Assembly (NCBI GenBank): GCA_014239575.1
Contig: JAAZYQ010000002.1
Span: forward strand, 1 to 64,000
From: Gammaproteobacteria bacterium
GTDB lineage: Bacteria; Pseudomonadota; Gammaproteobacteria; Arenicellales; UBA868
DNA: 64,000 bases
Direction of reading: 5' to 3'
Below the pieces are notes generated by a model that did not search any database, was not told the DNA's origin, and saw nothing but the letters and a program-made list of their open reading frames with translations. Within the stretch, counting starts at the first letter, position 1. Every line of letters begins with the position of its first letter. Position numbers and translations under genes: made by a program. Of the stretch, positions 1 to 64,000 are shown in pieces.

Positions 1-57
1 GGTTTTGGTTACGACATAGACATGCTGCACTGCAACATGTCATACTGTTAACCGACG

Positions 58-945
58 ATGCTTCACCTGCCCTCTCCAGACGCGGCCCAAACATGGTGCC
101 AGCAGCAACGCAGCAATGGGCGGACCATCGGCTTTGTACCAACCATGGGATCGCTGCATCGAGGTCACCTATCCTTAATCAAGCGCGCCTGCAGCGAAAA
201 TGAGATCTGTTGCGTTAGCATCTTTGTAAACCCGTTACAGTTTGAGGACTCGAAAGATTACAACGCCTACCCCCGAAACCTCGACTCTGACCTCACTACG
301 CTCGAGCAACAGGGATGCACCATGGTCTTTGTCGGCAGTCTTGGGCAATTTTTCCCCGAGATCGTCGATCTGCAGGAAATCAAAACGCTGGGCGCCGGCC
401 GATACGGGAGAGGACTCGAAGGCACCTTTCGGCCTGGCCACCTCGATGGCGTACAAACCATTGTTGATCGTCTGTTTCGCACCGTGGGGCCTTCCCATGT
501 CTACTTTGGGGAAAAGGATTTTCAGCAGACCCTGGTCGTCTCGGATCTGGCTGCAGAAATTGGCTATCCGCAGGTAGTGGTATGCCCTACGATTCGCGAC
601 GACTCCGGCCTTGCCCTTTCATCACGCAATGCCCTATTGAGCCCGCACCAGAAAAAACAGGCTCAGGGTATTTATCAGGCTCTGTTGGCGGCACACCAGG
701 CCTGGGCCCTAGGCGAGCGCCAGCCAGAGATACTGGCCAGCACCATGATGGAGGTTATGAAAGACACTGACCTTGGTGTCGACTATGCCGAGGTCCGTGA
801 CCCAAGTGCGTGGACCGAAACTATGCCCAAAGCCCCTTTGCAGCAGGCACAAGCGTTAATCGCAGCGCACATCGGCCAGGTACGCCTGATAGATACCCTA
901 CGCCTTGATTCCCGCCCGCTCGAGGAGTTAATTGCAGTGACGTAA
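58..945 (+). CDS. panC: Pantothenate synthetase
   Basis: Cytoplasmic ligase that condenses pantoate and beta-alanine using ATP, the last step of pantothenate synthesis. The N-terminal nucleotide-binding signature PTMGSLHRGH is at about residues 28-37. The family's conserved FGEKDFQQ is near residue 155 and the SSRN loop near 190. At 295 residues it is slightly longer than the usual ~280. The ATG at 58 is the only sensible start because the homologous N-terminus begins at once. The 57 bases upstream end an open frame I could not identify, so linkage to panB cannot be judged. It converges on mmsA, which belongs to a pathway that could consume the beta-alanine panC needs. Identification is certain at family level. 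Confidence 0.97.
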   Translation: MLHLPSPDAAQTWCQQQRSNGRTIGFVPTMGSLHRGHLSLIKRACSENEICCVSIFVNPLQFEDSKDYNAYPRNLDSDLTTLEQQGCTMVFVGSLGQFFPEIVDLQEIKTLGAGRYGRGLEGTFRPGHLDGVQTIVDRLFRTVGPSHVYFGEKDFQQTLVVSDLAAEIGYPQVVVCPTIRDDSGLALSSRNALLSPHQKKQAQGIYQALLAAHQAWALGERQPEILASTMMEVMKDTDLGVDYAEVRDPSAWTETMPKAPLQQAQALIAAHIGQVRLIDTLRLDSRPLEELIAVT

Positions 946-977
946 GCAGGCTCTGGCCGTTAACTTTATAACTTTGA

Positions 978-996
978 CCAGCGCCTGGCGCGCTGG
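978..996. terminator. Hairpin between convergent panC and mmsA
   Basis: A 7-bp perfect stem (CCAGCGC/GCGCTGG) with a 5-nt loop fills the 52-bp gap between the two convergent genes. There is no T-run on either side, so it is at best a weak bidirectional terminator. Confidence 0.35.
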
Positions 997-997
997 A

Positions 998-2515
998 TTA
1001 GTGCTCCCCGCCCGCCTTAAAATTGAACACAGCCCCTTCCTTGATGCCCGATGGCCAGCGGCTGGTGAGCGTTTTCATCCGAGTATAAAAGCGCACACCC
1101 TCGGGGCCGTGCATATAGTGATCGCCGAACAATGAACGCTTCCAGCCACCGAAACTGTGAAAAGCCAATGGGACTGGAATGGGTACATTAACCCCCACCA
1201 TGCCAATTTGTGCACGATGGCCAAAGTCACGGGCCGCATCACCATCGCGGGTAAAAATAGCTGTCCCGTTGCCATACTCGTGATCATTAACCAGTGCGAG
1301 CGCCTCTTCGTAGCTACTCACACGTACGACCGAAAGTACTGGCCCAAAAATTTCCTCGCGATAAATAGCCATTTGCGACGTGACCCGATCAAACACCGTG
1401 GCCCCGACAAAGCAGCCGGATTCGTAACCCGATATTGATATCTCGCGACCGTCTACCACCAGATCAGCCCCTTCTTCGACCCCGCGATCGATATACCCTT
1501 TGATCCGATCCCGCGCATCCGGCGTAATCACAGGACCCATTTCGACTCCATCCTGATCATAGGCGCCGACCTTAAGCGTCTCAATGCGTGGTACCAAGTG
1601 TTCCATCATCCGATCTGCGGTATCGTCCCCAACGGCGACTATCACTGAGATCGCCATGCACCGCTCACCGGCCGAGCCATAGGCAGCGCCCATGATCGCA
1701 TCCACCACCTGACCCATATCAGCATCGGGCATCACGACCATGTGATTCTTCGCGCCACAGAGCGCCTGAACCCGCTTGCCATGCGCGCAACCTGTTTGGT
1801 AAATGTACTCCCCTACTGTCGTTGATCCCACAAAGCTAACCGCTTGAACAGTCGGATCCGAAAGCAGCACATCGACGGCTTCCTTATCACCGTTAACGAC
1901 ATTGAGAACGCCATCCGGCAAACCCGCCTCGGTCATCAGTCTCGCCATGAAACCTGCACAGGACGGATCGCGCTCAGAGGGTTTTAGTATGAAAGTATTG
2001 CCACAGGCAATAGCGACAGGAAACATCCACATCGGCACCATGGCCGGAAAATTGAACGGCGTAATTCCCGCTACCACGCCCAGTGGCTGGCGCATGCTCC
2101 ACGAATCGACCCCATTGGCTACTCCCTCGCTGAACTCTCCCTTGAGCATCTGCGGAATGCCACAGGCAAACTCGACGACCTCCAGGCCACGGGTGATCGA
2201 ACCTTTGGCATCGTCAACCGTCTTGCCATGCTCGGATGACAGCAACCGTGCCAACTCGTCGATATTTTGAATCAGCAGTTCTCGGTAGCGGTACAGCACC
2301 TGTACTCGACGGGCGGGTGGCACGGCCGACCAGTCCGGAAACGCCTGGGCTGCATTTGCGATCACTGAACGCACTTCATCGGCGCTGGCTAACGCAACCG
2401 TGCGAACGACTTGCCCCGTTGCCGGGTTATATATATCGCCGAAACGGTCATTCGTGCCGGCAACCGGGCGACCACCAACGTAATGTCCGACCACCTCTTT
2501 TACCGCTACATCCAT
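998..2515 (-). CDS. mmsA: CoA-acylating methylmalonate/malonate-semialdehyde dehydrogenase
   Basis: Aldehyde dehydrogenase superfamily enzyme that oxidises (methyl)malonate semialdehyde to propionyl- or acetyl-CoA with NAD+, as in valine, inositol and beta-alanine breakdown. It is full length at 505 residues. Visible signatures are the FNFPAMVPMWMFP cofactor-region segment near residue 155, the KPSERDP strand, and the catalytic cysteine in SAGERCMAIS near residue 285. The C-terminal MKTLTSRWP is typical of MmsA and not of other aldehyde dehydrogenases. The ATG is preceded by AGGAG. The omega-aminotransferase at 3103 lies on the opposite strand about 590 bp away; a transaminase producing malonate semialdehyde would feed this enzyme. 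That pairing is inference. Confidence 0.93.
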   Translation of the reverse strand: MDVAVKEVVGHYVGGRPVAGTNDRFGDIYNPATGQVVRTVALASADEVRSVIANAAQAFPDWSAVPPARRVQVLYRYRELLIQNIDELARLLSSEHGKTVDDAKGSITRGLEVVEFACGIPQMLKGEFSEGVANGVDSWSMRQPLGVVAGITPFNFPAMVPMWMFPVAIACGNTFILKPSERDPSCAGFMARLMTEAGLPDGVLNVVNGDKEAVDVLLSDPTVQAVSFVGSTTVGEYIYQTGCAHGKRVQALCGAKNHMVVMPDADMGQVVDAIMGAAYGSAGERCMAISVIVAVGDDTADRMMEHLVPRIETLKVGAYDQDGVEMGPVITPDARDRIKGYIDRGVEEGADLVVDGREISISGYESGCFVGATVFDRVTSQMAIYREEIFGPVLSVVRVSSYEEALALVNDHEYGNGTAIFTRDGDAARDFGHRAQIGMVGVNVPIPVPLAFHSFGGWKRSLFGDHYMHGPEGVRFYTRMKTLTSRWPSGIKEGAVFNFKAGGEH

Positions 2516-2608
2516 CTTCTGACTCCTGTGATTGCTAAATTTCTTTTAAGAACCTACCGACTCGGACACCATCTACAATGGTTGACTACCCTCTTTGGCC
2601 TGAAACTG

Positions 2609-3001
2609 ATGCTAAATCCCCGTTTAAAAGGAATTAACTTCTCGCAACTGTGGTGCAAACGGGCTTTACTCAGTGGCGCACTAATGGTCCAGTCCATTGT
2701 CGGTGTTCCAGAGGATCATGACAAGTTCGACGCCCTTGTTCAGGCAATTTATGATCTCGAGGTCACACGCTATTGCGGGTTGGCGACACCGGCTGTCGGC
2801 CAGGGCTTCGCCCAACTCGCAAAAGAATTTATCAACAATGGCAGACTCAGCAAAACGGATATTGACCATGCCCGGGCCCAGGGATGGCAAAATGCGCATG
2901 CCGAATGGCAGAACCGAGGCCTAGGCGGTTTTCGCGCCTGGTGCGCCAATGAAGGTCACACTGCAGCCTCCATGCTGGCGAGCGTTCCAAGGCGCGATTA
3001 A
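2609..3001 (+). CDS. Hypothetical protein (130 aa)
   Basis: I do not recognise this protein. The track ORF begins at 2411 inside mmsA on the opposite strand, so a start at the ATG at 2609 (or the in-frame TTG at 2582) is more likely. The product is soluble-looking, with a segment of charged helices (KFDALVQAIYDLEV, LAKEFINNGRLSKTDID) and no signal peptide. It lies 101 bp upstream of the aminotransferase on the same strand and could be cotranscribed. Composition and codon pattern look like real coding sequence. The start is uncertain. Confidence 0.55.
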   Translation: MLNPRLKGINFSQLWCKRALLSGALMVQSIVGVPEDHDKFDALVQAIYDLEVTRYCGLATPAVGQGFAQLAKEFINNGRLSKTDIDHARAQGWQNAHAEWQNRGLGGFRAWCANEGHTAASMLASVPRRD

Positions 3002-3102
3002 CCCTGCCTTGTTGAACCTGTATCAGCAAGGCAGAATGTCTTCGTGCGACCATCCACCCAACAAATGAATTCCATGGCCAAGGGCCAAAATGGAGACCTG
3101 CA

Positions 3103-4482
3103 ATGAACACCCGAATTACCGACAACCATAAAAAAGATATCGCCCACGCCCTGCACCCCTACACTAATCTGGCCGCCCACGAGGAGCAAGGCCCGCTGGT
3201 CATTACCCGCGGAGAGGGTGTGTACGTCTGGGATGACCAGAATAATCGCTACCTGGAAGGGCTTGCGGGTCTGTGGTGCGTATCGCTTGGATTCTCCGAG
3301 GAACGATTGGCAAAGGCCGCGGCGGATCAATTTGCCACACTGCCCTATTCGCACACATTTGCCCACCGCTCCACCGAGCCGGTAATAGCGCTTTCGGAAA
3401 AACTGATGGAGATCGCCCCGGAGCCGATGACCCGGGCCTTTTTTCTAAATTCCGGCTCAGAGGCAATCGATGCCATGATCCGCTTCACCTGGTACTACAA
3501 CAACGGCCGCGGGCTACCTAAGAAAAAGAAAATCATCTCCCGAAAACGCGGCTATCACGGTGTCACGGTCGCCGGCGGCAGCCTTACTGCCATTCCGCTG
3601 ATGCAGAACGACTTCGACCTGCCGTTGGAGCGAATGATCCACACCGATCCCGCTGGCTATTACCGCTACGGTCAACCCGGTGAATCCGAGGAGGCTTTTG
3701 CCAGTCGCCTTGCTGAGAATCTCGAACAACTCATCATTAATGAAGGTCCCGACACCGTGGCCGCCTTTGTCGCCGAACCGGTGATGGGTGCTGGTGGCGT
3801 CATGCTGCCACCGGCTACCTACTTCGGCAAAATTCAGGCAGTGCTGGACAAATATGACGTACTGATGGTGGCAGATGAAGTTATCTGCGGGTTTGGCCGC
3901 ACCGGCAACATGTGGGGCTCGCAGACCTACGATATCCGTCCGGACATGGTCACCTGTGCCAAACAGCTCTCATCAGGCTATCTACCCATATCGGCGCTCA
4001 TGATCTCTGACAAGGTGTACGAAGTACTCAAGGCGCAAAGCCGAAAACACGGGGCGCTCGGCATGGGTTACACCTATGGTGGGCATCCGGTGTCTTGCGC
4101 AGTAGCACTTGAGACACTGAAAATCTATGAGGAACGCGATACGGTCGGACATGTTCGCCGTGTTGCACCTCGGTTTCAGGAAAGACTGGCGCAACTCGGC
4201 AGTAGCACTCTGGTGGGTGAAGCGCGCGGCGTCGGCCTGATCGGCGCGCTGGAACTGGTGATGGATAAGCGCTCGGCAGAACAATACCCACCCGAAGTCA
4301 AAGCAGGCGCAACACTCGCTGCCCAGGCTCAGGCCCGGGGACTTATAGTTCGCGCCTTGCCTGGCGATGTCATCGGCATCTGTCCGCCATTGATCATTAC
4401 CGAAACACAAATAGACGAGCTTTTCGACTCCCTGGCTGAGGCCGTCAGTGAAACTGAAGGCCTGCTGCGGCGCGCTGCCTAA
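3103..4482 (+). CDS. Class III omega-aminotransferase (omega-amino acid:pyruvate type)
   Basis: PLP-dependent fold-type I aminotransferase that moves an amino group from an omega-amino acid or amine, usually to pyruvate. It is full length at 459 residues. It shows FFLNSGSEAIDAMIR near residue 110, the KRGYHGVT motif near 150, the aspartate of the VADEVICGFGRTG motif near 260, and the PLP lysine in CAKQLSSGYLP near 288. The ATG has GGAGA upstream. It is a paralogue of the 12565 transaminase but not a close copy. The neighbour mmsA suggests beta-alanine or a similar omega-amino acid as substrate (inference). The next gene starts 2 nt after its stop, so they share a transcript. Confidence 0.88.
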   Translation: MNTRITDNHKKDIAHALHPYTNLAAHEEQGPLVITRGEGVYVWDDQNNRYLEGLAGLWCVSLGFSEERLAKAAADQFATLPYSHTFAHRSTEPVIALSEKLMEIAPEPMTRAFFLNSGSEAIDAMIRFTWYYNNGRGLPKKKKIISRKRGYHGVTVAGGSLTAIPLMQNDFDLPLERMIHTDPAGYYRYGQPGESEEAFASRLAENLEQLIINEGPDTVAAFVAEPVMGAGGVMLPPATYFGKIQAVLDKYDVLMVADEVICGFGRTGNMWGSQTYDIRPDMVTCAKQLSSGYLPISALMISDKVYEVLKAQSRKHGALGMGYTYGGHPVSCAVALETLKIYEERDTVGHVRRVAPRFQERLAQLGSSTLVGEARGVGLIGALELVMDKRSAEQYPPEVKAGATLAAQAQARGLIVRALPGDVIGICPPLIITETQIDELFDSLAEAVSETEGLLRRAA

Positions 4483-4484
4483 AG

Positions 4485-4952
4485 ATGTCAATCAAAACAC
4501 GGTTACTGAACCGAAGTCTCCTACGGGTTGCCGGCGCGCTTGCATGGCTGGCGACCCCTCTACCGGCATCGGCAGGGCCCTCTATCGGCGCATGGCTGAG
4601 CGCGACAATCGAAAACGGAACGCCGGTTCAGACTGATACTTTGCGTTTTGGCTGCAACGACAAGATCTACGCGGTGATTGACCTAACTGACCTTTCTGAG
4701 GGTAGTCATCAATTGCAAGTCGACTGGACCGATCCCACAGGAAAAACCCGCGAACACATCGATTACCCATTTCCCAGCGGTAGCACCAGCCGCATTACGG
4801 TGTGGCTGCAATTGCATCCACCTAAAGGCGCCGCGCTTTTCAGTTTCTTAAACCCAGCCATGGGAATGGACGATTTTATCGGCACCTGGCAGGTCGAAAT
4901 TACCCTTGATAGCAAAACCCGCCTGGACCAATCTTTTGAGGTGCTCTGTTAG
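4485..4952 (+). CDS. Secreted hypothetical protein (155 aa)
   Basis: Unknown function. A clear Sec signal peptide (hydrophobic LLRVAGALAWLATPLPASA, cleavage after ASA at about residue 30) is followed by a beta-rich domain of ~125 residues. The mature part has two cysteines, one near residue 57 and one as the last residue, which could form a disulfide in the periplasm. The ATG is 2 nt after the aminotransferase stop, implying translational coupling, but a periplasmic beta-sandwich has no evident link to that enzyme. Confidence 0.75.
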   Translation: MSIKTRLLNRSLLRVAGALAWLATPLPASAGPSIGAWLSATIENGTPVQTDTLRFGCNDKIYAVIDLTDLSEGSHQLQVDWTDPTGKTREHIDYPFPSGSTSRITVWLQLHPPKGAALFSFLNPAMGMDDFIGTWQVEITLDSKTRLDQSFEVLC

Positions 4953-5162
4953 ATCGATCACCTAGCGTATTAAGGCCGGAACCAAACATCATGGCGATCG
5001 AAGCCACATCCCGTCACCTTGGGTTTTGCAAAGTTGACCAGGCGTGGCTTGTCGACATCGACTAAGCCTCTTTGTTATCCTTTTTGGCAATCTAGTGGAC
5101 CGCGCTCATCAGCCGATAATGTCTCTTTTCTATAACATTCAATATTCTGGGCAATATAGCCA

Positions 5163-6146
5163 ATGAGATTGGTCACCATATTCGCTCTTTTTTGCTTGAG
5201 TACCGCAGCGTTCGCAGAGGACACGGACGATGTAGATCGTATCGATGAAACCCATGCACAATGGTCCGAATGGGTCACTGATACCGCAAACCAGATTGAC
5301 GGTTTTTTTGGTAATAAGTATGCAGACAAATCGGTTCAGAAAACCCGCCTTCGTGTATTTGTCCGTTTTCGCTACGACGGAAATGAAGGCACCAAGATCA
5401 GCCCCGGCATACGCGCGAAAATTTCCTTGCCCAGCGTCGAAAACCGGTTGCACTTAATGCTGGGTAACGACGAAGATGAAACCAGGGTGGATGGCATAGA
5501 CGACAAACAACAAAATATCAGCCTGCAATTCAAGCCACGGGCAGATAAACCTTGGCAACAGCTTCGCTATGACATCGGCATCAGACGGCGTGATGGAAAA
5601 TACCAACCCTATGGCCGCATTCGCCATAGCAAAACCTTTCTGACCAAAAGCCCCTGGATTCCTCGGGTCAGCAATTCGTTTTACTACTTCACTAAAAGCA
5701 AGTTTGAGTACCGCGGCGAAGCAAGCTTCGACCGAGTCCTAAGCCCGCATTTGTTTTTTCGCCCGACCTCAGTATTGCGCTGGTATCAGAATAACCCAGG
5801 CCAGTGCGATGGTGGCTGGTGTTTTGATCAGAATTTCAGCCTCTACGAAAAACTACGCCGATCCCGATCTGAGGCCATCGCCTACGATGCCCAGATCTAT
5901 CTTCGCGATAAACCCCAGTTCACGCTGCATGATGCGGTCTTCAAAGCCCGCTACCGACGCATGACCAGCAAACAGTGGCTTTTCTGGGAGATCGAGCCCG
6001 CGATTCATTTCCCGGATGAGTACAATCACGAACCCACTTTCCGACTCACTTTTAGGATCGAGGGTATTTTTGGACATAACGACAGAGTCGACATTAATCA
6101 GGACTTCATTCCGGTGGAGTCTCTTTGGAAAAATGAAGACCCGTAA
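5163..6146 (+). CDS. Putative outer-membrane/secreted beta-rich protein (327 aa)
   Basis: Unknown function. The signal peptide (MRLVTIFALFCLSTAAFA) is followed by an acidic stretch and then alternating hydrophobic/charged segments rich in aromatic residues, such as FYYFTKSKFEYRGEASF and HLFFRPTSVLRWYQ. The pattern resembles transmembrane beta-strands of an outer-membrane barrel, and the protein ends FRIEGIFGHND..., like a final strand, although a short charged tail follows. Two cysteines near residue 220 are close together (QCDGGWC). It ends 5 nt before the converging lytic-transglycosylase remnant. Barrel assignment is inference from strand pattern. Confidence 0.7.
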   Translation: MRLVTIFALFCLSTAAFAEDTDDVDRIDETHAQWSEWVTDTANQIDGFFGNKYADKSVQKTRLRVFVRFRYDGNEGTKISPGIRAKISLPSVENRLHLMLGNDEDETRVDGIDDKQQNISLQFKPRADKPWQQLRYDIGIRRRDGKYQPYGRIRHSKTFLTKSPWIPRVSNSFYYFTKSKFEYRGEASFDRVLSPHLFFRPTSVLRWYQNNPGQCDGGWCFDQNFSLYEKLRRSRSEAIAYDAQIYLRDKPQFTLHDAVFKARYRRMTSKQWLFWEIEPAIHFPDEYNHEPTFRLTFRIEGIFGHNDRVDINQDFIPVESLWKNEDP

Positions 6147-6151
6147 TTAAA

Positions 6152-6442
6152 TCAACTCGCTGGATCAGATTCGAGCCGGTTCTCCAAATACAGTTTGTAG
6201 GCAATTTTTATAGGAGGACTGTGGATATTGCGCACATAATCAACCGTTTCACGTCTGATCTTCTCGGCTGCCAGTACCTCCACGGTGCCAAACCAGATGT
6301 TCGGATCAAACCCACGATCAGCAGATAGTTTGCACAACCGGCGAATACGATTAGGTCCCGCATTATACGAAGCCAAAAAGAGTACAGCCAAAAGGCAGCC
6401 CAGCGTCCGGGTGGTGGTATCTAATTTCAAACCCTGTCCCAA
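6152..6442 (-). pseudogene. C-terminal remnant of a lytic murein transglycosylase (MltF-like)
   Basis: About 75 residues match the end of soluble/MltF-type lytic transglycosylase domains: ASYNAGPNRIRRL followed by GFDPNIWFGTVEV and AAEKIRRETVDYVRNI, then IAYKLYLE. The catalytic glutamate region and everything before it are absent. The short upstream extension in this frame does not resemble the family and meets a stop near 6480. The fragment sits directly after the MetE-like gene on the same strand, so the parent gene was probably deleted by recombination at about 6440. Confidence 0.7.
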
Positions 6443-6497
6443 TCGAACCCCAGTTTGCGTTACCGAGTTCTGGGCCTATACCCCAAACCCCAGGGTT

Positions 6498-7556
6498 TCA
6501 CCGAAGGCTTCGTGAGGCTTCACACAGGTTTGTCAGTTTTGCCCGTGCCAACTCACGACCCAACAGGCCAAGTCCACAATCTGGGGCTGCCAGTAACCGT
6601 TCTGGGTCGATATGCGCCAGGGCTAACTGCAATCGACCTCGGATTTCCTCAACCGACTCTACAGTGCTTTTTGCGACAGTCACAACGCCCAGGATCACTG
6701 AGGTGTTGTTAAATTTCTCCAGCAAACCTAGATCATTGTGCCGATGTGCATCCTCAAGCGATACCGCGTCGATTGACGAATCTTCGATTGCCCCAGCGAG
6801 TTCGGCGTAACTGTGTGGATCAGCCTTGGGGTAATCAGGATTATCCAGACGATCGGGATAACCGCAACACATATGCACCGTTCGAATCACATTCTTGGGG
6901 CACTTGTGAAACGCACGCTCAAGATTTTCGAAACCATAATCCAGAGCGGGGCCAGGTTTACGGGCAAAAAGGGGTTCGTCAATCTGGATATGACGACAAC
7001 CCGCTTGAGCAAGATTCAACACTTCGACGTTGAGGGCATCAGCGAGGTCAGCGCCTCGATGTCCGGGATCATCATAGAAGCTATCGGCGGTAGTATCACC
7101 AATCGTCATCGGCCCAGGCATGGTCATCTTTACTGGCCTGTCGGTCAGTTCCTGAGCACGTTTCCAATCATGTACCAGAAACGGTTCGCGGGCGCTTACC
7201 CGTCCGGTGATAGTGGGTAGGCGCGCAACGTAGGCGCCATTGCGCAACGATTTTTCGGTGAGATGGGAAAAATCGATACCGTCTAAATACCGGCAATGAT
7301 AGTGAATATAATTTTCTCGGGGTACTTCTCCGTCTGTGGGTATATCAATACCGGCTGATTGCTGATCGGCTATTGCCTGGGCTACGCCACGGGTCAGAAT
7401 ATCTTCGACATTCTCACCCATCGCTGCCATAGCCTCACTCCAACTCTGGGTGGGGTCCGCAGTATCGGGACCTTCAGCGACCGTAAACCAATCCGGCAGT
7501 TCAACAAATTCGGGCTTAGGATAAGCGCCTATGCAGGTTGTTCTTATTTTTCTCAT
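6498..7556 (-). CDS. MetE-like cobalamin-independent methyltransferase (C-terminal domain type)
   Basis: A 352-residue stand-alone protein of the UROD/MetE-like (methionine synthase II) fold. These zinc enzymes transfer a methyl group to a thiol such as homocysteine. It begins RTTCIGAYPKP, the usual 'GSxPRP' entry motif. It carries the substrate motif IQIDEPLFARKP near residue 198 and candidate zinc ligands in HMCCGYPD (~235) and PDCGLG (~325). It lacks the N-terminal half of E. coli MetE, so the methyl donor is probably not the polyglutamated folate used by full MetE; the donor is unknown. It lies 86 bp downstream of the ABC permease on the same strand and may belong to that operon. Confidence 0.82.
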   Translation of the reverse strand: MRKIRTTCIGAYPKPEFVELPDWFTVAEGPDTADPTQSWSEAMAAMGENVEDILTRGVAQAIADQQSAGIDIPTDGEVPRENYIHYHCRYLDGIDFSHLTEKSLRNGAYVARLPTITGRVSAREPFLVHDWKRAQELTDRPVKMTMPGPMTIGDTTADSFYDDPGHRGADLADALNVEVLNLAQAGCRHIQIDEPLFARKPGPALDYGFENLERAFHKCPKNVIRTVHMCCGYPDRLDNPDYPKADPHSYAELAGAIEDSSIDAVSLEDAHRHNDLGLLEKFNNTSVILGVVTVAKSTVESVEEIRGRLQLALAHIDPERLLAAPDCGLGLLGRELARAKLTNLCEASRSLR

Positions 7557-7592
7557 ATGTTTGGCTGAAAATTCCTGGCGTTACAAATTAGT

Positions 7593-7610
7593 GGTGAGTT
7601 TAGGCTCACC
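7593..7610 (-). other. Hairpin between ABC permease and MetE-like gene
   Basis: A 6-bp stem (GGTGAG/CTCACC) with a 6-nt loop lies in the 86-bp gap. It lacks a T-run, so readthrough into the MetE-like gene is plausible. No SAM or cobalamin riboswitch sequence was visible here. Confidence 0.3.
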
Positions 7611-7642
7611 CCAAGCATCAATCACTGACAATAGAAGATCCA

Positions 7643-8935
7643 TCAGTCATCCTTAGTCTCTGAATCTACCTGCCCGTCTAAATTGGTAGGGGCAAAAATA
7701 TTCTGGTACTGACGGCCTGCCTGGTTGGTCTCGACAGCGGGTGTCGAACCAGAGTCGGATGCAGATGGCTCAGTTGAATCAATCTGATTGCCAAGGTTGG
7801 TAGGCGCAAAGATATTCTGGTACTGACGGCCTGCCTGGTTGGTCTCGACAGCAGCATCCGCATCCTGGCTGTTCGCCTCCCGTTTGGCCTTCGCCTCCGC
7901 GAGGCGTTGCTGTTTTAGAGCATCAAACTTCTTACGGTTCTCTTCGGTCACCTGCACCTTGCACTGTGCGACATCATAATCACGAGCGATCCATGCTGTG
8001 GCCAACATTGCGACAAAAATAAGACTGGCCAAGGCACCTACCGGAACCCGCAGCGTGCGGTTACCCGAGCGCGAACGAGTTGGGGCTGGCAAGCCCTCTA
8101 GCGAAAGTGCCTCGGATTTCGCGGCTTCTTTTCGCCGTAGGAATTCGTGAATCACTGCCCCAACCAGAGTAAGGACAATAATAATGACAGCCAGTGCGCT
8201 GATCGATGGATTGATTCCGTATCGGACTTTGCTGGCTAAGACCGTTGTTAGAGTGCTTTCTGAAACGATTGTGAATACGGTCGTATTGTAGTTTTCGAAC
8301 GAAGCCAAAAATGCAAGCACGGCAGCCGAGGCTATGGCGGGCTTAAGAAAAGGCAGTAGAATTTTTCGAAAAACCTGAGTATGGGTAGCCCCCAGATCAA
8401 GTGCCGCTTCTTCAAGTCCTCGGTCAAAACGCTGCAGTCGGGCCAGAAACACCAACATCGCATAAGCGGCAATAAACGTGGACTGGCCGATAATGGTCAT
8501 GAAATAACCATCGTAAAAAAAGCTTTCTTCTACGCCCAGAACCACACGGTCTATCCGTTCCCAGAACACCAGGGTCGAGATACCCAGAACAACACCCGGT
8601 ACTAATATGGGCGATATCGCGATGGTATAAACAATGGAACGTGCGCGTTTTTGCAACTGCGTTATCAGCAGTGACGCCGCCAGTCCAATGGGAACCGCCA
8701 GCAGGACGACACCAATGCCAACTAATAAACTGCTTCGCAGGCCTCCCATTAAATGCTGATCTTTGAATAGCACCCCGAACCATTCGCCGGTAACGCAGTT
8801 CCACGGAGAGATTGAGGGAAACTCTGAACTGTTGAAAGCCGTAAACGACATGACAATCAATGGGCCAAACAAGTAGGTAAAGAACAGCAGAATATAAAAA
8901 CCGACTGCCAGGCGCAGCACACCGGCCGATGTCAT
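7643..8935 (-). CDS. Pot-type ABC transporter permease with extra TM and repeated C-terminal tail
   Basis: Inner-membrane permease related to PotC/PotI. The first ~270 residues form the usual six-helix domain with the EAA loop (EEAALDLGATHTQVFRKILLPFLKPAI near residue 190). Typical family members end near 265-290; this one has 430 residues. After a basic linker comes a seventh hydrophobic helix (VGALASLIFVAMLATAWIA, about 300-318), then a charged helix (RLAEAKAKREA), then two copies of NQAGRQYQNIFAPTNL separated by a Ser/Thr/Pro/Glu-rich linker. An added helix would place the tail in the periplasm. Its start overlaps the stop of the partner permease by 4 nt, so translation is coupled. Confidence 0.88.
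   Translation of the reverse strand: MTSAGVLRLAVGFYILLFFTYLFGPLIVMSFTAFNSSEFPSISPWNCVTGEWFGVLFKDQHLMGGLRSSLLVGIGVVLLAVPIGLAASLLITQLQKRARSIVYTIAISPILVPGVVLGISTLVFWERIDRVVLGVEESFFYDGYFMTIIGQSTFIAAYAMLVFLARLQRFDRGLEEAALDLGATHTQVFRKILLPFLKPAIASAAVLAFLASFENYNTTVFTIVSESTLTTVLASKVRYGINPSISALAVIIIVLTLVGAVIHEFLRRKEAAKSEALSLEGLPAPTRSRSGNRTLRVPVGALASLIFVAMLATAWIARDYDVAQCKVQVTEENRKKFDALKQQRLAEAKAKREANSQDADAAVETNQAGRQYQNIFAPTNLGNQIDSTEPSASDSGSTPAVETNQAGRQYQNIFAPTNLDGQVDSETKDD
7683..7852. repeat. 56-bp tandemly spaced direct repeat inside the permease tail
   Basis: Copies at 7683-7738 and 7797-7852 differ at only two positions and are 114 bp (38 codons) apart, preserving frame. They encode the duplicated NQAGRQYQNIFAPTNL segment. 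Near identity at DNA level points to a recent internal duplication or to ongoing gene conversion. Confidence 0.95.
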
Positions 8936-9864
8936 CGGCCAATCTCTCCAATCTTGACTTTAAATATCCGCATGATGGCGAGCACCAGCAGGACACAGGA
9001 GAGCATTAAGACAATGGCGTAGGCTGAGCCACGCGGCCAGTTGCTGCCGGTATTGAACCACTGGTAGATAATCTGCGTAAACCACAGACTGCTGGGGCCT
9101 CCAAGAATCTGGGGCGCTGCCAACGCGCCGGCCGACAACATGAATACCATCGTACAGCCGGAGCTAATTCCCGGTTTGGCAAATGGGATCACTACCCGAC
9201 GGTGAATTCTGACCCAGGATGCTCCCAAATCCCGGGCGGCCTCTATCTGGTTCTTGTCCAGACTCTCCACAACGTTATAGATTGGAAAAATCATTAACAG
9301 GATATAGGCGTAACCCAAGCCGGCATACAGCGCCACATCCTCCCTAACAAAGTCGATCGGTTGATCTAAAGCACCGATGGACAGAAGGATTGCGTTAATA
9401 GTGCCTTCCTCACCAAACAGGATTCTAAAAGCGAAGGCACGCAGTAGTTCATTTATCCAAAAGGGAATGATCAAAAAAAGCACTAGCAGGCGCGCCTTGC
9501 CACCGCGTGCGACTTGCGCAAGGTAATAGGCAATGGGGTAACACAGAGCAAGATCGAACAGGGTTACGAATATCGCGGCGATAATCGTGCGAAAGAATAC
9601 CGTAACATCGACCACATTAAACGGATCTGGGTTGTTAGGGCTGCCGTAAGCCAGAAAATGATAATTGACAAACGTGTAGACATCGTCGGGGCCGCCCATG
9701 CGCGAGGGATCAATCTGTTGCCAGTTGTGCCTAAAAGAGAAATCCAGCATGAACAGCTGAGGCAGCACGATCATGAGTACGATCCACAGCGCAACTGCGA
9801 CCAACATATACAACGACAGCATTGTGCCATTTCTGGCCAGGAACCTTCTGAACCAGACAGCCAT
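8932..9864 (-). CDS. Pot-type ABC transporter permease (PotB/PotH-like)
   Basis: Integral membrane permease of 310 residues with an N-terminal helix (LYMLVAVALWIVLMIVLPQLFML), five further helices and the EAA loop EAARDLGASWVRIHRRVVIPFAKPGI near residue 210, which docks on the ATPase. The periplasmic loop after TM1 is long (about 55 residues), as in PotB/PotH. Four-base overlap with the following permease and a 16-bp gap from the ATPase show one operon. The family imports spermidine, putrescine and related cations, but substrate choice lies in the binding protein. Confidence 0.92.
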   Translation of the reverse strand: MAVWFRRFLARNGTMLSLYMLVAVALWIVLMIVLPQLFMLDFSFRHNWQQIDPSRMGGPDDVYTFVNYHFLAYGSPNNPDPFNVVDVTVFFRTIIAAIFVTLFDLALCYPIAYYLAQVARGGKARLLVLFLIIPFWINELLRAFAFRILFGEEGTINAILLSIGALDQPIDFVREDVALYAGLGYAYILLMIFPIYNVVESLDKNQIEAARDLGASWVRIHRRVVIPFAKPGISSGCTMVFMLSAGALAAPQILGGPSSLWFTQIIYQWFNTGSNWPRGSAYAIVLMLSCVLLVLAIMRIFKVKIGEIGR

Positions 9865-9880
9865 TATCCTGTTCCAGGTA

Positions 9881-10975
9881 TTACTCAGCCGCGAGTTCGC
9901 CCTGGGCCAGCGCTATCGCTCCCTGGGCTGTAAAACTGATGGAAACTCGGGAGCCCAACTCATAGGTTTCACTCTCGCCATCATTCATCACGGACATACG
10001 AATCACACTGCCTTCGACTGTTTGCAGCACCAAGTGCCAGAAGTGCCCCTCGAACTCCTGGTTGACCACGGTAACCTCGAGCCGATTTTGCGACGCACCT
10101 GGATCAGCAAAACGAACTGACTCCGGTCGGACAAACACAATTCCGGCATCGCCCGAAGTTAAAGGTGATACCGCAGATACCTCTGCCTGTAGTACGCCTG
10201 ACTTGGTCTGCACACTAGCAATGCCTTGAGTGACTTCGATCACCCGGCCTGGGAAAGCATTGTTTTCACCCACAAATGAGGCCACAAATGCGGTCTCTGG
10301 CCGGTCATACACGATAGTGCCATCACTCACTTGATCAATCGTACCCTCGCGCATAACCGCGACTCGATCCGACATAGTCAACGCCTCACCTTGGTCATGA
10401 GTGATATAAATAAAGGTAATGCCCGCACGTTGCTGGATAGCACGAAGTTCGGTGCGCATGTGTTGGCGCAACTTCAGATCCAATGCTGACAGAGGCTCAT
10501 CGAGCAACAGCACCTCGGGTTCGGCACACAAAGCCCGGGCAACAGCGACCCGCTGTTTCTGGCCACCGGAAAGCTCATCGACCATCTTGTCACCCTGGCC
10601 TGGTAGAGCGACTAACTCCAAGAGTTCATCGGCCTTTTTACGCCGGACCGATTTATTAACCCCTTTCACTTCAAGGGCAAAAGAAATGTTTTCCCACACG
10701 CTCATTAGCGGAAATAGCGCGAGGTTCTGAAAAATCAATGCTGTCGGCCGCTGGTTGGGGCCAGTGCCCGCCATATCCTGCCCGCCGATCAAAACCCGTC
10801 CCCGGCTGGGCTCTTGAAAACCCGATATGGCTCGCAGCAATGTTGTTTTACCGCAACCCGAGGGGCCGAGAAAGCTGAAAAACTCCCCACCCTGGATGGT
10901 GAGGCTGGTATCACGAACCGCGACAAAATCGCCAAACTGTACCCAAACATTTTCAAGCTGAACATCTGCGCTCAT
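9881..10975 (-). CDS. Pot-type ABC transporter ATP-binding protein (PotA-like)
   Basis: Cytoplasmic ATPase of 364 residues that powers the importer. Walker A GPSGCGKTT near residue 37, Q-loop FQNLALFP, signature LSGGQKQR near 136, Walker B VLLLDEP near 156 and the switch histidine in YITHDQGEA near 194 are all intact. The C-terminal ~120 residues form the TOBE-type regulatory domain of the CUT1/PotA group (FVRPESVRF). It precedes the two permeases. The 154-bp gap to the binding-protein gene holds an intrinsic terminator, so ATPase and permeases are probably expressed less than the binding protein. Confidence 0.95.
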   Translation of the reverse strand: MSADVQLENVWVQFGDFVAVRDTSLTIQGGEFFSFLGPSGCGKTTLLRAISGFQEPSRGRVLIGGQDMAGTGPNQRPTALIFQNLALFPLMSVWENISFALEVKGVNKSVRRKKADELLELVALPGQGDKMVDELSGGQKQRVAVARALCAEPEVLLLDEPLSALDLKLRQHMRTELRAIQQRAGITFIYITHDQGEALTMSDRVAVMREGTIDQVSDGTIVYDRPETAFVASFVGENNAFPGRVIEVTQGIASVQTKSGVLQAEVSAVSPLTSGDAGIVFVRPESVRFADPGASQNRLEVTVVNQEFEGHFWHLVLQTVEGSVIRMSVMNDGESETYELGSRVSISFTAQGAIALAQGELAAE

Positions 10976-11088
10976 CGGTGTACTTTTCCCCTAGCCGGAG
11001 TTAATAAAAAACAGGGAGTCAGTGCCCGACCAGTCACGGCATCTATCGGCACTGGTTTTTGGCCCACCCCGGACAAGCCCAGGCTCAG

Positions 11089-11120
11089 AAAAAAGCCCTC
11101 GGCTTGCAGCCGAGGGCTTT
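11089..11120 (-). terminator. Intrinsic terminator after the ABC solute-binding protein gene
   Basis: A perfect 13-bp stem (AAAGCCCTCGGCT/AGCCGAGGGCTTT) with a 3-nt loop. On the minus strand it runs into a T-tract. It lies 9 bp past the stop of the binding-protein gene and before the ATPase gene, a layout that usually lets the binding protein be made in excess. Confidence 0.9.
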
Positions 11121-11129
11121 ATTGCCTGA

Positions 11130-12320
11130 TTAGGCGTTTACGAACTTATTACGGTACTCAGTACGGACATCTGCATACCACTGCGGCTCTTTCGGCCATG
11201 GCCAGAGGTTGGCCAGCGAGTTGCCGGGGTAGATCTGGTTGAACCATTTGCCGTAATCAGCGCTCGCGTACTTATCAGCACCCAATACAGCAGAGTTGTA
11301 GCCATGTTGTCCCCAGTCAGCGATACCGCCCCCATCGATTGACCGCCCTGCCGCTTTGGCGTCGAAGCAGTAATTCAGGAAGGCGTAGGTCTCGTCGACG
11401 TTTTCTGCCGCTGAAGAAATACACAAACCGTCTACCCATGCCAACGATCCTTCGATCGGTGCTCGATATATGACGGGCTTGCCTTCTTTCATCTGCACGG
11501 TAGGCGGTCCATCCCAAGTCTGCCCAACGACGACACCACCACTCATGAAGCCGTTTTTCTGGCTATCGGCGTCGTTCCAAAAGAGTTTAATCTGACTCTT
11601 ATGCTTGATGCAGAAATCAGTGACTACCTGCCAAGTTTTACGCATGGTCGCCTCATCCGCATACGCCGCTCGCATAGCGCCTGGATCCAAGGCACCTGTA
11701 GTTTCCAGGTACAAACCAGCTCCGAGCATGCCCGAGTGCGGGCGCATCATGGTTTTACCCTCTACATCACTTTGCCAGACATCTCCATAACTTGGCATTT
11801 CTCCGTCACGCGGCGGTGTCCACTTGTCGGCACGCCATGCAATTCCTTCAGTGCCCCATATCTGAGGCAGCCAATGAGAGCCTTTCCCGCCAAAACTCCA
11901 CTCGTTATCGCCTACGGCGAGCATCGCCGGATTCAGGTTCTTAACATTAGGAATACGGTCGTAATCAATGGCTTGGAGCAAATCTAACGGCTCCCACTGT
12001 AACGATCGCATATTGGTTGGACTGCAAACATCGAAACCCTTCCCCTTGGTCGCTTTCATCTTATTGATGATTTCTTCGTTTGAACCAATGCCGGTGAAAT
12101 TCACGGTAATCCCGGTTTCTTCTTTAAAGGATTTAAGGAATCCCGGCGGACAATAATCCGACCACAACAGCACGTTGACTTCGCCCGAAGACGCAAGCGC
12201 CTTTGAACTGATGATCCACGGGCCTACGGCTGCAGCCGTTGATACCGCGGCGGACCGCTTGACGAACGATCGACGTCCCGTATCTACCTCAACTCCCTTC
12301 TTATTTTTCTCCAGACTCAT
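11130..12320 (-). CDS. Periplasmic solute-binding protein of a Pot-type ABC importer
   Basis: Extracellular binding protein of 396 residues in the PotD/PotF class. The N-terminus has a twin-arginine signal (RRSFVKRSAAVSTAAAVGPW, cleavage near ALAS at ~45), so it is probably exported folded. The mature part starts VNVLLWSDYCPPGFLKSFKEETG, the normal first strand and helix of the family. Unlike the PotD pattern it has several cysteines (SDYC, FDVC, DFC, GLC, NYC). The substrate cannot be told from sequence; proximity to a transaminase, MocR regulator and Xsc suggests an amino compound (taurine, a diamine or similar), which is inference. Confidence 0.9.
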   Translation of the reverse strand: MSLEKNKKGVEVDTGRRSFVKRSAAVSTAAAVGPWIISSKALASSGEVNVLLWSDYCPPGFLKSFKEETGITVNFTGIGSNEEIINKMKATKGKGFDVCSPTNMRSLQWEPLDLLQAIDYDRIPNVKNLNPAMLAVGDNEWSFGGKGSHWLPQIWGTEGIAWRADKWTPPRDGEMPSYGDVWQSDVEGKTMMRPHSGMLGAGLYLETTGALDPGAMRAAYADEATMRKTWQVVTDFCIKHKSQIKLFWNDADSQKNGFMSGGVVVGQTWDGPPTVQMKEGKPVIYRAPIEGSLAWVDGLCISSAAENVDETYAFLNYCFDAKAAGRSIDGGGIADWGQHGYNSAVLGADKYASADYGKWFNQIYPGNSLANLWPWPKEPQWYADVRTEYRNKFVNA

Positions 12321-12564
12321 TTTTGTCCTCCAGTTGGTTATTTACCCCAAAGCCTGTGCACAGGACCGGGGCCCATTCACGTTGATGTCAAATCCTGATC
12401 AAACCGCGATTCAACAATGACGCATAACTAAATAATAAATTCAAGTCAACGCTCTCTCAGTGCCATTCTAATACCCCCAGATCAATACATGGCAAATATT
12501 CAATGTATGCTTGGAAATATTCCAAAAACCTAGCCCATTTAAGCCATTTCCAGGCTTTAAGCCC

Positions 12565-13875
12565 TTAGTACTGGGCCAAAGTCTGTCGGATAATCTCACA
12601 GATGCTATCCACATGATGCCGTTCACTGATGAGCGGCGGAGCAATCAACCCCGAATCCCCGGTCATCTTGATGTGCAACCCGTTATGAAAGAGTTTTTTC
12701 TGAAAATCCAGGCCTCGCACTCCGGGCGCCTCCATAGGCGCCAGATCAATACCTGCAAATAACCCATAACCGCGGATGTCGGTAATTAAAGAGATATCAC
12801 TCAGCGCGAATACCTGGTCGAGGAAATAGCCCGAAAGGTCCGCGGCTCGGGCAATCAGTCCCTCTTTTTCGAAGATATCCATTGTCGCGATACCCGCTGC
12901 ACAGGCGCCTGGATGAGCGGAATAGGTGTATCCATGAAAAAACTCAACGGCACCTTCCGGCGAGGCGTCCATGAAGGCGGCGTGCACTTTATCGCTGACG
13001 GCCACCGCACCCATCGGTTGGGCCGCGTTGGTCAAAGCCTTGGCCATAGTCATGATATCGGGCGTGACACCGAAAGCTTGGGACGCAAAAGGTGTTCCCA
13101 TTCGACCAAAACCACAGATCACTTCGTCAAAAATCAGCAAAATACCATGGGCGTCACAAATCTCACGCAGGCGCTCAAGGTAGCCCCGGGGCGGCACCAA
13201 GCAACCCGTGGAGCCAGCGACAGGCTCAACAATACAAGCCGCAATCGTATCAGGACCGTAGTTCATAGCCGCGCGTTCAAGGTCCTCAGCAAGATCCACC
13301 CCAGTCTCAGGCTGGCCCTTAACAAAACGATTCTCAGGCAGCCAGGTATGGCGCATATGTACCACCCCGGGAACACCGGGACCAAACGCCTGACGGTTCT
13401 TTATCATCCCACTCAAAGAGACGCCTGCCAGGTTTACCCCATGGTAGGCCCGTTCACGCGACACAAAACGCTGGCGTTGGCCCTCGCCCCGCGCATAGTG
13501 ATAGGCGTAGGCGATCTTCATTGCGGTGTCGACCGCTTCGGATCCGGAATTGCCAAAGAAAATATGGTCCAAGCCATCGGGGGTCAGTTTGGCGACCCGC
13601 CGCGACAGCTCAAATGCCAACGGTTGTGCCATCTGAAATGGTGGCACGTAGGCGGATTCTTTAAGCTGGCTGTAGACAGCCTCCGCAATCTCAGGCCGGC
13701 TATGACCAGCAGCGCAACAGAAAAGCCCAGAGGATCCGTCGAGGATTCTTTCCCCGGCATCGTTATACATATAAACCCCCTCGCTGCGCACCACGATTCT
13801 GGGATCTGACTTGAAATCCCGGTTCGAGGTGAAGGGCATCCAGTAGTTCTCGAGAAATTCCGGGTCATATTTCAT
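12565..13875 (-). CDS. tpa: Class III aminotransferase, probable taurine:pyruvate aminotransferase
   Basis: PLP enzyme of 436 residues from the ATG at 13875, which has AGGAAAC upstream; the track ORF start at 13965 would overlap the promoter region. Motifs: FFGNSGSEAVDTAMK (~100), RERAYHGVNLAGVS (~135), FDEVICGFGRMG (~240) and the PLP lysine in TMAKALTNAAQPMG (~270). Known Tpa enzymes make sulfoacetaldehyde and alanine from taurine and pyruvate. The assignment rests on context: a divergent MocR-type regulator, then xsc (uses sulfoacetaldehyde) and ald (recycles alanine). A beta-alanine:pyruvate aminotransferase is the main alternative, since the families overlap. Confidence 0.78.
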   Translation of the reverse strand: MKYDPEFLENYWMPFTSNRDFKSDPRIVVRSEGVYMYNDAGERILDGSSGLFCCAAGHSRPEIAEAVYSQLKESAYVPPFQMAQPLAFELSRRVAKLTPDGLDHIFFGNSGSEAVDTAMKIAYAYHYARGEGQRQRFVSRERAYHGVNLAGVSLSGMIKNRQAFGPGVPGVVHMRHTWLPENRFVKGQPETGVDLAEDLERAAMNYGPDTIAACIVEPVAGSTGCLVPPRGYLERLREICDAHGILLIFDEVICGFGRMGTPFASQAFGVTPDIMTMAKALTNAAQPMGAVAVSDKVHAAFMDASPEGAVEFFHGYTYSAHPGACAAGIATMDIFEKEGLIARAADLSGYFLDQVFALSDISLITDIRGYGLFAGIDLAPMEAPGVRGLDFQKKLFHNGLHIKMTGDSGLIAPPLISERHHVDSICEIIRQTLAQY

Positions 13876-13994
13876 GATGTTTCCTATGGGAAATTCGCCT
13901 GTTATAGTTGCTTGAAGACGAGTTAGATCTGTGCTGTGTGATTTTAAGTTAATCTTTCCACGCACCCTGAGGTAGGGCCAGTTCCGTGTGCCCG

Positions 13995-15461
13995 ATGAGT
14001 CCAGTGATCCCAGACCGCCTGTTTGAATTACCGCACAACGGACAATCGAGTCTACAGGCTCAAATCCGGGAAATGCTCGTCAGCGCGATACTTAATGGCC
14101 ACATCCCGCCAGGCACACCCATGCCTTCGGGTCGCAAACTTGCCGAGCAACTCAAAGTGGCTCGCAACACCGTCGTGCTGGTCTATCAGCATCTGGTCGA
14201 CCAAGGCTTCCTGGTATCCCGAGAACGTAGCGGCTATTTCGTCAGCGAAGACATTCTGCTCGACCGGGTAAAGATGCCCCCCTCTGAAGCCCTTAAACGA
14301 AACTCTATTGACTGGGAAGAGAAATTACGATTTCGACCCACGGCGCAACGAAACCTAGTCAAGCCAGCAGACTGGCAGCAATACCCCTATCCGTTTATCT
14401 ATGGCCAGATCGACTCCAGCCTTTTCCCGGTAAATGAATGGCGCGACTGCTGCCGGGATGCCGGCAGTATCAGTGCGATCCATAGGTGGTCAGGCGACCG
14501 GGTTGACCAGGACGATCCGGAACTGGTCGAGCAGATCCACACCCGCATATTGCCCAGACGCGGAGTGTGGGCACAGCCTGATGAGATCCTTGTTACGCTG
14601 GGTGCGCAACAAGCGCTGTACCTTATTGCAGATCTGCTGTTGACGGAAGATCAGGTGGTCGCCATGGAGGAGCCTGGTTACCCGGATGCGCGTAATATCT
14701 TTGCCGCCCGTACTGCCCGCATTGAAGCGCTCGCGGTGGATGACAAAGGACTGGTTCCTGGATCAGCGCTTTCGCATTGCCAGTGCCTGTACCTCACTCC
14801 CAGCCACCAGTTTCCAAGCACAGTGACGTTGAGCCGTGACCGACGAGAAACGCTACTGGCCAGAGCCCGGCAAGACAAATTCGTCATCATTGAAGATGAC
14901 TACGAAAGTGAACATAACTTTCTGGGTGACCCTACGCCCGCACTCAAAAGCCTGGACCGGGATGGTGTTGTGATCTATATCGGAAGCCTGTCCAAAACGC
15001 TCGCGCCCGGATTGCGGATCGGATTCATGGTTGCCCCAGCAGAATTTATTCGAGAAGCTCGCGCGCTACGGCGACTCATGAGTCGCCATCCCCCCGCTAA
15101 CAACCAGTTGATCGTCGCCCAGTTCCTCAAGCGCGGCTATCACGATGCCCTGGTCCGACGCCTAAGTCACTCACTGCGGGATCGATGGCATACGCTACGC
15201 GACGCACTCAATCAGTACCTGCCAGAGTGGACAGTCAGTCCTTCGACCGGTGGCTCATCATTTTGGCTCAAGGGGCCGCCAGGACTGGACGCACGGCAAC
15301 TACACCAGGATTGTGCGGCCCAGGGCGTCCTATTTGAAGCGGGAGATGTCTTTTTTCTGGCCGAGCCCGCGCCGCAAAATTGCCTGAGATTGGGCTTCTC
15401 ATCTATCCCGGTTGATCGTATCGAACCCGGTATCGCCAAACTGGCAGACGTGGCGCGATAA
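13995..15461 (+). CDS. MocR-type (GntR/aminotransferase) transcriptional regulator
   Basis: A 488-residue regulator. The N-terminal GntR winged helix (about residues 15-80) contains MPSGRKLAEQLKVARNTVVLVYQHL. A fold-type I aminotransferase-like domain (about 110-480) has the PLP-lysine motif YIGSLSKTLAPGLRIGF near residue 333. MocR proteins bind PLP or amino-compound aldimines and often activate a divergent transaminase gene; TauR of taurine degradation is one. The ATG at 13995 is preferred over the GTG at 13986. It is divergent from the transaminase with a 119-bp shared promoter region and lies upstream of xsc. TauR identity is inferred from neighbours only. Confidence 0.87.
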   Translation: MSPVIPDRLFELPHNGQSSLQAQIREMLVSAILNGHIPPGTPMPSGRKLAEQLKVARNTVVLVYQHLVDQGFLVSRERSGYFVSEDILLDRVKMPPSEALKRNSIDWEEKLRFRPTAQRNLVKPADWQQYPYPFIYGQIDSSLFPVNEWRDCCRDAGSISAIHRWSGDRVDQDDPELVEQIHTRILPRRGVWAQPDEILVTLGAQQALYLIADLLLTEDQVVAMEEPGYPDARNIFAARTARIEALAVDDKGLVPGSALSHCQCLYLTPSHQFPSTVTLSRDRRETLLARARQDKFVIIEDDYESEHNFLGDPTPALKSLDRDGVVIYIGSLSKTLAPGLRIGFMVAPAEFIREARALRRLMSRHPPANNQLIVAQFLKRGYHDALVRRLSHSLRDRWHTLRDALNQYLPEWTVSPSTGGSSFWLKGPPGLDARQLHQDCAAQGVLFEAGDVFFLAEPAPQNCLRLGFSSIPVDRIEPGIAKLADVAR

Positions 15462-16026
15462 TTCAGTCACTCGCCAGGAGTTGGCCCGCAGAGCCAGATC
15501 AGTTGATCTGGCAATCCCCGCGGCTATTACCCGCGACTGGGCAAGCCGGTTGCCTTGAATGGTTACAGAGCCTTGCCGTGCAGTATTACCGCGAGTTTCC
15601 AGGCGATCCAGCGGGCCCTGTAGTCAAGGTTCGCCGGGTAATCCGCTGCTGGGCTCACACCATTCACCTCAGGTGCGAAGTCCATAATACATGAGTGACC
15701 GACCTTTTGAATCTTAGGTCCATCTGACAGCCTAGCGGTGGTCGTCCACAAGCGTAGATTGATCTCGCAAACGGTCACGCTTGGGTTGTTCTAGATACAT
15801 CAGGCTTGGAACCCACATCTGGCACACTGTATGACATCGCGCTGGCCCTATGCGTGAGCGCTTACCTGTTCTATGGTTCGCCGTCCAAATACCCAGCGCA
15901 TATCCGGGTGCCGGCAACACACTGGGTAGCCAAAACCGCCACGAAGATCAAAAGTCTCGTCAAGAGGCGTATCTCCACCGGTACCCTGGCCTACTTCCAC
16001 GCGATTCCAGATCACAGGAGAAAAAT
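15462..16026. other. Non-coding region between the MocR gene and xsc
   Basis: 565 bp without a credible gene. The track extends the xsc frame back to 15850, but those 59 residues do not look like any Xsc N-terminus. A 20-bp near-palindrome (stem GCCAGATCA/TGATCTGGC, 2-nt loop) lies at 15493-15512, 31 bp after the regulator stop; without a T-run it could be a terminator stem or an operator. The rest probably holds the xsc promoter and leader, but I see no convincing -35/-10 pair. Confidence 0.5.
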
Positions 16027-17796
16027 ATGAAAATGAGCACTGAAGAAGCGTTTGTCAAAGTCCTACAAATGCACGGGATCGAGCATTCTTTTGGGATCAT
16101 TGGCTCTGCCATGATGCCGATATCAGATCTTTTCCCAGCGGCGGGTATTAAGTTCTGGGATTGCGCCCATGAGTGTAACGCGGGAATGAGCGCCGACGGC
16201 TATTCGCGGGTGACCGGCAAAATGAGCATGGCCATCGGCCAGAACGGACCGGGCATTACTAACTTCGTCACACCAGTCATGACCGCTTACTGGAACCACA
16301 CTCCGTTACTGCTGGTGACCCCCCAGGCTGCGAACAAAACCATAGGCCAGGGCGGCTTCCAGGAAGTCAAGCAGATGGCCATATTCCAGGACTTGGTCTG
16401 TTACCAGGAAGAGGTTCGTGACCCCACCCGGATCGCTGAAGTGCTCAACCGTGTCATCGAAAAAGCCCGAAGAGGTTCGGCGCCAGCGCAAATCAATGTG
16501 CCACGCGATTACTGGACCCAGATTATAGATATTGAACTGCCCCAAGTTATTGAGGTAGAGCGTTCTCCCGGTGGCGAGAAGGCTATTGCCAAGGCCGCAG
16601 CGCTTCTATCCGACGCTAGTTTCCCAGTCATTCTCAACGGGGCCGGCACCGTGCTAAGCGGTGCTATCGAAACGTCCGTAGCGCTGGCCGAAAGACTGGG
16701 CGCGCCGGTGTGCTGCAACTACCAGCATAACGATGCCTTTCCCGGTTCACACCCCCTGGCTGCCGGACCACTGGGCTACAACGGCTCCAAGGCGGCAATG
16801 GAACTTATTTCCAGGGCTGACGTCGTCCTGGCGCTGGGGACGCGCCTGAACCCCTTCTCAACCCTACCCGGTTACGGAATCGACTATTGGCCTAAAGATG
16901 CACGCTTGATACAGGTAGATATCAACGCCGATCGTATTGGCTTAACCAAGAAAGTAGATGTTGCCATTCAAGGTGATGCCCGACGAGTCGCTGAACAACT
17001 GCTGACACAACTCAGCGTCACTGCAGGCGACGCAGGCCGTGCCCAAAGGGCAGATCTGATCGCAAAGTGCAAGTCCGACTGGGCATCAGAGCTTGCCGGC
17101 ATGGATCATGAAGAAGATGATCCCGGCACTACCTGGAACCAACGCTCGCGGGACGACAAGCCTGAGCGTATGTCACCTCGCCAGGCATGGCGTGCCATCA
17201 TGAAAGCCCTGCCCCGTGAAGCCATTATCTCTTCGGATATTGGTAACAACTGTGCCATCGGCAACGCATACCCAAGTTTCGAGCAAGGCCGCAAATATCT
17301 TGCTCCCGGCCTATTTGGCCCATGCGGTTACGGGTTTCCCTCAATCCTCGGCGCCAAGATCGGCTGCCCGGATGTTCCGGTGGTTGGTTTTGCTGGGGAT
17401 GGAGCTTTCGGGATCTCTATGAACGAGATGACCGCTTGCGGGCGTAACGAGTGGCCGCCGATCACCATGATCATATTCCGTAATTACCAATGGGGTGCTG
17501 AGAAGCGAAACACCACATTATGGTATCAGGACAATTTCGTGGGTACCGAACTTAACGTAGGCGTGGAGTACGCCAAGGTGGCCGAAGCCTGTGGGGTTAA
17601 GGGGGTTAAAACTGAGACCATGGAAGAACTCACGACTGCACTCGATACTGCTATCAGCGAGCAGATGAACAGCAATGTCACGACCTTTATCGAAGTGGTT
17701 CTCAATCAAGAACTGGGCGAACCCTTCCGCCGTGATGCCATGAAGGCACCGGTAGCCGTGGCAGGTATTGACCGTGCGGACATGCGCTCCCAATAA
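16027..17796 (+). CDS. xsc: Sulfoacetaldehyde acetyltransferase
   Basis: Thiamine-diphosphate enzyme (589 residues) that converts sulfoacetaldehyde and phosphate to acetyl phosphate and sulfite, the carbon-sulfur cleavage step for taurine and isethionate. The N-terminal ThDP half begins at once with EEAFVKVLQMHGIEHSFGIIGSAMMP and has the DCAHECNAGMSADGYSR segment with the ThDP glutamate region. The C-terminal ThDP-binding motif runs GDGAFGISMNEM...N near residue 460. The ATG at 16027 has AGGAG 7 nt upstream and fits the family length of ~590. Acetyl phosphate would need Pta, which is not in this window. Confidence 0.93.
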   Translation: MKMSTEEAFVKVLQMHGIEHSFGIIGSAMMPISDLFPAAGIKFWDCAHECNAGMSADGYSRVTGKMSMAIGQNGPGITNFVTPVMTAYWNHTPLLLVTPQAANKTIGQGGFQEVKQMAIFQDLVCYQEEVRDPTRIAEVLNRVIEKARRGSAPAQINVPRDYWTQIIDIELPQVIEVERSPGGEKAIAKAAALLSDASFPVILNGAGTVLSGAIETSVALAERLGAPVCCNYQHNDAFPGSHPLAAGPLGYNGSKAAMELISRADVVLALGTRLNPFSTLPGYGIDYWPKDARLIQVDINADRIGLTKKVDVAIQGDARRVAEQLLTQLSVTAGDAGRAQRADLIAKCKSDWASELAGMDHEEDDPGTTWNQRSRDDKPERMSPRQAWRAIMKALPREAIISSDIGNNCAIGNAYPSFEQGRKYLAPGLFGPCGYGFPSILGAKIGCPDVPVVGFAGDGAFGISMNEMTACGRNEWPPITMIIFRNYQWGAEKRNTTLWYQDNFVGTELNVGVEYAKVAEACGVKGVKTETMEELTTALDTAISEQMNSNVTTFIEVVLNQELGEPFRRDAMKAPVAVAGIDRADMRSQ

Positions 17797-17932
17797 AACA
17801 ACCCATGGGCGATTGTGAAAATCGCAACTCGCCCAGGGATCAAAGTGAGCGCGCTATTGTCTGGCAGCTGTACTAAAAATCTAGTTAGGCACTATTAGGT
17901 GTCATGCACTAATTAACCGGGAGGTTTTTTAA

Positions 17933-19048
17933 ATGTTAATCGGCGTACCCAAGGAAATAAAAAACCACGAATACCGGGTCGGCATGGCACCCGCCAGCAT
18001 ACGTGAAGCTGTGGCCCATGGTCACGAGGTGATAGTACAGGTCAACGCTGGAGAAGGTATCAGCGCAAGCGATGACGAGTATCGAGCCGTGGGTGCGCAG
18101 ATTGTTGATGATCCACAAGAAATTTTTGCCAACGCAGAAATGATCGTCAAAGTGAAAGAGCCACAGGCTAACGAGCGCGCCATGCTACGCCCAGGCCAGA
18201 TTCTCTTTACCTATTTGCACCTGGCACCGGATTCGGAGCAGACTCGTGACTTAGTCGACAGCGGCGCAACCTGTATCGCCTACGAGACCGTCACGTCGCC
18301 TCGCGGTGGTCTGCCGCTGCTTGCGCCTATGTCCAAGGTAGCTGGCCGCATGGCTATACAGGCCGGCGCCTATTGTCTGGAGCATCCCCACGGTGGCCTT
18401 GGCATGTTACTCGGGGGGGTGCCGGGCGTAGACCCGGCCAAAGTGGTGATCTTGGGCGCCGGGGTTGTCGGCACACATGCCACGCATATTGCAGTCGGCA
18501 TGGGCGCAGATGTCTGGGTGGTCGATCGAAGCCCCGAGGTCATTGAAGCGCACTGGCAACAGTTCGGCCGCTCAACCAATACCGTATTCTCAACCCGTGA
18601 CGCGGTTGAGCGTCATGTACTTGAGGCCGACCTGGTCATTGGTGGCGTCCTGATTCCGGGCGCCGCGGCCCCCAAACTGGTCACAGCCGAGATGGTTCGA
18701 GCTATGAAACCGGGTGCCGTCATCGTTGATGTGGCTATTGACCAGGGTGGTTGCTGTGAAACGGCCCGACCCACAACCCATGCAGAACCGACCTACGTGG
18801 TCGATGATGTGGTGCACTACTGCGTGGCGAATATGCCCGGCGGCGTCCCGCGCACCTCGACCTACGCACTCAATAACGTCACCCTGCCTCATGTCCTGAC
18901 ACTGGCGGACAAAGGCTATCGCCAGGCCCTCAAGGAAGATCGTCATTTGCGCGACGGCCTTAACGTGCATGAAGGGAAGATCACTTACCAAGAGGTAGCG
19001 CGGAACCTGGGCTATAACTATGTCGACCCAGAAACTGCCCTAGGCTGA
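17933..19048 (+). CDS. ald: Alanine dehydrogenase
   Basis: NAD-dependent enzyme that oxidises L-alanine to pyruvate, ammonium and NADH. It has the canonical length of 371 residues. [20 protein letters not shown] opens the protein and carries the substrate arginine; the nucleotide-binding [20 protein letters not shown] is near residue 173; the family signature EYRVG and the late [16 protein letters not shown] near 300 are present. A strong GGGAGG sits before the ATG. It follows xsc by 136 bp on the same strand and would regenerate the pyruvate acceptor used by the transaminase, as in known tpa-ald-xsc taurine pathways. Confidence 0.96.
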
Positions 19049-19176
19049 TCGACTCGAATCTCTCTGGGGGGCGCGCCGCTCCAGGGGGCTAACCAAACAG
19101 CTCAATCAGCGATTTAGACCGGGCGCCATATGGTTAATCTGGTCGGGCCAGACGCGATCACAGGCTGCCACTAAGC

Positions 19177-19229
19177 CCAATCACGTCATAACGGGGATTG
19201 GGTCATCGTAGGTCCGTCATCGTCGGACC
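19177..19229. terminator. Two hairpins between convergent ald and lptG
   Basis: CCCAATC/GATTGGG (14-nt loop) and GGTCCG/CGGACC (7-nt loop, 19211-19229) lie in the 199-bp gap between convergent genes. Neither has a strong T-run, so they are only likely transcription ends. Confidence 0.35.
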
Positions 19230-19247
19230 TCCGATTGGTATGGGTAC

Positions 19248-20315
19248 CTAAGGGATTCGTCGGTAGAGAATTCCGGCCACCATGACGAAGGCAGCAGTTG
19301 GCAACATGGCCCCCACCAGCGGCGGCATATCATAAACCAGGACGATATAGCCCAACGCCTTGCTGGTGGCAAAAAAAGTAATTCCGGTCATGATTCCGAT
19401 AAAAAGGTTCCGACCCATGCCTCCGGAGCGGATACTGCCAAAGACGAACGGGATGGCCAACAACAGCATGACAGCCGCTGACACAGGTAATGTCAGTTTT
19501 GACCAATACGCCAATTCAAAGTTACGCGTGTCCTGAACATTAGCGCTCAGGTGAGTAATGTACTGGCGTAACTGGAGCAGAGATAACTGGTCCGGCTGCA
19601 CTAAGAATACCGCCATCGTCTGTGGCGTCACCGCAGTGTTCCAACGGGCCTTGGGCGCCTCACTGACCTGGGTAAAGCCCTGCTCATCAATTAATGTCTG
19701 CTTGACGTCATCAAGATCCCAGAACGATTCGGCGTAACGGCCCTTGCCCGCATAGACCAGTGCACGCAATTGGCTCATGCTGTCAAATTCGAAAACCCGA
19801 ATATCGCGTAGTGTCAGGTCGGGCAGGACCTCGTGAACATTGACGAAGGTCTTTCCATCTCGCAGCCACAAACCAGAGTTGGATTTTTGTTCAATATTCC
19901 GCTCTAACGCCTGAGCCCGCCCGCGCTGGGCCAAAGTTTCACTCCAGGGTGTGACGAACTCACCAATCAGTAACGCGACTAAGGCCAATAGAAAACCCAG
20001 CTTTAGCACAGCGACGGTAATCTGGCCGATCGATATCCCACTGGACCGCATCACGATCAACTCCGAATCGACTGCCAGCAGGGAGAGGCCAAGTATGGCG
20101 CCCACCAGCACCGCCATCGGAAATACCTCGTAAATGATACGTGGCGTACTTAACAGAACATACTTCGTCGCATCCAGCAGGCTATATTGGCCCGTACCCA
20201 GGTAGGACACCTGATCAATCAACGTAATGAACACAAACACACCAACCAGTACTCCCAGGACCAGTAGTATCTGATTTAGTAAAACCCGCCCCAGATATAG
20301 ATCGAGCAAGCGCAT
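19248..20315 (-). CDS. lptG: LPS export ABC transporter permease LptG
   Basis: Inner-membrane permease of the LptBFGC machine that extracts lipopolysaccharide and feeds it to the periplasmic bridge. 355 residues: two helix pairs at each end (LLNQILLVLGVLVGVFVFITLI near residue 12; three helices from ~270 to 350) flank a periplasmic beta-jellyroll of about 170 residues. The opening LLDLYLGRVLLNQ and SELIVMRSSGIS coupling-helix segment are typical of LptG. It starts 6 bp after lptF, so the two are cotranscribed. Confidence 0.95.
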   Translation of the reverse strand: MRLLDLYLGRVLLNQILLVLGVLVGVFVFITLIDQVSYLGTGQYSLLDATKYVLLSTPRIIYEVFPMAVLVGAILGLSLLAVDSELIVMRSSGISIGQITVAVLKLGFLLALVALLIGEFVTPWSETLAQRGRAQALERNIEQKSNSGLWLRDGKTFVNVHEVLPDLTLRDIRVFEFDSMSQLRALVYAGKGRYAESFWDLDDVKQTLIDEQGFTQVSEAPKARWNTAVTPQTMAVFLVQPDQLSLLQLRQYITHLSANVQDTRNFELAYWSKLTLPVSAAVMLLLAIPFVFGSIRSGGMGRNLFIGIMTGITFFATSKALGYIVLVYDMPPLVGAMLPTAAFVMVAGILYRRIP

Positions 20316-20321
20316 CGGTAT

Positions 20322-21425
20322 TCAGCCAGCAATACGTTTCAATCGGCCGGGCCACTGCCAAAGAGGCCGGTCATTGGCGCGACGCCAGAACAGAACCACG
20401 GCCATAGCCGCAAACAGCAGGTGAATTGCTATCAATCCTGCCAGCGGCTCGAATCCCCCTTTAGGTATCTGGGCACACATCAGTGTTACCAGATTGGTAT
20501 AGGAAAAATAAATTGACAAGGCTACAAACATCGACACATACCGCTTGCCCCGTGGTTCCATTCGGCCCAGTGATAGTGCGAAAAGAATGAGTGCTGGAAG
20601 TACCGCCATCTTGGAGAGCCGCCAGGCTAATTCCTTGCGCTCATAGGGACTATTAGATTTCCATAACCGACCTGTTTTCCAACCATGCAGGGGATAGCGT
20701 ACCGGTGAAGCCGAGCCGACACTATCGCGGATGGCATAGCGCTCAAAATTAATGACCCGGTAAACGCTGTCCCCAGGAACACCTTCATAGCGAACACCAT
20801 CTTCTAAGACTAAAAACGCATCCTGACTATCAGGGTCGATTTGCCGGTGTGCGGTTTGCGCGAGGATCACCCCTTCCCGACCGGCATCCGACCCCCATGC
20901 AAAGACCCCCTCATACTGTCCGGTCTCATCATTCAATGACTCAACAAAATAGACCGCACGGCCGGCGCGAGTTTCCAGAAAAACGCCCGGAATAACTCCC
21001 ACGATATCATCACGGGATTTGAGATCATGCTCTATCGCTCCCACTGCCCGCACCGACATAGGTCCTACAATGAGAGAAAAACCGCCAACAATAATGGCGC
21101 TCACCAGAAGCAAAAATCCTGCGGGTCGCAGCAGGTGGCCCAAACCAAAGCCGGCTGCCGCCATGATGGTCATCTCGTTCTCCCGACTCCAGCGGCCCAG
21201 CACCATCAATATGGCCACAAACAGCATCAGCGGAAGGATCACATCCATATAACTGATCACTTTCAGAAACAGCAACAAAAAAATGCTATCGATAGGAATA
21301 ATGCCCTCGGCGGCCTGGCGTAAAAACCCCAAAACGCGAACAACGAGGAAAATACAGAAAATTACCACAGTCACGGCTCCGCTGGTCAGCAGGACTTCGC
21401 GGGCAAGGGCTCTACGCAGGATCAT
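20322..21425 (-). CDS. lptF: LPS export ABC transporter permease LptF
   Basis: Partner permease of LptG (367 residues) with the same arrangement: helices near residues 15-35, 55-75 and 100-120, periplasmic jellyroll (~125-260) and three C-terminal helices. The coupling segment ENEMTIMAAAGFGLGHLLRP near residue 83 is characteristic. The opening LRRALAREVLLTS is the usual LptF start. AGGAAC precedes the ATG. It is divergent from pepA across 131 bp, the common gammaproteobacterial arrangement. Confidence 0.95.
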   Translation of the reverse strand: MILRRALAREVLLTSGAVTVVIFCIFLVVRVLGFLRQAAEGIIPIDSIFLLLFLKVISYMDVILPLMLFVAILMVLGRWSRENEMTIMAAAGFGLGHLLRPAGFLLLVSAIIVGGFSLIVGPMSVRAVGAIEHDLKSRDDIVGVIPGVFLETRAGRAVYFVESLNDETGQYEGVFAWGSDAGREGVILAQTAHRQIDPDSQDAFLVLEDGVRYEGVPGDSVYRVINFERYAIRDSVGSASPVRYPLHGWKTGRLWKSNSPYERKELAWRLSKMAVLPALILFALSLGRMEPRGKRYVSMFVALSIYFSYTNLVTLMCAQIPKGGFEPLAGLIAIHLLFAAMAVVLFWRRANDRPLWQWPGRLKRIAG

Positions 21426-21556
21426 TAGACGTTCCTAGCCGCTTGTTTTGACATCACATTGAATCAGCCACCACAATAGCACGTCATTTTACGTGAATCA
21501 GCATAAACGACCCAGTGTTACTAAACTCAAACCACAGTTTTATTACCAGGAAAAAT

Positions 21557-23056
21557 ATGAAAATCACCGTTTCTTCGCCCGATATCACCCGTGTACGCGC
21601 CCACTGCCTTGTTATTCCCATTCATGAAAATGGTCGCTGGTCAGCCAGCGCTCGCAAGGTTGAGGCCGCAACGCAAGGTCTGATCAGCACACTGGTTAAA
21701 GCAGGAGATATCGATGGCCGGCCCGGCGCCGCGCTGATAACACCTGCTCCATCAGGGATTAATGCCCAACGATTGCTTCTGGTCGGCGTCGGTGAGCATC
21801 CCGATGCCGATGATTTTGCCCGTGCTGCCGCTGCAGCAGCGCAGCGTCTGTGTGCAACACCAGCGACCAACGCCGTCGTAACGCTAGCGGAAATCTCTGT
21901 CAAAGGGATTGGCCCCAGTACGCGCGCCCAAATCCTGGCACAAGCGCTACATAACGCCACTTATCGCTTTAACCAATTAAAAACAGGCGCGGGGAAAGAG
22001 GTGGCCAAACGCGGTGTCGCACTGACACGGGCCACCCTTGTGCCAGGATCAAGCAACACAACATCATCCGCTCGAGCCGGCGTCAAAGAAGCGACAGCCA
22101 TCGCCAACGGCATGAAATTAGCCCAAGATCTTGGTAACCTGCCAGGAAATCTATGCACCCCCAGTTACCTCGCTACCCAGGCACGAAAACTTTCGCGTAG
22201 CCACAGCTTGGACGTCAAAATCCTGGACGAAGCCAAAATGAAGTCCCTCAAAATGGGCGCATTGCTATCCGTCTCGCGGGGTAGTCGGGAACCAGCGCGA
22301 TTTATCGTCATGGAGCATCGTGGCGGCAAATCGAATGAAGCGCCAGTGGTCCTGGTGGGAAAAGGCATAACCTTCGATGCAGGTGGGATTTCGTTGAAAC
22401 CCGCATCAGCCATGGACGAAATGAAGTACGACATGTGTGGCGGTGCTAGCGTATTTGGTGCATTGGTCGCTGCCGCTGAACTCCAACTCAAGCTTAATGT
22501 CGTGGGTATCGTGCCCAGCAGTGAAAACCTGCCTGACGGTGCCGCCAGTAAACCCGGGGACATTGTTACCAGCATGTCAGGAAAAACTATTGAGATTCTC
22601 AATACTGATGCTGAGGGCCGACTCGTCCTTTGCGATGCTCTGACCTATGCCGAACGCTACAAACCCGCAGCCATCATTGATATTGCAACACTCACCGGCG
22701 CCTGCGTGGTCGCACTGGGACATCCTGCCACAGCGTTGTTCAGCCCTGATGATGCACTGGCCGAAGAGCTCCTGGCTTGCGGTAACTTAGCCCGAGACCG
22801 CGCCTGGCGTATGCCACTCTGGGAAGACTACCAGAAACAACTCAATAGCCCCTTTGCCGATATGGCCAATATCGGTGGACGTACCGCTGGAGCCGTCACC
22901 GCTGCCTGCTTTTTATCCCGGTTTGCCACAAAGATGACTTGGGCGCACCTGGATATTGCCGGCACGGCGTGGCATTCTGGAGCTAGAAAAGGTTCAACCG
23001 GCCGCCCAGTACCCTTGTTGACTCGTTTCCTGATTAACCGAGCGAAGGCGGGCTGA
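21557..23056 (+). CDS. pepA: Leucyl aminopeptidase PepA (M17)
   Basis: Hexameric dimetal aminopeptidase, also a DNA-binding architectural protein in some gammaproteobacteria. 499 residues from the ATG at 21557, which has CCAGGAAAA upstream; the track start at 21515 adds 14 unlikely residues. The catalytic domain shows VGKGITFDAGGISLKP near residue 263, YDMCGGASVFG, and the M17 signature NTDAEGRLVL near 347. It is first in a pepA-holC-orf-valS run, with holC starting 7 bp after its stop. Confidence 0.97.
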   Translation: MKITVSSPDITRVRAHCLVIPIHENGRWSASARKVEAATQGLISTLVKAGDIDGRPGAALITPAPSGINAQRLLLVGVGEHPDADDFARAAAAAAQRLCATPATNAVVTLAEISVKGIGPSTRAQILAQALHNATYRFNQLKTGAGKEVAKRGVALTRATLVPGSSNTTSSARAGVKEATAIANGMKLAQDLGNLPGNLCTPSYLATQARKLSRSHSLDVKILDEAKMKSLKMGALLSVSRGSREPARFIVMEHRGGKSNEAPVVLVGKGITFDAGGISLKPASAMDEMKYDMCGGASVFGALVAAAELQLKLNVVGIVPSSENLPDGAASKPGDIVTSMSGKTIEILNTDAEGRLVLCDALTYAERYKPAAIIDIATLTGACVVALGHPATALFSPDDALAEELLACGNLARDRAWRMPLWEDYQKQLNSPFADMANIGGRTAGAVTAACFLSRFATKMTWAHLDIAGTAWHSGARKGSTGRPVPLLTRFLINRAKAG

Positions 23057-23063
23057 TGGAGTC

Positions 23064-23495
23064 ATGAGTTGCAGGGTTGATTTCTATGTTCAGTCGGGCG
23101 GGCCTGCACAGGGCCACTTAACGCTCGCCTGTCGTGTAACGGAGAAAGCCTTTCAGGCAGGACATCAGGTTTACATACGTTGTAGCAGCGTAGAACAGGC
23201 CAAAACCCTGGACCAGCTACTATGGACCTTCTCTCAGAACAGCTTTGTACCCCACTCTATCAAAGGCATAGGCAAAACCCGTACACCCGTGACCATCGGG
23301 AATGAGCCGGCTAAAAGTGAAACTGCCCAGGTGGTGGTGTCCCTGGCTGGGGACCCGGTCGCCGATTTCAGCAACTTTCTCCGCATCGCCGAGATCGTCG
23401 GCCATGAAGATGTTGAACGGGAATCGGGCCGGAAGCGGTTTCGCTTTTACCGTGAAAATGGAGTTGAACCAACCACTCATGAAATTAAGCTGTAG
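23064..23495 (+). CDS. holC: DNA polymerase III chi subunit
   Basis: Clamp-loader accessory subunit (143 residues) that links the replisome to SSB. It has the family start RVDFYVQ, the helix RVTEKAFQAGHQVYI, LDQLLWTFSQNSFVPHS near residue 55 and the C-terminal DVERESGRKRFRFYRENG. Position between pepA and valS is the classic location. The start is supported by GATGGAG overlapping the pepA stop. Confidence 0.94.
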   Translation: MSCRVDFYVQSGGPAQGHLTLACRVTEKAFQAGHQVYIRCSSVEQAKTLDQLLWTFSQNSFVPHSIKGIGKTRTPVTIGNEPAKSETAQVVVSLAGDPVADFSNFLRIAEIVGHEDVERESGRKRFRFYRENGVEPTTHEIKL

Positions 23496-23510
23496 CGGGA
23501 CAAGGCTACG

Positions 23511-24026
23511 ATGACACCAAAAAAAGATCGAGAGGTGCTGATCCGGGAGCTGGAAAACCTGGGCGAATTAATTGAGTCTGACCCGGATGACACGCTAACC
23601 CTGGATGCTCTAGCGCAAGACTTGGTGCCAGCGGATTCCCAGGAATTTATAACCCAAGAGACGCCTCTCATAACGAAGAAGTCCGATCCGGAGCATCCGC
23701 AAACCGTGGATATGTTCATAGCTCCAGACCCAAAAGCTTCCAAAGAAGCTTCCGCTGAGACATTAGATAGCCCTATCGCCGCAGGCGACTCTACCGATAC
23801 TGAACACGAGAGCCTGCCTGTGCAGCCAAACAGGGAGCCGCCGGTGATCGATGAAACGAAGGTGACGACTGACGACGAGGGTCTTGAGGAACTGACCAGC
23901 GAACTGCTCGCCGCCGTTGAAAAAAGACTATCCCTTCATTCAGACGAATCTCTACCCGAATCGCTGCGTGACGAATTAGCCCACGATATCAGCCAGCATC
24001 TGGCCCCGTGGCTGCGCGACTCCTGA
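23511..24026 (+). CDS. Acidic hypothetical protein between holC and valS (171 aa)
   Basis: No enzymatic family recognised. It is very acidic, with a low-complexity middle (about residues 55-130, rich in D, E, S, T, P) and short helical ends: a charged N-terminal helix (DREVLIRELENLGELIES) and a C-terminal helix ending DELAHDISQHLAPWLRDS. Several gammaproteobacteria have a similar small disordered gene in this slot. It begins 15 bp after holC and precedes valS by 102 bp, so it is part of the same transcript. Confidence 0.7.
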   Translation: MTPKKDREVLIRELENLGELIESDPDDTLTLDALAQDLVPADSQEFITQETPLITKKSDPEHPQTVDMFIAPDPKASKEASAETLDSPIAAGDSTDTEHESLPVQPNREPPVIDETKVTTDDEGLEELTSELLAAVEKRLSLHSDESLPESLRDELAHDISQHLAPWLRDS

Positions 24027-24128
24027 CAGCCCTCACCTCGTCTGTGGACGTGCCTGTCCCGCAGCTGTTGGCCTATACTTTCACGCTTTGTCAATTTCTA
24101 CCCTGACAGTAGAAAACGCCATTAATTC

Positions 24129-26909
24129 ATGAACGAAAACGAACTCAGTAAAACCTATGACCCGCATGCGATAGAACAGGCGCTTTACGACGCATGGGAA
24201 AGTAGTGGTCAATTTGCGCCGGCCGGGACCGGAGCGCCTTACTGCATTGCCATCCCTCCACCCAACGTCACCGGCAGCCTGCATATGGGCCATGCCTTCC
24301 AGGATACGATCATGGACGCACTGGTGCGATACCACCGGATGCGTGGCCATCGAACCTTGTGGCAGGGTGGAACAGACCATGCGGGCATTGCAACGCAAAT
24401 GGTGGTTGAGCGCCAACTAAACGCCGAAGGCAAAACCCGCCATGATCTGGGACGCGATGCATTCATCGAACGCATCTGGAAATGGAAACGCGAATCCGGC
24501 GGGACGATCACCCGGCAACTGCGACGCATGGGGGCGTCTTTAGATTGGAGCCGGGAGCGATTTACCATGGACGAAGATCTGTCCCACGCAGTGCGTGAGG
24601 CTTTCGTCCGGTTGTACGAGGAAGATCTGATATACCGTGGCAAGCGGCTGGTTAACTGGGACCCAGTGCTGCACACCGCACTGTCAGATCTGGAGGTACT
24701 TGCCGAAGAGGAGCAGAGTTTCCTGTGGCATCTACGCTACCCGCTGGCCAATGGCAGCGGTTACGTGATCGTCGCCACCACCCGGCCGGAAACTATGCTT
24801 GGCGACGCCGCAGTGGCGGTACACCCTGACGATGAGCGGTACCGTCAACTTGTCGGCTGTCAGGTCATGTTACCGCTGGTCGGGCGTGAGATTCCCATCA
24901 TCGCTGATGATTATGTTGATCCAGATTTCGGTACAGGCTGTCTGAAAATTACACCGGCACATGATTTCAACGATTACGAGGTCGGAAACCGGCACGGGCT
25001 CACGCCAGTCAATATCCTCGACCCCAGCGCCGCAATCAATCTGCCGGGTTCACCCTATCATGGGATGGACCGTTACGATGCCCGGGAACGAATTGTCGCC
25101 GATCTTAAGGCGCTCGATCTTATAGAACAAATAGACGATCACACCCTCATGGTTCCCCGGGGGGACCGCTCCCATGCAGTCGTCGAACCCTACCTGACCG
25201 ACCAGTGGTTTGTGCGGGCACAAGCACTGGCCGAGCCTGCGATCAAGGCGGTAGAAGACGGTGATATCCGCTTCGTCCCGGCTAACTGGAGTCGCACCTA
25301 TTTTGACTGGATGCACAATATTCAGGATTGGTGTATCTCCCGACAGATCTGGTGGGGTCACCGCATTCCTGCCTGGTACGACGATCAGGGTAATATCTTT
25401 GTTGCACGCGATGAAGCTCAGGCGCAGATACAAGCACAGGCACTGCATGGCCAGGTCGTATCTCTATATCAGGACGATGACGTACTAGACACCTGGTTTT
25501 CTTCGGCCCTGTGGCCCTTTTCGACCCTGGGCTGGCCCGACTCGACTGATGAACTCGATACCTTTTACCCCACCAGTGTGCTCGTAACCGGCTTTGATAT
25601 TATCTTTTTCTGGGTCGCCCGGATGATCATGTTTGGCCTGAAGTTTACCGGCAGCGCTCCCTTCCGAGACGTCTATGTACATGGACTGGTACGCGATGCC
25701 GACGGACAAAAAATGTCCAAGTCCAAGGGTAACGTGCTTGACCCATTGGATCTGATCGATGGCATTGCGCTGCCGGCTCTTGTCGAAAAACGTACCACCG
25801 GCCTCATGCAACCGCAAATGGCGAAGCATATTGAAGATACGACCCGCCGCCAATTTCCGGATGGGATTCCTTCTTTCGGCACCGACGCGTTGCGATTTAC
25901 ATTTGCCAGTTTGGCGACTCAAGGCCGAGATATCCGCTTTGACCTGGGCCGAGTCGAAGGCTTTCGTAATTTCTGCAATAAGCTTTGGAACGCCGCACGT
26001 TTTGTGATGATGAATACTGATTCTCTTGTGGACAAGCCCCTGGCTAACTTTGAAACTGGAACAGCCGAACGCTGGATAAACTCCCGGTTGCAACACATTG
26101 CTCAAGATGTTGCAACATCGATGGAAGTCTATCGGCTTGACCAAGTGGTACAAACATTGCATGCCTTTGCCTGGGATGAATACTGCAGCTGGTACCTGGA
26201 AATCGCAAAGATCGAACTCGCTGACGATGGCTTGTCGGAGGCACACAAGGATGGTGTGCGTCAGACCCTGGTCAACGTACTCGGCGCCGCGTTGCGAATG
26301 CTTCACCCGATCATGCCATTTATCACTGAAGCACTGTGGCAGCAATTACGTTCGCGCACATTAACCAATAGCGACTCGATCATGAATCAGCCTTACCCAC
26401 AGTTTGAACCGAATCAGGTTGACGACAAAGCCGTTGCCGACATGGAGTGGGTGCAGGCCGTCGTCAGTGGCGTACGCAATATACGCGGGGAGATGAACAT
26501 TGATCCGCGCAAAGAGTTGCCGGTCATATTTCAGGGCGGCAATGATCTCGATAGACGGCGAGCCAGGGATTTTCAAACGCTACTGGCCGCATTGGGCCGC
26601 TTACAAAGCCTGGCATTTGTCGCCGATGGCGAAGACACTCCGCAAAGCGCGACAGCGCTTTCAGGCGAGATGAAGATCCTGGTTCCGCTAGGATCTGTTA
26701 TCGACCGCACGGCCGAACTCAAGCGCCTAGAACGAGAGGTGGAGAAGCTCGCCGAGGATTTACAGCGTTGTCAGACGAAGCTATCAAACCCTAACTTTGT
26801 GGCCCGGGCTCCAGAAAATATCGTAAACAAAGAGCAAAACCGTGCAGATCAACTCGCACGCGATATCGAAGAGCTGAAATCCCAACAAACCCGGGTCGCT
26901 AGCCTATAG
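24129..26909 (+). CDS. valS: Valyl-tRNA synthetase
   Basis: Class Ia aminoacyl-tRNA synthetase (926 residues) charging tRNA-Val. HIGH-type motif [14 protein letters not shown] at ~42-55, the CP1 editing domain (~190-330), KMSKS motif [15 protein letters not shown] near residue 520, the anticodon-binding domain, and the C-terminal coiled coil ([20 protein letters not shown]) that contacts the tRNA elbow. Between [12 protein letters not shown] and the following [15 protein letters not shown] it keeps the normal bacterial insertion. All functional motifs are intact. Confidence 0.98.
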
Positions 26910-26943
26910 TCCACCAACCAGCTTGAAACTGGACTGGAAGTGT

Positions 26944-27675
26944 CTATGGTGAACATGCGCTACCGGCCAGCGCCACCATGGCGACCGCAGCCGTTTCAAT
27001 ACGCAGCACGCTATCTCCCAACGACACCGACGCGCTCGTCACTGTGGTCAGCTGGTCGCGCTCACACGCCGTGAATCCCCCTTCAGGCCCCACTAGAAGA
27101 TAGATGGTCGACGCGTTGGCGATCAAAGGTGAAACCTGCGCAGCTGAATGCCCGCCACGATCGGCCAACAGTACCACTGTATCCGGGCTCATGCTTTGGG
27201 AAACCAAGGTCTCAATACCCCTGGGCGGATGAATCACTGGCAGCCACGGCTGGTGACTCTGCTTGCAGGCCTCGATAACGACTCGCTGCCACCGGGACAA
27301 CCCCCGGTCTCGCATACGACTCACACTGTGCTCGCACATCAGTACCGAAAAATCGGTCATTCCCAGCTGAACCGCCATATCCAACATCGTCACTTGACGT
27401 TCATTCTTGGGTAAAGCGCTCAGCAGATGGATACGACGTCGTGGAGCCGGTAGCTCCTGCCCCGCTTCCAAGTCGATATGCACTTCCAGTGGGCGCTGAA
27501 CAATGTCACTGATACGGCCCGGCGCGATATGACCTGCGCCGTTAAACAGCCAAAGTGGATCACCGACCTTGAGGCGGCGAGATCGTACCACGTGACTGGC
27601 CTGCGGCTCGCTCAACAAAGCCTGGGTGTCGCCCCCAGTAAGATCCGGCAGATAGAACCAATAGCCAGTTCTCAT
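26944..27675 (-). CDS. rsmE: 16S rRNA m3U1498 methyltransferase
   Basis: SPOUT-class methyltransferase (243 residues) that methylates N3 of U1498 in 16S rRNA. An N-terminal PUA-like domain (~1-75, with SHVVRSRRLKVGDPLWLFNGAG) precedes the knotted SAM domain, shown by LLVGPEGGFTACERDQL near residue 195 and the knot strand SLGDSVLRIETAAVAMVAL. Its ATG overlaps the rsmJ stop by 4 nt, so translation is coupled. It converges on valS. Confidence 0.95.
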   Translation of the reverse strand: MRTGYWFYLPDLTGGDTQALLSEPQASHVVRSRRLKVGDPLWLFNGAGHIAPGRISDIVQRPLEVHIDLEAGQELPAPRRRIHLLSALPKNERQVTMLDMAVQLGMTDFSVLMCEHSVSRMRDRGLSRWQRVVIEACKQSHQPWLPVIHPPRGIETLVSQSMSPDTVVLLADRGGHSAAQVSPLIANASTIYLLVGPEGGFTACERDQLTTVTSASVSLGDSVLRIETAAVAMVALAGSACSP

Positions 27676-28400
27676 GATGCTCCCGCCAGGTAAACGTCAT
27701 ACCGTATTGATCTACCCCTGAAACAACCATCAGGATTAGCAGCCAGTGGCGCTGCATGGCGTGGACGCTTAACAACCACCCGTCTTAGCGCTTTTTCTCG
27801 GGCGATACTCACAAGCCGTTGTGCATCTCGGTCATCGCCGGCGAGCACACGCAATAGCTGTTGCGATTTACGTGCCAACGCCGTGTGGCGTTGAGTCTTC
27901 GGGAACATTGGATCAAGGAAGATAACATCTGCTGGCGGCTGTAGCGCAATCTGTTCACAGGCATCGCCGACAATCACTTCAAACTGAGCGCTAGCCGACT
28001 GGGATCGGAAACGCTGCGCCGCATCTTCCAGCATCGCAGCAATTACCCCAACCCGCTCAATAGCAATCACCTTTTTGCCACGTCCGGCAAAATCAAAAGC
28101 ATCAGCGCCAAAGCCTGCCGTGGCATCAATAATAGTTCGGCAACCCCGTCCCAGCGAGCGGGTAATCAGGTCGCGGCCCGGGGCGGGCCTTCGCCGGCGT
28201 TGTGGATCAATCACCAGCGCATGCGTGCCTCGCTGAGCACAGTTCCGCAACGCCAAGCGGTCCGGGTATACCTCCAGAACCATGCCTGAAACATCGGCCG
28301 AGCAGTCCAACAGTGGTAAAGCGAGACCCAAAGCCAGCTCCTCTGCCCGGGCGATGGCCTGTGGTGCCATCGCGACAATCGATACCTCACCGTTAACCAT
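27672..28400 (-). CDS. rsmJ: 16S rRNA m2G1516 methyltransferase
   Basis: Rossmann-fold methyltransferase (242 residues) for G1516 of 16S rRNA. SAM motif I is DATAGFGADAFDFAGRGKKVIAIER near residue 120. Motif IV is the characteristic FLDPMFPKTQR near 178. The C-terminal VVKRPRHAAPLA is a family hallmark. It is upstream of and translationally coupled to rsmE, an unusual but sensible pairing of two small-subunit rRNA modification genes. Confidence 0.95.
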   Translation of the reverse strand: MVNGEVSIVAMAPQAIARAEELALGLALPLLDCSADVSGMVLEVYPDRLALRNCAQRGTHALVIDPQRRRRPAPGRDLITRSLGRGCRTIIDATAGFGADAFDFAGRGKKVIAIERVGVIAAMLEDAAQRFRSQSASAQFEVIVGDACEQIALQPPADVIFLDPMFPKTQRHTALARKSQQLLRVLAGDDRDAQRLVSIAREKALRRVVVKRPRHAAPLAANPDGCFRGRSIRYDVYLAGAS

Positions 28401-28483
28401 AGGAATAGTCTAACTTTGACACTGGCCCGTGCTTAGGATAAAAATCACTTCCACCTTCATTTTACTTAAAGGAACTATGCAAG

Positions 28484-29278
28484 ATGGGATTTCTCGACGG
28501 CAAGCGCGCGTTGATTACCGGTGTAGCATCAAACCGTTCTATTTCCTGGGGTATTGCACAAGCGATGGCCCGCGAAGGAGCACAACTGGCGCTGACCTTT
28601 GAAAATGATAAGCTCGGTGAGCGAGCCGAAAAATTTGCCGCGCAGTTAGGCTCACAGATAGCGATCCGCTGTGATGTTTCCAGCGACAACGATATCGAGA
28701 ATATGACCGCCAGTCTCGCACAACACTGGGATACCGTCGATATTCTCGTACACTCGATTGCTTTCGCTCCTCGAGAAGAGCTGGAAGGTATGTTTCTGGA
28801 TTCCGTGACCCGGGAAGGATTTCGCACCGCCCATGAAATCAGCTCTTACAGTTTCGCCGCATTGGCACGTTCATTGCGCCCAATGATGAGCGATGGTGGC
28901 GCCATGCTGACACTGAGTTATATCGGCTCGCAACGCTCGATGCCCGGCTACAACGTTATGGGCCTGGCTAAAGCCAGCCTTGAAGCCAATGTGCGTTACC
29001 TGGCGCAATCCCTGGGTGACGATGGGATACGAGTCAATGGAATCTCTGCAGGGCCGATAAAAACTCTTGCCGCATCTGGAATTCGCGGACTGAAAAAAAT
29101 GATGAAGTTCTATGAAAACGCCGCTCCACTCGGGCGTGGCGTCACTATCGAGGAAGTCGGCAACACCGCAGCATTTCTCTGCTCGGACCTGGCGTCTGGA
29201 ATCACCGGCGAGATTACCTATGTCGATGGCGGCTTCAACACCGTCGGAATCAGTTCTCGTTTTGTGGACGAATCCTGA
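28484..29278 (+). CDS. fabI: Enoyl-[acyl-carrier-protein] reductase FabI
   Basis: NADH-dependent short-chain dehydrogenase-type enzyme (264 residues) for the last step of the fatty-acid elongation cycle. Cofactor motif [15 protein letters not shown] at ~10-24; catalytic Tyr-x6-Lys in YNVMGLAK near residue 156-163; substrate loop [14 protein letters not shown] near 190-203. AAAGGAACT lies before the ATG. It converges on ppiD with a 20-bp gap; ppiD next to fabI is, as I recall, also seen in Pseudomonas. Confidence 0.97.
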
Positions 29279-29298
29279 TCTGAACCGATCCCAGTCAG

Positions 29299-31212
29299 TT
29301 ATAGGTTTTCTTCAAACACCTCTATCTGCGCTGCCGACCGCAAAGTGTGACGCAGTCCTGATAAAAGCTCTTCGCCACCACGAGCGGCGATTAAGTTCTC
29401 GACCTGCTGGCGTTCGCCCGGATTAGCATCAGCCGGATTGCCCGGAATCACCTCCTCCAGTTGGAACACAGTATAACGGGTCGAATCGAGACGTCGGCCA
29501 CCATAAGTTGCCCTGCCGGGGCTGGGAACAGGGCTTGAAAAAACCGCCAGGGCGACGCCCTGCTCAATCGGACTGGACAACTTGGTCGGATCCTGTGGTA
29601 ATTCATACGATTCGAGTTGATGCTCAGCCAACGCCTCGTGCCAGTTTGTACCTGAACGCATTACATCAATAAGTGCCTGCGCTGCGGCTTCCTGGGCGCG
29701 AAGCGCAGCCTTGGCCACAAGCTCGCTTTCAATACCCTGGCGAACTTCCTCGAAAGCCTGCTTACGCGGCTCACGGAAATCGGCGTAACGCACGGCAACC
29801 AAGGTATCGCTGTCGACCTCCATCATCTCACTGTTAAGTCGATCAACGCGGACTTCATCACTAAATGCAGCCTGGCGAACAACACCACTTTGGCTCAGGC
29901 CAGTGCCTGTGGCGCGAGAAAACCACGCACTGCGCTCTATCGGCAGGCCCAAGATATCGGCGGCCGGCTCAAGCGAGCCTGACTGCTCAAAGACGATGTT
30001 TTGAAAATCCTCAGCCAGCACTAGAAATTGCTCTTCGGCGGCTTCGCGAGCTAACACTGAGCGTATTTCGCCGCGTACCTCAGTAAAAGGTTTAGTTTCA
30101 CTTTCACGCAAATCAGTCAAGCGAATCACGTGCCAACCATAATCTGTGCGAACCGGCTCGCTCACCTCACCTTGATCAAGAGCAAACACAGCTTCTTCAA
30201 ACGGCAGCGCCATGGTGCCAGGACGAATGACTCCCAGATCACCACCACGACCCGCTGAACCAGTATCGCTAGAATGCTCGCGCGCGAGCTGTTCGAAATC
30301 CCCGCCAGCCCGAGCCCGTAGAGCTAACCCTGCCGCTTGCGCCTGGGTGGCATCCACCACATCAGCAGAGGCATCGGCAGCCACGCTGATCAAGATATGG
30401 CTCGCACGACGACTCCCGGGACGCGAAAACTGTGCCGTATTCATCTCATAATAACTCTTCAGGGAATCTTCATTCACACTTATCTGCTGAGCCAGATCAA
30501 CAACCGACAATCGCAGATAGTCCACCTGTATTTCAGCCGGATTAACATAACGATCGGGATTGTTATCGTACTCAGCACGGACCGCAGCAGCATCTACAGT
30601 GGCCGAGTGCGAAAACTTTTCAATGCCCAGCACGGTGTAACTCGCGTGACGGCGTTGATTCAACAACTCAATGGCGCGGTCTATTGCCGCCGGTATTACA
30701 AAAGCAGTTTCGCTTAAACCCGCTCGCAACTGTTCAAGCGCGCCCTGCTGGCGTTGCTGCTGCTCGAAGCCCTCCACCGAAAGACCTGCATTACGCACCA
30801 GTGTTTCATATCGATCCGGATCAAAAACCCCATCACTGTGAAAGGCCTCAATCGATCTGATCCGACTAACCAACTGCTCATCGGTAACCCGATAGCCTCG
30901 TTCGCGCAGATACTCCGCCTGCAGGTTACTGTCAATCAGTGATTCAAGTACCTGTAACTTGAACGCCGGGTTAGAGAAGTACTCGGCATCGACATTTCGC
31001 CCCATGATCTGAACCAGTGAGCGACGATGATCTGAAAGAGCCTGCTGATATGCTCGCTGTTCTAGGTCAACCCCATTGACTGTCGCGACCACTATCTTTG
31101 AAGCGCCTTCAAAATAGGAATTGATACCCCATAAGGCAAAGGGGATAGTGATTAGGATCACCAGTGTCCAGGCAATCCAACCGGTTGCGCGCTCCCTAAT
31201 TGCTGTCAGCAT
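29299..31212 (-). CDS. ppiD: Periplasmic folding factor PpiD (SurA-N/parvulin family)
   Basis: Membrane-anchored periplasmic chaperone (637 residues) near the Sec translocon. A single N-terminal TM helix (WIAWTLVILITIPFALWGI, ~12-30) is followed by a SurA_N-like chaperone region (~35-190), a parvulin domain (~265-365: ASHILISV, FEQLAREHSSDTGSAGRGGDLG, YGWHVIRL) and a C-terminal chaperone segment. In E. coli the parvulin domain of PpiD has little isomerase activity, so the role is likely chaperone-like. It is the last gene of the tig-clpP-clpX-lon-hupB-tRNA run. Confidence 0.93.
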   Translation of the reverse strand: MLTAIRERATGWIAWTLVILITIPFALWGINSYFEGASKIVVATVNGVDLEQRAYQQALSDHRRSLVQIMGRNVDAEYFSNPAFKLQVLESLIDSNLQAEYLRERGYRVTDEQLVSRIRSIEAFHSDGVFDPDRYETLVRNAGLSVEGFEQQQRQQGALEQLRAGLSETAFVIPAAIDRAIELLNQRRHASYTVLGIEKFSHSATVDAAAVRAEYDNNPDRYVNPAEIQVDYLRLSVVDLAQQISVNEDSLKSYYEMNTAQFSRPGSRRASHILISVAADASADVVDATQAQAAGLALRARAGGDFEQLAREHSSDTGSAGRGGDLGVIRPGTMALPFEEAVFALDQGEVSEPVRTDYGWHVIRLTDLRESETKPFTEVRGEIRSVLAREAAEEQFLVLAEDFQNIVFEQSGSLEPAADILGLPIERSAWFSRATGTGLSQSGVVRQAAFSDEVRVDRLNSEMMEVDSDTLVAVRYADFREPRKQAFEEVRQGIESELVAKAALRAQEAAAQALIDVMRSGTNWHEALAEHQLESYELPQDPTKLSSPIEQGVALAVFSSPVPSPGRATYGGRRLDSTRYTVFQLEEVIPGNPADANPGERQQVENLIAARGGEELLSGLRHTLRSAAQIEVFEENL

Positions 31213-31356
31213 GCTTTACTTACCCTAGATGTGTGGTGCCCACCGGCGAGGACGGCCCAGCCAGACCTACCCCATTGCCAGTCAAACATAATGGTATCAC
31301 TGCAGCCAGTGTAACCCGCATAGGCGGGCCGGAGACGCATCCTTGCGCCCAAAAGA

Positions 31357-31433
31357 TGGCGGAGCGGACGGGACTCGAACCCGCGACCACCGGCGTGACA
31401 GGCCGGTATTCTAACCAACTGAACTACCGCTCC
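31357..31433 (-). tRNA. tRNA-Asp (GTC)
   Basis: A full 77-nt cloverleaf including the encoded CCA. Acceptor GGAGCGG pairs with CCGCTCC; the anticodon loop reads CTGTCAC, giving GTC. TTCGAGTC forms the T-loop. It lies 47 bp downstream of tRNA-Val. Confidence 0.97.
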
Positions 31434-31480
31434 GAATATTGATTGAATCAGTCCAACGAATTTTTTCTTCCGCGGGCCCT

Positions 31481-31556
31481 TGGTGGGTGCTGCGGGGTTC
31501 GAACCTGCGACCTTCGCCTTGTAAGGGCGACGCTCTCCCAACTGAGCTAAGCACCC
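31481..31556 (-). tRNA. tRNA-Val (TAC)
   Basis: A full 76-nt cloverleaf with encoded CCA. Acceptor GGGTGCT pairs with AGCACCC; anticodon loop CTTACAA gives TAC. It starts only 12 bp after the hupB stop with no terminator between, so hupB, tRNA-Val and tRNA-Asp may be processed from one transcript. Confidence 0.97.
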
Positions 31557-31568
31557 CCGAAGGGCGCG

Positions 31569-31841
31569 CTAGTTTACGGCATCCTTCAGCCCTTTGCCAG
31601 CCTTGAACTTGGGTGCCCGAGACGGCGCGATGGTAATACTCTCGCCTGTACGGGGATTACGTCCAACCCTGGCCGCACGTTCGCTTATCGAGAAAATACC
31701 GAATCCAACCAGGGACACGCTCTCCCCACGCTGTAGCGATGAGGTAATTCCATTAAGGACGGACTCGACCGCTGAACCCGCCTCAGATTTTCCCAAACCA
31801 GTTGCAGATGCAACCGAATCGATCAGATCCGCTTTATTCAT
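31569..31841 (-). CDS. hupB: DNA-binding protein HU-beta
   Basis: Small histone-like nucleoid protein of 90 residues that bends DNA as a dimer. It starts MNKADLIDSVA and has the beta-arm region GFGIFSISERAARVGRNPRTGESI and the usual end PKFKAGKGLKDAVN. The ATG at 31841 with AGAGGAA upstream is clearly correct; the track ORF adds 24 spurious residues. Location after lon is the conserved lon-hupB order. Confidence 0.97.
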   Translation of the reverse strand: MNKADLIDSVASATGLGKSEAGSAVESVLNGITSSLQRGESVSLVGFGIFSISERAARVGRNPRTGESITIAPSRAPKFKAGKGLKDAVN

Positions 31842-32157
31842 GCTCTGTTCCTCTTGTCCAGTAATAGGGCTTGCCCGGCAAGCTATCTCCCCTAAGAAAC
31901 CGATCGACGCCAATCTGGTCGCTGTCGACTCCTGGGCATCCGGGTCCTCTTGTTATACCAACAGGAAAAACGGTGTCAACCGTAAACTGAGGGGCAGCAA
32001 CGCCACACCAGCGATATCCCAACCTCAGGAATGACGTAAGAAATATACGGCAACCCCATGAAAGAAAATAGGCTAAAGGTAATCTATAGCCATTTCAATC
32101 GCATACCGGCTTGCGAGACCCCTAACCCTAATCTAGCCACAGGATCATGGGCAAGGC

Positions 32158-34584
32158 TCAATGAGCTCGTGTGGACTCCTCAGATGATTTTTTGACTTCT
32201 TCGGGCGTCACCGATGCTTGGTCCGGATTGGCTGCCTCTGATGTAGGCAAGCGCTCAAGGGCAACCGCGAAGACCTCGTCGATCCAGCGGATTGGAACAA
32301 TCTTGAGCCCACCTTTGATGTTTTTAGGAATCTCGGCAAGATCTTTTTCGTTTTCCTTTGGAATCAGTACTGTGCCAATACCGCCACGATGCGCTGCGAG
32401 CAGTTTTTCCTTGAGCCCACCGATCGGTAGTACCTCACCACGCAAGGTAATCTCCCCGGTCATCGCCACATCAGCACACACCGGAATGCCAGTCATCGCT
32501 GAAATCACAGCTGTACACATGGCTACCCCAGCACTAGGCCCATCCTTGGGGGTCGCGCCTTCAGGGACATGGATGTGAATATCCTGCTTCTGATAAAACT
32601 CTACATCGATTCCATACTGGGCCGAGCGGGTTCGTACCACCGACATGGCAGCCTGAATCGATTCTTGCATCACGTCACCGAGTTTTCCGGTAAAACTATG
32701 CTTACCCTTGCCCGGCATTACAGCCGCCTCAATAGTAAGCAGCTCACCTCCAACTTCAGTCCAGGCCAAGCCCGTCACCTGGCCCACACGATTACCCTCT
32801 TCAGCGCGGCCATAACGATGTCGTTGCACACCCAGATACTTACCCAGATTGCGCGATGAAACCTGAACATGTTGCTTATTACTGTCAAGCAGCAACTCCT
32901 TGGCCACCTTGCGACAAATCTTGGCGATTTCTCGCTCCATCCCACGTACGCCTGCCTCACGAGTGTAGTAACGCACAATATCGATCAACGCGGCCTTGTT
33001 GATACTGATCTCCTCTTCCTTGAGGCCGTTGTTGCGTTTCTGCTTGCCTACCAGATAGCGGGTCGCAATGTTGATTTTCTCGTCCTCGGTATAACCGGAG
33101 ATACGAATAACTTCCATGCGATCGAGTAGTGGACCCGGAATATTCAGTGTATTGGCAGTCGCCACAAACATCACCTCGGAAAGGTCGTAATCCACCTCTA
33201 GATAATGATCACCAAACTTGTGGTTTTGTTCCGGATCCAACACCTCTAACAATGCTGAAGAAGGATCACCGCGGAAATCCATGGACATCTTATCGACTTC
33301 ATCGAACATGAATAATGGGTTACGGGTCCCCGTTCGCGACATATTCTGTATGATCTTGCCAGGCATCGAACCAATATAGGTGCGTCGATGGCCGCGAATC
33401 TCAGCCTCGTCGCGTACGCCGCCGAGTGACATACGCACGAATTTCCGATTGGTTGCCCGGGCGATGGATTCGCCGAGCGAGGTCTTGCCCACACCCGGAG
33501 GCCCTACCAAGCATAGAATCGGGCCTTTCACCTTGTTGATACGCTGCTGAACTGCGAGATATTCAAGAATTCGCTCCTTGACCTTCTCCAGTCCGTAGTG
33601 ATCCGCTTCGAGTATTGACTCGGCCTTGGTGAGGTCTTTAACGACCCGACTGCGCTTTTTCCAAGGCACCTGCACCAGCCAGTCGATGTAATTGCGGACC
33701 ACAGTCGCCTCAGCAGACATCGGCGACATCATGCGTAGTTTCTTCAACTCAGATTCAGCTTTCGCGCGGGACTCCTTGGGCATTCCGGCTTGATCTACCT
33801 TTTGCTGCAACTCTTCCATCTCATTGGGGACATCGTCCATCTCCCCCAATTCCTTCTGAATCGCCTTCATCTGCTCGTTTAAATAGTACTCGCGCTGGCT
33901 TTTCTCCATTTGCTTCTTGACTCGCCCACGCAAGCGTTGTTCAACCTGCAGCAGGTCGATCTCAGATTCCATGATTCCAAGAATGTGTTCAAGACATTCG
34001 CGAACGTCAGCAAATTCGAGGATCTTCTGTTTTTCATCGTTGCGTAATGTCAGGTGCGCCGCAATGGTATCGGCAAGGCGTCCGGGATCTTCAATACCGG
34101 CCAGCGAAGTTAATACTTCCGGCGGGATCTTCGAGTTGAGTTTGACGTATTGCTCAAACTCAGAAATCACGGTACGCATCAGCACCTCGCCTTCGCGATC
34201 GTCGAACTCGCCCTCACCCACTGGCACCGCGTCGACAACAAAACTCTCTTCTGTCTCTATGTAATTGACGATTGCAGCCCGCGACACACCTTCGACCAAT
34301 ACTTTCACGGTACCGTCGGGGAGTCTTAACAGTTGCAGGATACTAGCGACTGTGCCAATCCCGAAGATATTCTCCGGTGCCGGGTCGTCGTCAGCCGCAT
34401 CATGCTGCGCAGCGAGAAAAATCTGCTTGCCGGCCTCGACTGCCTCATCAAGCGCTTTGATGGATTTTTCCCGGCCAACGAAAAGAGGGATCACCATGTG
34501 CGGGAACACCACCACATCCCGCAGCGGCAGCATGTGATAACGGGCTCTAGGGGTAATCGGGTCGATGGCTTTGTCGTCGGTCAT
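32158..34584 (-). CDS. lon: ATP-dependent protease Lon
   Basis: Cytoplasmic AAA+ serine protease (808 residues from the ATG at 34584) that degrades misfolded and regulatory proteins. Domains: LON substrate-binding N-domain (~15-210), AAA+ with Walker [10 protein letters not shown] near residue 360, and the proteolytic domain with catalytic serine in DGPSAGVAM near 685 and lysine about 43 residues later (GLKEKLLAA). The ATG 4 codons inside the track ORF has GGAA 6 nt upstream and is preferred. A sigma-32-type promoter lies about 90 bp upstream. Confidence 0.97.
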
Positions 34585-34668
34585 GAAATATTCCATGCAA
34601 GAAATGTGAGTTTACAAGGCTACAATAAAGCAATTGGCGCCAAGCTATTAAATCGAACCACGTACTGT

Positions 34669-34696
34669 AACTGGGGCCGGATAGCGTCGTTTCAAG
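34669..34696 (-). promoter_or_regulatory. Sigma-32 (heat shock) promoter of lon
   Basis: On the minus strand, CTTGAAA, a 13-bp spacer and CCCCAGTT match the RpoH consensus (CTTGAAA, 11-16 bp, CCCCATNT) with one mismatch in the -10 element. It points at lon and leaves a leader of about 80 nt. lon is a known RpoH target in gammaproteobacteria. Confidence 0.88.
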
Positions 34697-34734
34697 CGTC
34701 GTCATAACGCGCCCCAGGCTAAAACGAAGCCCTG

Positions 34735-36018
34735 TCAGGATGACTGAGAGGCGTTGCGTTGCTCGTCCTCGTACATGAACAGCGGTTGGGCGCCGTCTTC
34801 AATCACGTTGGAGTCGACCGTCACACGAGTTACATGCTCCATGGACGGTAACTCAAACATGGTCTCGAGTAGAGCTCTTTCTAGGATCGAGCGTAAGCCC
34901 CGTGCCCCGGTTTTTCGCTCAGTCGCCCGTTGCGCGACCGTTTTGAGCGCCTCAGGACGAATCTCCAACTCGACCCCTTCAAGTTCGAATAACTTCTGAT
35001 ATTGTTTGACCAGCGCATTTTTCGGCTCGGTCAAAATAGTGATCAAGGCATCCTGATCGAGTTCTTCAAGGGTCGCCACCACCGGCATACGGCCGACGAA
35101 CTCGGGGATCAGGCCATACTTGATGAGATCTTCAGGCTCAAGATCTTTCAAAAATTCACTGACGCGGTCGGTATCCGTCTTACTCTTAATGTCCGCACCA
35201 AATCCGATACCCGATTTTTCCGAACGTTCCTGAATCACTTTTTCCAGACCGGCGAATGCGCCGCCACAAATAAACAGTACATTACGAGTGTTAACCTGCA
35301 GGAATTCCTGCTGCGGGTGTTTGCGCCCGCCCTGTGGCGGGACTGAAGCAACCGTGCCCTCGATCAGTTTGAGTAAGGCCTGCTGCACACCCTCACCGGA
35401 GACATCCCGGGTAATCGACGGGTTGTCGGCCTTGCGGGAGATCTTGTCAATTTCGTCGATATAAACAATTCCGACCTGAGCTTTCTCAACATCGTAATCA
35501 CATTTTTGCAAGAGCTTCTGAATGATATTCTCGACATCCTCGCCCACATAGCCAGCCTCAGTTAGGGTCGTGGCATCGGCGATTGTGAATGGCACGTTGA
35601 GTTCCTGCGCCAGAGTTTCTGCCAAAAGCGTCTTACCCGAACCGGTAGGGCCGATCATCAGGATATTACTTTTGGCAATATCGACACCATCCACCGCATC
35701 GGCATCTCCATGCTCGATACGCTTGTAGTGGTTGTAAACTGCAACCGAGAGCACCTTCTTTGCTTCGGCCTGACCGATAACATAGTCATCCAGCCGGGCG
35801 CAGATCTCTTGCGGCGTCGGATAGCGCGTACCTGCGGCTTCGGGCGCCTCAGCGTCCTCGACCTCTTCGCGGATAATTTCGTTACACAACTCGACACATT
35901 CGTCACAAACAAAAACCGACGGTCCTGCAATCAGTTTGCGTACCTCGTGCTGACTCTTTCCACAGAAAGAGCAATACAGCAGTTTGTCGCCTTTTTTGTC
36001 ACCGTCGCTGTCGGCCAT
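34735..36018 (-). CDS. clpX: ClpXP unfoldase subunit ClpX
   Basis: AAA+ unfoldase (427 residues) that delivers substrates to ClpP. The N-terminal zinc-binding domain has the four cysteines CSFC...CDEC at ~15-40. Walker A is [15 protein letters not shown] near residue 118 and Walker [10 protein letters not shown] near 182. The IGF loop that docks on ClpP is seen as SGIGFGADI near 270. Start at the ATG at 36018 is fixed by GGAGGA; the track's 9 extra residues are not part of the family. It lies 125 bp after clpP. Confidence 0.97.
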
Positions 36019-36143
36019 CAGTCCTCCTACCCAGTCAAATTCCACTGCACTGCGTGCATTTTCTGTATCACCTGAACTCTAACGATGCAAGGTTTGACGA
36101 GAAAATGCAAGTCCTGTTAACAGCGATACTACGAGATCCAAGA

Positions 36144-36779
36144 CTATTCATCTTCCCGGCTTTTAATAACCCGATCGATGATTCCGTACTCCACGGCCTC
36201 GTTTTCATCCATGAAATTGTCACGCTCAGTATCCGCCGCGACCGTATCCACGTCACGACCCGTATGCGCAGCCAACACAGAATTCAACCGTTCGCGCAGG
36301 CGCAATATTTCACGGGCGTGAATATCAATGTCGGTAGCCTGACCCTGAAATCCACCCCAGGGTTGGTGAATCATGATTCTCGAATGAGGTAACGTAAAAC
36401 GTTTGCCCGGCGCGCCCCCGGCCAGAATGACGGCTCCCATACTGGCAGCCTGGCCAATGCAGACGGTACTGATCTGCGGGCGCACAAACTGCATAGTGTC
36501 ATAAATCGCCATTCCGGCGTTAACCGCGCCCCCGGGAGAATTTATATAAAGGTGAATATCCTTGTCTGGATTCTCTGATTCCAGAAACAACAATTGGGCC
36601 ACAATGAGGTTGGCCATATGGTCTTCGACTGTTCCAACCATGAAAATCACCCGCTCCTTGAGCAGGCGTGAATAAATATCATAGGCCCGCTCACCCCGTC
36701 CGGTAGTCTCTATTACCATCGGCACAAGGCCGAGGCTCTGAGGCTCGATAGCTCCGGGGCCACTAAAAGTCTTGTTCAT
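36144..36779 (-). CDS. clpP: ATP-dependent Clp protease proteolytic subunit ClpP
   Basis: Serine protease subunit (211 residues) forming the double-ring chamber used by ClpX and ClpA. The catalytic triad is visible: serine in [14 protein letters not shown] (~110), histidine in [14 protein letters not shown] (~135) and aspartate in ERDNFMD (~184). The short N-terminal propeptide-like region is normal. Located 14 bp after tig, so cotranscribed. Confidence 0.98.
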
Positions 36780-36793
36780 ATCACTTATTCCGA

Positions 36794-38128
36794 TTAACTG
36801 TCGGCGCCTTCAACAGGCGCTGACGTGGGGGTGGTTGGACGCATGAACTCATCAAAGGTGATGGCCGTCTCTGTGATTTTGGCTTCACTCAGCAACTCCT
36901 CGATCGCCTGCTCCTCTACGACAACAGCTTCGACCTGGGCGATGCGATTCTTGTCTTCGTGATACCAACGTGCAAACTGTTCGGGATCATCGTAAGTTGA
37001 CCCCATCTCGGTAACTCTTGCCCGAACCCGGTCTGCATCCGGCTTAATCTCACGCCGCTTAACCACTTCATGCATTACCAAGCCGAGGCGTACGCGCCGA
37101 TAGGACTCGTCCAGGTAATTAGCACGGTCAATTGGTCCATCGTGAGGTAGACCCTGCTGACGCAATTGCTCGCGTACCGCCATGATGGCACGATTGATTT
37201 CATCATCAACCAGTGCCGTAGGCACTTCAAACTCGTTATCGCTCATCAGGGCATCGAGCACGGCTTGGCGCACCCGGGTACGCACCTGCTGGTCACGCTC
37301 ACGCTCAAGATTCTTGCGTATCTCCTCGCGAAAAGAACTCTCGAGCCCGTCTTCCACGCCGAAAGTGCGTATAAAGGCCTCATCAATCTCGGGAGGCTGA
37401 GGCTTTCCAACCTCTTTAACTGTTATTGAAAATTCAGCATCCTTTCCGGCTACCGCAGCCCCTGGATAGTCTTCTGGAAAAGTGAGTCGTATGGTGAGAT
37501 CATTGCCCGCGGTCGCTCCAGTCAATTGCTCCTCGAACTCAGGCAACAGCGCACCTTTTCCAAGGACTACCGGGTAGTCGTTCGCCTGGCCTCCTTCGAA
37601 TACCTCGCCATCAACCTTGCCTTCAAAATCGATCAGCACACGGTCATCCTCTTCGGCTGGTGCATCGCCCGGGGTATAAGTGGTTCGCTGCTTGCACAGC
37701 GTCTCGATGGTACGGTCAATATCCTCGTCACCCACCTCACAGGTATGACGTTCTATCGGCACATCCCGAATGTCGGCCCGAGGAATCGTTGGAAAAATTT
37801 CAAAGTTCGCTACGAACTCTAGATCCTCGCCTCGCGCCAGGGTCTTTGGCTCAATAGACGGCGGGCCCGCTGTCTCTACCGATTCACCGGTCACCGCGTC
37901 TCGATAGCTTGATCCAATCAGTTCGTCGGCGGCCTCGGCAAGAGCCTGATCAGCGTAGCGCGACTCGATGACCTTCATCGGCACCTTGCCGGGGCGGAAC
38001 CCGGGAATCTTGGCAGTCTGAGCCAGACGGCTCAAGCGCGCGCTGACCGCACTGTCCAACTGTGCCGCCGGCACTTTGATCGTCATGCGCCGACCAATAG
38101 CGCCTGTGGTTTCTATTGATACATCCAT
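36794..38128 (-). CDS. tig: Trigger factor
   Basis: Ribosome-associated chaperone and prolyl isomerase (444 residues). The N-terminal ribosome-binding domain contains the signature [12 protein letters not shown] near residue 44. The FKBP-like domain is at ~150-245 ([22 protein letters not shown]), followed by the helical C-terminal chaperone domain (~250-430). It heads the tig-clpP-clpX series, and tRNA-Leu lies 72 bp upstream on the same strand. Confidence 0.97.
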
Positions 38129-38200
38129 ATCTACCTACCTTCCTTTTGCTTAACTCGTTCGCCTTTGTTAGTCAGATGACAACTCACCGGATTGGGTAAC

Positions 38201-38285
<85 letters not shown>

Positions 38286-38349
38286 GTTCACTACCTCAAA
38301 AAGGGAACCTAGGTCTTAAGACCCGCAGAGTCCCATTGTCCGTGATTTA

Positions 38350-38394
38350 TGGTGGGCCGTGCAGGGTTCGAACCTGCGACCCGCTGATTAAGAG
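38350..38394 (-). repeat. Displaced 3' half of tRNA-Lys (left attachment site)
   Basis: 45 bp identical to the 3' part of the intact tRNA-Lys(CTT) at 42661-42736, from CCA through the T-arm to the anticodon loop. Identity stops at 38394 and is followed by unrelated DNA. This is the attachment-site remnant expected when a tyrosine-integrase element enters a tRNA gene. Confidence 0.95.
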
Positions 38395-38787
38395 GAACCA
38401 GAAGAATGTTGAATTCATTAGGTTTCTAGACAACCAGCGCCCACCTATGGGTATTCTGTGGGTACGGACTACATCCCATACCCAGTCCGATCTGGGGATT
38501 CTACTAACTATTTAGTCCTAATAGTGTAATCAGGGTTGGAGTCTGTCAGTTCCCTTGCCTCGACCAAGGATCGCTGTCTTTATTCAGGCCGCTGGCAACT
38601 TCTTACCTGACAATCCAGCTGTACATATTCTTTGGCCTCGTCACCCGCACCATAGGCCAGCAAAAAAATGACCCATAATCTTCTAATTTCCTCATCCCCG
38701 TTTGCTCTACTCGCTAAATCAGAGTTCTTTTTTCTTCGAAGTGATTGATTATTTCGGCTTCAGACTGGCATTGACCAAATTAGCCAA
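38395..38787. other. Island left end, non-coding
   Basis: 393 bp with no credible gene. Near the attachment site lie GGGTATTCT and GTGGGTAC elements (about 38444-38465), resembling elements at 42600-42625 on the other side of this segment; they may be integrase arm sites. The rest shows nothing recognisable. Confidence 0.5.
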
Positions 38788-39855
38788 TCACGGGAAAGCA
38801 CCCGATCTCTGCTCACCGAGTTCAACGCCGTTGAGCACCCACTTGCGCTTCGGATTTGGCCTGTTTATCACCACTCGGAGTCCCTGGATCCTTCTCGGGG
38901 AAAACCAAATCGTTTGATTCATGCCGCCGTAAACCGGATGGCCATTCAGGAACCGTAAGCGATCAAATCGATGTGGATGATCATCAACCAACGTGATCCA
39001 GTTACCCTCGACCAGTCCCTGAATATCGACTGAATGGGAATGGCCCTTCGGCTTTTCAGGATAAATGAAAGGAAAATGAAGGGTCACGCGATGAATGACT
39101 CTGGGCTGATCCAGCATGGCCTCAACCAAAAAGCCAGGCTGTTGCTGATCCACGCTCGACCAGAAACTCAGGCTGTCTGCGTCCAGAAGATTCTCAAGAC
39201 CTTCTTCTCCAGCGTTGCTTCTTAGAGTAATCGCGGATCGAGGCACCAAACTATCGTTATCGGCCTGATCATGTTCGAAGTCACCAAAAACGGAGAACAC
39301 GCCCACGCCCATTTTTTTGTAGCGAATGCCGTATTCCTGCATATGGCGCGTAAACGCCTGAACGGGAAATCGGCTGTCGTAACCGGTGGCCAGGACAAAT
39401 CGGGCATCGGGCGCCTCATCGATCAACGCTTTATTGGGCACAGGCCACCCCAGAAACCGTTCGTTGTAAGGCTGCGCGCAAACCATGTCTCCATTGGATT
39501 CGAAAAGGATTCGGTAAGCATGCCAGTAAGAGGCGTAGCAACGATCGATGCCCATCTGCTTTAACTCCTGAATCAGACCATCAATCCTGGGGGTTGCCGC
39601 CACATGGGCCGCAAAGGGTGGCTGCAGCCACCATTTGATCAAGTGGGCTGATGAGAGCACGTTAAATAAAACAACGCTGACCACACCGGGTCCGATCACA
39701 TATTTTAGAATGGGTCGAACATGTTGAAACCCATATCCAACGAGGAATGGAAAACTCACGACTGAAATCAACAGATAGGATATTGGTAAGTTGATTTTCA
39801 GTGAGTAGTGGCATGATGATGATTCCCGATTGATGTACGGGAACCATCCGACCAA
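38788..39855 (-). pseudogene. C-terminal part of a membrane glycosyltransferase-like protein with discoidin-like domain
   Basis: 355 residues with two hydrophobic helices at the N-terminus (LPISYLLISVVSFPFLVGYGF; GPGVVSVVLFNVL), a soluble domain, and a C-terminal ~130 residues resembling an F5/8 (discoidin) carbohydrate-binding fold (LLDADSLSFWSSVDQQQPGFLVEAML; GLRVVINRPN). The layout resembles the tail of GT39-type polyisoprenyl-phosphate-sugar transferases, which have ten or more helices before such a domain. The catalytic part is missing, so this is probably a truncated remnant, though an intact short protein cannot be excluded. Confidence 0.55.
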
Positions 39856-39957
39856 CTAGGGTAAAGGACCACGGGATATTTGGATTTATTTCGATTAGGT
39901 CGTTAAATTAAATCCAACACGGACTGGCAGATCGGGCGAGGAACCGTTTTCTCCAAG

Positions 39958-40185
39958 GTGGCACTCAGTAAACTGGGCTGGGAGGCAATCTTCGGCAACA
40001 ACGGGCACTGGAATCTGCTAAAAGTCGATCGTCGATTTATACGTAACTCGGATGATTGGCTTAGGATGTCCATGCTTCGTAAGATCGGCTACACCCCTTT
40101 GGCGATATATATATTTGCTGCAATTGACAATACCCTTGGTCTGGAAATAATGCATGGTAGCTGCGAATCCAACGATTTAAGCTGA
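39958..40185 (+). pseudogene. Short unidentified coding remnant
   Basis: 75 residues from a GTG, with in-frame sequence (DWQIGRGTVFSK) continuing upstream to a TAA but no start codon, suggesting the end of a longer lost gene. It has protein-like composition (LGWEAIFGNNGHWNLLKVDRR) and a hydrophobic stretch (TPLAIYIFAAI). I do not recognise the family. It is divergent from the truncated glycosyltransferase-like gene. Confidence 0.35.
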
Positions 40186-40211
40186 TTAAAATTCACGACC
40201 CGGAGATCTTT

Positions 40212-40973
40212 ATGCATTCTAACGTCAGACGGTATTTACTTTTCCTCTGCCTGATTTTTATTACGCAACCCAGCCTTGCGTCCCACGGAGCTGAATCAGA
40301 TGTGGGAATCCAGGAGGTTACGATTGGCCAGGGAATCGAGGCTTTACCCTATTCGGATGTAGATGTTCACTACACAGGCAGACTCGAAGAAGGGACGGTT
40401 TTCGATTCGAGTGTGGGTCGTGGTGAACCCTTTCAATTTACCCTGGGTGCAGGCCAGGTGATTCCAGGCTGGGACATCGGCATTCGAGGCATGAAGCCGG
40501 GCGGCAAGCGAGTATTGAAGATTCCCCCGGCGCTTGCCTACGGCGCAAAAGGTGCCGGAGGTGTAATTCCACCAAACGCTACCTTGATATTCGATGTCGA
40601 GCTGGTCGCGGTTACGCCACCACCATTCGACAGTATTAGTAATTCGCAACTGGTGACGAAACTTGAAAGTGGCGTCAAGCTGATCGATATCCGTCGTCCC
40701 GAAGAATGGCAACAAACCGGTGTTGTCGATGGCAGTATCAAGTCTACCGCCTTCGACGGTCAGGGCCGGTTTATGAGGTCATTTGTCGAAATGCTTGAAA
40801 AAACTGTGCAGCCGGACGAGGAGTTTGCTGTGATCTGTCGAACGGGGAATCGTACTGCGACATTGTCCAATTGGTTGGCGACGAAGGGAGGGTACAAGAA
40901 TGTCCTGAACGTTCAGGATGGAATCACGTCCTGGATAGCGGAAGGGCGTTCAATCAGCAAACCTGGTACCTGA
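40212..40973 (+). CDS. Secreted FKBP-type peptidyl-prolyl isomerase fused to a rhodanese domain
   Basis: 253 residues. A Sec signal peptide (LLFLCLIFITQPSLAS, ~8-24) is followed by an FKBP domain (~32-132: DVHYTGRLEEGTVFDSS, FTLGAGQVIPGWDIGIRGMKPGG, LAYGAKGAGG.IPPNATLIFDVEL) with the active-site residues of this class. A rhodanese domain follows (~143-245: VKLIDIRRPEEW; active-site loop CRTGNRT with intact cysteine; DGITSWIAEG). Both domains look complete and would act in the periplasm. GGAGA lies before the ATG. Isomerase plus sulfurtransferase in one chain is uncommon. It sits in the left island segment with no obvious operon partner. Confidence 0.92.
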   Translation: MHSNVRRYLLFLCLIFITQPSLASHGAESDVGIQEVTIGQGIEALPYSDVDVHYTGRLEEGTVFDSSVGRGEPFQFTLGAGQVIPGWDIGIRGMKPGGKRVLKIPPALAYGAKGAGGVIPPNATLIFDVELVAVTPPPFDSISNSQLVTKLESGVKLIDIRRPEEWQQTGVVDGSIKSTAFDGQGRFMRSFVEMLEKTVQPDEEFAVICRTGNRTATLSNWLATKGGYKNVLNVQDGITSWIAEGRSISKPGT

Positions 40974-41570
40974 GGCCTATTTCCTTCTCGTGTTTACGGT
41001 GAACTAAATGTGTATTTTTCGATTCGGCCTGTCAATGGCGAAAAGCTTCCATAATTTATTAGCGAAAATCATTACTACCACAGTTTTTAAAAGAATTGCG
41101 AAAATATCGTATTAACGATTAATAAGAACCACACGCTAAAACTTAATATACGACGATTTGAACGATTAACTCACGATCTAGAGTATGAGTCTCACGTTTA
41201 TAAGGAATAAGCGATTAGAGAATAAATTATGAAAAATATTTCATCCCGCGTGTCCGGAAATCTCCATAAAATATTGGAGCCTAGGAAGGATAAACGCCCT
41301 TTTCACCCAAGTCCAACAGCCGATTGTCCGTCGTCATATAAATTGGGATAAATTGCCGGTTGAACTAACGGAGAGTTTGGTTCATCTGGTTTGTTATATT
41401 AGGCGGCAAACTTACGGTGGTGCAAGCGCCGTGTTTCGATGGGTTTTCGTTTGATCCTTTCTCTTTGTTTCAAAATTGCCTGACTGCGCCCGAAGTAGAC
41501 ATCACCCCACTCCTTGCTGTTGATATAACGTCGAGGACACTGACTAGGGCGAATTCTCTGCTAGGTTACC
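40974..41570. other. AT-rich non-coding stretch of the island
   Basis: 597 bp, clearly more AT-rich than the surroundings. It contains a 40-codon ORF at 41229-41351 (MKNISSRVSG...) and part of a track ORF at 41417, neither with family resemblance or a convincing ribosome site. No tRNA, terminator or repeat array was recognised. Confidence 0.5.
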
Positions 41571-41753
41571 CTACCAACTATGACGCTCTCCTTCGCAATA
41601 CATCCTTTCGCCCAACTCATTAAAGCGGCCCTTCTTGTGGTCCGCAACAGCCGCTCTATAGCAGTTCTGATATGGCGAAACCCACCAGTAAGTTGCGACC
41701 AGTACAGCGGCAACAATAGATACCTTCACAGCGAGAGTAATAAGTTCCTTCAT
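41571..41753 (-). CDS. Small single-pass membrane protein (60 aa)
   Basis: A 60-residue product with one hydrophobic helix (ITLAVKVSIVAAVLVATYWWV, ~5-25) and a charged C-terminal tail with two cysteines (NCY, MYC). GGGTGAG lies 5 nt before the ATG, which begins 9 bp after the ancestral integrase stop on the same strand, as for accessory genes cotranscribed with integrases. Function unknown. Confidence 0.5.
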   Translation of the reverse strand: MKELITLAVKVSIVAAVLVATYWWVSPYQNCYRAAVADHKKGRFNELGERMYCEGERHSW

Positions 41754-41762
41754 ACGCTCACC

Positions 41763-42600
41763 CTACCTCACCAGTCCTTCCAGTTTGTCAGCCCAGAGCT
41801 GTAATGCTCTCTCCTTAACATTCCCGAAGTCATGCAATACATGACGACTGGTAATTCCAGACATAGCATGATTTAAGACCCTATCAGCAGCTTCAGCAGA
41901 TTCAGTCAACATAGCAATCTGTGTACCGCAGGTTCGTCTGGCATCGTGTAGTTTAGTGTCGGCACCAATCTATCGACTAGCCTCCAACCACTTATGACTT
42001 AAGGTGGACACATCAATGTGTTCGGCACGCCCGCTGCGCCAGATATAAGCACCCTTTTGCTCTGGTAACAATGCCATAGCAAGCTCAGGTAACACTAAAG
42101 AATGGGGTTGCCCCAACTTGGTATCCAACTGAGTCCATGTACTACTGTGCAAGTCGGCCCACTTCATTCGAGCAACCTCACTACGATGCTGTCCGGTTGC
42201 TAATAAGAACTTGAGTGGTGCCGTCAGTAGCGGCCATATCTGTGTTATCTGTGGTTCAGTCAGGATGACCTGGCGTTTAGATTCTTGATTCCTCGGCAGG
42301 TTGTTAGTAGGGTTAATCTGCAGCCACCCATGCTCAACGCCGAATGAGCATAGCTTCATTACCTGCGCCCTGGCGCTATTTGCCATAACAGGTGCCTCTA
42401 TCTGACGCAAGATATCCACCAGAACCTGGCGGTCTAAATCAGATGTTAATAATTCATGTAACCCACCCAGGCACCCGCCACCCTGACGCCCAGCGCCCAT
42501 TGGGGTGGACCACTACGTTCGCCCTGGGTGGATAGAAGTCCTGGCGTTTACCGTTCTTGGGGGTACACTTCTTGAAGAATCCTTCCGTGAATCGGAACAG
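41763..42600 (-). pseudogene. int: Decayed tyrosine integrase (P4-type, tRNA-Lys-specific)
   Basis: The middle part (track ORF 41970-42500) has the core-binding and catalytic start of P4-like integrases: LLATGQHRSEVARMKWADL, with the first catalytic arginine. At 41970-41972 an in-frame TAG follows LSHKWLEASR. Reading through it in the same frame gives HDARRTCGTQIA (the H-x-x-R box), then LNHAMSGITSRHVLHDF and ERALQLWADKL, ending at 41763. The catalytic tyrosine position looks replaced (SRHVLHDF where VY is usual). Upstream, another frame carries an integrase-like N-terminus (RFTEGFFKKCTPKNGK), so a frameshift or deletion also occurred. It abuts the intact tRNA-Lys as expected. Confidence 0.85.
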
Positions 42601-42660
42601 ACTGTGGGTATCCTACGGGTACCACAGTCAACTACTGAAGTCGCCTGAGTATTTGAAAAG

Positions 42661-42736
<76 letters not shown>

Positions 42737-42737
42737 A

Positions 42738-43131
42738 AACACTATATACAGTCTTTTTATTACTTCCTCACCTAATCCGCTTAACCTCTGTGGGAGTGTT
42801 ATGGGAGTGGTACTCCCATAAGCCCGCCGCATTGGCAACCCTGCTCCCACAGGTTGGCTGTCAATCCGACAACTCTATGGACTGTTAAGCCATTATAAGC
42901 CGGTCGGCAATTCTAACGGCTAGCCGCTTGTTCCGCTATCAATAGTGGGAAACGAAAAAAACCCACGGCATCACCAAGACTACCGTGGGTACGTGGGGCG
43001 CACTTATGCCCTTACGGACAACGTTTTAGAAAGGTCAGGTAGAGGTCGAAGGGGCAATGAGCATCGAAGTTAATCCACGCAGCAGATTGGGTGCGCTGCC
43101 CTTGCGAATACAGTCAATACGATTGTCCAAG
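42738..43131. other. Island junction region upstream of tRNA-Lys
   Basis: 394 bp without a gene. It holds repeated TGGGAGT elements: GTGGGAGTG (42790-42798), the perfect palindrome ATGGGAGT-GGT-ACTCCCAT (42801-42819) and GCTCCCACAGG (~42841), candidate integrase arm or regulator sites, and an intrinsic terminator at 42955-42990. The remainder shows nothing recognisable. Confidence 0.5.
42955..42990 (-). terminator. Intrinsic terminator after the right-segment operon
   Basis: An 8-bp stem (ACCCACGG/CCGTGGGT) with a 14-nt loop, followed on the minus strand by seven T's. It would end transcripts from the 43132 gene and perhaps the phn operon. Confidence 0.75.
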
Positions 43132-43524
43132 TTAGACGACTCCTTCACTTAGGTCGTAGACGGCCCTTTCGCCCCTGTCAATCTTGGGGGCTACGAACCT
43201 ACCGAAGCGAATCGAACGCCAGTGTTCATTGCCCTCCTTGAGAGCCAGGTCAACGATTGCATCCACTGACATTCGCAAGTTCCCACGATGCTTAATCATT
43301 TGATCCATCATCTGTAGCTGTTGTGAGGTTGAAACATCGCGAGCCTTCCAAAATCTTTTCACTGCGCGGGCATCACAAGTGGCCTCAAAACCTTCAATGC
43401 TCTTTTCGTATTGTTTGACCTCCGAACAAAACGTGGCAGCCTCATCATTGGCCACGGTTAGCGGCGCCACATTGAGTGCGCCTTCACTGGCTCTGTCAGC
43501 CATCAACGCATTGGACTCAGTCAA
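43132..43524 (-). CDS. Hypothetical island protein (130 aa)
   Basis: Not recognised. It is predicted soluble and mostly helical, with no signal peptide. The TTG start at 43524 has AAGGA 5 nt upstream; the ATG at 43503 is the alternative. A Lys/Arg-rich segment (DARAVKRFWKARDV; MIKHRGNLRMS) could suit nucleic-acid contact, but this is speculation. It lies 76 bp after phnE on the same strand and before a terminator, so it may be the last gene of the phn transcript. Confidence 0.5.
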   Translation of the reverse strand: MTESNALMADRASEGALNVAPLTVANDEAATFCSEVKQYEKSIEGFEATCDARAVKRFWKARDVSTSQQLQMMDQMIKHRGNLRMSVDAIVDLALKEGNEHWRSIRFGRFVAPKIDRGERAVYDLSEGVV

Positions 43525-43600
43525 AGAGATCCTTGACGCTGGTGCGCCTTACTGTAGCGCATGAGCCCGTCACAGTAGAAGGTTGGTGGAATATGCGGGC

Positions 43601-44428
43601 TTATATAATCGCGTGGCGCACCTTTGCGGACACCCATTCGCTGACTACCACAGTTGCGAGTATCACCAGCAGAATAACCGAGACCTGGGTCCAGGTTACG
43701 GTGTCGATCGACGAACTGAGTTGCAACCCAATTCCACCAGCACCGACGAGACCCAAAATGGCTGATTCGCGAATGTTAATGTCCCAGCGAAAAACAGAAA
43801 TGCCAGCAAAGGCGGGCAGGATTTGCGGAACAATTCCATAGTTCAGAATTTGCGCGCCGCTGGCGCCCGTGGCAGTTACCGCTTCGACCTGCGTCTCGTC
43901 GATCTCTTCAATTGCTTCATAAAGCAACTTGGCACAAAAGCCTATCGACCTGAATCCAATGGCCAAAACGCCGGCGAACACGCCTGGCCCGAGAATAGTA
44001 ACCAGCATCAACGCCCAGAGTAGAGAATTGATCGATCGCGACGCGACGATGATGAATAGCGCAACGGGACGGGCAAACGCAGAGGACGGAGTTGTGTTAC
44101 GTGCCGCGAGAAATGCGATGGGAAAAGCAAAAACAACTGCCATCAGGGTTCCCAGTGTTGCAATGGTAATGGTGTCCCATACTGGCCGCCACAGGCTATT
44201 CATGTAACTCCATTTCGGTGGAACCATGCGCTCCATCATATCGACTGCCTGACGGGGAGCATCGGTGACAAACATCCAGATCGTGTTTTCCGAGACCAAT
44301 TGCCAGCAGTAGACAAAAATAGCGACACCAACGAATTGCCCAAACCAGATCGCAAGTTGACGATTACGGCTCCTGCGTTGCCAGATTTTGATGTCGCCCT
44401 GTTGTCTTACAGGCATTACTGAACCCAC
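43601..44428 (-). CDS. phnE: Phosphonate-type ABC transporter permease (second PhnE)
   Basis: Inner-membrane permease (275 residues) of the PhnE family. Helices near residues 28-48, 85-110, 125-150, 210-230 and 245-265. The coupling loop EAVTATGASGAQILNYGIVPQILP near residue 182 docks on PhnC. The RWDINIRESAILGLVGAGGIG motif near 215 is diagnostic of PhnE. It overlaps the first phnE by 13 bp; split permease pairs are common in phnCDEE transporters. Confidence 0.93.
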   Translation of the reverse strand: MGSVMPVRQQGDIKIWQRRSRNRQLAIWFGQFVGVAIFVYCWQLVSENTIWMFVTDAPRQAVDMMERMVPPKWSYMNSLWRPVWDTITIATLGTLMAVVFAFPIAFLAARNTTPSSAFARPVALFIIVASRSINSLLWALMLVTILGPGVFAGVLAIGFRSIGFCAKLLYEAIEEIDETQVEAVTATGASGAQILNYGIVPQILPAFAGISVFRWDINIRESAILGLVGAGGIGLQLSSSIDTVTWTQVSVILLVILATVVVSEWVSAKVRHAII

Positions 44429-45222
44429 TTTCTAATGTAACCAGACGAGTATTCGACAACCATGACAATACCAATGATGATCAGTAAGATGGCCGCTGAT
44501 GAACTAAATTCGTAGCGATCAAATGACGTCAGCAGGGTCGCCCCGATACCACCTGCGCCGACAATGCCCAGCACTGCTGACTCCCTGAAATTGATGTCGA
44601 AGCGGTACATGGCCAGCCCAATCATGCGCGGCATAACTTGCGGTTGGATCGAATAATTAAGCCATTGGAACCACGACGCCCCGGTTGCTTTTACGGCTTC
44701 CGCCTGCACCGGATCCATGTCCTCAATATCCTCAGCGAGCAGCTTTCCATAAAATCCAATACTGCCAATGGATAATGCAATGATGCCGGCGAACGGCCCA
44801 AAACCGAACAGCTTGACCGCAAACAACGCGATAATAATTTCCGGAAATGTCCGTGACACAGCTAGAATTCCCCGTGAAATCAGGTATACGAAGCGCGGTG
44901 ACAAGTTGCGCGCGGCTCCCAATCCTACCGGAATGGACAACAGGATACCGATAACCGTCGAGACCACGGTCATCCACAGACTTTCAATAATACCCTCCCA
45001 AATATCAGTGGATTTGCTGGTAAAATCGGGTGGGAAAAAGGAGGCGATAAACCGCTCCGCGCGTGGTACGCCGGCGGCAACCCGCTCCCAATTAACTTCC
45101 ATTGTACCGATTGAGATTGCTAGAAAAAGCGTACTACCGGTGATCAATCCCCAGCGTAGCAACGGACGGTCGATAAATGGTTGTCGTTTCCAGGTGCGTG
45201 GTGTGGACATGTCTACTGTCAA
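44416..45222 (-). CDS. phnE: Phosphonate-type ABC transporter permease (first PhnE)
   Basis: Paralogue (268 residues) of the downstream permease with the same landmarks: [24 protein letters not shown] near residue 170 and [22 protein letters not shown] near 205. The two presumably form the heterodimeric channel. Its start overlaps the phnC stop by 4 nt, so translation is coupled. Confidence 0.93.
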
Positions 45223-46040
45223 TTCGTTCTGGCTGCGGATGTTGGGACTGCATCCGGTTCTTCATCATCTTCATCATCGACTTTTTCGATGGTTGCTTCC
45301 CAATCCTCTTCGCCATATATCGTCGTCAGGACTTCGGCCGTGAGATTACCAGGTGGACCATCGTATACGATTTCACCTGATTGCAGACCAACAATGCGTT
45401 CGGCGAACATTTGAGCCAGCAAAACATCGTGAATGTTAATGATTGCAGATAATTTGCGTTCTTTGCAGAGTTCACAAATCAACCGCATGATCTGACGTGA
45501 CGTCTTAGGGTCTAACGAGGCGGTTGGTTCATCAATCAGCAGCAATTCAGGGTCTTGAATCAGAGCCCGGCAAATACCAACCCGCTGACGTTGGCCACCT
45601 GACAATTCATCGGCTCGTTTGTCCGCCATGAGGTCAAGGCCGACTCGTGCGAGTAGTCGGAACGCCTCGTCAATATCGTTTTGTGGAAATTTCCGAAAGT
45701 AACTGCTCCAGAAGGACGCATAGCCGAGACGGCCGGAGAGCACATTTTCCATCACGCTAAGCCGTTCAACCAGGGCGTACTCCTGAAATATCATGCCCAT
45801 GCGCCGGCGCGCTTTCCTGAGTTGATATTGACTCAGGCTGGATATTTCCGATTCATTTAAGCGAACACTACCCGTTGTTGGTTCCACCAGGCGGTTAACA
45901 CAACGGATCAGGGTTGATTTGCCCGCGCCCGACGGGCCAATCAGGGCCATGACCTGACCATCCGGTACTTCAAGATCGATGCTCTTCAGGGCAAGGTCGC
46001 CGGTTTTATATTGTTTGGTCAGATTTTGTAGGCGCAGCAT
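45219..46040 (-). CDS. phnC: Phosphonate-type ABC transporter ATP-binding protein
   Basis: ATPase (273 residues) with Walker [13 protein letters not shown] near residue 35, Q-loop [12 protein letters not shown], signature [15 protein letters not shown] near 145 and Walker [14 protein letters not shown] near 166. The [17 protein letters not shown] segment is typical of PhnC. An acidic C-terminal tail ([10 protein letters not shown]) is an oddity. It sits between phnD (90 bp upstream) and the permeases. Confidence 0.94.
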
Positions 46041-46130
46041 GGCTTAATCAATAAGATTTGTTTTTAAAACGGCTGAATTCCCAAGCGAAGGCGAGCCAGA
46101 AACTGTGGCACGCCCCCGCTCAAGGTGGTT

Positions 46131-47108
46131 TTATTTACAGGTGTATTTGATGCCGTTAGCCGAATCGATTTTGCGGATAACGTCCCAATCAAACTTGTGA
46201 ACGATTGAGATAAATTTACCTTCGCCAGATTTCTCGAACTCTGCCTTCAGAGCCGAACCTTCCCATTCGAAAGTAAAGAAGGCTTGACGAATCTTCGCCG
46301 AAAGAGTCGGATCGAGATTGTGGGCATGTCCGAAACCAGTTGTTGGGAAGGTTTGTGATTTGTAGATGGTACGAATTTTACTCGGGTCAACAACTTTGCG
46401 GTCGACCATGCGGCGCATAACCGAATTGGCGATAGGCGCAACTTCGTAATCGTTATTGGCAATGCCGAGAACTGAATTGTCGTGTTTGCCCGAGAAATTG
46501 GTTTTGAAGTCGACATCCTTGATCAGCCCAAATTCTGATTTCAATAATGCCGAAGGCGCTTTGTTGCCCGAGTTCGATGTTGGAGATGTGAATGTCAGTG
46601 TGCGTCCCTTGATGTCGGCGGGTGTCATAATCGGGCTGTCGACGGGTACAATGATTTCCATTTCGTAGCCGAATGAGCCATCGGATGACGCCATCATTGC
46701 AAACGGAACAAATCCGGCGCAGCTGACTGCAATTGGGTTAGAGCCCGTGTTGAAGCCCGCTACATGAAGGCGACCCGAACGCATGGCCTCCAATTGAGCG
46801 GCATTGGACTGAACCGAGAAAAAGATGACTTTCTTGCCCGTGACGTTCGACATGTGGTCGATAAAACCAGCCCAGACTGATTTGTAGACAGCTGGATCCT
46901 CAACTGGTGTATAGGCAAATATCAGTGAATCCGGATCGACCCATTTTGATGGATCGGTCGGCAGGTCTGCGGTTAAATTGCCATCACGGTCACAGAACTG
47001 CTTGTCCAGCGTGCCGCGCGGGCATTCCGCGGCGCTGGCACTCAACGAAAAACTGAGCATGGCTATCGCCATCATAAATTTCAATAGGTTAGGTAAAAAG
47101 CGAAACAT
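46131..47108 (-). CDS. phnD: Phosphonate/phosphite-type periplasmic binding protein
   Basis: Binding protein (325 residues) with a signal peptide (MMAIAMLSFSLSASAAE, cleavage near residue 27). PhnD-family landmarks: FAYTPVEDPAVYKSVWAGFIDHMSNVTG, GFNTGSNPIAVSCAGFVPFA and FTSPTSNSGNKAPSALL, the last forming part of the anion pocket. It is the first gene of the operon. The ligand could be a phosphonate, phosphite or phosphate ester; sequence alone does not say. No C-P lyase or other phosphonate-degrading gene is in the window. Confidence 0.92.
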   Translation of the reverse strand: MFRFLPNLLKFMMAIAMLSFSLSASAAECPRGTLDKQFCDRDGNLTADLPTDPSKWVDPDSLIFAYTPVEDPAVYKSVWAGFIDHMSNVTGKKVIFFSVQSNAAQLEAMRSGRLHVAGFNTGSNPIAVSCAGFVPFAMMASSDGSFGYEMEIIVPVDSPIMTPADIKGRTLTFTSPTSNSGNKAPSALLKSEFGLIKDVDFKTNFSGKHDNSVLGIANNDYEVAPIANSVMRRMVDRKVVDPSKIRTIYKSQTFPTTGFGHAHNLDPTLSAKIRQAFFTFEWEGSALKAEFEKSGEGKFISIVHKFDWDVIRKIDSANGIKYTCK

Positions 47109-47349
47109 GAATTACTCCTTCAGTGGTAAATGGTAAATTTGCTGGTTATATGTAGCGAAAAACTGTTTCAAAGCCGACGTTTACGTACAGGCGTTGTAAC
47201 AGATCAGACATTAGCCCAAAATATGTGCAGTCTCAAGCAAAACTATAGCTAGATGCATTGTACCGATATGCCATAAAACAACGTAAATTACACACCGGTA
47301 TCTGCTGTGTAGATGTTTTGATCGAACCCACGCCCATCCACGCTAGTAA

Positions 47350-47973
47350 GTGCTTTCCATGTTAGCCGCCGATATTGTCGCGTTACGGAGTCTGCGGAAT
47401 CGCTACTACGCAATGCGCCATGGCCAAAGCCTCGCCAACTGCGAGGGGCTGATCGTCAGTCACCCGAAGAATGGATTACACGGATACGGCTTAAGCGAAT
47501 CCGGACGCCGTCAGGTTCACGACGGAATTGCCGACAGTAAACTGGACTTATCCACACGGATCATCAGTTCTGATTTCAAGCGTGCCCGCGAAACCGCCGA
47601 GCTCGTCTACCTGCAGCTCGATTGCCGCAAGTCGGTTGAATTCGATGCACGTCTGCGCGAGCGCCACTTCGGTGATCTCGAGCTTGCCACGGACAATCGT
47701 TACCCGGAAATATGGGCCGCCGATCAGCGTGACCCCGACCACTGCGATCACAATGTCGAAAATGTGCATTCAGTGCTTGGTCGTGCCAGCGCCGTAGTGC
47801 TCGACTGCGAGCAACGATTTAGCGGCGAAACCTGCCTCCTGGTCGCCCACGGCGACATTCTGCAGATTCTTCAAACCGCCTTTTATCGATTGCCGCCAAG
47901 TCGCCACCGCGATCTGCCGCATCTACAAACTGCTTCGGTGCGGGCTTTGAAATTGAGGATCCCGAAAGGCTAA
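47350..47973 (+). CDS. Histidine phosphatase superfamily protein
   Basis: Phosphoglycerate-mutase-like phosphatase (207 residues). The phospho-accepting histidine is in YYAMRHGQSLAN near residue 23; the second histidine in CLLVAHGDILQILQ near 168; RERHFGDLE near 105 supplies the acid. The GTG at 47350 and the ATG at 47359 are both possible starts. It is divergent from phnD across 241 bp, so the two may share regulation; dephosphorylation of an imported organophosphate is a plausible but untested role. Confidence 0.88.
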   Translation: MLSMLAADIVALRSLRNRYYAMRHGQSLANCEGLIVSHPKNGLHGYGLSESGRRQVHDGIADSKLDLSTRIISSDFKRARETAELVYLQLDCRKSVEFDARLRERHFGDLELATDNRYPEIWAADQRDPDHCDHNVENVHSVLGRASAVVLDCEQRFSGETCLLVAHGDILQILQTAFYRLPPSRHRDLPHLQTASVRALKLRIPKG

Positions 47974-48503
47974 ATTCCGGGTGCAAAGTAAAGTTGAAGG
48001 GCTCGAAGAGCATAAGCCGCATTAACGCCCCTTCCTGAAACAATTTGCTATAAACACTTGGCCGCTATCAGTAGTGGAGCGCAGTTAAGATCCGCCAACA
48101 ATTACTATAAATAGGCTAATCGCTCTGATGAAGAGCAGATAGTCGAGCGGCTAGGCGAGATTCCCTGGGTGATCGTCTCGGTAAATTTCTATTCCGGGAG
48201 CTACAGCCTCGATTTCATCCCCATAACAAATCTCCCCGAAGAGGGGTTTTACCCCTCTCAGAAAGAGTGTTGTTGTCTAAGGATTCTGCTGTGTACCTGG
48301 AAGGAGCAGAGCTGGATGGGAGTAACGACCTGGGGTCATTCTTCCTTGTACCACCTTCTGGATCAGTCCAGATTAGTGGCGGCGGGACTTTTACACATCA
48401 CTAATGCTTATAACGGTTCGTTAAAGAATGAGAGACAAAAAACCAAAATGAGAGACAATTTCAATATAAGTAGTTGTTTTTAGAGGATTTTTTGATTTCG
48501 TTA
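47974..48503. other. Island right end, degenerate sequence
   Basis: 530 bp before the right attachment site. A hairpin (AGAGGGG/CCCCTCT, 48240-48258) lies here. A short open stretch without a start, encoding about 45 residues ending SGGGTFTHH at ~48403, looks protein-like and may be a gene remnant. The track ORF at 48169 runs in another frame and is not convincing. TGGGAGTAACG at ~48315 resembles the repeated elements at 42790-42850. Confidence 0.4.
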
Positions 48504-48545
48504 CTGATTAAGAGTCAGCTGCTCTACCAACTGAGCTAACGGCCC
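48504..48545 (-). repeat. Displaced 5' half of tRNA-Lys (right attachment site)
   Basis: 42 bp identical to the 5' part of tRNA-Lys(CTT), from the acceptor strand to the 3' side of the anticodon stem. Identity ends exactly at the tRNA boundary (48545) on one side and after the 11-bp core on the other. It lies 34 bp from tRNA-His, so this is the original tRNA-Lys locus. Confidence 0.95.
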
Positions 48546-48579
48546 GTGTATCCACTGCCTGTGCGCCCAAAAAGGAAAC

Positions 48580-48656
48580 TGGGGTGACCGATGGGACTCG
48601 AACCCACGACGGCCGGAATCACAATCCGGGGCTCTACCAACTGAGCTACGATCACC
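48580..48656 (-). tRNA. tRNA-His (GTG)
   Basis: Complete cloverleaf with the extra G at -1 typical of tRNA-His, acceptor GTGATCG with CGGTCAC, anticodon loop TTGTGAT giving GTG, and encoded CCA. Second-last surviving member of the Pro-Arg-His-Lys cluster. Confidence 0.96.
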
Positions 48657-48754
48657 ATAACCGCAAAGGCGAGCCCGCAATTATCCAATAAAAATGGGTT
48701 CCTATGCTAGCCACATGTGAAAAATAAGCCGACACAAAGGTGTTTTCAAGGGGT

Positions 48755-48831
48755 TGGCGCGCCCGACAGGACTCGAACCTGTAACCTACGGCTTAGAAGG
48801 CCGTTGCTCTATCCGGTTGAGCTACGGGCGC
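48755..48831 (-). tRNA. tRNA-Arg (TCT)
   Basis: 77-nt cloverleaf with encoded CCA. Acceptor GCGCCCG pairs with CGGGCGC; anticodon loop CTTCTAA gives TCT. It lies 98 bp upstream of tRNA-His. Confidence 0.96.
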
Positions 48832-48853
48832 CGGCACGTTCAGGCAAGCGAAA

Positions 48854-48930
<77 letters not shown>

Positions 48931-48961
48931 ACTGTCGGGGGATATCCCCGCCCGGAGCACA

Positions 48962-48967
48962 ATTCTA
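48962..48967 (-). promoter_or_regulatory. Probable -10 element of the tRNA-Pro-Arg-His(-Lys-Leu) operon
   Basis: TAGAAT on the minus strand, 31 bp before tRNA-Pro, is followed by a GC-rich stretch (GCTCCGGGCGGGG) like the discriminators of stringently controlled stable-RNA promoters. The -35 region is poor, so confidence is limited. Confidence 0.4.
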
Positions 48968-49045
48968 CCGGATCGTGATTCATAAAGCGCGCTATGCGGC
49001 GCCACTCGCTTAGCCGATGACTCCGTTTCAGGCGCGGGCCAAGAA

Positions 49046-49073
49046 CTTGATTTTGCCCAGTGCAACCCCATTT
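49046..49073 (+). promoter_or_regulatory. Sigma-32 (heat shock) promoter of htpG
   Basis: CTTGATT, a 13-bp spacer and CCCCATTT match the RpoH consensus almost perfectly. It points at htpG and gives a leader of about 60-65 nt before the ATG at 49144. Confidence 0.92.
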
Positions 49074-49143
49074 TCACCACTGATTTTGTTTTTCAAAGAC
49101 CATCTTGAGCCTCAAAGGCCATTCACCCAGGAGTAAACACCCA

Positions 49144-51033
49144 ATGTCCGAAAACGCTGCAGCCAAGACCCACAGCTTCCAGACCGAGGTGAAGCAGCTG
49201 CTGCACCTGATGATTCACTCCCTGTACTCCAATAAGGAAGTCTTCCTGCGCGAACTGATCTCCAATAGCTCGGATGCCTGCGATCGACTGCGCTTTGCCG
49301 CGCTAACCGACGAGGGATTGATGGAAGCGGGTGAAAATCTGCGCCTGCGTGTCACTTTTGATAAAAAAGAGAAAACGATTACCGTCAGTGACAACGGCAT
49401 TGGCATGAGTCACGACGAGGTCGTGCAAAACATCGGAACCATTGCCCGCTCGGGTACCCGCCAGTTTCTCGATGCCCTGAGCGGCGATACCGCAAATGAC
49501 GCCAACCTGATCGGCCAGTTCGGGGTTGGCTTCTACTCCGTATTCCTGGTGGCAGAGAAAGTCGAACTGACGACGCGGCGCGCCGGTGACCCGGCAAGCG
49601 CTGGTGTGCGCTGGACCTCAGATGGCGGCGGTGAATATCTCATTGAAACGGTCGAACTGACAGACCGGGGGACCTCCATCACGCTGTACCTACGCGATGA
49701 AGACAAGGAGTTTGCCGAAGATTTTCGTATTCGCGGCATTGTCAGTAAATACTCCGACCATATTTCCCTGCCGATCGAAATGCATCCGCAGGACGAGGAT
49801 ACAAAAGAAGAATGGGAAGCGATCAACAGCGGTTCGGCACTATGGTCACGACCCAAGAATGAGATTACAGCCGAGGAGTACGAACGGTTTTATACGACCT
49901 TGAGCTATGACAGCGAGGCGCCGCTGGCGACTTTGCACAATCGGGTCGAAGGCACCCTGGAATATACCTCGCTCTTTTTCATTCCCAAAAAAGCACCCTT
50001 CGATCTATGGGATCGTGAACAACGCCATGGCATCAACCTGTACGTACGTCGGATCTTCATCATGGATGACGCCAAGTACCTGATGCCCAGCTTCCTGCGT
50101 TTTGTGCGCGGGGTGGTCGACGCCGCCGATCTACCGCTAAACGTATCGCGCGAGTTCCTGCAGAATAACAAAGATATTGATCGCATTCGTGCAGCATCGG
50201 TCAAGAAGGTCCTCTCGGAGTTGACTCGCCTTGCCACCAAGGAACCTGAAGCTTATGCGGCCTTTTGGAAGGAATTCGGCAAAGTATTAAAAGAAGGCAT
50301 GGTCGAAGACCATGACAACCGCACAGTACTCTCGGATCTGCTGCGTTTCTCCTCGACCCGCAGTAAGGATCTCGACCAAACCCAGTCGCTCGCCGGATAC
50401 TTCAAACGCATGCCCATGAAGCAAAAAGCGATCTACTACATTACCGCTGACTCGCATAATGCGGCCAGCACCTCGCCGCATCTTGAAATATTCCGCAAGA
50501 ACGATGTCGAAGTGCTTTTGCTCAGTGATCCAGTAGATGAATGGCTAGTCTCCTCGCTTAACGAATACAAGGACAAGCCATTGAAATCAGTGGCGAAAGG
50601 CGCGCTTGATCTTGACGATTTCGCAAGTCCCGAAGACAAAAAAGCAAGTGAGCAAAAAGAAAAGGATCTGTCAGAACTAACAGAAAAAATGCAGTCTGTG
50701 CTTGAAGGCAAGGTCAAAAGTGTGCGCGTCAGCCTTCGCTTGACAGATTCCCCAGCCTGCTTGGTTGCCGATGAGACAGACCTGGGAGGCAATCTCGAAC
50801 GCATCCTGGCGGCCATGGGCCAGAGCGCGCCGGATGCCAAGCCGATCATGGAGATCAACCCCGATCATCCACTCATCCGCCAGTTAGACCCAGAGCATGC
50901 CCGGCTCGGGGACTGGGCCCAGGTACTATTTGACCAGGCGGCCCTCAGCGAGGGCGCCCCACTTCCAGAACCGGCCGCCTATGTACAAAGAGTCAACGAT
51001 CTGTTGACAAGGGCAGCCCTTGCCGGCGACTAA
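49144..51033 (+). CDS. htpG: Molecular chaperone HtpG (Hsp90)
   Basis: Dimeric ATP-dependent chaperone of 629 residues. N-terminal GHKL ATPase motifs: FLRELISNSSDACDRLRF (~28), SDNGIGM (~80) and GQFGVGFYS (~123). Middle domain with the catalytic-loop arginine region NVSREFLQNNKDIDRIR (~335) and a C-terminal dimerisation domain follow. The ATG at 49144 with CAGGAG upstream replaces the track start 13 codons earlier. Heat control is supported by the promoter at 49046. Confidence 0.97.
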   Translation: MSENAAAKTHSFQTEVKQLLHLMIHSLYSNKEVFLRELISNSSDACDRLRFAALTDEGLMEAGENLRLRVTFDKKEKTITVSDNGIGMSHDEVVQNIGTIARSGTRQFLDALSGDTANDANLIGQFGVGFYSVFLVAEKVELTTRRAGDPASAGVRWTSDGGGEYLIETVELTDRGTSITLYLRDEDKEFAEDFRIRGIVSKYSDHISLPIEMHPQDEDTKEEWEAINSGSALWSRPKNEITAEEYERFYTTLSYDSEAPLATLHNRVEGTLEYTSLFFIPKKAPFDLWDREQRHGINLYVRRIFIMDDAKYLMPSFLRFVRGVVDAADLPLNVSREFLQNNKDIDRIRAASVKKVLSELTRLATKEPEAYAAFWKEFGKVLKEGMVEDHDNRTVLSDLLRFSSTRSKDLDQTQSLAGYFKRMPMKQKAIYYITADSHNAASTSPHLEIFRKNDVEVLLLSDPVDEWLVSSLNEYKDKPLKSVAKGALDLDDFASPEDKKASEQKEKDLSELTEKMQSVLEGKVKSVRVSLRLTDSPACLVADETDLGGNLERILAAMGQSAPDAKPIMEINPDHPLIRQLDPEHARLGDWAQVLFDQAALSEGAPLPEPAAYVQRVNDLLTRAALAGD

Positions 51034-51099
51034 GCACTCACAGAATCGCCGCCGTCATGGGTGAGTTTGATTATCCGGGGATGACCCTGGGGTCATCGG

Positions 51100-52224
51100 T
51101 CAGCCAGTGGCGGCTGACTGGTCGAGAACATCGCGGGCATCGCCGACCCAGTCAAGGGTGCCATCAAGATCCGGCAAGGGGTTGCCGGCCTGATCGACAC
51201 AGTTACGACCAAAGACCAGGGATTCTGTCACCCGGCTACGCGAACTGATACGGCTGTAGTCGAAGAGGATGCTACGTGAAATACGGGCGCCACGTTCAAG
51301 GTGACAACCGTGACCAATCCAGGTGGGGCCAAAGATCTCGCAGTCGGGCTCTATCCGAGAGGCTGAGCCGACATAGATCGGGCCCTCGGCCCGAACCTCG
51401 TCCCAGTCGACACTGACATTCAGCCCGGTCCAAATTCCGGGGCGCACTTCGGTACCCGGCATAACTGCGCCACGTAACTTGCCGCGCATCAACTGCTGGT
51501 TAGCTTCCCAATAATCGCTAAGGTGTCCGATGTCAATCCAGTTGAAAGGCGCCTCGATAGCATGGAAAGCAAAATCTTGCTCGAGGATGAGCGGGAAAAG
51601 CTCGCTCGCAATATCAAACTCAGTAGCGTGCGGGATGAGATCTATGATCGCGGGCTCAAATATGTAGATACCGGTATTGGCGAGTTGCGACAAGGCTTCT
51701 TCGGTAGAGGGTTTTTCCTGGAAGGATTGAATACGCCCGGCATCATCGCAGACCACCACACCGTAGCTTGAGACCCGAGCTCTGGGAACCTCGCGTACAA
51801 CTATGCTCGCGGCGGCTCCTGATTGCCAGTGTTTGCGCAGCACGGCCGAGAGATCCAAATCAATCAGGGCGTCACCGCAAACCACCAGAAAAGTGTCGTC
51901 AAAGAAGCTGCCAAACTCCTGAATACGTTTGATCCCTCCGGCAGAACCCAGCGGCTGGGCCACCGTCTCACCACCCTCGAGGTATCCCTCGAAAGAATAA
52001 CCAATCTCCACGTCCCAACGTCGCCCGTCGCCAAAATAACCTTCGATCGAATCGGCAAGATGGCTGATGTTAACCATGATCTGATCAAACCCGTGGCGGG
52101 CGAGGTGTTCAACCAGATACTCCATGACCGGCTTTCCCAGAACCGGGATCATCGGTTTGGGCATCACATGGGTCAATGGTCGCACTCGTGTGCCTTTACC
52201 CGCGGCGAGGATCATCGCTTTCAT
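51100..52224 (-). CDS. Sugar-phosphate nucleotidyltransferase (NDP-sugar pyrophosphorylase-like)
   Basis: 374 residues. The N-terminal nucleotidyltransferase domain has the signature ILAAGKGTRVRPLTHVMPKPMIPV at ~5-28, the metal site VVCGDALIDLD near 112 and a second one in FNWIDIGH near 228. The C-terminal ~110 residues show hexapeptide-repeat spacing (left-handed beta-helix). Relatives activate mannose-1-phosphate, glucose-1-phosphate or heptose-1-phosphate for surface polysaccharides; the exact sugar is not clear. It lies downstream of clpB beyond a hairpin. Confidence 0.88.
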   Translation of the reverse strand: MKAMILAAGKGTRVRPLTHVMPKPMIPVLGKPVMEYLVEHLARHGFDQIMVNISHLADSIEGYFGDGRRWDVEIGYSFEGYLEGGETVAQPLGSAGGIKRIQEFGSFFDDTFLVVCGDALIDLDLSAVLRKHWQSGAAASIVVREVPRARVSSYGVVVCDDAGRIQSFQEKPSTEEALSQLANTGIYIFEPAIIDLIPHATEFDIASELFPLILEQDFAFHAIEAPFNWIDIGHLSDYWEANQQLMRGKLRGAVMPGTEVRPGIWTGLNVSVDWDEVRAEGPIYVGSASRIEPDCEIFGPTWIGHGCHLERGARISRSILFDYSRISSRSRVTESLVFGRNCVDQAGNPLPDLDGTLDWVGDARDVLDQSAATG

Positions 52225-52300
52225 TTAGGTATCCCTTGGCATTGACCGGAGATTCTATAGGCTGAGGCCAGCGCTGACCATCCGCTACAGATCACGAATG

Positions 52301-52337
52301 CAAACCGCGCTAAGCCAACCCAGCTTAGCGCGGTTTG
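52301..52337 (-). terminator. Long hairpin after clpB
   Basis: A perfect 15-bp stem (CAAACCGCGCTAAGC/GCTTAGCGCGGTTTG) with a 7-nt loop lies 8 bp past the clpB stop. The T-run is short (TTT, then G), but stem strength makes termination likely. Confidence 0.75.
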
Positions 52338-52344
52338 CCGCTAA

Positions 52345-54948
52345 TCAAGCAACCTGGGCAGGCGTTGGTCGCTGGGGTCTGAACACTAAACTCCCGCCCT
52401 TTACATCGACGTTGATGGTGTCTCCCGACACTAAACTCCCGGCGAGAATCTCTTGTGCCAGGGGATTTTCCAACTGGTTCTGGATGGCACGCTTTAGGGG
52501 TCGAGCGCCATAGACAGGATCAAAACCCGCCTCGCCCAACTTGTCCAGCGCCGCGTCGGTCAAGCTAAGTGTGAGATCACGCGCGGCCAAGCGGTCCTGC
52601 AGAATGCCAACCTGGATGCGGGCAATCGCCTGCAGTTGTTCACGCTCCAGCGGATGAAAGACGATCATGTCATCCACTCGATTGATGAACTCTGGGCGAA
52701 AATGTTGTTCAACTATGGTCATGACTTCAGTTTTCATCTGCTCGTAACGTTCTTTTCCTGCCAGCTCCTGGATTCGATCAGAACCGAGATTCGACGTCAT
52801 TACAATAACCGTGTTGCGAAAATCCACGGTCCGGCCCTGGCCGTCGGTCAGGCGACCGTCATCGAGTACCTGCAACAACACGTTGAAGACTTCCGGGTGC
52901 GCTTTTTCAACCTCATCCATCAGGATCACTGAGTAAGGGCGTCGACGCACGGCTTCAGTCAGATAGCCGCCCTCTTCATAGCCCACATACCCCGGAGGTG
53001 CGCCAATCAGGCGAGCCACTGAGTGTTTCTCCATAAACTCGGACATATCTATCCGCACCATCGATTCTTCGGTATCAAAGAGAAAAGCCGTTAACGCTTT
53101 AGATAGCTCTGTTTTGCCTACGCCGGTAGGCCCCAGGAATAAAAACGAACCATAGGGTCGGTTGGGATCGGAAAGTCCAGCCCGCGAACGACGAATAGCG
53201 TTAGCCACGGCATGAATGGCTTCTTCCTGACCAATCACACGCTGGTGTAACTCGACTTCCATACGTAGCAGTTTCTCGCGTTCGCCCTCAAGCATTCGGG
53301 ATACCGGAATACCGGTCCAGTGTGCAATGACTTCGGCAATTTCTTCGTCAGTCACTTTATTACGCAACAGTCGGGCCTGGCCTGTCGACTCACCAGCATC
53401 GGCCTCGGCCAACTGTTTTTCGAGTTCCGGAATGCGACCGTACTGCAGCTCTGACATGCGTGCCAGATCTCCTGCACGGCGTGCCACTTCGATTTCGCCA
53501 CGAGCCTGGTCGAGCGCTTCTTTGATATGCTGACTGCCCTGTACGGCTGCCTTCTCTGCTTTCCAGACTTCCTCCAGATCAGCGTACTCACGTTCGAGTT
53601 CTGCGATATCCTTATGCAAGGCCTCAAGGCGTTTGCGTGAAGCTTCGTCGGTATCTTTCTTAACCGCCTCACGCTCGATTTTGAATTGGATCAGGCGTCG
53701 ATCCAGCCGATCCATAGACTCCGGCTTGGAGTCGATCTCCATGCGGATCCGGCTCGCCGCCTCATCCACAAGATCAATGGCTTTATCGGGAAGTTTCCGG
53801 TCACTGATATAACGATGTGACAGAGTCGCCGCAGCCACAATAGCCGGATCAGTGATATCGACTCCGTGGTGGACTTCATATTTTTCCTTGAGCCCACGTA
53901 AAATAGCCACCGTGTCTTCCACCGTGGGTTCTCCTACCAACACCTTCTGGAAACGCCGTTCCAACGCTGCATCCTTCTCGACATACTTGCGATACTCGTC
54001 CAGCGTGGTAGCACCAATGCAGTGCAGTTCACCTCGGGCCAGAGCAGGCTTTAACATATTGCCGGCATCCATCGCACCGTCAGCCTTGCCCGCGCCTACT
54101 ATTGTGTGGAGTTCATCGACAAACAGGATCACTTGACCTTCTTGTTTGCTAAGATCATTAAGGACGGCTTTAAGACGCTCCTCAAATTCGCCACGAAACT
54201 TCGCCCCGGCAATCAGCGCACCCATGTCCAAGGACAACAGGCGTTTACCCTTGACACCTTCAGGCACTTCGCCATCAACGATCCGCTGCGCTAATCCCTC
54301 AGCGATAGCGGTCTTTCCCACGCCAGGCTCTCCAATTAATACCGGGTTGTTCTTGGTGCGCCGCTGCAACACCTGAATGGTGCGGCGAATCTCCTCGTCA
54401 CGACCAATCACTGGGTCAAGTCGGCCTTGCTCGGCACGCTCAGTCAGGTCGATCGAGTATTTCTCAAGCGCTTGGCGCTGTTCTTCGGCATTGGCGTTAT
54501 CAACCGACTCGCCACCGCGTAATTGTTCAATCGCCTGATCTAGCGCGCCTTTAACAACGCCGGCCTCTTTCAACAGGCGCCCCAGTTCACCCTTATCATC
54601 CTGTGCCGCCAATACAAAAAGTTCGCTGGAGATGAATTGGTCGCCGCGTTTTTGCGCCTGCTTGTCAGTCAGATTGAGCATACGCGAGAGGTCGCTCGAG
54701 ATCTGTACATCGCCGCCGGCGCCTTCTACCCGCGCCGCACGATCAAGCGCTTCCTCCAGTCGGGAGCACAGAGTATTGGCGTTGGCGCCAGCGCGGGTGA
54801 GAAGGTGCCTTACCCCGCCACCTTCTTGTTCAAGCAGTGCCAGCATCAGGTGCGCTGGCTCAATAAATTGATGGTCTCGACCCAGCGCCAGGCTCTGCGC
54901 ATCTGCCAGGGCCAACTGGAATTTAGTGGTTAGTTTATCCATTCGCAT
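52345..54948 (-). CDS. clpB: Disaggregase ClpB
   Basis: Hsp104-type AAA+ chaperone (867 residues) that extracts proteins from aggregates with DnaK. N-domain repeats (~5-145), NBD1 with Walker [14 protein letters not shown] (~206), the coiled-coil M-domain (~410-525, [20 protein letters not shown]) and NBD2 with [14 protein letters not shown] (~605). The ATG at 54948 begins [11 protein letters not shown], matching the known ClpB start MRLDRLTNKFQ, and has GGAG upstream. Its promoter is the sigma-32 site at 55026. Confidence 0.97.
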
Positions 54949-55025
54949 AAGGTGATCACTCCGATGAACGACAGCCAACACTGCGTCGTAGCGTTAGTGT
55001 CTGCCAGGATGTTTTACACCATTAA

Positions 55026-55053
55026 AGATGGGGGTTGAGCGTGGATAATCAAG
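55026..55053 (-). promoter_or_regulatory. Sigma-32 (heat shock) promoter of clpB
   Basis: On the minus strand, CTTGATT, a 13-bp spacer and CCCCATCT match the RpoH consensus. The predicted leader before the ATG at 54948 is about 70 nt. Same element order and spacing as the lon and htpG promoters in this window. Confidence 0.92.
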
Positions 55054-55177
55054 ATACATCATAGCGGCGTGGCACACGATGTTGACTCTGACGGGTAAAA
55101 TCCCAACCCCAAAGCAAAATTAAAGTCGCCGCGCAGACGGGTTATGATCGGCATCTCTTACTTAGTGAAATTTCATC

Positions 55178-56032
55178 ATGAAGAAACTTCCGCCTCGGCA
55201 CTTGATCGCCGAGCAGGTCCGCCAAGCCCTGGCTGAAGATATCGGCACGGGAGACCTGACGGCCACGCTGGTGCCCGACAACGACACCACTCGCGCGACA
55301 CTCATCAGTCGTGAGCCCGCTGTGGTCTGTGGTGTTGCCTGGGCTCAGGAAGTTTTCGACCAACTTGATCCTAGCATCAGTATCGAGTGGCTCAGCCACG
55401 ATGGCGATGATGTCATCAACGAGCAGGCCTGGTGTACCCTCCAGGGCCCGTCCCGGGGTATTCTGACCGGCGAACGAACTGCGCTCAATTTTCTACAATT
55501 GCTGTCAGGGACTGCGACCGCCACCAAACACATGGTGGATCAACTTAAGGGCACCACGGCGCAATTACTTGACACTCGTAAAACCGTGCCAGGCCTGCGC
55601 TTGGCTCAGAAATATGCGGTGTGCTGTGGGGGTGGCACGAATCACCGGTTAGGCCTGTATGACGGTATTCTGGTCAAGGAAAATCATATCCGGGCGGCGG
55701 GATCAATCACCGAGGCTGTGACGGCAGCCCTTGCTCATAGTAACGACGTTTCACTGATTGAGGTCGAGGTCGAAAACGTTGCCGAATTATCCCAGGCCCT
55801 GACTGCCGGAGCACAGCGGTTGTTACTGGATAATTTTTCGTTAGCGCAATTGCGCCGCGCTGTTCAGATCAACGCCGGGCAGGCACAACTTGAGGCCTCT
55901 GGCAACGTCACGGCAAAGACTATTCGTGAAATCGCCTTGACCGGCGTCGATTTTGTTTCGAGCGGGACAATGACCAAAAACGTTCGCGCGATTGATCTCA
56001 GCCTTCAGTTTGAGAAATCGCCAGCAAACTGA
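55178..56032 (+). CDS. nadC: Quinolinate phosphoribosyltransferase
   Basis: Type II phosphoribosyltransferase (284 residues) making nicotinate mononucleotide from quinolinate and PRPP in NAD synthesis. Family blocks: LAEDIGTGDLTATLVP (~17), NFLQLLSGTATAT (~106), DTRKTVPGLRLAQKYAVCCGGGTNHRLGLYDGILVKENH (~131-172) and VDFVSSGTMTKNVRAIDLSL at the end. No strong ribosome site precedes the ATG. Its 3' end overlaps the convergent thioredoxin-like gene by 28 bp. Confidence 0.97.
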   Translation: MKKLPPRHLIAEQVRQALAEDIGTGDLTATLVPDNDTTRATLISREPAVVCGVAWAQEVFDQLDPSISIEWLSHDGDDVINEQAWCTLQGPSRGILTGERTALNFLQLLSGTATATKHMVDQLKGTTAQLLDTRKTVPGLRLAQKYAVCCGGGTNHRLGLYDGILVKENHIRAAGSITEAVTAALAHSNDVSLIEVEVENVAELSQALTAGAQRLLLDNFSLAQLRRAVQINAGQAQLEASGNVTAKTIREIALTGVDFVSSGTMTKNVRAIDLSLQFEKSPAN

Positions 56033-56505
56033 TCGAGCAGTCGCTCCAGTTGCTCAGCCGTCACAGGACCCACATGGGCATGCAGATATTCTCCACGCGG
56101 TGACAACAGAAAAGTCGAAGGCAGGCCTTTTAGCGGCTCCAGCGGCACCAGCGGCTCCTCGCCGATAACTAGTATCGGGTAAGTGATATTAAACTGCTCA
56201 ACAAAGCGGCGGATCTCGCCAACCGGTGTTTTTTCAAAAGCAATACCAATCACGTTCGCCTGCTGCTTGCGCCGAACGGCAAACGCATTAAGTTCAGGGA
56301 TCTCGGCTACACAGGGGCCACACCAGGTTGCCCAGAAATTAACGACCAGCCACTTACCACGATACTGGGCGATATCCTGGAGCCGCCCTTGCAGATCAGG
56401 CAGACGAAAGCTCACCACTTCCTGCCCTGTCGCTACACCCGAAAATAGCAAAAAACCCAGTAACAAAGAGCTAAATAGGCCGGATTTGATATAAGATAAA
56501 ATCAT
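56005..56505 (-). CDS. TlpA-like periplasmic thiol-disulfide oxidoreductase
   Basis: 166 residues. A hydrophobic N-terminal signal or anchor (SSLLLGFLLFSGVATG, ~11-26) precedes a thioredoxin fold with the redox site WATWCGPCVAEIPELNAF near residue 60 and the cis-proline loop GLPSTFLLSPRGEYL near 130. Relatives reduce cytochrome c maturation or other periplasmic thiols. The Cys-rich small protein and the secreted rhodanese are encoded nearby on the other strand, so a shared thiol role is possible but not shown. Confidence 0.92.
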   Translation of the reverse strand: MILSYIKSGLFSSLLLGFLLFSGVATGQEVVSFRLPDLQGRLQDIAQYRGKWLVVNFWATWCGPCVAEIPELNAFAVRRKQQANVIGIAFEKTPVGEIRRFVEQFNITYPILVIGEEPLVPLEPLKGLPSTFLLSPRGEYLHAHVGPVTAEQLERLLDQFAGDFSN

Positions 56506-56620
56506 TAGGTAGGTTTATCGGCGCATAGCAAACTGAATCTGGCCCGAGACCCGCCGCAGGCGGTATGATTCAATTTATCAGATATACTAATATTAGGATA
56601 TTTAAAGGATTACGTACCCT

Positions 56621-56800
56621 GTGAGATTGATTTTCGCTGCCCTTGTCGCTTCTATGCTCGCACTGCCAGCCGCTGTTGCGGGTGGCCCCCCACAGGGCGA
56701 AGACCCAGCCGCGTGGTGTGAAACAAATGCGAACGAGTGCGTCACCTGGTGCGAAAGTAATCCTGAGGCCGATATCTGTAAAGAACCCGAATGTGACTGA
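56621..56800 (+). CDS. Small secreted cysteine-rich protein (59 aa; below ORF-track cutoff)
   Basis: A GTG-started frame of 60 codons. A signal peptide (RLIFAALVASMLALPAAVAG) precedes a mature part of ~39 residues with five cysteines: the motif WCETNANECVTWCESNP then DICK and ECD. The repeated WCE signals a designed disulfide or metal site. AAAGGAT lies ~11 nt upstream. It precedes the secreted rhodanese on the same strand by 119 bp, suggesting a functional pair. The opposite-strand track ORF (56602-57732) is an antisense shadow. Confidence 0.75.
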   Translation: MRLIFAALVASMLALPAAVAGGPPQGEDPAAWCETNANECVTWCESNPEADICKEPECD

Positions 56801-56843
56801 TTTTCAAATTTTCCGCTGGCCGTCATTGAAATGGTGACGATCT

Positions 56844-56876
56844 CAGCGCGAAACGCTGTGGGCGCTCTAGGAGCGC
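56844..56876 (+). other. Two tandem hairpins between the Cys-rich gene and the rhodanese gene
   Basis: CAGCG/CGCTG (56844-56858) and GCGCTC/GAGCGC with a 3-nt loop (56862-56876) occupy the intergenic region. They could end part of the transcript of the small gene or stabilise an mRNA end. Confidence 0.4.
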
Positions 56877-56919
56877 TCTTCCCATATCTTAAACCTGAAT
56901 CAAAAAATAGGAGAGAGAA

Positions 56920-57573
56920 TTGAATAAGTCTAAAACTATACTCAGCGTCCTCGCGGGCCTGATCCTCGCCCTGCCAATCTCTGCGCAGGCGGGCAAGCCC
57001 GTTGGTATCACTGGCGACATCATGGCGGTTTCGGTGAGTCACAATGGTACGGCAACCGACATTACCCGCAACCAGGACAATGCCAACACCGTAAACCCGG
57101 CCTTTGCCAAGACCTCGCGTCCCTGCCCGCCGTTTTGCATCCAGCCAGCTGTTCTGGCTCCAGGCGTTGAAACTATAGCCGAGCGTGAAGTTATCCATTA
57201 CGCCAAGATGATGAGCGATGGTGACTCCTCGATCATTGTGATCGACTCCCGCACCCCGGACTGGGTTGCCAAAGGCACTATTCCCAGCGCGATCAATGTT
57301 CCATGGACTAAGTTGAATCCGGCCAAGGGCGCTACCCCGATCGACATCGCGGAAATTATGCAGGATGTATTCAACGTAACAGAAAGTGAAGGCCTGTTTA
57401 ACTTCTCTGATGCGAAGACAGCCGTCTTGTTCTGCAACGGCATGTGGTGTGGCCAATCGCCCAACAACATCAAGAACCTGCTGAAATTTGGCTACCCAGC
57501 CCACAAAATCAAGTGGTACCGTGGCGGCATGCAGGATTGGGAGATCCTTGGCCTCAGCACAGCCAAGCCGTAA
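56920..57573 (+). CDS. Secreted rhodanese-domain protein
   Basis: 217 residues from a TTG start strongly backed by GGAGAG 6-8 nt upstream and an immediate signal peptide (ILSVLAGLILALPISAQA, cleavage near residue 24). A ~60-residue linker contains PCPPFCIQP, a C-x4-C pair. The rhodanese domain (~90-210) has VIDSRTPDWVAKGTIPSAINVPW and the active-site loop CNGMWCGQSP with two cysteines, then YRGGMQDWEILGL. Sulfur transfer or thiol redox in the periplasm is likely; the true acceptor is unknown. Confidence 0.88.
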   Translation: MNKSKTILSVLAGLILALPISAQAGKPVGITGDIMAVSVSHNGTATDITRNQDNANTVNPAFAKTSRPCPPFCIQPAVLAPGVETIAEREVIHYAKMMSDGDSSIIVIDSRTPDWVAKGTIPSAINVPWTKLNPAKGATPIDIAEIMQDVFNVTESEGLFNFSDAKTAVLFCNGMWCGQSPNNIKNLLKFGYPAHKIKWYRGGMQDWEILGLSTAKP

Positions 57574-57590
57574 TTTTCTGTCATCCCATA

Positions 57591-57620
57591 AAAAAGCGGG
57601 GCTATGCCCCGCTTTTTTTT
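57591..57620 (+). terminator. Intrinsic terminator after the secreted rhodanese gene
   Basis: Stem AAAAGCGGGGC/GCCCCGCTTTT with a 3-nt loop and eight T's, 18 bp past the stop. A textbook rho-independent terminator. Confidence 0.95.
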
Positions 57621-57659
57621 CGTTTGAATCGCTCATCCGCGCGCCGAACTGGCGCCGCT

Positions 57660-58415
57660 TCAGGACACTCCGGACAGCCAGATTAAAGATGCCATACGCC
57701 CACAACGGCCCTGACGCCGATGTGAAAACCATCGCCCCGGGTCAGAATAGGTGCAACAATCGCTGGCTGCGGAAAACGCAATCTCACAGCGCCTGAGCCG
57801 GGCTAGCACTAAGCCCGGCAGATCGGCCATGTACCGATCGCCCTTGCGGGCAAAATATTTCTGATCCGCCGGATCCGCTGCCAGAAACTGTTCTCGGACT
57901 TCGTTACCCACCTCAAAGGCGCGCTGGCTGATACTGGGTCCCACCCAGGCGATGATGTCCTGCGGTTCGGCCGGTACCTGAGCAACCCCCTGCTCAATCA
58001 CACCGGCAACAACACCTCGCCATCCGGCATGTAAGAGGCCAACGAAACTACCTATTCGATCACTGAGAAATACTGGTGCACAGTCGGCGCTTAGCACCGC
58101 GCAAACGACCTCACCCCCAGGCCGAGTAGTAAAGCTGCCATCTGCCACAGGCCCCTCCTCTGATCCATCCAATTCACATACTCTCGCGCCATGAACCTGA
58201 GTCATCCATCGCGGCTCTCCTACAAGCCTCAATTGTTGCACCAGGGATAATCGGTGGGCCACAACTCGACCTGGATTATCTCCAACATGATTACCCAGAT
58301 TGAACCCGTTATAGGGATCCCCCGGCTGACTTGCACTGCGCTCGGTTATCAGTGCCCGAACATGACTGGGTGCCGGCCAGTCGGGTACTATCGAGACGGC
58401 TGTGGCAGCGTTCAT
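57660..58415 (-). CDS. pgeF: PgeF/YfiH multicopper-oxidase-like (laccase-domain) protein
   Basis: 251 residues from the ATG at 58415. This family was named polyphenol oxidase; E. coli YfiH (PgeF) edits peptidoglycan precursors and relatives act on purine nucleosides. Metal ligands are seen in QVHGARV (~78), SADCAPVFL (~115) and GLLHAGWRG (~130). The end motif CCTYSDPGRWFSHRRQG.CGRMASLIWL is diagnostic. Its ATG overlaps the rluD stop (ATGA), so the two are translationally coupled. Confidence 0.94.
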   Translation of the reverse strand: MNAATAVSIVPDWPAPSHVRALITERSASQPGDPYNGFNLGNHVGDNPGRVVAHRLSLVQQLRLVGEPRWMTQVHGARVCELDGSEEGPVADGSFTTRPGGEVVCAVLSADCAPVFLSDRIGSFVGLLHAGWRGVVAGVIEQGVAQVPAEPQDIIAWVGPSISQRAFEVGNEVREQFLAADPADQKYFARKGDRYMADLPGLVLARLRRCEIAFSAASDCCTYSDPGRWFSHRRQGRCGRMASLIWLSGVS

Positions 58416-59401
58416 GTCTCGATCGCAGCATCGATGCTCAACGCGTCGGTCAGCGCGGCGAAATCCGATGGGACTCCACTTTCCCAACGAAGAGATTCGC
58501 CGGTCACAGGATGCGCCAGCGCAAGAACCGACGCATGCAATGCCTGGCGCTGAAAACCCTGCAGGACAGTGATCAGCTGCGGGCTCGATCTGGGCGGCAG
58601 CTGAAAACGGCCGCCGTAGACCGGGTCGCCGACCAGCGGAAATCCAAGATGGGCCATATGCACACGGATCTGGTGCGTCCGGCCTGTTTGCAACTGCAAC
58701 TTTAATAGAGTGTGCGATCGAAAACGCTGGCCCAGTCGATAATGGGTCACTGCGGGACGGCCTTTGCTGGTAACCGCCATCTTCAACCGGTTGCGTGGAT
58801 GTCGACCAATCGAGGCGTCAACAGTACCGCCAGAGATCGGGCGACCATTCACCACAGCGAGGTACTCCCGACTGATGACGCGCGCCTCAAGTCCTCGGAT
58901 CAATTCACTACGGGCAAGCTCAGTAAGCGCCACGACCAGCAGCCCACTGGTGTCTTTGTCCAGGCGATGGACAATACCCGCCCGCGGCAGAGCCCCGGTA
59001 GCCGGATAATGGTGCAAAATGGCGTTCGCCAGCGTACCGGCCGAGTTACCCGCCCCAGGATGGACGACCAGTCCACAAGGCTTATCGATAACCACAATAT
59101 GTTCATCTTGATAGACTACTGAAAGCGCCAAGGGTTCGGCCGCCCATGCGATCTGGGTCAACGGTGGCTTTTGAAGAGACAGGGTCTCCCCTCCGGCTAC
59201 GCTGAGCCGCCCTGACGGGGCCTCATTTGCCAGTGTGATCCGTCCCTCCTTGAGCCAGGCCTGTAACTGTGACCGCGAGTGAGGCGGGAAAACCTTTGCC
59301 AAAACCTTATCAAGGCGCTCGCCGGCTGCCTCGTCAGGTACCACCCCAGTCACTACTTCGCCACTTTTGCTTGCGCCTGCCATAACTATCGCCTTCGCCA
59401 T
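58412..59401 (-). CDS. rluD: 23S rRNA pseudouridine(1911/1915/1917) synthase RluD
   Basis: Pseudouridine synthase of 329 residues from the ATG at 59401; the ATG at 59383 is also possible. An N-terminal S4-like RNA-binding domain (~30-85: GERLDKVLAKVFPPHSRSQLQAWLKEG) precedes the catalytic domain with the aspartate in AGIVHRLDKDTSGLLVVA near residue 145. The later RTHQIRVHMAHLGFPLVGDPVYGG is typical. It is divergent from bamD, as in many gammaproteobacteria. Confidence 0.96.
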   Translation of the reverse strand: MAKAIVMAGASKSGEVVTGVVPDEAAGERLDKVLAKVFPPHSRSQLQAWLKEGRITLANEAPSGRLSVAGGETLSLQKPPLTQIAWAAEPLALSVVYQDEHIVVIDKPCGLVVHPGAGNSAGTLANAILHHYPATGALPRAGIVHRLDKDTSGLLVVALTELARSELIRGLEARVISREYLAVVNGRPISGGTVDASIGRHPRNRLKMAVTSKGRPAVTHYRLGQRFRSHTLLKLQLQTGRTHQIRVHMAHLGFPLVGDPVYGGRFQLPPRSSPQLITVLQGFQRQALHASVLALAHPVTGESLRWESGVPSDFAALTDALSIDAAIET

Positions 59402-59448
59402 TGGCTCTCGAAAGTATAATAGAGGCGTATCCACCAGTCTCTACCACC

Positions 59449-60207
59449 ATGCACCAGTCTATCCGCCTCCTACTTTGCTTGCTAATCGCTCCACTGCTCA
59501 CCGGTGGCTGCACGATCCTGAAAGAAGAAGATGAAACCGCCAACTGGACTGCGGAGCAGTTCGTCGCGGTGGGGCAAGCAGAGTTGGCCGCCGGCGACTG
59601 GCCAGCTGCGATCGCGACTTACCAGAAAATGCAGGGTCGTTTTCCTTACGGCCGCAATGCTGAGCAAGCCCAGTTGGACATCGCTTATGCCCATTTCAAG
59701 AACGACGAATCGGCCCTGGCAGTGGTCGGCGCAAAGCGCTTTATACAGATGCACCCAACGCATCCCAATGTGGATTACGCGTACTACCTAAAAGGCCTGG
59801 CGTTGTTCGAACCGCCGGACAGCCTGCTTGATGATATTACTGGAAAAAACCCTGCCAACCACGATATCAGGCCAGTGCGCGAAGCATTCGTGGCCTACCG
59901 CGAACTCGTGAGTCGCTTCCCTGACAGCCGATATGCCTCAGACGCGCGAAAACGCCTGGTGCATATCATCAACGTACTTGCGATGCATGACGTCGATATT
60001 GCCCGCTACTACTATTCGCTAGGTGCAAACGTGGCAGCGGTCAACAGGGCCCGGTCAGTGCTGGAAACCTATCAGAATTCCACAGCAGTCGAGCATGCAT
60101 TGGGGGTGATGGTCAAAGCTTACCAACGCATGGGACTGACTGAACTACACGACGACACTACCCGGGTATTACAACTCAACTACCCGAAAAGCAAGTACCT
60201 CAACTAA
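59449..60207 (+). CDS. bamD: Outer-membrane assembly lipoprotein BamD
   Basis: Essential TPR lipoprotein of the BAM complex that folds outer-membrane barrels. 252 residues from the ATG at 59449. The lipobox is LLTGGC (Cys ~21), so it is lipidated and anchored. TPR helices include QFVAVGQAELAAGDWPAAIATYQKM, YYLKGLALFEPPDSLLDDI and ARYYYSLGANVAAVNRARSVLETY. Its last codons form the start of a 54-bp sequence duplicated at 63749, and they overlap the former nadE 3' end in antisense. Confidence 0.96.
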   Translation: MHQSIRLLLCLLIAPLLTGGCTILKEEDETANWTAEQFVAVGQAELAAGDWPAAIATYQKMQGRFPYGRNAEQAQLDIAYAHFKNDESALAVVGAKRFIQMHPTHPNVDYAYYLKGLALFEPPDSLLDDITGKNPANHDIRPVREAFVAYRELVSRFPDSRYASDARKRLVHIINVLAMHDVDIARYYYSLGANVAAVNRARSVLETYQNSTAVEHALGVMVKAYQRMGLTELHDDTTRVLQLNYPKSKYLN

Positions 60208-60237
60208 ACCCCGAAGTCATCGGATAACGCCGGTCCC
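60184..60237. repeat. 54-bp direct repeat, copy 1 (bamD/nadE junction)
   Basis: Covers the last eight codons of bamD (including the stop) and, read on the other strand, the last residues of NadE (DRRYPMTSGFS). A second copy at 63749-63802 has two mismatches. The TRAP operon lies between them. Confidence 0.95.
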
Positions 60238-60337
60238 AGACAATCGTTGGCGGGATGTGCACCTAAAGACTGTCGTATCTTCAACGCCAACAAGCGCCCC
60301 ATAATGAAAATGCAAAGCCAGATAACCTAGCCCATAA

Positions 60338-60373
60338 GAAAAAGGCGGTCGCGCCTACAACGCGACCGCCTCA
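60338..60373 (-). terminator. Intrinsic terminator of the TRAP operon
   Basis: A 10-bp stem (GGCGGTCGCG/CGCGACCGCC) with a 7-nt loop; on the minus strand it is followed by TTTTTCTT. It lies 22 bp past the binding-protein stop. Confidence 0.9.
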
Positions 60374-60394
60374 AACCAACAGGCTAAGAACTTC

Positions 60395-61462
60395 TTAACC
60401 GGCGGAATAAATACCTCCAGCTGCCTGTCTGATCCGATCATATTCCTTGAAGATACCAACAACCTTCGCTGCCACTTCGCCCTCTTCAGCTACCTCATCC
60501 CAGAACTTGCTGGCAGCCGCTTCAACTTCACGCCATTCTTCCTTGGGAATACTTTGAACTTTCAGCTTGGTTCCATCGGCGCGTAGTTTTGCTTCGCCAC
60601 CCCAATACCACTGGTTTCGATACTCATGGCTAGCTTCAATGCTCGATCTGACCACGGCCCTCAGATGGTCCGGCAGGTCGGCCCACCGTTTCTCATTAAC
60701 AAACCACGACCCAATCCAGGCACCGGAAATATTGTTGGTCAGGAAGTAATCGGTAACGTCGGCCCAGCCTACGGTGTAATCCTCCGTGATACCCGACCAT
60801 GCCATTCCGTCGAGCTCGCCGGTCTGCACGGCAACCTCGGCGTCCTCGTAAGGAATCGACACGGGGACTACCCCGAACTGCGCAAGAAAGCGTCCAGCGG
60901 TAGGGAAGGAATAAAGCCGAAGCCCATTCAAGTCATCAAGACTGGTAATGCTCTTTTTGGTGTTGAAGTTACAAGGGTCTTGTCCAGCCGCCGATAGCCA
61001 GACTACGCCACCCACCTTTTTGTAAGCGTCCGACCATATCTTGTCGAAACCATATTGGTGGAACAAGGCTGGAACATCCAATGCATGCCTAGTTCCCATA
61101 GGGAAATAGCCGCCAAACTGCCGTACATCAGTTGGCGATGCCATAGAATCATCATCCGAATGAACAGCATCGATCGTACCCTTTTGTAGGGCGCGAAATA
61201 GTTCGCCTGTCGGTACCAGTTGGTCGGCGTAATAGAGTTCAACCTGCAACTCCCCATTGGAAGCATTGTTTATCGCATCAACCGCCGGCTTAGTAACGTG
61301 CTGCCCCAGGGCTGACCCGGCGTAGGTCTGAAACCGCCATTTGATCGGCTCCGCGGCAATAATAGCTGGGGCGGCCAAAGTAGCGCCTGCAGCTGCCGTA
61401 GTGAGGCCGGCTTTCTTTAAAAACTCCCGTCTGTTTGAATTATCTGGCTTGGTTTTTTTCAT
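60395..61462 (-). CDS. dctP: TRAP transporter substrate-binding protein
   Basis: Periplasmic binding protein of the DctP family (355 residues from the ATG at 61462, with AGGAGAGGGAG upstream). A twin-arginine signal (NRREFLKKAGLTTAAAGATLAAP) is followed by the mature start IKWRFQTYAG. Family features: substrate-arginine region DLNGLRLYSFPTAGRFLAQFGVVPV near residue 185 and SGITEDYTVGWADVTDYFL near 230. Ligands in the subfamily are often keto or hydroxy acids or sulfonates. The ligand here is not resolvable. Confidence 0.93.
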   Translation of the reverse strand: MKKTKPDNSNRREFLKKAGLTTAAAGATLAAPAIIAAEPIKWRFQTYAGSALGQHVTKPAVDAINNASNGELQVELYYADQLVPTGELFRALQKGTIDAVHSDDDSMASPTDVRQFGGYFPMGTRHALDVPALFHQYGFDKIWSDAYKKVGGVVWLSAAGQDPCNFNTKKSITSLDDLNGLRLYSFPTAGRFLAQFGVVPVSIPYEDAEVAVQTGELDGMAWSGITEDYTVGWADVTDYFLTNNISGAWIGSWFVNEKRWADLPDHLRAVVRSSIEASHEYRNQWYWGGEAKLRADGTKLKVQSIPKEEWREVEAAASKFWDEVAEEGEVAAKVVGIFKEYDRIRQAAGGIYSAG

Positions 61463-61544
61463 CAGATTCTCCCTCTCCTTTGAGTTATCAAAATAAGATC
61501 TACTGTACAACTGTATTTACAGCAAGTTCCTCAAGCATACAGAA

Positions 61545-62867
61545 CTATTTCCCGTAGTGCCAATTGGGTAGCCACAGTGCAATTTCGGGAAACAGCATTA
61601 CGACAGCAAGGCCAAAAGCCATCACTATTACGAACGGAGTAATCGATCGGTATATATCTGCGAGCGTGATCTCCGGAGGCGCCATCGCTCTCATCAAGAA
61701 AAGATTGTACCCAAACGGAGGGGTCATATAGGCGATCTGGCAGGTGATTGTGTAGAGGACCCCATACCAAATCAAATCAAATCCTAGCGCCCCGACAAGC
61801 GGAACGTAAAGAGGCGCGACGATGACCAGCATGGCCGTATCATCCAGAAACATTCCCATCAGAATATAGGAGATCTGCATCATGATCAGAATCTCCCAGG
61901 GAGTCAGTCCCATTCGGTCAACAAAGAAAAATTCGATCGCCTTAACGGCTCCAAGGCCGTCAAACACGGCGCCGAAACACAATGCGGCCAGAATAATCCA
62001 CATGAACATGCAGGTTACCTGAAGGGTCTTGCGAAGGGTTGCCTCCATAACCTTTCTAGTTAATCGCCCTTTTACCAAGGCCACCAGAGTTGCTACGGTT
62101 GCACCAACAGCAGAACTTTCAACCAAGCTAGTAACACCCATGACAAACAAGCCTGTCATAGAGAAAAATATGAGCAGGGGCAGTATGCCGGCCTGCAGTA
62201 ACCTGATTTTTGTTGCCCAGGAAACATTTCTTTCTTCCTCGCTCAAAGGAGGGCCTAGGTTTGGCTGAAGTTTGCAGCGCACGGCGATATAAATTACGAA
62301 CAGAGTCGCCATCAGCAAACCAGGGAACACTCCAGCCAACCAGAGCTGGCCCACGGGCTGTCGGGCAATCATGCCGTAGAGAACGAGCACCACACTAGGA
62401 GGCACTAGAATACCAAGAGAACTGCCGGCTTGAATGACCCCGGTGACCATGATCTTATCGTAGCCCCGTCGCAATAATTCCGGCAACGCAATGGTTGCGC
62501 CAATAGCCATTCCCGCTACTGACAAGCCATTCATTGCTGAGATAATCACCATCAGCCCGATCGTACCGATCGCAAGCCCGCCGTGGATGGAACCCATCCA
62601 CACATGGAACATTTCGTACAAATCGTCGGCGATCCGTGATTCCGACATGATGTAGCCCATGTATATAAACATCGGCAACGTCATCAATGGATACCATTTC
62701 ATCAACTTGATGACGGCACTAAATGGCAGCTCTGCTCCACCGTCACCCCATAGCAATAAAGCAGCAATGCCTCCCACGAATCCGATTGCGCCAAATACAC
62801 GCTGCCCGGTAAGCAACATCAACATCATAGATGTGAACATCGCAAGAGCAATGAGTTCGTAACTCAT
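61545..62867 (-). CDS. dctM: TRAP transporter large permease
   Basis: Sodium-driven channel subunit (440 residues, about 12 helices) of the DctM family. The ATG at 62867 overlaps the dctQ stop (ATGA), replacing the track start 40 codons earlier. Typical segments: LPMFIYMGYIMSESRIADDLYE (~65), MNGLSVAGMAIGATIALPELLRRGYD (~115) and the C-terminal ACQIAYMTPPFG-like motif (TCQIAYMTPPFGYNLFLMR near 375). Confidence 0.95.
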   Translation of the reverse strand: MSYELIALAMFTSMMLMLLTGQRVFGAIGFVGGIAALLLWGDGGAELPFSAVIKLMKWYPLMTLPMFIYMGYIMSESRIADDLYEMFHVWMGSIHGGLAIGTIGLMVIISAMNGLSVAGMAIGATIALPELLRRGYDKIMVTGVIQAGSSLGILVPPSVVLVLYGMIARQPVGQLWLAGVFPGLLMATLFVIYIAVRCKLQPNLGPPLSEEERNVSWATKIRLLQAGILPLLIFFSMTGLFVMGVTSLVESSAVGATVATLVALVKGRLTRKVMEATLRKTLQVTCMFMWIILAALCFGAVFDGLGAVKAIEFFFVDRMGLTPWEILIMMQISYILMGMFLDDTAMLVIVAPLYVPLVGALGFDLIWYGVLYTITCQIAYMTPPFGYNLFLMRAMAPPEITLADIYRSITPFVIVMAFGLAVVMLFPEIALWLPNWHYGK

Positions 62868-63373
62868 GACAGCGGTTTTCCTCGAGCCGCCGCCAAGTCT
62901 TTGAAAAACTGGGCAATTGCCTGAAGCAGCATAAGCAATATGCCAATAACCATTATCACCTTGATCGGCCACATGTAGGGCCGCCAAATCGAATAACTCC
63001 GCTCTCCGTACTCAATGGCGTAATACGTACTGGAGAGGCTTCCGTAAAGCAGCATCACCAGGTAGCTAATCATGACCAGTGTAGTTACAGCATCCCACCC
63101 GTTCCTTGTGCGGGGTTTCCAACGGCTGTACAACAGATCCATGCGGACGTGGCTATCAATCTGGAGCGTATAGGCACCCCCAACCAGGAAGTACCCGACC
63201 ATAAGAAATTGCGCAAACTCGTAGGTCCACAAAGAAGGATGAAAGAAAGTTTTCGATACGGCAGAATAAAACAAAACGCCGACCATGATGAAGATAACCA
63301 GCATTGTCACTCTGCCAACACGGTAGTTGACTCTGTCCACGATCCGCACGTACTGCTTGATCAATTCGGGCAC
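62864..63373 (-). CDS. dctQ: TRAP transporter small permease
   Basis: Four-helix membrane subunit (169 residues) of the DctQ family that couples binding protein and channel. Helices near residues 22-42, 52-72, 92-112 and 130-155. The motif AYTLQIDSHVRMDLLYSRW near 70 is diagnostic. First gene of the dctQ-dctM-dctP operon. Confidence 0.93.
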   Translation of the reverse strand: MPELIKQYVRIVDRVNYRVGRVTMLVIFIMVGVLFYSAVSKTFFHPSLWTYEFAQFLMVGYFLVGGAYTLQIDSHVRMDLLYSRWKPRTRNGWDAVTTLVMISYLVMLLYGSLSSTYYAIEYGERSYSIWRPYMWPIKVIMVIGILLMLLQAIAQFFKDLAAARGKPLS

Positions 63374-63748
63374 AATATATTTCCCACCAATCTGAGAGCG
63401 GCCGACGCCCTGGAGATTTTTTCAAAACGCTCCTGATATCGCTGGACAAATTTATGATGCGCAAAAAATACTGTCGTGCAACGACCAGGCAATCATGGGC
63501 GAACCAATGTCCCATTGTCAACGAGCATTATTTCACTGCTGGCGAACTCTTCTTATCACTGAGTAAGTGCGAGATTGCCTGACCTTTGCACTTCATTTAG
63601 GCAATGACTATTGGCGTGACCCGGATGTTCAAGTAGAGCTATCGTATACGGCACGCCTAACACGGGGCGGTGAGCCGCTAACACCTGCGACATAATCCTA
63701 ACCACTGATGCCAATTTAGTATCCCCAACTTGGCCCAGTGATTGTTTG
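63374..63748. other. Upstream region of the TRAP operon
   Basis: 375 bp without a gene. It should hold the operon promoter; TTGCAC and TCATAA near 63440-63470 on the minus strand are a possible pair, but weak. Track ORFs here have no family resemblance. Confidence 0.4.
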
Positions 63749-63802
63749 CCGAAAAGTAAGTACCTCAACTAAACCCCGAAGTAATCGGATAACGCCGGTC
63801 CC
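63749..63802. repeat. 54-bp direct repeat, copy 2 (inside nadE 3' end)
   Basis: Matches 60184-60237 with two differences. It reproduces the bamD C-terminal codons (KSKYLN and stop) on the plus strand, out of context, while the other strand is the genuine nadE end. Confidence 0.95.
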
Positions 63803-64000
63803 GACCAAAAGCGCGCCGGGTGATACGTACGCCGGGTGGCGCCTGACGCCGCTTGTGCTCGTTGCGCAGCACCATTTGCGAAATCCGAGACACGGTTGGC
63901 AGATCAAAACCCTTGGCTGCAATTTCCTCGATTGAGCAATCATGTTCGATGAAATCCTCAAGTATGGGGTCAAGGACTTCGTAGGGCGGCAGATTGTCGG
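63765..64000 (-). CDS. nadE: NAD+ synthetase, C-terminal end (runs off the window)
   Basis: About 78 residues in an open frame with no start inside the window, hence missing from the ORF track. The sequence [44 protein letters not shown] and [18 protein letters not shown] is the C-terminus of glutamine-dependent NadE, which amidates NaAD. The stop TGA is at 63765-63767. nadE convergent with bamD appears to be the ancestral order. Confidence 0.93.

Follow-up and report, generated by a model that had tools for sequence, protein, structure and literature searches.

The nearest solved relative of the permease described here, by sequence as well as by fold, is PotC of the Escherichia coli PotD-PotABC importer (PDB 8y5f, 8y5i; PMC11414716). 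E. coli PotC crosses the membrane six times and exposes three loops, P1 to P3, to the periplasm, P1 being the one between TM1 and TM2 (PMC11414716). The two proteins share the core fold, the PF00528 domain and the partner set of PotA, PotB and a solute-binding protein (SBP), but E. coli PotC is only about 27% identical, keeps to six helices, is tail-less and has no cysteine at position 47.

The permease lies in a window of 64,000 nucleotides, the whole stretch that was analysed (positions 1 to 64,000 of contig JAAZYQ010000002.1, from a gammaproteobacterium of the order Arenicellales). ORF 7643-8935 on the minus strand encodes 430 amino acids uninterrupted by stops, including between residues 290 and 430, where a stop codon would have spoken against the earlier note on this DNA. 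Residues 81-269 match PF00528 (BPD_transp_1; E=3.4e-16, 59.9 bits against a gathering score of 26.4), and the EAA coupling motif is conserved in the family alignment as EAALDLGA, with AALDLGA invariant. Against the PotC equivalog NF007047 the protein scores 121 bits, short of the curated 326, and by this sequence score it is not classed as PotC itself. Hydropathy and AlphaFold give seven hydrophobic helices, in place of the six helices and cytoplasmic C-terminus of the PotC type. A seventh helix, a charged segment and two tail copies are what the earlier note had described, and all three are confirmed by the ORF, hydropathy, AlphaFold and comparison of the repeats. The same tail is found in three relatives at 95-96% identity and is thus not an assembly artefact; since many genomes have the same frame and tail, a frameshift is likewise ruled out. 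The features of the operon and of the permease are as follows.

6498..7556, minus strand: MetE catalytic-domain protein, a conserved neighbour (PF01717; linked in gammaproteobacterial and several alphaproteobacterial loci)
7643..8935, minus strand: PotC/PotI-like ABC permease with TM7 and repeat tail (PF00528; best fold match E. coli PotC, 8y5f_C)
8932..9864, minus strand: partner permease, PotB-like (NF007044, E=2e-46, under the curated cutoff)
9881..10975, minus strand: ATP-binding subunit, PotA/PhnT2-like (PF00005, TOBE_2)
11130..12320, minus strand: solute-binding protein, PotD-like, with a twin-arginine-type signal; candidate tail partner (PF13416; PotD matches in PDB)
8795..8797, minus strand: Cys47 codon, in periplasmic loop P1 between TM1 and TM2 (co-occurs with Cys325; not a cysteine in the E. 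coli PotC alignment)
8042..8146, minus strand: predicted cytoplasmic loop between TM6 and TM7, positively charged (8 K/R, net +4; pLDDT partly low)
7979..8041, minus strand: predicted TM7, residues 299-319 (hydropathy peak and AlphaFold helix)
7961..7963, minus strand: Cys325 codon, just past TM7 (conserved in the tailed clade; lost together with Cys47)
7838..7972, minus strand: putative charged helical stalk, residues 322-366 (AlphaFold pLDDT 93-98 for residues 321-350; low hydrophobic moment)
7793..7822, minus strand: motif copy 1, YQNIFAPTNL, residues 372-381 (motif search of genome and tails)
7679..7708, minus strand: motif copy 2, YQNIFAPTNL, residues 410-419 (motif search of genome and tails)
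7775..7852, minus strand: DNA repeat unit for copy 1 (repeat comparison)
7661..7738, minus strand: DNA repeat unit for copy 2 (repeat comparison)

Among the transport genes of its operon, which also encodes the SBP, the ATPase and the PotB-like permease, that of the tailed permease comes last, followed by the MetE-catalytic-domain gene. Genes for such MetE catalytic-domain-only methyltransferases are linked to the tailed importer, downstream or upstream, across Gammaproteobacteria and some Alphaproteobacteria, in the window (6498-7556) and at L038-L042, L054, L057, L059, L061, L072, L081 and L110. Where the flanking sequence is long enough, nearly every locus has a free PotD-like SBP gene upstream of the tailed permease; no other conserved periplasmic partner was found at these loci. 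Compared with the SBP of the window, those of tailed systems share at least 49% identity and those of tail-less systems at most 46%, a gap in the sequences that may reflect shared ancestry alone. As for the substrate, homology to polyamine systems (under the equivalog cutoffs), the PotD-like SBP and the agmatinase genes adjoining two loci (L059, L061) are only a hint of polyamine transport; MetE-type genes lie beside many loci, and on Ruegeria plasmids the operon adjoins sugar genes. Three other ORFs of the window matched no Pfam family. One, 6152-6442 on the minus strand, is possibly a gene remnant and contains the stretch YNAGPNRIRRL, which is reminiscent of lytic transglycosylases. The other two (4485-4952 and 5163-6146, plus strand) have signal-peptide-like starts and are found beside an aminotransferase gene.

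The tail is no one-off oddity, since tandem-motif tails are present across two proteobacterial classes. A protein search across 60 relatives recovered full-length tailed homologues in most of the genus, in one more genus of its family and in several of the order's families; four genus members showed no copy, many of the genomes being incomplete MAGs. A scan of named genomes found tailed permeases in Alphaproteobacteria, including Litoreibacter, Ruegeria, Leisingera, Roseovarius, Bosea and others, as well as contigs titled SAR116 and Pelagibacteraceae, and further genome sampling left the picture of this clade unchanged. A thin draw of 399 genomes of the phylum gave a match past residue 340, and thus into the tail, in only 5 besides the window's own, and such a match was found in 2 of 369 genomes of the class. 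By these sequence comparisons, the tail is old and under constraint, and belongs to a clade of PotC-like permeases in Gammaproteobacteria and Alphaproteobacteria. One protein, L030 (G039), is encoded by a member of the order to which the window belongs, yet it groups with Alphaproteobacteria and is devoid of both cysteines discussed below, which its congener L189 has; horizontal transfer or bin contamination is a possible explanation. Two other tailed-type genes, L033 (G034) and L194 (G1036), encode Cys47 but have an interrupted reading frame, through either inactivation or sequencing error.

The motif of these tails, [FY]xx[IV]F[ADS]PxNL, occurs 170 times in 86 tails, with 1-4 copies per protein whose starts are spaced 25-55 residues apart, against 0.3 copies expected in composition-preserving shuffled tails. 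The strict pattern was unmatched in three tails (L053, L121, L154). In two-copy genes of the genus, the copies of the motif are more alike than the spacers (identity 0.88 versus 0.53), and the same holds for all two-copy genes (0.57 versus 0.29), which argues that the motif is constrained and the spacers are not. Outside the permease, no copy was found in the window's own genome (2.5 Mb, 77% complete), and in six alphaproteobacterial genomes all matches but one, L196, which is likely due to chance, fall in tailed permeases; for these genomes, a motif common to other proteins is ruled out. It is not a known domain either, as the tail matched none in Pfam.

At the DNA level, the two copies in the window correspond to units of 78 nt that are 86% identical and start 114 nt, or 38 codons, apart. 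Within their 56-nt core, 54 of 56 positions are identical, both differences are synonymous, and the 20 residues AVETNQAGRQYQNIFAPTNL are the same in both tail copies. Units share 67% nucleotide identity within a gene versus 45% between genes, and those of one relative (L008) are 100% identical. Among the window and the sequences closest to it, stretches of the two units match in synonymous bases within a gene and differ between species, a pattern in the sequences that looks like gene conversion. The "recent duplication" put forward in the earlier note survives only in this sense, as a gene-conversion-like homogenisation of the copies. As an origin of the tail, a recent and unique duplication is ruled out by the tailed homologues in relatives and in Alphaproteobacteria. 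The copy-number variation envisaged at the same time is real: repeat number ranges from 1 to 4 between species, and strains of Leisingera caerulea have either 1 or 2. On complete plasmids of that species, the protein of M561 and S216 is 434 residues long and has two motif copies, whereas that of S185 has 400 residues and one copy; the CDS of S141 is shortened as in S185. Over their first 990 nt the genes of M561 and S185 are 99.0% identical, and at the repeat their lengths are 102 nt apart. Through these plasmids (L209-L211, L213), nature offers strains to compare that have one tail repeat or two, an experiment already set up.

The order of the elements beyond the core is predicted consistently. 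Hydropathy places an extra helix at residues 299-317 (KD 2.18) beyond the canonical six, and AlphaFold models TM7 at 299-319, a very confident helix at 322-366 and a disordered end. The homologue of Roseovarius albus has the same order (TM7 299-320, helix 323-360, disorder), so that the second helix is 38-45 residues long in two distant members; no motif is confidently placed in the models. This helix is charged and not amphipathic (hydrophobic moment 0.1-0.3, negative mean hydrophobicity), which makes a projecting stalk likelier than a helix lying on the membrane surface, the latter being unlikely. Among intact genes, two broken copies (L033, L194) having been set aside, both Cys47 and Cys325 are present in 83 tailed proteins and neither in 69 tail-less ones. 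Three tailed proteins (L030, L054, L059) also have neither, and a single cysteine was never observed. In the tree, these three form one clade nested among tailed proteins, which indicates a joint loss of two residues that are separated by about 280 positions. Read most simply, this co-occurrence suggests a Cys47-Cys325 disulfide, or "staple", although the correlation amounts to about two evolutionary events (one gain and one loss) and the cysteine-less clade keeps its tail, so that the staple would be dispensable. Such a disulfide could form only if Cys325 is periplasmic, which would place the tail there as well. The charges agree with the positive-inside rule, the loop before TM7 having a net charge of +4 and the repeat region one of -7. 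From the cysteine co-occurrence, these charges and the AlphaFold models, it is very probable that the tail lies beyond the inner membrane, and the periplasmic location proposed in the earlier note is thereby supported as a predicted topology.

What sequence comparison establishes (the ORF, the clade of tails, the constraint on the motif, the cysteine co-occurrence and the variation in copy number), together with the modelled topology, stalk and tail disorder, leads us to propose that a PotC-type permease with TM7, a disulfide staple, a stalk and a disordered, motif-bearing end tethers its free SBP. To this proposal as a whole we assign a probability of about 0.45. The protein would supply the PotC-type half of a polyamine-family type I ABC importer and belong to a separate clade marked by a periplasmic appendage. 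TM7 would bring the C-terminus out of the cytoplasm and the disulfide would staple TM7 onto the permease core, while the charged helix would act as a stalk for the disordered end and its 1-4 motifs. We infer both the disulfide and the partner, the cognate free SBP, which the motifs would bind weakly and at more than one place. At about 60 Å, the stalk should be roughly as tall as a docked SBP, and the SBP would be held near the docking face, in a non-covalent counterpart of the fused domains of OpuA and GlnPQ. The tether is favoured because no conserved periplasmic partner other than the SBP was found and the SBP would lie within this reach. Recombination between repeats would gain, lose and homogenise copies and so tune valency. 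Counting against the proposal, a single motif copy suffices in some strains. Whether all this amounts to a new importer architecture, with a disulfide-stapled TM7, a rigid periplasmic stalk and a motif array that tethers free SBPs non-covalently at a valency tuned between strains by repeat number, is a more tentative claim, held well short of even odds.

Other readings of the tail can be weighed against the same evidence. The tail motif is short, linear and conserved, of a type that serves in protein docking, and stalk plus disordered end (about 60 residues) could extend well past a docked SBP. The tail might bind peptidoglycan, a protein of the outer membrane or elsewhere in the envelope, or the tails of neighbouring transporters, and so place or cluster the importer. 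No conserved envelope-protein gene was found beside the operon in the loci examined, however, and a tail without a Pfam domain does not point to such a target either; for the cell wall, one of the partners considered in the earlier note, no supporting sign was found. We regard this reading as rather unlikely, though still the likeliest of the alternatives. It is less probable still that the motifs turn back onto the periplasmic side of the importer itself (PotB/PotC), there to control docking or gating by acting as an internal inhibitor or to help assembly. Staple and stalk would hold the tail near the P1 loop, as this requires, but variable copy number and spacing suit a flexible tether more than a fixed intramolecular switch, and AlphaFold does not dock the motifs with confidence.

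Two further explanations do without a periplasmic function. If the extra hydrophobic stretch did not cross the membrane, the tail would be cytoplasmic, and the many positive charges directly after TM7 (9 K/R, net 0) could be read this way. This is very improbable given a 21-residue helix of such hydropathy after a positive loop, the AlphaFold models and the co-occurrence of Cys325 with a cysteine of a periplasmic loop. Finally, tandem copies are easily gained and lost, and the repeats could be mere slippage with no function; a motif kept across two classes while its spacers diverge makes this scarcely credible.

How free SBPs find their importer, and how the number of SBPs per importer limits uptake, are central to models of low-nutrient marine bacteria (PMC8168909). 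A tail on one subunit of a polyamine-type importer could keep the nutrient-catching protein nearby in many marine bacteria. If the tether is true, it would be a natural, repeat-tunable one, widespread in marine bacteria and occurring with one copy or two in strains that hardly differ elsewhere, so that one could test directly how SBP capture affects uptake. Few other ABC importers would be comparable in having short linear motifs arrayed in the periplasm, a feature that the current annotation and RefSeq label, "ABC transporter permease", hides.

Within the open-access literature, the scope of our search, no precedent for the tailed architecture was found. The tail-less PotC-like permeases of Alphaproteobacteria (L052, L055 and others) are up to 63% identical in the core and have the same operon order, but stop after TM6 with a short charged C-terminus and lack Cys47, TM7, stalk and motif. 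Another comparison is OpuA (PMC11065425), in which, as in our proposal, an extra anchoring helix and a linker expose a binding function outside, with more than one copy possible. GlnPQ (PMC8025302) likewise has fused substrate-binding domains exposed by an extra helix and linker, again with more than one copy possible, and the Mycoplasma PotC-SBP fusion NF043073 is another importer with a covalently fused substrate-binding domain. For the window permease, an additional helix and a linker that would carry the C-terminal part to the outside are predicted, in agreement with the cysteine co-occurrence. Unlike these fused importers, however, its tail consists of a helix and short motifs with no SBP domain, and the SBP is the product of a separate gene (11130-12320).
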